Source: Cliona cf. orientalis (taxonomy: Eukaryota > Porifera > Demospongiae > Clionaida > Clionaidae). From it: a DNA stretch of 64,000 bases. Below the pieces are notes generated by a model. The model worked only from the letters and a program-made list of their open reading frames with translations. It was not told where the DNA came from and searched no databases. Location: contig OZ005691.1 of NCBI GenBank assembly GCA_963930775.1, forward strand, positions 2,108,001 through 2,172,000, read 5' to 3'. Within the stretch, counting starts at the first letter, position 1; each line of letters opens with the position of its first letter. Positions 1-64,000 of the stretch are shown here, piece after piece. The position numbers were made by a program, and so were the translations under genes.

Positions 1-24168
<24,168 letters not shown>

Positions 24169-24829
24169 CACCAAAGTAGTATATTTAATTTTTAGAGGTG
24201 ATAGGTGCTTTATTTTTTTGTTTTACATCATTTCAGCAAAATCTGTCTCACTCATTATTAATTTTGTGTAATGGTTATTTATTGAAACGAGATTAATAAT
24301 AGCAATCATTAATAATTATTGTTTTTCTTTCTAGTCACATTTTTTTCAAAATCTGGCTCACTATTAAAGATATTATAATGTAATGTCAATAGGGAAGACT
24401 GTTATATAACAGCAGTTGCGCGCCTAAACTGTTCACATGTCCATATTTGTGGTTTAATTTCCGGATATCCAGTCACGAGACCCGCCCACTAAATTGCCCG
24501 TGGGGAAGCCTTACGGAGCAGCTCGCATTCCGCGACTCGGGACTACAAAGGGCTCTAATCAGGCAGCCCAGCAGCTAAAAATGAGAAAAAGTGTAGAGCG
24601 ATCATAAGCGAAAGAAAGCCGGTGCATGTGTCCACTATACACTGTATATTAGCTAGTTGAAACGAATCGAAGTTTAGGCATTTTGCAAAAGTTTGAGACA
24701 TTATCTATAAATAGATCGTACATCGTAATCGTTTGGAGAGTGTGAAGAGCTCTTTGAAAGGTCAGAGTTATCCTCGATTTGCGCCAATTTACAAGAAAGA
24801 GACCAAAAAGAAGAAGGGACTGTTTAACT
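24169..24829 (+). promoter_or_regulatory. SLC17 3' UTR and G-alpha promoter/5' UTR
   Basis: About 250 bp of AT-rich 3' sequence gives way near 24415 to a higher-GC stretch with CpGs, an ETS-like TTCCGG (24459-24464) and a GC-box-like CCCGCCCAC (24481-24489). The leader then runs to the ATG at 24830. Promoter status is inferred from position and composition only. Confidence 0.45.
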
Positions 24830-24947
24830 ATGGGTTGCGCTCTAAGTTCTGCGGAGAAGGAGGCCGTCCAAAGAAGCCTGGCCATCGACAAGACGCTGGC
24901 GACAGAGAACGCCACAAAACAGAACGAGATCAAGTTGCTACTGTTAG
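24830..24947 (+). CDS. G-alpha exon 1
   Basis: 118 nt, residues 1-39 plus the first base of Gly40; donor GTAAGC. Carries the acylation signal and the N-terminal helix ([11 protein letters not shown]...) that contacts G-beta-gamma. Confidence 0.96.
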
Positions 24948-27563
24948 GTAAGCCCAACGATCTACCTGTCTCTCTGTACGCTATAGTAAGTTTGTTTAGC
25001 GTGATCAGCCGCGCAGTGTGTTTTCTACAGCTGCCATTTATTATGTACTATGTACGTGTGTTTGTTCCAGGTAGCTAGCAGCAAAATTACTAGTCTTTCA
25101 TGATTAATTTTAGGGGCGTTGCACCTGCATGAATTGAGATTGGGGTGTACTACGACCGTACTGTTTCACGGAGCATTTGCAGCAGGCAGTGTGCAATCGA
25201 ACGAATAGCTATTCAAGGTCTACAGGAGTGCCTAGGGTACCGTAGATAGCGTGTGATTTCCCTCTCTGATCGAGGTTGTGGTTCCAGGAGCTCTGGGCAT
25301 GCAAATCCAGCTTGTAATCTAATCCAAACCCTCATCTCGTCCTGCAGTGCAGTGTCCCATGTGGCTAACAAAACAGCAAATACCTGTTGGTTTATGCACT
25401 GTTGCCTGTGGTGATTTTAATACAATGACCTAGTACACCTCTCCTCTTGTTTTGAAAGTAGTTAGCAAAATTTACTATAAATTTTTTATTGATATATGTG
25501 GTGTATAATAGCATAGTGCTTTTATGTTGTGATCCATCAGAATACTGTCTTGTCCAAGAAGGAACTCCTTCCACCAGGTGCTTCGGTACTAGATTAAACC
25601 ACATCAAAGTTACTATGCAACCACATGATTTATTTTAATGTGGTTATAGGGCACTTTGTGTGTGCAAGTATAGGTGGGCCCTTTGTCATACTGTAGTACC
25701 CTTTTGAATGGGCTATATGCGCATCACAATAGTAGTACACCTCTATTGGTTTGGAGGTACTGTAGCGTGTATGTTGAATTTATTCTTGGATGAGGCTTGC
25801 GTGTAGGCAAACCCTTTGTTGGCCTTTTGAATGCCATATCTCCATAGTATAATTATTATAGTGTGCTCCAGTAGTATATACATGGTCTGGTTTATTAGGA
25901 GTGTGCACATTGAGATAAGCATGTTGTACCATAGGCCCTCTATATTAGCCTCTATTAGCGGCTCTGCGTCCCATAACTGTCTGCTCCGAGTCTATTATAT
26001 TATAGTGCATCGGCAACGTACGTGGCTACATACTTAGCTAGCTGCGGAATTTGGATTTGGAAGGTGCATTTATATAATCACGCTTACACAATCAGATGCC
26101 TACATGTAGATGTGGTTGGGGAGCACTTGCATGCGTGTATTTGTTTAATAGTCAGGCCCTTTTGAGTGGCTGTGGAGTGCCACAATAGTGTGCTCTAGTG
26201 GGCGGAGGGGGTTTGGAAGGCTGGGTGCGTTTGAGGACCAATTCTGCTGGAAGACAGCCAACTCCAGCGGCCGGCCGGCTTGGTGAAGTGGGAGACAACT
26301 TAAGGGCCCACGCAGCCTATATGTACGTAGCTATAATTATTATGCAGACTGTGTGGAACACTAGCTACTTTAATAGTAATGTGTTGCAGAATCAAAGGCG
26401 TGAAGTTTGTGACTTGTGCCCATTTGTTATGCATGTGAGACCTTAATTGGCTGGCTTGGTTCTGTAAACTGCTAATTTATTGTCAACAGTTACTGTGTAG
26501 TAGGAGAGTACCAACTCAATCACTCACTCACCACACCCACTGCCCCACCCACTCCAAAATTTGTTTCTTTGTTACTGCTTTCCCCTTAACCCTATTTTTT
26601 AACATCTTGCCACACACCTGGCTTAGGTAACCATTTTTCATTGCATCGCTGGAGAATAATTATTAATGTTGGGAAATAAATAATTTTAATAATTATTATG
26701 TACTTATGATAGCACACACAAGGTGTCACCTGCAGCTAGCTATAGCTAGACAGCGGATGTGTTCTGTAGTGACAAACAAAGCTTCTGATATTGCTCGTAT
26801 AGTAGTATGCCTCAGTGACCTTATTGCCTCTCCCTTTATGGCGCTGTGTGTACAGATTGTCACCTTTTATGCCGCCAGTAACTATATAACTGCATTTGAC
26901 GGTCGGACTGGCTGAATGGTCAACTCACTTTTGATCAGACCACCCAGCTTGCAAAATTAATACCCTGTGTACACCATGATACCTGCCTACCTATACATGC
27001 TTCACCTTAGCTTGTGTGGCCATTGTGAAATTCAGTATGTGCTAAATTGTATTATGTTATGTACCCCAAGATTGTCCTAATTGCATGCAGCTGCATGCAT
27101 TTATGATTTACGTAGGCCTCCCTCTTAGTCCTGTTCTTAGCAACCCCTCTCTTGCATGCTGGCTGTTTGTTTAGTGGGTATACTTACAATGTAGTTTCAT
27201 AACACATTAAGTTTTTAAGAATCTTGTGATCATCCATTTATACTCAGCAGGAGAGGATTCAGTTCTCTAGACTAGCCTTCCCTCCCTCCCTCTCTGCCTG
27301 CCATATATACCATGCCATGATTATTACATGTACATGTACATGCATGCTGCATGGTGTAGACTGTCTGTGCATGCTGTTGGTTGTTGGTGTTAGTGGTGGA
27401 GTGGCAGCTGTCTTTGTGTACTGGTCGTGGCATTCCTGGGCCAACCATCTCAAAGAGATCAGATAACCTTCCCTGTTTACCTGCTACCTAGGTTACACAT
27501 GCATGCTTACACCTGCAGTGGATCCACAGTCTTTCAGCTCAGGTGCATTAACTTCCTCCCCCC

Positions 27564-27606
<43 letters not shown>

Positions 27607-30600
27607 CCCCCCCCCCCCCCCCCCCCCCCCCGAACTTTATTGGATGCCATGGTGTCCCTCAGTTTATGCTAGAACTCCAGCTAAGTAGCCTCAAATTTGC
27701 TAGAGGGAGCCTCTGGGTCCCACTCTGCCAGTATTCAATAACATTGGGGGATTTCATTTGTAGTTGTTTGTGTATCTGTGTCACTCATGACTGCTCCTTC
27801 ATGCACTTGTGGTCTACTACCGAAGTCTCCAGCTCCCCTCCACCTGCAGCTGCCATTTTTGATAGCTTCTTCCTTTTCTTGTCCATCCTTGTTGCTGGAT
27901 AACATTGGTGGTTTGACCTGTTCCTCATTAACTCATTCCAAGGTTCATCTCTTTTTTTTTTTGCATTTCTCCACACACAACTGAAGAGTCGTGATAATAT
28001 TGCTTTCTTTGAAGACTCAGAATATTGAATATCAATCAATATTCCGGCTATCAGGCTGTGAAAATTAATCTTACATTTGTTGCACTAAGATTCGAAATAT
28101 CCATAATTGGTAACATATGCTCAGGCAGTGAATTTCCATAATGCATTCATTGATGACATGTGAGTGGTAGCAATGTGCTCATGCTGCTTCTCATTATTCT
28201 TAGAGAAAGATGCAGTCAATCAATACAGTTATAGTGCTATCATGCATGCATGCAGTTGGACAAAAAAAAAAAGCCTTATAGTTCGGAGCCTTGTGTGCAT
28301 ACATACAGTACTCTCCGTCCAAACGCACACTCTTCTTGTGGCCAACTAATCTCATTAGCACATGATCAATGTATATACAACATATTATTACTACTAGGCA
28401 ATGTCCGTATGTTTATGTAAACTGCTTATACCTGCCAATTTTAAGTGTATTAATCAGCTAAAAGAACGATATGTCCATCGATCAGATTTTGGATATGACG
28501 GTATAATTATTAAATTTTGACAGAAACGCCACAAAAATGTAACCCATAGTTACATATATGTACGTACGTACCGACCGACTGACTTTGTTTGTTCGTTCTG
28601 TCATTAAGTGTGCATGGGTGTAGTCTGTCGTTTGATGGTTTCTCATTGATCGTCAAGTGTCCTTAAGCTTTGACTCATATCTGTCGCAGTCTTTGACCGT
28701 TGATGGCCGCTAATAGGCACTAATGCGATTATGGTCAACGCAAATTAGTCGCCGTTTAAAAGCAGCCGCAAAAAATAGTAACTATTGGAAGCATATTTAA
28801 GAGTCCCTAAATACATCAGTGTATTAATTTTATTATTATTATGACATTGCTTAAACCTCTAAAGTGTGCGTACCTGCATATTAGCTACATAGTTAAGAAA
28901 TTAGTGAAAACCGTTTGAAATTCAATACTTTCAAATTATGACAAAATATTGCATCAGAGCTCTAGATCTAGTACTAAAGTATTGGTACGTAATCTCTACA
29001 ATTAAGGTGCGCTTCTCCTTTCACGTACGTATGTAGGGGCATGGCAAAATGTATAATTGAGCGTTATTGAATTTGCATTTTTGGGAATGAAATACCATAC
29101 TAGTATATAGCTCGGTGATTCCAAAACCTTAGAAACGTACGATGAATCTGCATTCTCTGAAGCCACTGGCTATCATTGCAGCTTCCTCCCACTAGCTAGT
29201 ACTGTGAATCGCAGAATCTGCTCGAGAATCATGAATCGATTGCATCAAGGCTACGTCATTATTGTGCCACGAAATCCTGTGAGTGTGGTGTGCTAATTTT
29301 AGCAATATCCTATATGCGTTGCAACATACGTACGTATGTACAGGTAAATATCATTGACAAATACCCGTAATATCTTCTGAGCATAGCTAATCGTGGGTGA
29401 AGGCCCGGAATACTTCCAGTAAAAATCACATGATGAGTTTATGGATCATGGGACTCCAGTGTCACATTGCATTCCATTTGAAATTGTTGCCCCTACAGAA
29501 GCCCCTGCATGCATGCAAGCAGCCTAGCTAGCAGTGCAGTACCCCGTCGCTAAGTTACGACATTGTACTGCCCCCAGTCCCTTTGTAGTGGCTTAAATTG
29601 TGCCCTGTGGACTTGCGAAATCATGTGTGTATGCTTCCATAGTATACTCCAGCTCTGCTATTAATTATTTATTAATGGTGCTGACCTATACTCTCTTTGG
29701 ATATCCTACTATAGTACTTTAGCACCTGGCTGACTCATCCCCTGCTGATGGGGACTGCGGACTTTTTATACTTTGAATCCATGGGAACTGTGCTGATCAA
29801 TGCATGCATGTGTAATATATTTATGGGATTTCTGGAAGTAAATATAGGGACCTGGTGCACTACTAGTAAAAGGAAGTTGAAAAAGCAGATTCTCTGTGAT
29901 CTATGTTAGCTTTGCTGATTCACAGTGGCCTTGTGGTAAGGAGGGGGGTGGATGACTTCGTTGTGCAGCTTGTTAGCCAACCAGCTGCAGGTGGAGTGTG
30001 TGTATGTGACCTGCGTACCTCCTGTGATGCGAAACTGCATATAATAATAATATAATATAATTATGTGTATGTGTGTGCGTGTACTTGCATGCAGATGTTT
30101 GATATAGTATGGGATACTACGTACGCAACAATATTATCATGAGACTCACTCTAGAAGCCTGATTTTAACGTTACCACTGGAGCACACAGCATATTGTACT
30201 AAACTCTATATTTATGGTCTTGATATTATGATATCATTACTGTACTGTAGCCTAAAATCTTCATGTCTTAAGCCCGATTGTCTCCCACTCACTCCCTCCC
30301 CTTACCCCAAACAGAGCCATGAATCAAAGCCTCTCTTTCTTACACACGCACCCATAAGCGTTGGAGTGCATATAATTTATGATAATGTATTATGTATAAT
30401 TAATATAGACAGTGCTGGCATGGATGAGTGGACGATTAAGTGTGTTTTTCTTTGATGGTCACCCTCCGTGGACCACACCCACCCACACTTCACACTCTCG
30501 CAGCTACCCACCCATCCACCCACCTTATTCCTTTCCATTCCTCCTTCCCTCTCTCTCTCTCTCTCTCTCTCTCTCGAGCTTCCTCTCTCCCTACGTAAAT

Positions 30601-33600
30601 CCATCAACTGAAGCCAAATATCTCTTCTTGCATAGATAATGCTGTGTCTACAGCTCCAAATATTGTTGCCTGGGCTAGTCTAAACCTTTAGCAGAGAGAG
30701 TGAGCAAGTGTTGTGGGTGTTCCTATAGCTGCTAAGTAGGTGTTTTGAGTACAGATCTGGCACATCCACAGCATTGTCTTTTTGTCTTTTTTTGACAAGG
30801 AGCGTGGATCCTTTGATGTGGGCTGAGTGTAGCCAGCTACAAAGTCCTTTATGCTTCCATAAGTGAACAATTGTGTGCCTTTCCCCTAGTGACTGACATG
30901 ACTGGGTGATGCTGTTAGTGACGTATGTGTCACCCTCACATGCTCAATGCCAGCTTGCGCAATTGCTACTTAGCCATGCATAGCTAGTTGAATGGCAGCT
31001 GCATCTAATTTATCCCCTATAACTGAGTCTATACCGTCCCTCTGATCTACATACCAACATGTGCTTCCTTTGTGCATTGGGTGTACGTACGTACCATAGA
31101 ACAATGGACCTGACACTGCACTATCACCAAATCTTTCGGCTCCTTCCTTCCATGTGATGATGGGTGGTTGGCGGTGATAGATGTACGTGCGTATACGTGA
31201 CTGTATTGTCTTGCGCTTGGTTAATGTTCCAACCGAGTGTTTGATCTTGCGTAGATCTTGTACTTTGCCGGTGCAATTAGCGGTCAACAATGGTCTTTGT
31301 ACAGTATCGAGTGCATGGTTATGACACATCTGCCTAGTAACTACATACGTACGTAGAATACAATGGTGCAGGATGCTCTCAGATCTTTGTGGGTGCCTTG
31401 ATTCAGGCTGGTTGAATTGTGTTCATAAAAAGAGCCCTCATCAGCACTCGCTGAGCCTCTGATCTGCTTGATGTACATTAGGTTGAGGAATACGTACACC
31501 TATAACAATGTCCTCCCCCCAGCATGCATATGTAAGGCATGTTGGACCAACAAGCGTTCACTAGCAGAATACCTTTTGATGTGAAAGCGGGGAGATTCCA
31601 AAAGTCTTGATGCGGCTTGCCCAAACCATCCCATTCTTCCTCTCATGCCCTGCTTTTTTTTTTCTTGCATGGAGACCTTTCTTTCTCTATTATTCCAATT
31701 CTTCTTCTGAAATAATCCTCCATTGTTCTTCGATGTATTGTCTAGCTTTGGTAACCTATCCATCCATTCATTCCTTGTAACAATACCGTAAACTGTCAGC
31801 TTCCTCGATCGTACGATACCATATGCAGGGTTTTATACAGAATTTTTCATCAGAGGGGGGAAATCATAGCGTGCGGCAATATACTTAAACTAGGGGGGTC
31901 TGGGGGCATGCTCCCCCAGGAAAATTTTGAACTTTAAGACCTCTGAGACTGCTTCTGGTGGCTTCTGAGACTACTTTCACAAGCAAAAAGATTGATTATT
32001 GGACAAAAGTTACAAGTATTATTATGATAGTTGACAAATTTCAGGGGGGGGAAATGCCAGTCAGGGGGGGGATATCCCCTGGTTCCCCCCCCTCTAAATA
32101 AATCACTGCATATGCATATTTCAACCGCCTTACCGAGTTATGTTGCTGTCATAGCCAAAACCTTGTATTCCTCAGTGGGGATTTGTATTGTCTACCTGTG
32201 TATATTAGCTGCTGCTGTTGTGACCGGTTACAGCACGAAACAGGGTGTTATGACAGAGGCCATAGAGTCATAATTATTATTATTATGGGTATTAATTATG
32301 CCAAATATATGAAGTGATATGGTCTCCTGTTATGATTATCATTGTGAACCATGCAAGACCTGCGTATAAGCAATGTGATTTTAGTTAATTGTTTGGACGA
32401 TTGATGCCATCAAATTAGTCACAGCCTCTTGAGCAGGCTCGCCAGCTACGCATACATACTCGTGTGTATGTATGCATATCCGTCCATATGTCTTTGTACA
32501 TAATAATATTATGTATAATATTGTGTGTGTGAGCATATCGGCTACATATGTAGTACATACATAGCACATGTCTGACACTGTTTTGCGTGTATTTATCTGT
32601 ATGGTACATATTTACGTGTGTGTGAGCGTGTGTTTAGCTTAGCGTCTGTCTGTCTGTCTGGCTGGCTATTACATATACTCATTCCTGTCTCTGTACACAC
32701 ATGCACACGAGTCTTTTTGTCCACAGCGTAGTCTTTTATCATTGGACGAGATTGATCTGCAAAACGCTTTGAACTTTTAGAGATAACAATCACCGATTGC
32801 TTGTTAGAGCACAAAGTGTCAATTCCTTTGGTAGATGTGAGCTACGTATGTATGTGCATATACTACAGCTGCTTGCTTACTTGAGTGGTTTTTTTTTGCT
32901 TGTATGATCGAAAGATTTAAGCTGCATTTGAACCCATGTATGTATATAATAAATGGTCACTGTGCAAAGTGGCCACCCACGTACTTTCAAATTATTATAC
33001 TATAGTCAGTGATAGCAACTCCTTATTATGTATATTTTCAAAGTAGCCACCTCTCTATTGCAGCGATTGATTTTGGCCCATGTGTCATACAGTGTGTATG
33101 TATAACTGCCCATTAATCTTTAGCCTAGCTGCTATAGTGTGGTACCACTGTCACCTCTTCTGAGTGATTAAGCTTTAGCTGAGCTGCTCATTATGATTTC
33201 TGTGATCAAATTTCACCGTGATTAATCCCTTCCTGTTGAGATACGTTGGCGACAAATTTTTGTGGTAATACCATGGCATTCATTCATTGCTCAAGCTTTG
33301 TTCTTAGCAGTGTATCTAGCTAGCTAGCATCACCATGAAACTAGCTTGAATAGATCCATGGAGGATTGTCTTCTGCAGTTGTGTTTAATTGTTTATGGGT
33401 GTGGCTGCAAAATGGGGCATTGGGATGGTTTCACCTCTAGGTCTGGAATTTAATTGCACAATAATTTTCATGTATGTATTACACACAGTACACGTGGTTC
33501 TGTGTGTATACATGTATATAATATAGGAGATCCCACTCGGCACTCCTGTGTGTTGCCATGGCGACATCGTTCTGTTTTTGTGTGCTTTATAGAGGGTGTG

Positions 33601-36600
33601 TTGGCCAAACGTGCATACTGAAAGTTGCCACTGGATTTTTGATATGCATACTTGTGACCTTAATTAACATAATTGTATATCTGGTTGTCATACCACGTTG
33701 CTCCAAAACATCTAGTTTTGCTTGCTTATCTTGCTCCTCTGCGATCTGACCAGTAGTCTAAGAGGAATTTGATTTGCACAGCTTAGGCGTGTCTTGAAAG
33801 ATGAAGGCGTCCCAGTAACTATCTATTACGTGTATCAGGGACAGTTTTGTTTCTTTCTATAGTTCTGTGTAGTACAACTTAAGACCATGATGTTCTCTGA
33901 TCTATCGAGAACATGCACATGCGTCTCCTTTTAGAATCGCATTCCATTTCAGTGATATAGAGGGCTATCTATCTCTTTATATGGCTATCACAGTATCATG
34001 TGCCAGTCTGTGTGTATACCTTCTTTTATCAGGCGAGGTCAGCGACCAGTATACGTAGTTGTTGTTCTTTTGTGGATATTTGTTTTGATAGCAAAAAGCC
34101 GATATAGTTGATATTGTTGATCAGGAATGCTGGCTGGCTCCCGTGTTGGTCGAATGGCCCTTACTGTCTGTGTGGTAATAGAGTTCCACTTCCATTATCT
34201 GCCAGCTGTCTTAATAGCTAGAGCCAAGCTAGCTTACTGGGCCAGTCTCGGTCATTAAATGTGTGCAGGAAATAATTTCACATACATGCACTGAGTCCAC
34301 CAATTTTACTGTCGATAATCAACAAAATTAATATTGACATTAATTCTACTACAGTAACTCTGGATATAATATTATACTGTTTTTATGATATACATATCTA
34401 CATAACTGTCCATGCAGCTGGGTGGTTGTTGCCAATACTGTCTTGAGTTACATAAACAAGTCGGTGGACTTTTGCTTAGCAAGTTCCTTTTTGGGGAGTG
34501 AAGTTAGTGGACATTCTACTAGCCTGAGAGCTTACAGTAAATTTTCAGTTTTGACAAATCCTGTTATTTGCACAGAAATTCTTGCTTCTATTAGCTTTGG
34601 TGAAGTGTGAAAGCATTGACGTTTGGCAGTCAGTAGTGCTACGGGTTCCAATATATTGTTCTGTAGCTGAGTTTTTTGTCTGCTTGGTAAATATTCCAAT
34701 TTTAACAGCCATGCCTGCATGCATGCATGCATTGGCAAGCGGATCCTTTGCGTAACTTTTTTCAAAAAAACCGGTAGCTTTGAAGGAGCATGTTCCAATT
34801 GACCCTGGACAGTTAAATTAATGTCCGTTTTCATTAACTTCTGACAAGTAGGTCGTTTGCATTTCTACACCGGAATGCTGTAGTCAGGTACCGTTACCTT
34901 GGACGCGTCTTAGCTGTCAGAATTTACATTTTAAATCCAAATTGGAGCATGAAAGCTTTGCTATAGTATTGACATTGATATGTATAATATTATAATATGC
35001 CATTCAGTGGCGTTATGTCAAAGGCTTTTGCACGTGTCGGAGTCTAGGAAGCCAACAGATCTCCGTTACATTGCCACCTACGTATACAACTATGATATCA
35101 TACCATTTAATACACCTTTTATTACGTTTCTTGCTTCACCAAAAGCTCTGACTGTGCTCTAGTGTCTAGACCTACGTAATACACAGGGCCTGAGACACAG
35201 TCCCTCAATGCACTAGCAATAGATTATAGGGACGGGATTAGTTCCTGGGCTAGTGCCGATCTCCAACAATTAGCCTCCTAATTTGTCGATCATTTGTCGC
35301 TGGCTTGTTCTTGTGGTTACGGCTAAAGTAGTCGCCTCTGTACTAACACGTGCGTCATTTCCATTTCATGTTTCAGTCGATAACACTTCATGCAGACATC
35401 TTGTCGATCGATAGCACTTTAGGCGTATTGTCGATCGATGCATCCTATATAGACTATGGCTACATATTATGGATGTATATACATATTATCATGTATAGGC
35501 GTTAGAATTAATACATCCAGATTGTAACTTGTTAAGCTTCTAGCTGATACCATGTATAGCCACGTACTCTTCTAATTAAAGGTGACTTCAATTCAGGATG
35601 CCCTAATTATGACTTATTACAGGAGGGTGCACTTTTTCACCAAGTTTAGTGAGATTGCACAATTGTCTAATTATTATAATACGTATATGCACATAATATA
35701 TTATATTAGTGTACTTTGGTTGCTAGTAGGGTTTAGCTAATTAGTACTAAAGAGTAGCAAATGTTTGATGTTGCATTAGTGGAGAAATGTTTATTTGTGA
35801 GACGCACATTCTCTATCTTTGCCTACGAAGCTATACGTAAATCCTTAAAATGGAGGCATGGCTTCTTCTCGTTAATTTCTCCCAAAAGTGCTTCTATCAA
35901 AGCTAATCCACTATATACTGCATGACTCATTTCACTGCAATGTTTACTCATGATAATGGTTAGTCAAACCCTCCCTTTGATCTTCTCTTTGTGGTAGTAC
36001 GAAAAAAGAGAGCCCTGTAAACTGTTGAAGTGTTTTCCTCTTTATTTGTCCTTCTAATCATGCGCTCATTACGTAATGCAGGGTTGCATTAAAAATAGCA
36101 TTTTCATAAGTATACCTATCAGTATGTCTATTAATAGCAATACTCTACCCTACAGTGACCACTTGTGCTACTTGAAAGGGTTTTGTGTGCTGTGTGTGCA
36201 TGTGTTTCTGGACTCAGATTCTGTCAACAGGTCCAAAACAGACATAAAGTTGCTTATGAAGGCAACATCTAAGGAATGCCAGCTGACATCACTTGATCTA
36301 GATAAGCATTAACGGGCACAAATATAAATGTTGTCCAAAGTGCTATCAAATCTGGCACCAATTTTATCCCTATAGAATTGATAAGGAACTACTTGTAGCT
36401 TTCTTTCTATTTTTAGCTTTCATTACATCGCTCACTCCTATATAGCTAGTTAGAAGTGTGTTTGCACCAAACCAAATTGTAAAAAAATAACTTTCTTTCT
36501 ATTTTTGCTTCGCTCGTGTTTGCTCGATCCAAACTAGGCTGCTGTGGAGTACAACCTTCAGCCACACATGGATATGGGAGGCACAGTTGGTAGACAATGC

Positions 36601-39600
36601 CTGTACAAACATGCATGAGAATGCATGTGCTTACCTATTGATGATAATATTGTGTGCACGCTGGGAAAGGGGATGAACTCTAATCAGATTTCTCTTTCTC
36701 ACACACACTCACTCTCACACGTTCATAGGTGCTGGTGAATCTGGAAAGAGTACGTTTGTCAAGCAGATGAAGTAAGCAGTTTCATTTCGCAACATCATTG
36801 TAATATACACACGTAACAATTAATACACACATACTACATATAATATGAGTCCTTAGGGTATTTTCCAATTCAACTGCATTTATGGCTATAGGAGCCCAAC
36901 CTGCATAAATTATTTTGAAGACCATTAGCTATAACCTAGCTATTTAGCCTGTTTTTAAGTCGTTCCTATAGGTATATAAGAGCATGAGTACGCTGAGCTT
37001 AGTGGACCGAAAACGTTAGACCCTACCCTTCAGACTACATGATCACAGCTAGTGGAAGAGCTACGTATAATAATAATAACACGGTCTATCGAGCATTAAT
37101 TGTCGTGGTTGAATCGCTGTTTTTGATCCTAAAAGGATTCCCAAGGTGATACTAATGCCTGGTGATGTTGTGAGCTTGGCATGCAGTGGATGTAAACACC
37201 TGTAGCGAGCATGTAACATGACACCTCAGGGCAGATAGCAGGTTCACCTCGTCAACTTGTTTGTCCTGGGACATGAATATGATTGTTAAGGGGGGCTATG
37301 AATACTATTATCCGTTCCACTTCAAGGTCATTATGTTAAGTGTGTTTTGGCTTGTGCAATGAGTAACCAGTGCTTCTCTATCTTGTCTCTCTGCTTTTCT
37401 CTCCCTTTCCCTCCTTCTCTCTCTCTCTCTTTCTCCCTCCCTCTCTCTCTCTGTCTCTCAGGATCATCCATGAAAATGGTTTCACAAGAGACGAGTGTAA
37501 ACAGTATCGGCCGGTTGTCTATAGCAACACCATACAGTCATTAGCAGCTGTTATCAGAGGGATGGACCTACTAGGACTCAACTTTGCAGACCCAGCTAGA
37601 AGAGTAAGTTGCCATTTGCCCCTATTAATTATAATATAGCTCAAAGCTGTGTATATTGACTTAGCTAGTGTTTAGTTATTGCACACACTCACTATATTAA
37701 GTGCAGCTCTAAATACGTAGCTTTTCACTTTTGACGGAGAGAGATACCAATAATTATTTAGTAGAACCACGGTTCAATCTTGAGCAAGTGTTAGTAGCGT
37801 CACTGGAATCTGAACAATAATGTAACAACTATATTCCATATGTGGGCTTTGGCGGATATGTACGTGTACGACGCATTGTAGCTCTACCACAAAAATACAT
37901 TTCACACTGTGTGCTTGATTAGAAAGAAGTGTTTGATCGTTCCTTTTCATGTGTGCATGTAGCAGTCGATCAGTTCCTTCGCTTGCTAGTCGTGTTCTGT
38001 CGCTGGCCGACAAGAGTTTTTTTATAGTTTTGTTTCTTTTGTGTATATCTTACTACGTAAGTGAGACACATCGTCTTCGACTCGATCTGATACTACGTAT
38101 ATGTACGTGCGCTATGCTATCTTGGCTTTCTTTGATGCATTGTCTTCAGCTTGTAGGTAATTTGGCCGCCCTTCCTAATGAGAGTCATTGTACAAGATAT
38201 TGTTTTTTTGGTTATGCTAATCATCTCAAATCTTGAGGTTCGAATAATATTATGCATAATCATAATACTGTTACACATGGATGAAGGCCACTCATTCAGG
38301 TCTGTGATGATAGTGTACATACATGCCTTAGATTATCCGTGTACGTGGCATTGTAGTTTCGCCAGGAATTGCGTATTTTTGGTTACAACTGTTGACACAC
38401 TTACATCCGAATACCATGTGCTCTCTCTGTGTGTGCGTACTGGTATATCCAGTTGGTCAGTTTGCTATGACGGTGGTTTAGTATGTGGTCACTCGTAGTT
38501 GCATAGTAGTGGTATGTTTGTATACTCTGTGTGTACGTGTAGGTAGGTATGTCAGTGTTGTCACTGTGAGGTTAGGGAGATGGTCTGGCACTTGGCCCAG
38601 GTGTCCTTGCGTTCATCGATCAGCCCCCCTCGAGATGAGTGAGGTTGTGTTCGGTTGTACTCTCCTTTGTCGAACCTTTGACCACAATATATAGACAATG
38701 AGATTGCAAGAAACGCGACAACAACAACATGAACAACAATAGAATTGTTGTATTGCCATGGTAATGTGTGGGAACACGGGGCACACTTAGTGGGTGCATA
38801 CACACGGAGATTGGCTTGGCTTCGAAAAAGACCTGCTCCTTTTTGTATGGTATGGGTGTCTTGTGAATTTTGTTCAGAGTGTTTCAAGTGAAGTTCAAAT
38901 ACGTAAGAATTACTGGTTCTGCTCTGGTATGTACTTAAATTTGGATCAGTATTCACATAGCACGTTATTAAAATTTTGCTAGCATGCATATGACATTGTA
39001 TGTACATGTGGCAGTTTTATGAATTGATATTCACATTAAGTGGAAAACTTATCATTTCCCAGATCATAAATAACGAATCTTCCTTTAGACCGATTGACAA
39101 GCTGGTAGCCACATGTAGCTTATTTATTGTATTAAATGTGTTGTGGGTGGAGCTTAGCAAGCGAGTGAGAGAACAGTGGTGCATGCACAATGCAGCAGCA
39201 GCTGATATTCATTAGCTCCACCTCCTCCACAAGGTTTCCATGGAAAGAACGGTTTGAATACGATGCCCTCTTAGACTAGCCGCTCTTTGTCTCGACGCTA
39301 TTATTATAATTAATATTATTATGCCTATATGCCTGTTCAGCCATTAGACAAGTAATGACCCATCTGACTATTGTGGTCAAGCTACCTGCTACCTATTCCA
39401 TTGTTATGTATTGTCTCAGCAATGCAAATGGCTTTGTAAGTTGCATGGATCCTACAGTTGCTGTTGGCATACATTCACCACACTTCAGGCACAACACTCC
39501 CTGTTTGATTGTCCAAGCAGTCAAAGCATAGATTCTTAAAAGTGCAACCAGACCATGCACTGCTGGTTTGGGAGCTAGTGTAATGTGCTACTACTAGTAC

Positions 39601-41136
39601 TGTAGATATAGTGCTACGATGTGGCTTTAATTAGTGGGCACATTTACACACTTTCCTCAATTTCTGGCAACCAGTTTTCATTCCCTAGTGGAGCTACATA
39701 GCTGGAGGACAAACATCACCTGCCCTCACATATGTAGTACAATGTGGTGTGTTGCATGATGATGATACTGTAATATGGGTTCCATGACAATTGCTAGCTA
39801 GAGAGAAAGAGAGAGAGAGAGAGAGACCTTGCTAGGACAGATGGATTCAGTGGTGCTCAATGGAGGACAAACAATGGTGTGTGTGTGCGCGATGATGATG
39901 ATATGGGTTCCATGACAATTGCTAGCTAGAGAGAGAGAGGGAGAGAGAGAGAGACCTTGCTAGGCTGGGACAGATGGATTCAGATAATCTAATAATACGA
40001 TAATATGAATAGCTTGCAATGAGCTTCTGATTTGACCGCAGCGGCGGCAAATTGATTGTATGTGTACATGACCAGCTGTACCTCCTTGTAGTGTGTACGT
40101 GAAAATGAGGCGTGGATATGTAGCAACATACATTTTTATAATATTAAATTTTTATATGATGCACCCTTGATTTGAATTTAATTTAGCATAGTATATATAC
40201 CGCTCTTGACTATAGTGAGAACTCCAGCTGACTATGAGTAGGTATGTCTGTTGTATGCAAACTCTCTTGGTCCAAATTGGTTTATGTCCGACCGCAACTA
40301 GTACGAGATCGATGGCTCGAGCCCTTCCAATGAGTGCCATGGAGTTAGAAGTATTATCAAGAGGCTGAACTGTGTGTGTACGCTCTCATTTAATTAAGTT
40401 AAAAAAAACCCTAGCACATTGTACTTAATAGCTAGCTGTATGTGTGAGTAAGGTAGCTATGGCTCACCCTAGCTTATAGCACATTGTGATAATGGTCACT
40501 TCAATTTGATCGCTGTCACTGGATGAATATGTATAATTATATACATATGTTATGTAGCTGAAATGAATTATAAGTTGCATAAAATATTTTGCAGATTAGT
40601 ATATTGCATGGATGGTTATTGTATGCATGACAAGTCAATTGGATTTGTGTGCACTAGATATAATAGGTTATATAGAATCAAAATTCCAGCACAATGCACA
40701 AGACATCCCTTCAACTTACCATGGGCTTTTAGGTACACCTGGTAGCTGGCCAGCGAGGTTGGTAGTGAGGTTTAGCGGAGCCTTTGTCGCTCTGGGGAGG
40801 TAGCCACAGGCTTGGCCACCTGTGCTGACCGAGGGAAGGAGTGCGTGCACTAGTGGGCACAAGAAAAGGCCTTGGGGGAATCGAAATGTACCTATGTTAG
40901 ATTAGTATAGTAGTAATTATTGAAAAATGTGGAGAAATTTGCACCACCTGCTGCATGCACTGATCTGGTGTGTAGCCAACCAGGCGTCCAATAAGCGTTG
41001 CATGTATGGCCACGTGCTGAGAATTAAGGACACAAGGGCTTCTGGCAGCTGGGGTAATCATGTGGGTGACGATCATTCAATTTGGGGCCACGGAATTGAG
41101 TTATTTGGTGACAATCTGGCATCATTCCCTCTCTCT

Positions 41137-41178
<42 letters not shown>

Positions 41179-43682
41179 TCTCTCTCCCTCTCTCTCCCTT
41201 CTTCTCTCTCTCTTTCTCTCCATCTCTCAGGACGATGCCATGCTCCTGTTTGGGATAACAGCCAGACACGCCGACACAGAACCATTCTCCCCCGGTCTAC
41301 TATCAGCAATGAAGAGATTATGGGAAGACCCTGGAGTGCAGCTGTGCTTCAAGAGATCCAGTGAATATCAACTCAACGATTCTGCACAATAGTAAGTTTA
41401 GCGATTGAGTCAGAGAGAGAGAGAGAGAGAAAGAGAGAGAGTGGGAGGGAGGAAGGAAAGGAGAGATTTACCTGTTCAACTGTATTCATTGTGTTTCCTT
41501 GCCTAGCTGTACTGTTAGCCATGCAAACATTAAGTACAATTGTGTCAGTCTTGTTGACAAGTTACAAGTTTCACTTGATCTTGGCACACCTGTAATATGG
41601 TAGTCTGGGCGCACCATTCATTAGCAGTACAGTGAAATGCTGTGGTTAGTACGAGTAGTAAACGAGAAGCTTTGATTCACAATGAATCACCAGTTCCCTC
41701 TAGCATCTGGTGTCCCTTTGCTCAATGATCTGAAACTAGTAAACAGGCCCTGGGATGTGACAGTGTGTGTGTGTGTGTGTGTGTGTGAATAGAGACAGAG
41801 AGAGAAAATACTATCCCAGCATCAAGTGACACAAAACCATTGAGCTTTGTTTACCGTCACAAGTTCTAATGTTCGTATGACATTGAATAAAATTAATATC
41901 CAAAGCTATATATTTCTTACATCCTCTCAAACTTTAGTCTCACCCAAGAAATAGTGAGTTTTTTTACTCGTGCACTATCCCACTGCGTCCACTTTTATAA
42001 ACGGTAAAAAATGTTTGGTGCATATACCAGGAGCACATGAGGGATCTCTTAATGTGCTCCTGATATACATAACATGCAACAACTAAACTTGCCCAGATGA
42101 TCCTCTCTTAACGTCACTGGGGGGATTTTGTTCCTGTCCTCTGTCCAGCCATGATGGAGTCCTTTAGGACCAGCTAGCCCTAGGTGTGTTGTGTCTGCAT
42201 GCTTCTCTGCTGGAAGCTATAGATCAAAGGATGCCCACTGTAGTGAGATGTCTTTGATATTGGGCCTTGTATGGGTCTGGTCAACTTTCAGCATCCATGC
42301 AGCATGCAGCATGCTTTGGGTGTGACTGGTAGACACGCCCTTAACTACAGTTTATATTGTGAGGTCACAGTCTAAATATTGGGTACCAAATAATATTATT
42401 GAGAGGTGGTCCTTTTGTTCTAGTTTTTACGGTTTTCACTTACACCACACACACTCACACTCACAGTTACCTGGACAGCCTCGACAGAATAGGAGATAGA
42501 AGATACGTACCGACAGTTCACGACATTCTCAGAACAAGAGTGAAATCCACAGGCATCGTAGAGTACGAATTTGACTTCAAATCACTTCACTTCAGGTGAG
42601 CTAGTCGTATTAGGCACCGCCTTCATATTATTGCACATTTCCCAGCTTCTCAATATTGCAAGCTTACTAGCATGCAACATTGAAAAGCTGCAAAGGGCTT
42701 TATACATTCAACTTGTTCGTGAAAACATAGATTTTTATTATTGTGATTTGTTTGATAGAATTGTTGATGTTGGAGGTCAGAGGTCAGAGAGGAAGAAGTG
42801 GATCCACTGTTTTGAGGACGTGACAGCTATCCTCTTCTTCGTTGCTCTCTCAGCCTACGACCTCGGGCTCCGGGAAGAACAAGCGATAGTAAGTGCTATC
42901 CTATCTCCTTATGTAGATTCATGCAAATTAGAGTAGACATTAGTAGGTTTAGTTGGAGTAAATTTTATGCTTTGAATTCAAAGTCAACCATTTAAAAAGA
43001 ACCTTCGTGTGTCCTTCACCAATCGTGTGACCTTACAGTGTATATTTATTACAGTGTAGAAAATCATAAATCCAGTGTAAATTCTGATACCAGTAGCTTG
43101 TGTAGCTTTTACATGCCCCCATGACAAGATGTTTAAAAACATTGCCATCTCCTCTCTCCAGAACCGAATGGATGAAGCTCTGAGGCTGTTCAACTCCATC
43201 CTGAACAACAAGTGGTTCCTCGACACTTCAGTCATCCTCTTCCTCAACAAGAAGGATCTCTTTGAACAGAAAATCAAGGAACGACCTTTACCAGATGTGT
43301 TCCCTGACTTTAGAGGTATGTTCATGTGACGATCTTTACCTATAATATGCGGTCTAGAGCATTATCATTGACTGCTGTGTTATTTTGTATAGACCCTGAT
43401 TTGCCAGGGGTGGGGAGCCATTGTAAATGCCTTTATGATTTTCTGCTTAATGCCCCTATTACTATAATGCTTCTTTTTCCCTTTTTTATAGGGAGAAACA
43501 CCTACCAAGATGGTGTGAATTTCATCAGAGACAAATTTGTTCGGCTCAACAGAAACCCCGGCCGCAAGACGGTCTACACTCACGTCACATGCGCCACAGA
43601 CACAAGTAACATACAGTTTGTATTCGAGTCTGTCACGGACATTATCATCGCCGAGCACCTCAGAGAAACAGGACTATTTTAA
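24830..43682 (+). CDS. Heterotrimeric G protein alpha subunit, Gi/o class
   Basis: Join 24830-24947, 36729-36771, 37462-37603, 41231-41391, 42467-42595, 42759-42888, 43162-43315, 43492-43682; 355 aa. This is the membrane-attached GTPase that relays GPCR signals to effectors and binds G-beta-gamma. Visible: MGC start (Gly2 myristoylation, Cys3 palmitoylation), P-loop GAGESGKST at 40-48, helical domain with EYQLNDSA, switch I arginine R179, switch [14 protein letters not shown] with catalytic Q205, NKKD, and TCATDT near the C-terminus. All GTPase motifs are intact. Gi/o class is inferred from [28 protein letters not shown] and the GLF end. Oddities: Thr replaces Cys at position -4 (LRETGLF), so the usual pertussis toxin target is missing; Ser182 sits where Gi has the Mg-binding Thr. 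The start has a good context (A at -3). All exon phases close exactly. Confidence 0.96.
27558..27632. repeat. Compound poly(C)-(CT)n-poly(C) tract
   Basis: A C run, about 15 CT units, then a C run of nearly 30. Homopurine-homopyrimidine sequence of this kind can adopt non-B structures; only composition is seen here. Confidence 0.9.
31828..32110. mobile_element. G-rich repeat element, copy 2
   Basis: Begins GCAGGGTTTTATACAGAATT followed by AGAGGGGGG and ends CCCCCCCCTCTAAATAAATCACTG. These are the reverse complements (diverged) of the two ends of 7067-7450. About 280 bp with internal G-run repeats and no coding capacity. Confidence 0.6.
36729..36771 (+). CDS. G-alpha exon 2 (P-loop)
   Basis: 43 nt between CATAG and GTAAGC. 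Encodes the phosphate-binding loop and first helix, [13 protein letters not shown], and closes a split Gly at the start and a split Lys at the end. Confidence 0.96.
37462..37603 (+). CDS. G-alpha exon 3
   Basis: 142 nt; acceptor CTCTCAG after a CT-rich tract (37411-37460), donor GTAAGT. Encodes [19 protein letters not shown] through [10 protein letters not shown], the start of the helical domain. Confidence 0.96.
39773..39981. repeat. Tandem duplication, period about 128 bp, with (GA)n
   Basis: ATATGGGTTCCATGACAATT...CTAGCTAGAGAGA...GACCTTGCTAGG...GACAGATGGATTCAG occurs from 39773 and again from 39901. The second copy carries a short CTGG insertion. The copies are nearly identical, so the duplication looks recent. 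Confidence 0.85.
41128..41228 (+). repeat. (CT)n tract at the acceptor of G-alpha exon 4
   Basis: About 100 bp of CT with CCCT interruptions running into CATCTCTCAG, the acceptor itself. Confidence 0.95.
41231..41391 (+). CDS. G-alpha exon 4
   Basis: 161 nt; one codon longer than I recall for vertebrate Gi. Encodes [15 protein letters not shown] through [14 protein letters not shown], the rest of the helical domain. Donor GTAAGT splits a Tyr codon; the in-frame TAG that follows is only met if the intron is retained. Confidence 0.96.
41411..41467 (+). repeat. (GA)n tract just after G-alpha exon 4
   Basis: Begins about 20 bp after the exon 4 donor and is complementary to the CT tract before the same exon. 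Confidence 0.9.
42467..42595 (+). CDS. G-alpha exon 5 (switch I)
   Basis: 129 nt. Encodes [10 protein letters not shown] through [22 protein letters not shown]. Contains R179, the arginine finger, followed by K181-S182-T183. Confidence 0.96.
42759..42888 (+). CDS. G-alpha exon 6 (switch II)
   Basis: 130 nt. Encodes [20 protein letters not shown] through LREEQAI, with Q205 needed for GTP hydrolysis. Ends in phase 0 at GTAAGT. Confidence 0.96.
43162..43315 (+). CDS. G-alpha exon 7
   Basis: 154 nt. Encodes [18 protein letters not shown] through PDVFPDFR, with the NKKD guanine-specificity motif. Donor GTATGT. Confidence 0.96.
43492..43682 (+). CDS. G-alpha exon 8 (C-terminus)
   Basis: 191 nt to TAA at 43680-43682. 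Encodes [27 protein letters not shown] and the receptor-contacting tail ending LRETGLF. Confidence 0.96.
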
Positions 43683-44384
43683 TGAATGTTCTATCACATT
43701 GTTGTGTGTGGAATTTGTGTGTGCGTATGTGTTCTCTGGATTGGGTTAGTGTGTTATGTGTTGCTACATGTGTCAAAGTCATGCAGGCTGTGTTATTATT
43801 ATAAGCTGAAATGTCTACCCATTATAATAATGCTTTTCTTTATACTTTACATACGTACATGTATGTGACAATTATTATTACTATTCTCACATTCTGGTCC
43901 TTTTCATACCTTTTGCTATTATACACTGTTTTAAGGAATTGTTATAATTTCTCTAGTACATTGCCTATTTATGTGGCGCATTCTGTTAACATTGATATTA
44001 TCTATACTCTTTGTACTGTATATGTACGTATACAATATCGTGTCAGGCGTACTTGTCATTTTAACTCTGAAAACAAAATTAATTTCAAGTTCAACCAAAA
44101 TATTAATTTTAATAATGCAGCTACAGGAAGACAATCATAATAATAATATGCATTACCATATTATTATACCATGATTGGGTATGGGATAGATACATGACAT
44201 TGTTACTAAAATTCCATGAACACCAAAAATTTAATAGTATCAAATTTTGCATTGTAGCTACTTCAAAATAATAATGTACTGCTATAAAATATTGCAGGAT
44301 CAGATAATGTATAATTCCAAGTAAAAGCATGACATTGTGCAGTGAATAAAGTGAGAAATATTATAATATGACGCCAAATTAAAA
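43683..44384. other. Convergent 3' UTR region of G-alpha and the ankyrin-ROC gene
   Basis: 702 bp between the two stop codons. The plus strand has AATAAA at 44345-44350; the minus strand has ATTAAA at 44235-44230. If both are used, the transcripts overlap tail-to-tail by roughly 100 bp. Sequence is otherwise AT-rich. Confidence 0.5.
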
Positions 44385-44695
44385 CTACTGTTTTAGAATT
44401 GCCCTTAAACTATTGGCAACATCACCAAATGCAGCACGTCTGAGGCACTTGATGAGAGTGTCCCAGGTGCATGGTTGGGCTAGGTCATGTTCTCCATCCA
44501 GCCATCTCATAAACATCTCCTGACAAGCTTCCTCCTTACTCCAACTGTAGTCTTTCTCTATAGTCTTGATTCTAGACTGGTCAAAGCCGAGTGCTATTGC
44601 CAGGACCTTCCAGTCTGGGGCCACTCTTTCAATGACTCGAACTTTCCTGGTGACACCTTCCAGCAACTGTAGCTCATGTAGTTTGGGCCGGTCAC
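44385..44695 (-). CDS. Ankyrin-ROC gene exon 11: death domain
   Basis: Acceptor AATCACAG at the high-coordinate side; stop on the low side. Encodes DRPKLHELQLLEGVTRKVRV then the six-helix death-domain pattern (W..LA..LGF....I..I, ACQEMFMRWLDGE, TWDTLIKCLRRA, VANSLRAIL). The death-fold call rests on this pattern. Confidence 0.9.
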
Positions 44696-47600
44696 CTGTG
44701 ATTGAAGCATAAAAATGCACTTCAAGTCCTCTTGTAGTGTAGCTAATACTATACACCCCAAGCCAGAAACTCAAAACACAGTTACATGGTTGTGAGTACA
44801 TAGTGAGTTTATATACAGTACAATAAGACGTACCAATCTTGAGGATAGATGTATTTCCGTGGTAGTTCTGAATCTCGGTTTTACCATGTCGAGCTGATGC
44901 TATTAAAAATGAATAATAATAAGATGTAGTAGTGACTGTAAATGTTGGAGCTGGTTATGCACTAGCTATGACTTAAATATTAATAAAAAAACTGTATAAT
45001 TATAGTTATAGACATACCAGTGCTGACAGATGTGGCAGAGTCTGACCCATGATACTGGCTGACGTGCTGGTCTGCATGATCAGTTGGGTTGGTGGCTGAT
45101 TCAGCTACAGCAGGTGTTGTTCTGCCTGCACAGTTAATAGAGGGAGCAGGCAATCACTCAATGGTACATGTAGAATAACAAAAATATCAGAATTATCTCA
45201 GGCAATTCTATTACTCTAAAATAACTTTCCTTTCCTATGGTTTAATAAGATGCTTATTTACTAGAAGTACTTACGTATGATTAGCTCCAATGGATTTCTG
45301 CCAGCAAAGACACTGAACTGGTCTAGCTTCTTCCTAAAGTTCGTTTGTGTTCCCTCCTTTCCCATACTGTCCCTCCACAGTTGGAACACCTGTAATAGCC
45401 CACGGACACCATCATGGGAAGCGCATGCGTCAATGTCTTGCTCAAAGATAACGCAGAATTCATTTATGCTCTTTCGTAAACGTTTGCGTGAATGCTTGGT
45501 AGCAATGTCAGTCAAAAGTTTGTCCGTGATTTCTTGGGCTTCTGTGACATCTTTGCTGAATATCTGTTGAAGAAGAAGCTCACCTAGGTAAGCGTAAGGC
45601 TCAAAGCAAATCCGCTTCTCAAGTTCAACTTTCTGATTCTTATCGTTAATGGCAAACTTCTTTCCTTCTGCAATGGTCGCTGCCACCTCAGTGATGCTGA
45701 CACCAGTCACCTTGCTGGGGTCAAGAGGGTACACAGCAGCGTCTTCTAGGAGAATGAGTGACTCTCGGACAAGAACCTTTGAACAGAACTCCTCCTTTGC
45801 ACTGATAACAGTTTTGATGACAGCAGAACGAAGCCTCACTAGCTCCATCTCCTCGAGTTCAGAGCGAACAATAACCACAACCTGTCGCAGATTGTTGACT
45901 TCAACAATGGCTTCACCTCCAGATCGATTGACCCAGTAGATCCCATTCTTCCACACACTACACTTCCTGTGCAGGGCTAGACGATCACCAGTGGAGGGAT
46001 CGCTTGGAGCAAGAGCAAATAAAAAAGCCAATCGAAGGAGAAGAACCTGAAGAAATCGACTGCTGAAGAACTGCTCGGGTTTTGAACACTGGAGCACCCA
46101 CCCACTGTTGTAGTCAAGCTTTGAGGCACCAGACTCAATGACATCTCGAGGTGTGTCAAGATGTACAAGACCTGGAAAGAAAAAGTATCGCTCACCAGCT
46201 GTTGGAGTTGACTGGCCCTCAGCTACTAGTAGAGATGCAAGCTTGAGCTCTTTAATCTCTTGGCAGAACTCTAGGTGGCACAAAAATTGAGTGATCATAT
46301 CTGAATTGATGTTTGGAAAGAGTGGGGCAAGCTTAGACAGTGGCACCACACCTGTGCTAGTGGAGAGACTCTCCTGATGCTCCTTGAACCCCTCAGGGGC
46401 AAAGATGACTCCATTGACCTGGGAGAGAAGAACAGCTTTATTTAACACTATCCAGCTTCTTTCTGGGCACTCCTTATTCTCCATGAAGAGAATGCTACCA
46501 CGCTCATTCAACTTTTTACACATCTTCAGAGGATTGGAGGATTTTACACATTCAAGATATATATATTGTATATTACGATCGTTCAGTCTCTGTCTTAATT
46601 CATCTGCTGCATCACTGTATGTTATGGCTAATCTATCTCTGAATCTATGGAGCAGGAATACCAGGAAGCAGTGGTGAGCAGCTGCCATTTCCTCTGAGCT
46701 TCTCAGTGACCGGCAGATTTGAGAGAGTATGGAGCGTAGCTTAGTCATGGATGATGACTCAGCATATCGACAGTCGATGACTATCTGCCCAGCGAATGTG
46801 ACACTGTCAATTTTATGGCCATTTACCACTGACTCCAGAGCTCTTGATTTCTGCTTTACTTCACTGGAAGGTATCACATCGGCATGGCTGCCAATGATCA
46901 GTAGGTGTGGCTTAGCCCCTCCTCCAGAGCTGTGGTTGTTGATGAATTGGAACCAGTACTGAAGTGTTCCTCTGATCTTGCCCTCTTCATCCCTCATGTC
47001 CACCACCAGTGTAACGATGGATGGAGAATTTGTCATTGTGTTGTGAAGGAGGGCATCGTGCCCTGCGTAGTATTTCTTGTGACCAGCAAAGTCGTAGAGA
47101 GTCAGGCGCCCTAGAGCTTTACTGTGGATGTCATGAGGAATGATGCCAGCGGTCTTCTCATCAACATCTCTCACCTTGGTGAACTGATGCTTTATTCGTG
47201 AGAAGCCTTGACCTTCAGTGCAGAGGGCCTTGACGAAGGTGCTCTTGCCAGCACCTGAGTTGCCAAGAACAAACATTTTGATGGCCATATCAGTTGGATT
47301 ATCTCGCAAGTGGCTAGGGAAGCATGAAGTAGTAGGTTTAGCTCCACTGCTAAGAAGAAGACGAATAAGTTCAGGCTCACTAGTGTAGTCCAGTGTTGTT
47401 TCGCCACCATAATATGAAACACAGTTGGGATCACACTTGGCTTCTTGCAGTAAGAAAGAGGCAACAGCTGTGTGGCCACCCCTGTATATGGGAAGAAATT
47501 AGCCATGATCAATATACATCATGAATAGACTAATAATTATTTAGAGAGACAAAGCAAACCCCACTCTAATGACACCATGAGAAAATTCATAAATTGCTAC

Positions 47601-50600
47601 ATCTACATGTACATGTATGTATGTACTTATAATGTATTTGTATCTAGATATGTGTGTGTATGAGGAGATACACCGTTCATATGTACAACACAAAATTATA
47701 CATATACATATGCATGTACACACTGTACATACGTTTGTGTACGTAATCATATGCATACATGCACATATATATCGAATACTGGTCAACGCTGATTGTGTGT
47801 ACATGTATATACGTAGCTCTCCTAGCAAGGCTGTTGTGGAGTAGCTATACAAGCCAGGATATTTATCACTGAAGCTGACACTCGAGCAGCAATGTACAAT
47901 AGAGAAGTAAAGAAATTTTACCGTAGTATGCAACAACTACACAGGGTACATAGGGCCAAACACTACTCTACAAGACTGTATGCACGCTACTACGCTTGCA
48001 CTACGTAAACTTTATTTGACTACTACTGTTAGAAAATGAATTGCAGACAAAGGCAAGCCTAGGGAAACATCACAGTGCAGTGCCCAGTTTGTGAGTGGCT
48101 AGTTGTTTCGCTATGATACACAGAACAGCAGTAGTGATGGGTGTGAGTGTTGTGGTTTCCCACAAACAGCTGGTGGTTGAATGATGTCTACCCACAATGC
48201 TCTAGCAGTTGTACGTACACACACATAGTGAATCAAATTGTGCCCTTGACATCAATTTTAATTGGCACATTAAAATCAAATAGTAACAACATTAATTATT
48301 TTTATTTTAATCTGCTATATCTAATAAGGTGAACATGACATCAGTTATGCCATACTTACAGACAAGCATGATGCAGTGGAGTGTGTCCTAAAAAGTCAGT
48401 GCAGTTTGGACTACATTTCAGATCCTTAATGAGATACTTGGCAAGGGGTAGACATCCATTCCTAAATATTATTGAGGATGAAGTAGGGTAGAGTTTATTA
48501 TTGTGATACATGTGTAATAGTTTGTATTCATGTACAAGTCTGTACCTGCCCACATGGTCCTCACCATCCACCCCTCCCCCCACCCTGTGCTGTGCTCGTA
48601 TAGTGATCAAGTCCTAAGACTACAACTGTAAGAGCAACCACAAGGAAAAACCACGGCCCTATGATATGGATAATACAAAGATACTACTGCCATGTTTAGT
48701 TCCATAATAATTATTACTCCTTCTAGGAGCAGTGCCACAATCACACCACTTGCATAGTGAGATTCAGCTATTACTAATGCTATGGCCAAATTTAGTTCCC
48801 TCATAATTAGTGCTACAATCACACCACTTAGTGAGAGAGACATGCATCCTCTTGGAATGGTACTGTTACAGTATAGCGGAAAACGTTCATGAATTTTATG
48901 GTTTGAGAGCCATCCATGAAAGTCTTGTCCACAAAATTCAGGATTGTCCCACCCAACTATATGATTGATTTAGCATTCCACAAAAGTTTTCTCTGTGAAA
49001 TTTTCGCTTCTTCTGATCTGTGAAGGTTTTTCCCCTCGAATGTTTCCCACTATACGTGTACTGTATGATGGGTAAATTTGTGAGGTGCTAATTTTTGTTA
49101 GTTTATATCATGAATAAATGAAATGTTTGGTGAGCTGAAACAAGCTCCACTCATATTCACTCACTCCTTTGATGAGAAATGATACGTCGTTCACATTCTC
49201 ATCATAAAATTACATGTTCATACATATTAAATTTTGTACACAATGATGTCATCCTATTGTTATAGTGATGACTGTAACCTAAACACTGCTATAGCCACAG
49301 TCAGTCAGCTACCCACCTACTAAGGGTTAAATTTTTGAAGACAATTAGGTTTGGTGTGACTATATACCTGGTCTCTAGTGCCTTAGTACTGCACTTACTT
49401 GTCCAATGCACATTTCAAAGGCTAAATTGCACAATCATGTGTGGGTCACTACATAGTGAATAATTGTGGCCTTGACATCAATTTTTGTTGGCATATTTAA
49501 AATCAATTACTAATTTTATTTTGCTATCTACACGTTACATCTAATGAGAATAGGGTATCAGTTGTACCATCAACTTACCAACAAGCATAATGCAGTGGAG
49601 TCCATCCATCAGTGCCAGTGCAGGTTGGACTACATTTCAGATCCTCTATGAGATACTTGGCAAGGGGTAGATGTCCATAACTAAAATCGAGGAAAAAGTA
49701 ATAAATCTCATCACAGTACATGTAACTAATTTTTATAAATCTCATCACAGTACAACCAATGATGATGAAGCACTATAGTGCAAAACCCTTGGCGCATGAG
49801 CTATAGCTAGTCTGCATGTTGCAAATTTGTAAAGCCAAGCAGCACTACAGTTTGTTGGTAGTTGCCTAGCAACCAAAGTTTTTATAGGCAATTTTCTGGC
49901 TATGGGAAGGGGGTGGGTTATCATAATGATGAACAGAGATCAACTACCAACAAAATAGTTACAGTCAAGTTCTAAGAACTATCGCTAGAGCTACACACTA
50001 CTAATCTTGAAATGAAGCTATTGCTGTCTTTTATCAATCAACAGCTCATCAAGAAGCAAAGAAGGCCATGTTGGGTAAATTTCATGGGGTGCTAATTTTC
50101 ATTAATTAGTATAATGGTGAGCTGAAGTCATATTCACTCTTGCTCACCCCTTTGAGAAAGCTGCATATGTATTCATGTATGAAGTGATATGTCGTTCACG
50201 TTCTCATCATAAAATTATTCAAGTTTATACGCACGTACACACTTACATGACATTGGATATCAAATACTGGTCAATGTTGATCGTGTGTAAACTCTAAATG
50301 TAGCTCTCCTTACAAAAGCTGTGGTGGAGTAGCCACACAAGCCAGGGTTAGTTATCACTGAAGCTGACACTCAAGCAGCAATGTAGGTAGACTTAGAAAA
50401 TGTACTACAAGCCCAGGGAAACCCCACAATGCAGTGCCCTGTTTGAGTCTGGTTATATAGTTGTTCTGCATTAGCAGTCAAAAATTTAATACTGACTGTC
50501 ACTGATGGTGGTGTTTGCATATACACAGAACAGCAGTAGTGATGCTAAAAATTTGTATCTGAATATTTTTCTGTGGAGTGTGGGGATCATCTATTGTCTA

Positions 50601-53600
50601 CATGTACAGGATTGTGGCAAGACATTATCTGTGAGCATTTTGCTCACCCCCTCAATAATGTCATCCTATTGTTATAGTGATGACTGTTATTAAAAACTGC
50701 TATAGCCACAGTCAGTCAGCTGCCCACCCACTAAGTACTAAAGACAATTAGGCTAATTGGTGTGACTACATAGTACAACATGTAATTTCCTGGTCTCTAG
50801 TGCCTTAGTACTGCACTTATTTGTCCAATGCACATTTCAAAGGCTAAATTGCACAATCATGTGTGGGTCACTACATAGTGAATTCATGAATTGAATTGTG
50901 CCCTTGACATCAATTTTTGTTGGCATATTTAAAATCAATTACTAATTTTATTTTGCTATCTACACGTTATATCTAAGGTGAATAGGGGATCATCAGTTGT
51001 ACCATCAACTTACCGACAAGCAAAATGCAGTGGAGTCCATCCGTAAGTGTCAGTGCAGGTTGGACTACATTTCAGATCCTCTATGAGATACTTTGCAAGG
51101 GGTAGATGTCCATTCCTAAAATCGAGGAAAAAGTAATTAATATTTATAAATCTCATCACAGTACAACCAATGATGAAGCACTATAGTGCAAAACCCTTGG
51201 CGCATGAGCTATAGCTAGTCTGCATGTTGCAAATTTGTAAAGCAAGCAGCACTATACAGTTTGTTGGTAGTTGCCTAGCAACCAAAGTTTTTATAGGCAA
51301 TTTGCCGGCTATGGGAAGGGGGTGGGTTATCATATAGTAGGCCAATGATGAACAGAGATCAACTACCAACAAAATAGTTACAGTCAAGTTCTAAGAACTA
51401 TCGCTAGAGCTACACACTACTAATCTTGAAATGAAGCCATCGCTATCTTTTATCAATCAACAGCTCATCAAGAAGCAAAGAAGGCCATGGTACGTGGTCA
51501 GTAAATGTCGCCAGAACTTTTGAACGAAGTATTTTCAATCAAATTCACACATTAATACTTTTAAAAATGCCGTAAAAAGCCTAATGGCACCTTATTTGCA
51601 TCGTATAAACGAGGTATGTAGCAGCTGGCGTGATAATAGACATACACACACAGAACGACTATATAACTGCATGCGCTGAGGGTTAATAATGCTTATTATT
51701 GTGATGATAGTGACAACAAACTTGTGTTTATGTACAGGTCTGTACCTGCCCACATGATCCTCACCATCCACCCCTAGCTCCCCCCACCCTGTGCTGTGCT
51801 CGTATAGTAATCAAATCCTAAGACTACAATTGTAAGCTAGAGTAACCACAAGGAAAAATCACGACCCAACTACGGTCCAGTGGATAATACAAAGATGCTA
51901 CTGCCATGTTTAGGAATTATTACTTCTAGAAGCAGTGCCACAATCACACCACTTGCATAGTGAGATTCAGCTATTACTAATGCTATGGCCAAATTTAGTT
52001 CCAAATAACTAGTGCTACAATCACACTACTTAGTGAGACACACATCCTTTTGGAATGGTACTGTATAGCGGGAAACTTTTGAGGGAGAAAATGTTGTGGT
52101 TTGAGAGGCATCCGTGAAAATGTATCCATGAAATTCAGGTTTGTCCCACCCACCTATAGCATTCCATGAAACTTTTCTCAGCGAAATTCCCTTTTTCTTC
52201 TTTTCTTCTGATCTGTGAAAGTTTTCTCCCTCGAATGTTTTCCGCTATACATGGTACTGTATGGCGGGTAAATTTCATGGGGTGCTAATTTTCATTAATT
52301 AGTATATTGGTGAGCTGAAGTCATATTCACTCTAGACTTGCTCACCCCTTTGAGAAAGCTGCATATGTATTCATGTATGAAGCGATATGTCGTTCACATT
52401 CTCATCATAAAATTATATGTTCACTCAAGTTTATACGCACGTACACACTTACATGACATTGGATATCAAATACTGGTCAATGTTGATCGTGTGTAAACTC
52501 TAAATGTAGCTCTCCTTACAAAAGCTGTGGTGGAGTAGCCACACAAGCCAGGGTTAGTTATCACTGAAGCTGACACTCAAGCAGCAATGTAGGTAGACTT
52601 AGAAAATGTACTACAAGCCCAGGGAAACCCCACAATGCAGTGCCCTGCTTGAGACTGGTTATATAGTTGTTCTGCATTAGCAATCAAAAATTTAATACTG
52701 ACTGTCACCGATGGTGGTGTTTGCATACACAGAACAGCAGTAGTGATGGAGTATAAAGCTAAAAATTTATATATCTGAATGTTTTTCTGTGGAGTGTGGG
52801 GATCATCTATTGTCTACATGTACAGGATTGTGGCAAGACATTATCCGTGAGCATTTTGCTCACCCCCTCAATGATGTCATCCTATTGTTATAGTGATGAC
52901 TGTTACTTAAACACTGCTATAGCCACAGTCAGTCAGCTACCCACCCACTAAGGGTTAAATTTTTGAAGACAATTAGGCTTGGTGTGACTATATACCTGGT
53001 CTCTAGTGCCTTAGTACTGCACTTACTTGTCCAATGCACATTTCAAAGGCTAAATTGTACAATCATGTGTGGGTCACTACATAGTGAATAATTGTGGCCT
53101 TGATATCAATTTTTATTAGCATATTAAAATTAATTAGTAACTTTGCTATCTAAGGTGAACAGGGCATCAGTTGTACCATCAACTTACAAACAAGCTTCAT
53201 ACAGTGGAGTCCGTCCACTAGTGTCAGTGCAGGTTGGACTACATTTCAGATCCTCAATGAGATACTTGGCAAGGGGTAGATGTCCATTCCTAAAATCGAG
53301 GATAAAAGTAAAGTAGAGTTTTATAAATCACATCATATATAGTACACCCCATAATTGTGATGATTGTGACAGCAAATTTGTGTTCATGTACAAGTCTGTA
53401 CCTGCCCACATGGTCCTCCCCATCCCCCCTCCCACAATGCATGGACAATCAACACTGGCTAGCCTTGGATTTCTCCCACATGCATAGAATCAAGATCAAA
53501 GTATAGCGACACTTACATACTGAATCAGAAGTGCATGATAATATCGAGAAAAGCAAGCATAGGGATGTATAGCGGATATGATAAGTTATCTTGGCTACAC

Positions 53601-56600
53601 TGTAATCTTGTTTGCGTACTTTTTGACCCTGCCATCCTTACTTCATCCTTCAATTTTATTCAATTGTTTTCTATACTTGTGTATGAAGCGATACATTATT
53701 CACGTTCTCTCATCATATTAATGCAAAATGATGTCATCCTATCGTTATAGTGACGACTGTCACCTAAATACTGCTATAGCCACAGTCAGTCAGCTGCCCA
53801 CCCACTAAGTGTTAATTTTTGAAGACAACTAGGCTTGATGTGACTACATATACTAGTGTCATGCAGGGCCTGTTTGGGGCGAGCCTGAGCTGAGCCTCTG
53901 AAAGTCTCTGCCAGTAGCTGCGACTCGAAAACTTTAATAAAGCCATAGCATGATAGATCTTGAAGACTACTGATACAGATTCAAGTAAACAATGACAGAC
54001 AGTCTCATTGTGTTGTGTAGGCCTGTATAAATGTAGGTCTACAGCTGCATGATAGTTCCCTCCATCCTTCCGCAGTGCCAACAGTCAATAAAAATTTTAA
54101 TTGCCTCTGTTACCAGAGTCATCAGTGAGCAGCACGTCTACTCTACCTTTATCGATCGTGTTCTTAGCTGGTCCTTGCGCTGTTGAGCTGATGACGAGCT
54201 CTGCCTCGCTCTCTCCTCCTTTGGAGCCTTCTGCTAATACTTCTGTACCGCGCGCTTGCACCGCCGAGTACTTGTACAAGCACGAGTGTAAATTTGCAAT
54301 TCGCTAAATTAGAACGGCGTATATACGGCCCGTGTCCCAGGCATGAGAATGCGCAATAGAATATTTCGCGTTTATGTCCGTAGAGCATCACTGCATGGGT
54401 ATATAATTTCGCGTGACGGACGTACCATAATGATAATAATAATATATGATAATATAAAATTCGCGCACAGCTGTACCGTTTATGTGGGGCTCGCTCAGGC
54501 TCGCCCCAAATATAATTATATAATACTATATATATGTAATTTCCTGGTCTTTAGTGCCTTAGTACTGCACTTCTTAGTCCAATGCACATTTCAAAGGCTA
54601 AATTGCACAATCATGTGTGGGTCACTACATAGTGAATTAAATTGTGCCCTTGATATCAATTTTTGTTGGCATATTTAAAATCAATTATTAGTTTGCTTTC
54701 TACACGTTACATCTAAGGTGAATAGGGTATCGGTTGTGCCATCAACTTACTGACAAGCATAATGCAGTGGAGTCCATCCATCAGTGCTAGTGCAGGTTGG
54801 ACTACATTTCAGATCCTCTATGAGATACTTGGCAAGGGGTAGATGTCCATTCCTAAAATCGAGGACAAAGTAATTAATTTTTATAAATCTCATCACAGTA
54901 AAAGTATGTTTAATGTCACAATCATGGGATAATGTGGCTAGCATGCATGATCATCTATTAGCAGTACATGCTCACAAAACATAGAGACATAGTTCATGCA
55001 CAAACAGTATCCTGCCTGGGCAAGATTGCCCATTAGTACCGTGCGCATGCGCAGATGGAAGCGGTTGCACACCCCTTGGCAAGCAAGCAGCTCCAACTAA
55101 GTGTGCAATGGCAACGTTCTCGCTCTGCTCGAAAGTTGCTACCGGAGGTATGAACAGACCTCGCCTCTCGCTTCGCTCGAGGCTCAGTGGCTAGCGCCAG
55201 CGCCTGCATAGCAAGCCTTTCAAAACGCGCGGCGCTTTCGCGCCGATCGTTCGACAATGCGTCCCTAGCTGTAGCTATGGTCCGAGGCATTAAGGCCACT
55301 CTTCTTTGTGCACACGGCCCAACAGTTCTGACCAATCATGAGGCTTGTAGTGCGGCTCGTTCATAGCGGTGCATCCAAGACGTGTATCCATGCCCTCATA
55401 TAATGACACGGACTATAATATAAGAAAAATGACTGTCTGAAAAATATTTTTCGTTGTATATAGTATAACAACCAATGCTGAAGCACTATAGTGCAAAACC
55501 CTTGGCACATGAGCTATAGCTAGTCTGCATGTCGCAAATTTGTAAAGCCAAGCAGCACTACAGTTTGTTGGTAGTTGCCTAGCAACCAAATTTTTTATAG
55601 GCAATTTGCAGGTTATGGGAAGGGGGTAGGTTATCATTATACCAATGATGAACAGAGATCAACTACCAACAACTGAGTTACAATTAAGTTCTAAGAACTA
55701 TCGCTAGAGCTACACACTACTAATCTTGAAATGAAGCCATCGCTGTCTTTTATCAATCAACACAGCGGCTCATCAAGAAGCAAAGAAGGCCATGGTGGTC
55801 AGTAATGTCGCCAGAACTTTTGAACGAAGCATTTTCAATGAAATTCACACAATTCATACTTTAAAAATGCCGTAAAAAGCCTAATGGAACCTTGTTTGCA
55901 TCGTATAAATCAGGTATGTAGCAGCTGGCGTGATAATAGACACAAGAACGACTATAACTGCATGCATGTAATAATGTTTATTATTGTGATGATAGTGATA
56001 ACAAACTTGTGTTTATGTACAAGTCTGTACCTGCCCACATGGTCCTCACCATCCACCCCTCCCCCCACCCTGTGCTGTGCTCGTATAGTAATCAAATCCT
56101 AAGACTACAATTGTAAGCTAGAGTAACCACAAGGAAAAATCACGACCCAGTGGATAATACAAAGATGCTACTGCCATGTTTAGGAATTATTACTCCTTCT
56201 AGGAGCAGTGCCACAATCACACCACTTGCATAGTGAGATTCAGCTATTACTAATGCTATGGCCAAATTTAGTTCCAACTAACTAGTGCTACAATCGCACT
56301 ACTTAGTGAGATACACATCCTTTTGGAAAGCTGCATGTATGAACCGATATGTCGTTCACGTTCTCATCATAAAATTATATGTTTACTCAAGGTTATACGT
56401 ACGTACATACTTACATGACATTGGATATCAAATACTGATCAATATTGATCGTGTGTAAACTCTAAAATTAATGTAGCTCTCCTTACAAAAGCTGTGGTGG
56501 AGTAGCCACACAAGCCAGGGTTAGTTATCACTGAAGCTGACACTCTAGCAGCAATGTAGGTAGACTTAGAAAATGTACTACGAGCCCAGGGAAACCCCAC

Positions 56601-59600
56601 AATGCAGTGCCCTGTTTGAGACTGGTTATATAGTTGTTCTGCATTAGCAGTCAAAAATTTAATACTGACTGTCACCGATGGTGGTGTTTGCATATACACA
56701 GAACAGCAGTGGTGATGGAGTATAAAGCTAAAAATTAATATCTGAATGTTTTTCTGTGGAGTGTGGGGATCATCTATTGTCTACATGTACAGGATTGTGG
56801 CAAGATATTATCCGTGAGCATTTTGCTCACGCCCTCAAAGATGTCATCCTATTGTTATAGTGATGACTGTTACCTAAAAACTGCTATAGTCACAGTCAGT
56901 CAGCTACCCACCCACTAAGTACATACACATGTAGACATCAATTTTTGCTCACCCCTTCGATGATGTCATCCTATTGTTATAGTGACCACTGCTACCTGCT
57001 ATAGCCACAGTCAGTCAGCTGCCCACCCACTGAGTGTTACTTTTTTGAAGACAGGTGTGACTACATAGTACTACATGTAATTTCCTGGTCTCTAGTGCCT
57101 TAGTACTGCACTTCTTTGTCCAATGCACATTTCAAAGGCTAAATTGCACAATCATGTGTGGGTCACTACATAGTGAATTGAATTGTGCCCTTGATATCAA
57201 TGTTTGTTGGAATATTAAAATTAATTAGTAACTTTGCTATCTAAGGTGAACAGGGCATCAGTTGTGCCATCAACTTACCTACAAGCATAATGCAGTGGAG
57301 TCCGTCCAAAACTGTCAGTGCAGGTTGGACTACATTTTAGATCCTCAATGAGATACTTGGCAAGGGGTAGATGTCCATTCCTAAAATCAAGGATAAAAGT
57401 ATAGTAGAGTTTTATAAATCACATCATAGTACACCCTATTGTGATGATAATGATAACAAATTTGTGTTTACATGTACATGTATGTACAAGTCTGTACCTG
57501 CCACATGGTCCTCACCATCCACCCCTCCCCCCACCCTGTGCTGTGCTTGTATAGTAATCAAATCCTAAGACTATAACTGATAAGAAACTAGAGCTCTATA
57601 GAACACATACCCCTGAGCTGCATCTGCATCCTGCACAGAGATGAGAGGTGCAGTAGCACACGTGAACCTGTTGACGACCTTTACCTCTTCAATACTCTGT
57701 GTGTGAGCAGAATGCATATGGCCTAGTAGGTGTGGCTACAGTGGCCAACAAAAGGTACTATTGTGACGCTCGTGGACCGTATCCATTGATTCGAAGCATA
57801 CTGGAGCCAGTTTTTTGCCAAGCTCAGTTGATTCGTTGTGCTTATGAGTCGCTCAGATGCCAGATAGGGCAATTTTTGTACAATGGATGACAGACTGAAC
57901 CAATTACTTTACACAGGGTAAATGTCATGTCCTTATGGATGATACAAAATGCTATGGCAATAATAATATTTGCTTCAAAAAAATAATATATTACTGGTAC
58001 TTCTTCTAGGAGCAGTGCCACAATCACACCACTTACTGAGATGTAGTGTTATGCTCTTGGAGTGGTACATACTCATTAAATTTAAGTGAACTAGAGCACA
58101 AGTGGCTGCCTGTATTCTTGTTAGCTACTGGTGTTTTAGAGATATATAAGTATCTACATGTTTATACATGTAAGCGATTTCTTGACAGTTCGATTTATTG
58201 TATAGGAAAATATTTCACTAGAAAAACATTTCACTAAGGCCATTCCAAATAAATTTCCTGTTTCCCGTCCACCGCCCGCATCCTTTTCTGGCATGTCACA
58301 AAATTTCCATTATTAGTACTTTTGTATGTATGCAATATCCGCATTTACTTTTGTACACGTAGTGTTCTTGCCTCAAGTGAGTGATAATTAATTAGTTTAA
58401 GTGTTTCCTGTAGGCCTTGCTACTATGTAAATAATGGAATTTACCGCCCGCCCGCATACTACATTAGTTGTTTTCAGGACGGGAAACAGGAAATTTATTT
58501 GGAGTGGCCTAAGGACTGTATAGGGGCAAAAATCAAATTTCGTCAACAATCTAAATATGCACATAATATTTACTTGTGCAGTAGCTGATCCAGGGGGGTA
58601 CATGGCAGTGGCGTAGCCAGGAATTTAAGTAAGAGGGTGATAGACTACGCGTGCGCAAAATTTTAGGCCACGCCCACTTATTAAACGGTACGGTCAAAGT
58701 TCAAATTGTCACAGAGAACGCGTTCTGAACGTAGCTAGCGAGCTGGCTCAAGATTTTCAGCCAAATATTTGAATAAGATAAGTGTCTAACTGTCTTCTAA
58801 GCTATATATTTGTAGTAGATGACGGTTTGGAGTAGCTAAGGAGGTGCTGGATGAGGCTGTTCTGTGGATCATGTCACCTAGTCCAAGAGCAGAAGGGGGT
58901 GCTCGAGCCCCCTGAGCCCCCCCCCCCCCCCCCCCAGCTACGCCACTGATCATGGATAGGGTAGTTAGCTACCCCCCCCCCCCCTCACTAGTTCTTTATG
59001 CAAAGTAGTATGGGAGTAAGTTCGAATATGGCGGCCGCTCGGACAAAGCCTGAAGACTAACCCTGCTAACCATCATACCTGAAATCCAGCCCCTGACCCC
59101 TCTCATTAATGGCCTTGTCCATTCTTCATATGCTCTAAGATCTCTAGTGTGTAATTTCCAATTGCCGGATTGTGCACTAGCTAGGGTAGAGCAGGAGCGA
59201 TGACGCTCTGGGTATATTAATGCACCTGTCAATGGTATGCCCCAGTATCCCCCTCCCGCTCCAAGTAGGGGCATACTAGGGGATTTGAAAATGATCATTT
59301 CAATTGCCCCAGGGTCGGAGCAATATTTGAAGTCAAATCCCCTATTCAGTACATAGTATATCCTAGGGGAACATAGGGGATTTGATTGCCTTCATGCTGG
59401 TTCTGTTGCGACCTGGCAATCATAGCTAGTTTACGTTAATGTGCACGGAAAAGTCAAATGCCCCACCCTAGGTCCAGCTTCTTCTGTAAAAATCCCTTGG
59501 TACCCCTTGGTTTTGCGCGGGAGGGGGATAGTGGGGCATGCCATTGACAGGTGCATAAGTAACTCGTCTGACCAGACCCATTTGTAGATAATTTAAATGG

Positions 59601-59825
59601 GGCTCTATAGTCTGGGATTATGAAGTATTACAAGAAGGATAATGTCATACAGTACCGTAAATAAGGGGGCTAGTCTCACCTGCAAGCATAGTGCAGCGGT
59701 GTTGTATTCCTGGGCCAACTGTTCTTATCGACCACCTTCCTCACGTCAACTCCATCAGCAACAGCCTGACGAACTCTGGCGATGTCTCCTCTCTCACAAG
59801 CATCGAACAAAACCCTTGTAGACAT
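44385..59825 (-). CDS. Ankyrin-ROC-COR-death-domain protein (kinase-less DAPK-like ROCO protein)
   Basis: Minus-strand join, 5' to 3': 59680-59825, 57279-57380, 54751-54852, 53188-53289, 51014-51115, 49579-49680, 48360-48461, 45275-47481, 45018-45125, 44834-44899, 44385-44695; 1149 aa, all phases close. Ankyrin repeats fill about residues 1-300. A ROC GTPase domain follows, with P-loop GNSGAGKST (326-334), DFAGH (383-387) and SHAD in the NKxD position (451-454). COR is about 510-890, a Ser/Thr-rich linker 990-1047, and a C-terminal death domain about 1065-1149 (DWKVLAIALGF..., RWLDGEH..., TWDTLIKCLRRA). ROCO proteins are dimeric GTPase switches, and death domains recruit partners by homotypic binding. 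This order matches the tail of DAPK1 without its kinase and calmodulin segment. The first exon has a start in good context (A at -3) and begins an ankyrin repeat directly, so no kinase exon is expected upstream. Role is inferred: a cytosolic signalling or innate/apoptotic adaptor. Confidence 0.94.
44834..44899 (-). CDS. Ankyrin-ROC gene exon 10
   Basis: 66 nt, AATAG acceptor and GTACGT donor. Encodes SARHGKTEIQNYHGNTSIL, a short alternating segment that could form a beta hairpin before the death domain. Symmetric in phase, so it could be skipped in frame. Confidence 0.82.
45018..45125 (-). CDS. Ankyrin-ROC gene exon 9: linker
   Basis: 108 nt, TGCAG acceptor and GTATGT donor. Encodes a low-complexity linker rich in Ala, Thr, Ser, His and Asp (RTTPAVAESATN...). 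Symmetric in phase. Confidence 0.82.
45275..47481 (-). CDS. Ankyrin-ROC gene exon 8: last ankyrin repeat, ROC and COR
   Basis: 2207 nt; acceptor TATACAG, donor GTAAGT. Begins with an ankyrin repeat (GGHTAVASFLLQEAKCDPNC, ELIRLLLSSGA), then the ROC GTPase from about residue 318. COR shows its hallmark pattern (LNERGSILFMENKE, RSWIVLNKAVLLSQVNGVIF). After COR, a helical stretch (LLQVFQLWRDSMGKEGTQ..., residues about 905-988) looks like a further death-fold. Long plus-strand open frames here are shadows. Confidence 0.95.
47482..48359 (-). other. Ankyrin-ROC gene intron 7
   Basis: Contains a strongly diverged copy of the cassette-intron block (ATACTGGTCAACGCTGAT... and GAAGCTGACACTCGAGCAGC around 47770-47890). 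The duplicated unit therefore once extended this far. No exon recognised. Confidence 0.6.
48360..48461 (-). CDS. Ankyrin cassette exon A1 (exon 7)
   Basis: 102 nt, starts with one base and ends with two bases of split codons. Encodes NGCLPLAKYLIKDLKC..., with ...FLGHTPLHHAC at the 3' end. The most diverged cassette: Cys for His at position 3, Lys for Glu, Asn for Thr. Confidence 0.92.
48462..49578 (-). other. Ankyrin-ROC gene intron 6
   Basis: Shares blocks with the other cassette introns: CTGTACCTGCCCACATGGTC (48540), CAGTCAGTCAGCT (49300) and CAATCATGTGTGGGTCACTA (49433). Holds the decayed MITE at 48868-49060. Confidence 0.75.
48868..49060. mobile_element. GTATAGCGGG MITE, decayed copy
   Basis: Ends GTATAGCGGAAAAC and TTTCCCACTATACGTG. 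The inner arms (AAAAGTTTTCTC, CCTCGAATG) are eroded. Same family as 52059-52256 and 63742-63954. Confidence 0.65.
49579..49680 (-). CDS. Ankyrin cassette exon A2 (exon 6)
   Basis: 102 nt, phase 2 to phase 2. Encodes YGHLPLAKYLIEDLKCSPTC, then a variable tip TGTDGWTPLHYAC. The only cassette starting TAT (Tyr) instead of AAT (Asn). Confidence 0.94.
49681..51013 (-). other. Ankyrin-ROC gene intron 5, duplicated unit
   Basis: About 1.33 kb, extensively similar to introns 4 and 2. Shared blocks: GCACTATAGTGCAAAACCCT (49772), GACATTGGATATCAAATACT (50249), CAGTCAGTCAGCTGCCCACC (50710). Confidence 0.8.
51014..51115 (-). CDS. Ankyrin cassette exon A3 (exon 5)
   Basis: 102 nt, phase 2 to phase 2. First 20 residues NGHLPLAKYLIEDLKCSPTC, then TDTYGWTPLHFAC. 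Confidence 0.94.
51116..53187 (-). other. Ankyrin-ROC gene intron 4, duplicated unit
   Basis: About 2.1 kb. Repeats intron 5 block for block from about 51160 and again from 52260, and also contains the CTGTACCTGCCCACATGATC block (51741) and the MITE at 52059-52256. Compatible with an unequal exchange that joined two unit types. Confidence 0.75.
52059..52256. mobile_element. GTATAGCGGG MITE, intermediate copy
   Basis: Left end TACTGTATAGCGGGAAAC, right end CCTCGAATGTTTTCCGCTATAC. About 200 bp, internally diverged. The homologous place in intron 5 (about 50065) lacks it. Confidence 0.7.
53188..53289 (-). CDS. Ankyrin cassette exon A4 (exon 4)
   Basis: 102 nt, phase 2 to phase 2. Scaffold as in A3; tip TDTSGRTPLYEAC. 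Tyr-Glu replaces the His-Tyr of the TPLH motif, the strongest departure from ankyrin consensus among the cassettes, but the frame is open. Confidence 0.93.
53290..54750 (-). other. Ankyrin-ROC gene intron 3
   Basis: Cassette-intron sequence split by the 638-bp insertion at 53873-54510. Confidence 0.75.
53873..54510. mobile_element. 638-bp insertion with 18-bp inverted ends
   Basis: Starts TTTGGGGCGAGCCTGAGC and ends with its reverse complement. Paralogous introns run from TGACTACATA to ATGTAATTTCCTGG without it (for example near 50765). The interior is CpG-rich and has a 60-codon minus-strand frame starting MYKYSAVQARGTEVLAEG (54279-54097). It may be a captured first exon; no family recognised. 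Confidence 0.7.
54751..54852 (-). CDS. Ankyrin cassette exon A5 (exon 3)
   Basis: 102 nt, phase 2 to phase 2. Scaffold identical to A3 and A6 over the first 20 residues; tip TSTDGWTPLHYAC. Confidence 0.94.
54853..57278 (-). other. Ankyrin-ROC gene intron 2
   Basis: About 2.4 kb of cassette-intron sequence (blocks at 55487, 56023, 56415, 56895 and 57000). A GC-rich insertion lies at about 54900-55468. Confidence 0.75.
54900..55468. mobile_element. GC-rich insertion in intron 2
   Basis: Intron 5 reads CTCATCACAGTACAACCAATG continuously (49736 on). Here CTCATCACAGTA is followed by about 570 bp before ACAACCAATG resumes. AGTA flanks both sides and may be the target duplication. The interior has a palindromic TGCGCATGCGCA (55042-55053), many CpGs and a CCAATCA. 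It looks like moved promoter-type DNA. A 100-codon Arg/Ala-rich minus-strand frame is probably a by-product. Confidence 0.6.
57279..57380 (-). CDS. Ankyrin cassette exon A6 (exon 2)
   Basis: 102 nt, phase 2 to phase 2. Scaffold NGHLPLAKYLIEDLKCSPTC; tip TDSFGRTPLHYAC. First cassette after the start exon. Confidence 0.94.
58238..58509. mobile_element. PIF/Harbinger-like MITE 1
   Basis: 272 bp; 33-bp terminal inverted repeats starting GGCCAYTCCAAATAAATTTC with one mismatch, flanked by TAA on both sides (58235-58237 and 58510-58512). A TWA duplication with GGCC-type ends fits the PIF/Harbinger superfamily. Non-coding. Confidence 0.72.
58606..58948. mobile_element. MITE with CAGTGGCGTAGC ends (hAT-like)
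   Basis: 343 bp; perfect 12-bp inverted ends CAGTGGCGTAGC / GCTACGCCACTG. Ends of the CAGTGGCGTA type are common for animal hAT elements. No clean 8-bp target duplication seen. Ends in a long C run at 58918-58935. Confidence 0.6.
59221..59555. mobile_element. PIF/Harbinger-like MITE 2
   Basis: 335 bp; inverted ends of about 39 bp starting TGCACCTGTCAATGG with two mismatches, flanked by TAA at 59218-59220 and 59556-59558. Non-coding. Confidence 0.72.
59680..59825 (-). CDS. Ankyrin-ROC gene exon 1 (start codon)
   Basis: ATG at 59825-59823; donor GTGAGA. Encodes MSTRVLFDACERGDIARVRQ through TTPLHYAC, a first ankyrin repeat starting at the N-terminus. Its last two bases join in frame to A6, and would join equally to any other cassette. 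Confidence 0.9.
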
Positions 59826-60082
59826 TTTAGTGCAGGGGGGCGCGGTCTGAGTTGGCCGAACAAAATTTAATTATCCCAAAGCTGTAATTACCGGCCATGA
59901 CGCTGCACATTACGACTGCGCATGCGTATTAAAATAATGTATTACTCCCAAAGCTGTAATTACCGGCCATGACGCTGCACATTACGACTGCGCATGCGTA
60001 TTAAAATAATGTATTACTGGCAGTACAGGACGAGCATCTATTAAAAAATTGCATGACAGTAAAATTCCTAGCAGCAGTGTGA
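59826..60082 (-). promoter_or_regulatory. Intergenic region with tandem NRF1-like sites
   Basis: 257 bp between the PLA2G6-like stop codon and the ankyrin-ROC start codon. A perfect 72-bp tandem duplication occupies 59875-60018. Each copy has TGCGCATGCG (59917-59926, 59989-59998), resembling the NRF1 core. The region must hold both the end of one transcript and the promoter of the next. Confidence 0.5.
59875..60018. repeat. Perfect 72-bp tandem duplication
   Basis: 59875-59946 and 59947-60018 are identical, from CCCAAAGCTGTAATTACCGG to TAATGTATTACT. Confidence 0.95.
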
Positions 60083-63677
<3,595 letters not shown>

Positions 63678-63741
63678 CTGTGGGATTTTAATAAAAAAGC
63701 ATAGTCATGACAACCAGTGCTCACCCAAGACCCCAATTTTT

Positions 63742-63954
63742 ATACCGTATAGCGGGAAATTTTCGAGGGAGAAAACTTTCGCGGATCGGTAGGAAAAGAG
63801 CATTTCGCGGAGAAAACTTTCGCGGAATGCAAAAACTGATCGGATAATGGGTGTGGCATGCCTAGAATTTCGTGGAGAAAACTTTCGCGGATGGCTGAAA
63901 AATCGCGAAATTCGTGAAAGTTTTCTCCCTCGAAAGTTTCCCGCTATACGGTAT
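63742..63954. mobile_element. GTATAGCGGG MITE, best-preserved copy
   Basis: 213 bp; inverted ends of about 45 bp starting ATACCGTATAGCGGGAAA, with further internal copies of GAGAAAACTTTCGCGGA. A TA at each edge could be the target duplication. Two older copies lie in the ankyrin introns. Confidence 0.75.
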
Positions 63955-64000
63955 TGTCATAATCCAGTTCTTTGAGAATTCCATTCCATTGTGATCCATT

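What the first reader, a model, noticed from the sequence alone, without database searches (positions are those of the whole stretch)
48360..57380. Array of six interchangeable 102-nt ankyrin cassette exons
A1-A6 are all 102 nt, all start with one base and end with two bases of split codons, and all have consensus splice sites. Any of them can be skipped, duplicated or lost without a frameshift, and each encodes exactly one 34-residue unit. This is a natural design for variable repeat number through splicing or unequal crossing-over.
Basis: seen in the sequence. Interest (0 to 1): 0.8.

Follow-up and report, generated by a model that had tools for sequence, protein, structure and literature searches.

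The report
Hypervariable ankyrin exons in receptor cluster
Six exons of one gene each encode one ankyrin repeat, and the same kind of exon occurs about a hundred times in a large family of neighbouring genes that keep the repeat's frame constant while changing just the few residues that would touch a binding partner, as expected of a rapidly diversifying recognition system.

Summary
They lie in an 11-exon, 1149-aa gene on the minus strand: ankyrin repeats, ROC-COR GTPase, Death domain. It is one of about 36 such genes in a ~0.68 Mb head-to-tail cluster holding at least 99 cassettes. Array length differs between paralogues: 6, 6, 3, 2, 2, 2, 0 in seven fully read loci.

The cassettes are not interchangeable. 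87 compared cassettes are 87 different DNA sequences with a nearly constant 27-codon framework. Variation sits at ankyrin positions 1, 2, 3, 5, 10, 13, 14, which include the DARPin positions 2, 3, 5, 13, 14. Hypervariable codons differ 3.1 times as much as flanking intron, framework 0.29 times. A sister subfamily repeats the pattern.

Best reading: diversifying selection on a recognition surface, with array length changing between gene copies. Variable number by splicing is possible but untested. Closest parallel: brown-algal LRR-ROCO genes with one 72-nt phase-2 exon per repeat.

The parts
59680..59825 (-). exon 1: start codon, N-terminal ankyrin cap, ends in phase 2
   Evidence: 39 matches to it (itself included) in the cluster
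57279..57380 (-). cassette A6 (first in transcript), 102 nt, ...TDSFGRTPLHYAC
54751..54852 (-). cassette A5, 102 nt, ...TSTDGWTPLHYAC
53188..53289 (-). cassette A4, 102 nt, ...TDTSGRTPLYEAC
51014..51115 (-). cassette A3, 102 nt, ...TDTYGWTPLHFAC
49579..49680 (-). cassette A2, 102 nt, ...TGTDGWTPLHYAC
48360..48461 (-). cassette A1 (last in transcript), 102 nt, ...TDFLGHTPLHHAC
45275..47481 (-). large exon: last ankyrin-like unit, Roc GTPase (P-loop GNSGAGKS), COR
   Evidence: COR by fold of a near-identical protein
45018..45125 (-). linker exon
   Evidence: frame and splice sites only
44834..44899 (-). linker exon
   Evidence: frame and splice sites only
44385..44695 (-). last exon: Death domain and stop codon

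Best explanation
The window holds one member of a clustered family of intracellular ankyrin-ROC-COR-Death proteins in what looks like an animal genome. Each 102-nt phase-2 exon is one ankyrin repeat with a fixed scaffold and seven hypervariable positions on the binding side. Together the array makes a modular recognition surface; binding is inferred to switch the ROC-COR GTPase and let the Death domain recruit a cell-death or immune adaptor. Diversity is germline-encoded. Whole genes duplicated with their arrays, cassettes were gained and lost in frame between gene copies, and diversifying selection changed the contact residues while purifying selection, perhaps with some gene conversion, kept the scaffold uniform. 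Shown: gene structure, cluster, array-length differences between paralogues, the placement and excess of variation. Inferred: ligand binding, immune or allorecognition role, signalling. Not shown: any use of alternative splicing.
Against: No ligand, expression or phenotype data. Positions 1 and 10 together have piN about equal to piS (0.469 and 0.421), and position 1 does carry synonymous variants (GAC 41, GAT 6; AAC 16, AAT 4). Some hypervariable sites are correlated (6 of 21 site pairs at p<0.05). Between the window gene and its near-identical copy, hypervariable codons changed no faster than introns (1 of 108 against 107 of 13,001). In 2 of 6 cluster ROC exons read in full the frame ends early, so part of the family is decaying. 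Gene conversion of introns could inflate the codon/intron ratio. No likelihood site test was run.
Confidence: 0.62

Rival explanations
1. The array is a splicing switchboard: one gene makes many isoforms by including different cassettes, so that repeat number and binding surface vary between cells.
For: Cassettes are symmetric phase 2 with strong sites (GTAAGT donor in 79 of 87, TTTTAG acceptor in 69 of 87). Brown-algal ROCO genes with one repeat per phase-2 exon are reported to be alternatively spliced (PMC11378527, passages). Further upstream of the last cassette (100-400 nt) the minority of sites that align diverge only 2.1-4.8%.
Against: No transcript data. Introns within 100 nt of first and last cassettes of five genes diverge 5.7-11.5%, those beside the constitutive ROC exon and exon 1 7.3-7.8%: no extra conservation there. 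Strong consensus sites fit constitutive splicing.
Confidence: 0.2
2. Ordinary modular ankyrin gene: exon symmetry is a by-product of old exon duplication, and the variable residues are merely unconstrained surface positions drifting neutrally.
For: Ankyrin genes with one repeat per exon are known (recalled). Loop and turn positions of ankyrin repeats tolerate change (recalled).
Against: Neutral drift should not exceed intron divergence: hypervariable codons differ 0.383 per site, flanking introns 0.123. Third bases of two-fold codons at positions 3, 10 and 14 are almost fixed.
Confidence: 0.1
3. A programmed or targeted mutation process (as in diversity-generating retroelements) writes new codons at these positions.
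For: Cassettes with nearly identical flanks can differ strongly: in 19 pairs, hypervariable 113 of 342 sites against flanks 78 of 4012 and framework 20 of 1539.
Against: A mutator blind to the code would also make synonymous changes; 176 T to 4 C says otherwise. The window gene and its copy show no excess (1 of 108). The 19 pairs were picked for low flank divergence, and similarity mostly falls off further out, which local conversion could explain.
Confidence: 0.04
4. Paralogue differences are assembly artefacts (collapsed or misplaced haplotypes).
For: One gene pair differs at only 107 of 13,001 aligned bases, gaps aside.
Against: 87 of 87 compared cassettes differ; the near-identical pair lies 0.6 Mb apart on one contig with different intron lengths; 27 of the 120 proteins listed are ROC paralogues on contigs of 389,334 and 2,853,096 bases, lengths that differ from the 11.96 Mb contig here, so apparently another assembly.
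Confidence: 0.03

Closest known systems
Brown-algal LRR-ROCO genes (Teng 2024, PMC11378527: outline, abstract and passages seen; Zambounis 2012 only as cited there)
   Same: ROC-COR core; one repeat per exon; repeat exons of one length and phase 2; family expanded; positively selected sites on the concave face; proposed immune receptors.
   Different: LRR exons of 72 nt there, ankyrin exons of 102 nt here; algae there, a Death-domain protein here; alternative splicing reported there, untested here; here cassettes tend to keep their place in the array.
Fungal NLRs with highly conserved ANK/TPR/WD repeats (Dyrka 2014, PMC4986451: passages seen)
   Same: Near-identical repeats with a few positively selected positions, nearly all on the concave face; repeat-number variation.
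   Different: NACHT/NB-ARC proteins; repeat number there varies between isolates at one locus, here shown only between paralogues; here each repeat is a separate exon. That paper found high internal conservation in only 0.8% of metazoan repeats.
DAPK1-type ROCO proteins
   Same: Ankyrin, ROC-COR and Death domains in that order (recalled for DAPK1; the Pfam Roc model is described as 'domain of DAPkinase').
   Different: No kinase domain in the gene model; large tandem family; diversified repeats.
DARPin binder libraries (PMC3602593, passages seen)
   Same: Constant ankyrin framework with variation at positions 2, 3, 5, 13, 14 (residue numbers from the paper; conversion to repeat positions mine).
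   Different: Natural; 34-residue rather than 33-residue unit; positions 1 and 10 also vary; DARPin positions 26 and 33 (recalled) do not.

Membership tests
ROCO family | Roc GTPase domain with P-loop | tested here: met
   PF08477 31.2 bits against cut-off 27; GNSGAGKS; LRRK2 Roc chains by sequence, best E 5.4e-5
ROCO family | COR domain directly after Roc | tested here: met
DAPK1-type (ANK-ROC-COR-Death) | Ankyrin repeats before ROC, Death domain at the C-terminus | tested here: met
   Ank_2 208.6 bits, Death 36.9 bits against 22.6
DAPK1-type (ANK-ROC-COR-Death) | N-terminal protein kinase (recalled) | tested here: not met
   Exon 1 encodes the start codon and an ankyrin cap; no kinase among the Pfam matches. 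An unrecognised further 5' exon is not excluded
LRR-ROCO exon-cassette receptors of brown algae | Repeats are LRRs | tested here: not met
   Repeats are ankyrin; it works like these but is not one
LRR-ROCO exon-cassette receptors of brown algae | One repeat per phase-2 exon, selected surface sites | tested here: met
   Exon form; excess of variation. No PAML-type test was run
LRR-ROCO exon-cassette receptors of brown algae | Alternative splicing of repeat exons | not testable with these tools
   No transcripts held; indirect intron test gave no support within 100 nt
Repeats with high internal conservation (fungal NLR kind) | Over 85% identity between repeats over at least 100 aa | not tested
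   The paper's T-reks measure was not run. Pairwise exon differences in the window are 5-19 of 102 nt
Repeats with high internal conservation (fungal NLR kind) | Repeat-number polymorphism between individuals | not testable with these tools
   One genome; only paralogues compared

The most novel reading that the evidence does not exclude
An animal runs a cassette-based recognition system: dozens of ankyrin-ROC-COR-Death genes each carry a row of hypervariable one-repeat exons whose inclusion varies by splicing, or between individuals by copy number, giving each cell or individual its own set of DARPin-like sensors, a convergent counterpart of the brown-algal LRR-ROCO system and of fungal incompatibility receptors.
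Probability: 0.2. Interest if true: 0.88.

Novelty: new variant of a known kind. Interest (0 to 1): 0.63.

Why it matters
It looks like a natural ankyrin binder library: about a hundred repeat exons with a fixed scaffold and variation concentrated at positions that protein engineers chose independently. If the proteins are non-self sensors, this is a large, germline-encoded, modular recognition family built on ROCO rather than NACHT proteins, and the same solution (ROCO core, one phase-2 exon per repeat, selected contact residues) has been reported with a different repeat in brown algae. It makes questions about allorecognition and symbiont recognition in simple animals testable, since each gene's likely contact residues can be read from the genome.

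Tried and rejected
Argued against: neutral drift of surface residues (hypervariable codons exceed intron divergence); code-blind hypermutation (synonymous third bases nearly fixed at positions 3, 10, 14, and no excess between the window gene and its copy); recent duplication within each gene as the main source of cassettes (nearest relative in the same gene for 2 of 84). Looked for and not found: extra conservation within 100 nt of cassettes (but see the last cassette's upstream intron, 2.1-4.8% at 100-400 nt among the roughly 290 sites per bin that align); further cassettes in seven fully read loci; further cassettes in the cluster with a second, divergent query (93 cluster rows, none new against the 99; checked). 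Both searches score only 150 candidates (of 1147 and of 314), so 99 is a lower bound.

Caution on my strongest-looking numbers. The 19 pairs with both flanks under 3% divergent were selected for that; the unselected ratio is 3.1, and one of the 19 pairs differs at only 1 of 18 hypervariable sites. The six full hypervariable codons were chosen from the same data; the tests with the DARPin positions, with the window gene left out, and in the sister subfamily avoid that. Dropped before the 87-cassette counts: two cassettes with in-frame deletions, one 105-nt and one broken cassette, two inverted ones, and the six of the near-identical copy. Flank comparisons use the 2116 of 3741 pairs that align on both sides.

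A single-sequence fold was useless (pLDDT 33). A search for cassette-sized proteins found one, on a contig of 2,853,096 bases. A tandem exon-duplication literature search returned nothing. Searches for an animal ankyrin counterpart listed none by title and abstract start; one search showed 10 of 92 papers, and only open-licence papers are held, so this is weak evidence of novelty. Of papers I saw: passages of PMC4986451, PMC8683736, PMC3602593 and PMC6590788; outline, abstract and passages of PMC11378527; only search listings of the rest.
Full report

Setting. The genome has 217 Mb in 149 contigs and is unnamed; the Death and ROC architecture points to an animal (inference). A cassette search finds 99 closely similar exons between C3:2.156 and 2.829 Mb (150 of 1147 candidates scored); a second query adds none there. 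Searches with the ROC part and with exon 1 find 38 ROC rows, merged by me into 36 (some are fragments or carry a stop, one is only 57% identical), and 39 first exons in the same stretch. All these ROC and exon-1 rows are on the minus strand; the window gene is the one at the low-coordinate end.

Copy number. By coordinates, 35 first-exon-defined arrays hold 1 to 6 of the 87 compared cassettes: nine with 1, eleven with 2, nine with 3, three with 4, one with 5, two with 6. These are lower bounds where genes were not read in full. Seven loci were read in full and hold 6, 6, 3, 2, 2, 2 and 0, with nothing scoring between 23 and 135; the last lacks the start of its ROC match and may be a remnant. 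The gene most like the window's lies 0.6 Mb away, has the same six cassettes in the same order, differs at 107 of 13,001 aligned bases in the five main collinear blocks (gaps aside) and has an internal stop in its ROC-COR exon.

What varies. I fetched the 99 cassettes; 97 score above 100 and 95 of these are 102 nt with AG and GT. Leaving out two inverted ones and the six of the copy gene, 87 remain: 87 distinct DNA sequences, 85 distinct 33-residue translations, and 86 distinct combinations of residues 1, 2, 3, 5, 10 with the first two bases of codon 13. The repeat reads about xGHLPLAKYLIEDLKCSPTCTxxxGxTPLHxACx. In ankyrin numbering (D1-x-x-G-x-T-P-L-H) the variable positions are 1, 2, 3, 5, 10, 13 and 14; the intron splits codon 13. 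In a DARPin, interacting residues 46, 48, 56, 57, 78, 79, 81 and 89 are said to be at randomised positions (PMC3602593). All five vary here.

Is it selection? At the six full variable codons piN is 0.424 and piS 0.203; in the other 27 codons 0.031 and 0.059. ROC-COR exons of seven family genes have pN/pS 0.30-0.70 in 21 of 21 pairs. Against flanking intron (mean divergence 0.123, 2116 of 3741 pairs alignable) the variable codons differ 0.383 and the framework 0.035; bootstrapping over genes gives ratios of 2.84-3.45 and 0.24-0.33. With one cassette per gene, variable-codon piN/piS is 1.33-2.68. Third bases of two-fold codons at positions 3, 10 and 14 are T in 176 and C in 4 cases. So the change is mostly in amino acids, which speaks for selection and against a mutator blind to the code. 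Position 1 is less clear: it has synonymous variants (GAC 41, GAT 6; AAC 16, AAT 4), and positions 1 and 10 together have piN close to piS.

Replicate. Eleven cassettes of ROC relatives (54-60% identity for the subfamily) were fetched; ten have the 102-nt AG/GT form. Their framework differs, yet positions 2, 3, 5, 10 and 14 vary again; mean entropy at the six positions is 2.20 bits against 0.42 elsewhere, p 5e-5; for the four DARPin positions alone also p 5e-5. Position 1 is nearly constant there, and positions 19, 26, 28, 31 and 32 vary moderately. In the window's own six cassettes the four DARPin positions give p 0.0008.

How arrays arose. Judged by flanking intron, a cassette's nearest relative is in the same gene for 2 of 84 and in the same place class of an array for 56 of 84. 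The window's own introns do share blocks of about 0.15-1.1 kb at 72-95% identity. The simplest account is an ancestral multi-cassette gene, whole-gene duplication, and gain or loss mainly of middle cassettes (inference). Some local conversion is likely: pairs exist with 1 to 3 differences in about 200 nt of flank and 6 to 9 of 18 in variable codons, though another such pair differs at 1 of 18; similarity mostly falls further out.

Splicing. Strong splice sites and equal phase allow skipping, but nothing shows it. Within 100 nt, introns beside the first and last cassettes of five genes are not more conserved than those beside constitutive exons (5.7-11.5% against 7.3-7.8%); upstream of the last cassette the alignable minority at 100-400 nt diverges only 2.1-4.8%. 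No transcripts are held.

Function. By analogy with brown-algal LRR-ROCO genes (PMC11378527) and fungal NLR repeats (PMC4986451), and from the Death domain, I infer an intracellular recognition protein in immunity or allorecognition. Ligand, signalling and expression are unknown.

Verdict.

Noticed in passing
G000:C3:2248059 and C3:2591293 (L056, L082): Two cassettes lie inverted relative to the cluster yet keep an open frame and AG/GT sites.
   Followed up: partly
G000:C3:2744001-2761000 (L049, L050): Near-identical copy of the window gene 0.6 Mb away with the same six cassettes, different intron lengths and an internal stop in its ROC-COR exon.
   Followed up: partly
G000:C3:5.52 and 5.78-5.87 Mb, C13:2.27 Mb (L096-L105): ROC relatives with their own framework and the same 102-nt phase-2 hypervariable cassettes.
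   Followed up: partly
window 60100-63750, minus strand: Patatin-like phospholipase exons upstream of the gene (one 42-aa piece, Pfam Patatin E 3.4e-4, below its cut-off).
   Followed up: no
window 60846-61123: About 260-280 bases of CT-rich repeat on the minus strand, running into an acceptor-like TGTAG of the patatin-like gene.
   Followed up: no
window 41200-43700, plus strand: Looks like a G-protein alpha subunit gene (one 59-aa piece, Pfam G-alpha E 1.7e-12, 47.6 bits against a cut-off of 48.8).
   Followed up: no
G000 C5:2.26-2.62 Mb, C6:10.19-10.27 Mb, C13:7.03-7.20 Mb, C14:6.86-6.90 Mb: Further groups of ROC-like matches, many in long single open frames: the genome seems to have several expanded ROC families.
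   Followed up: no
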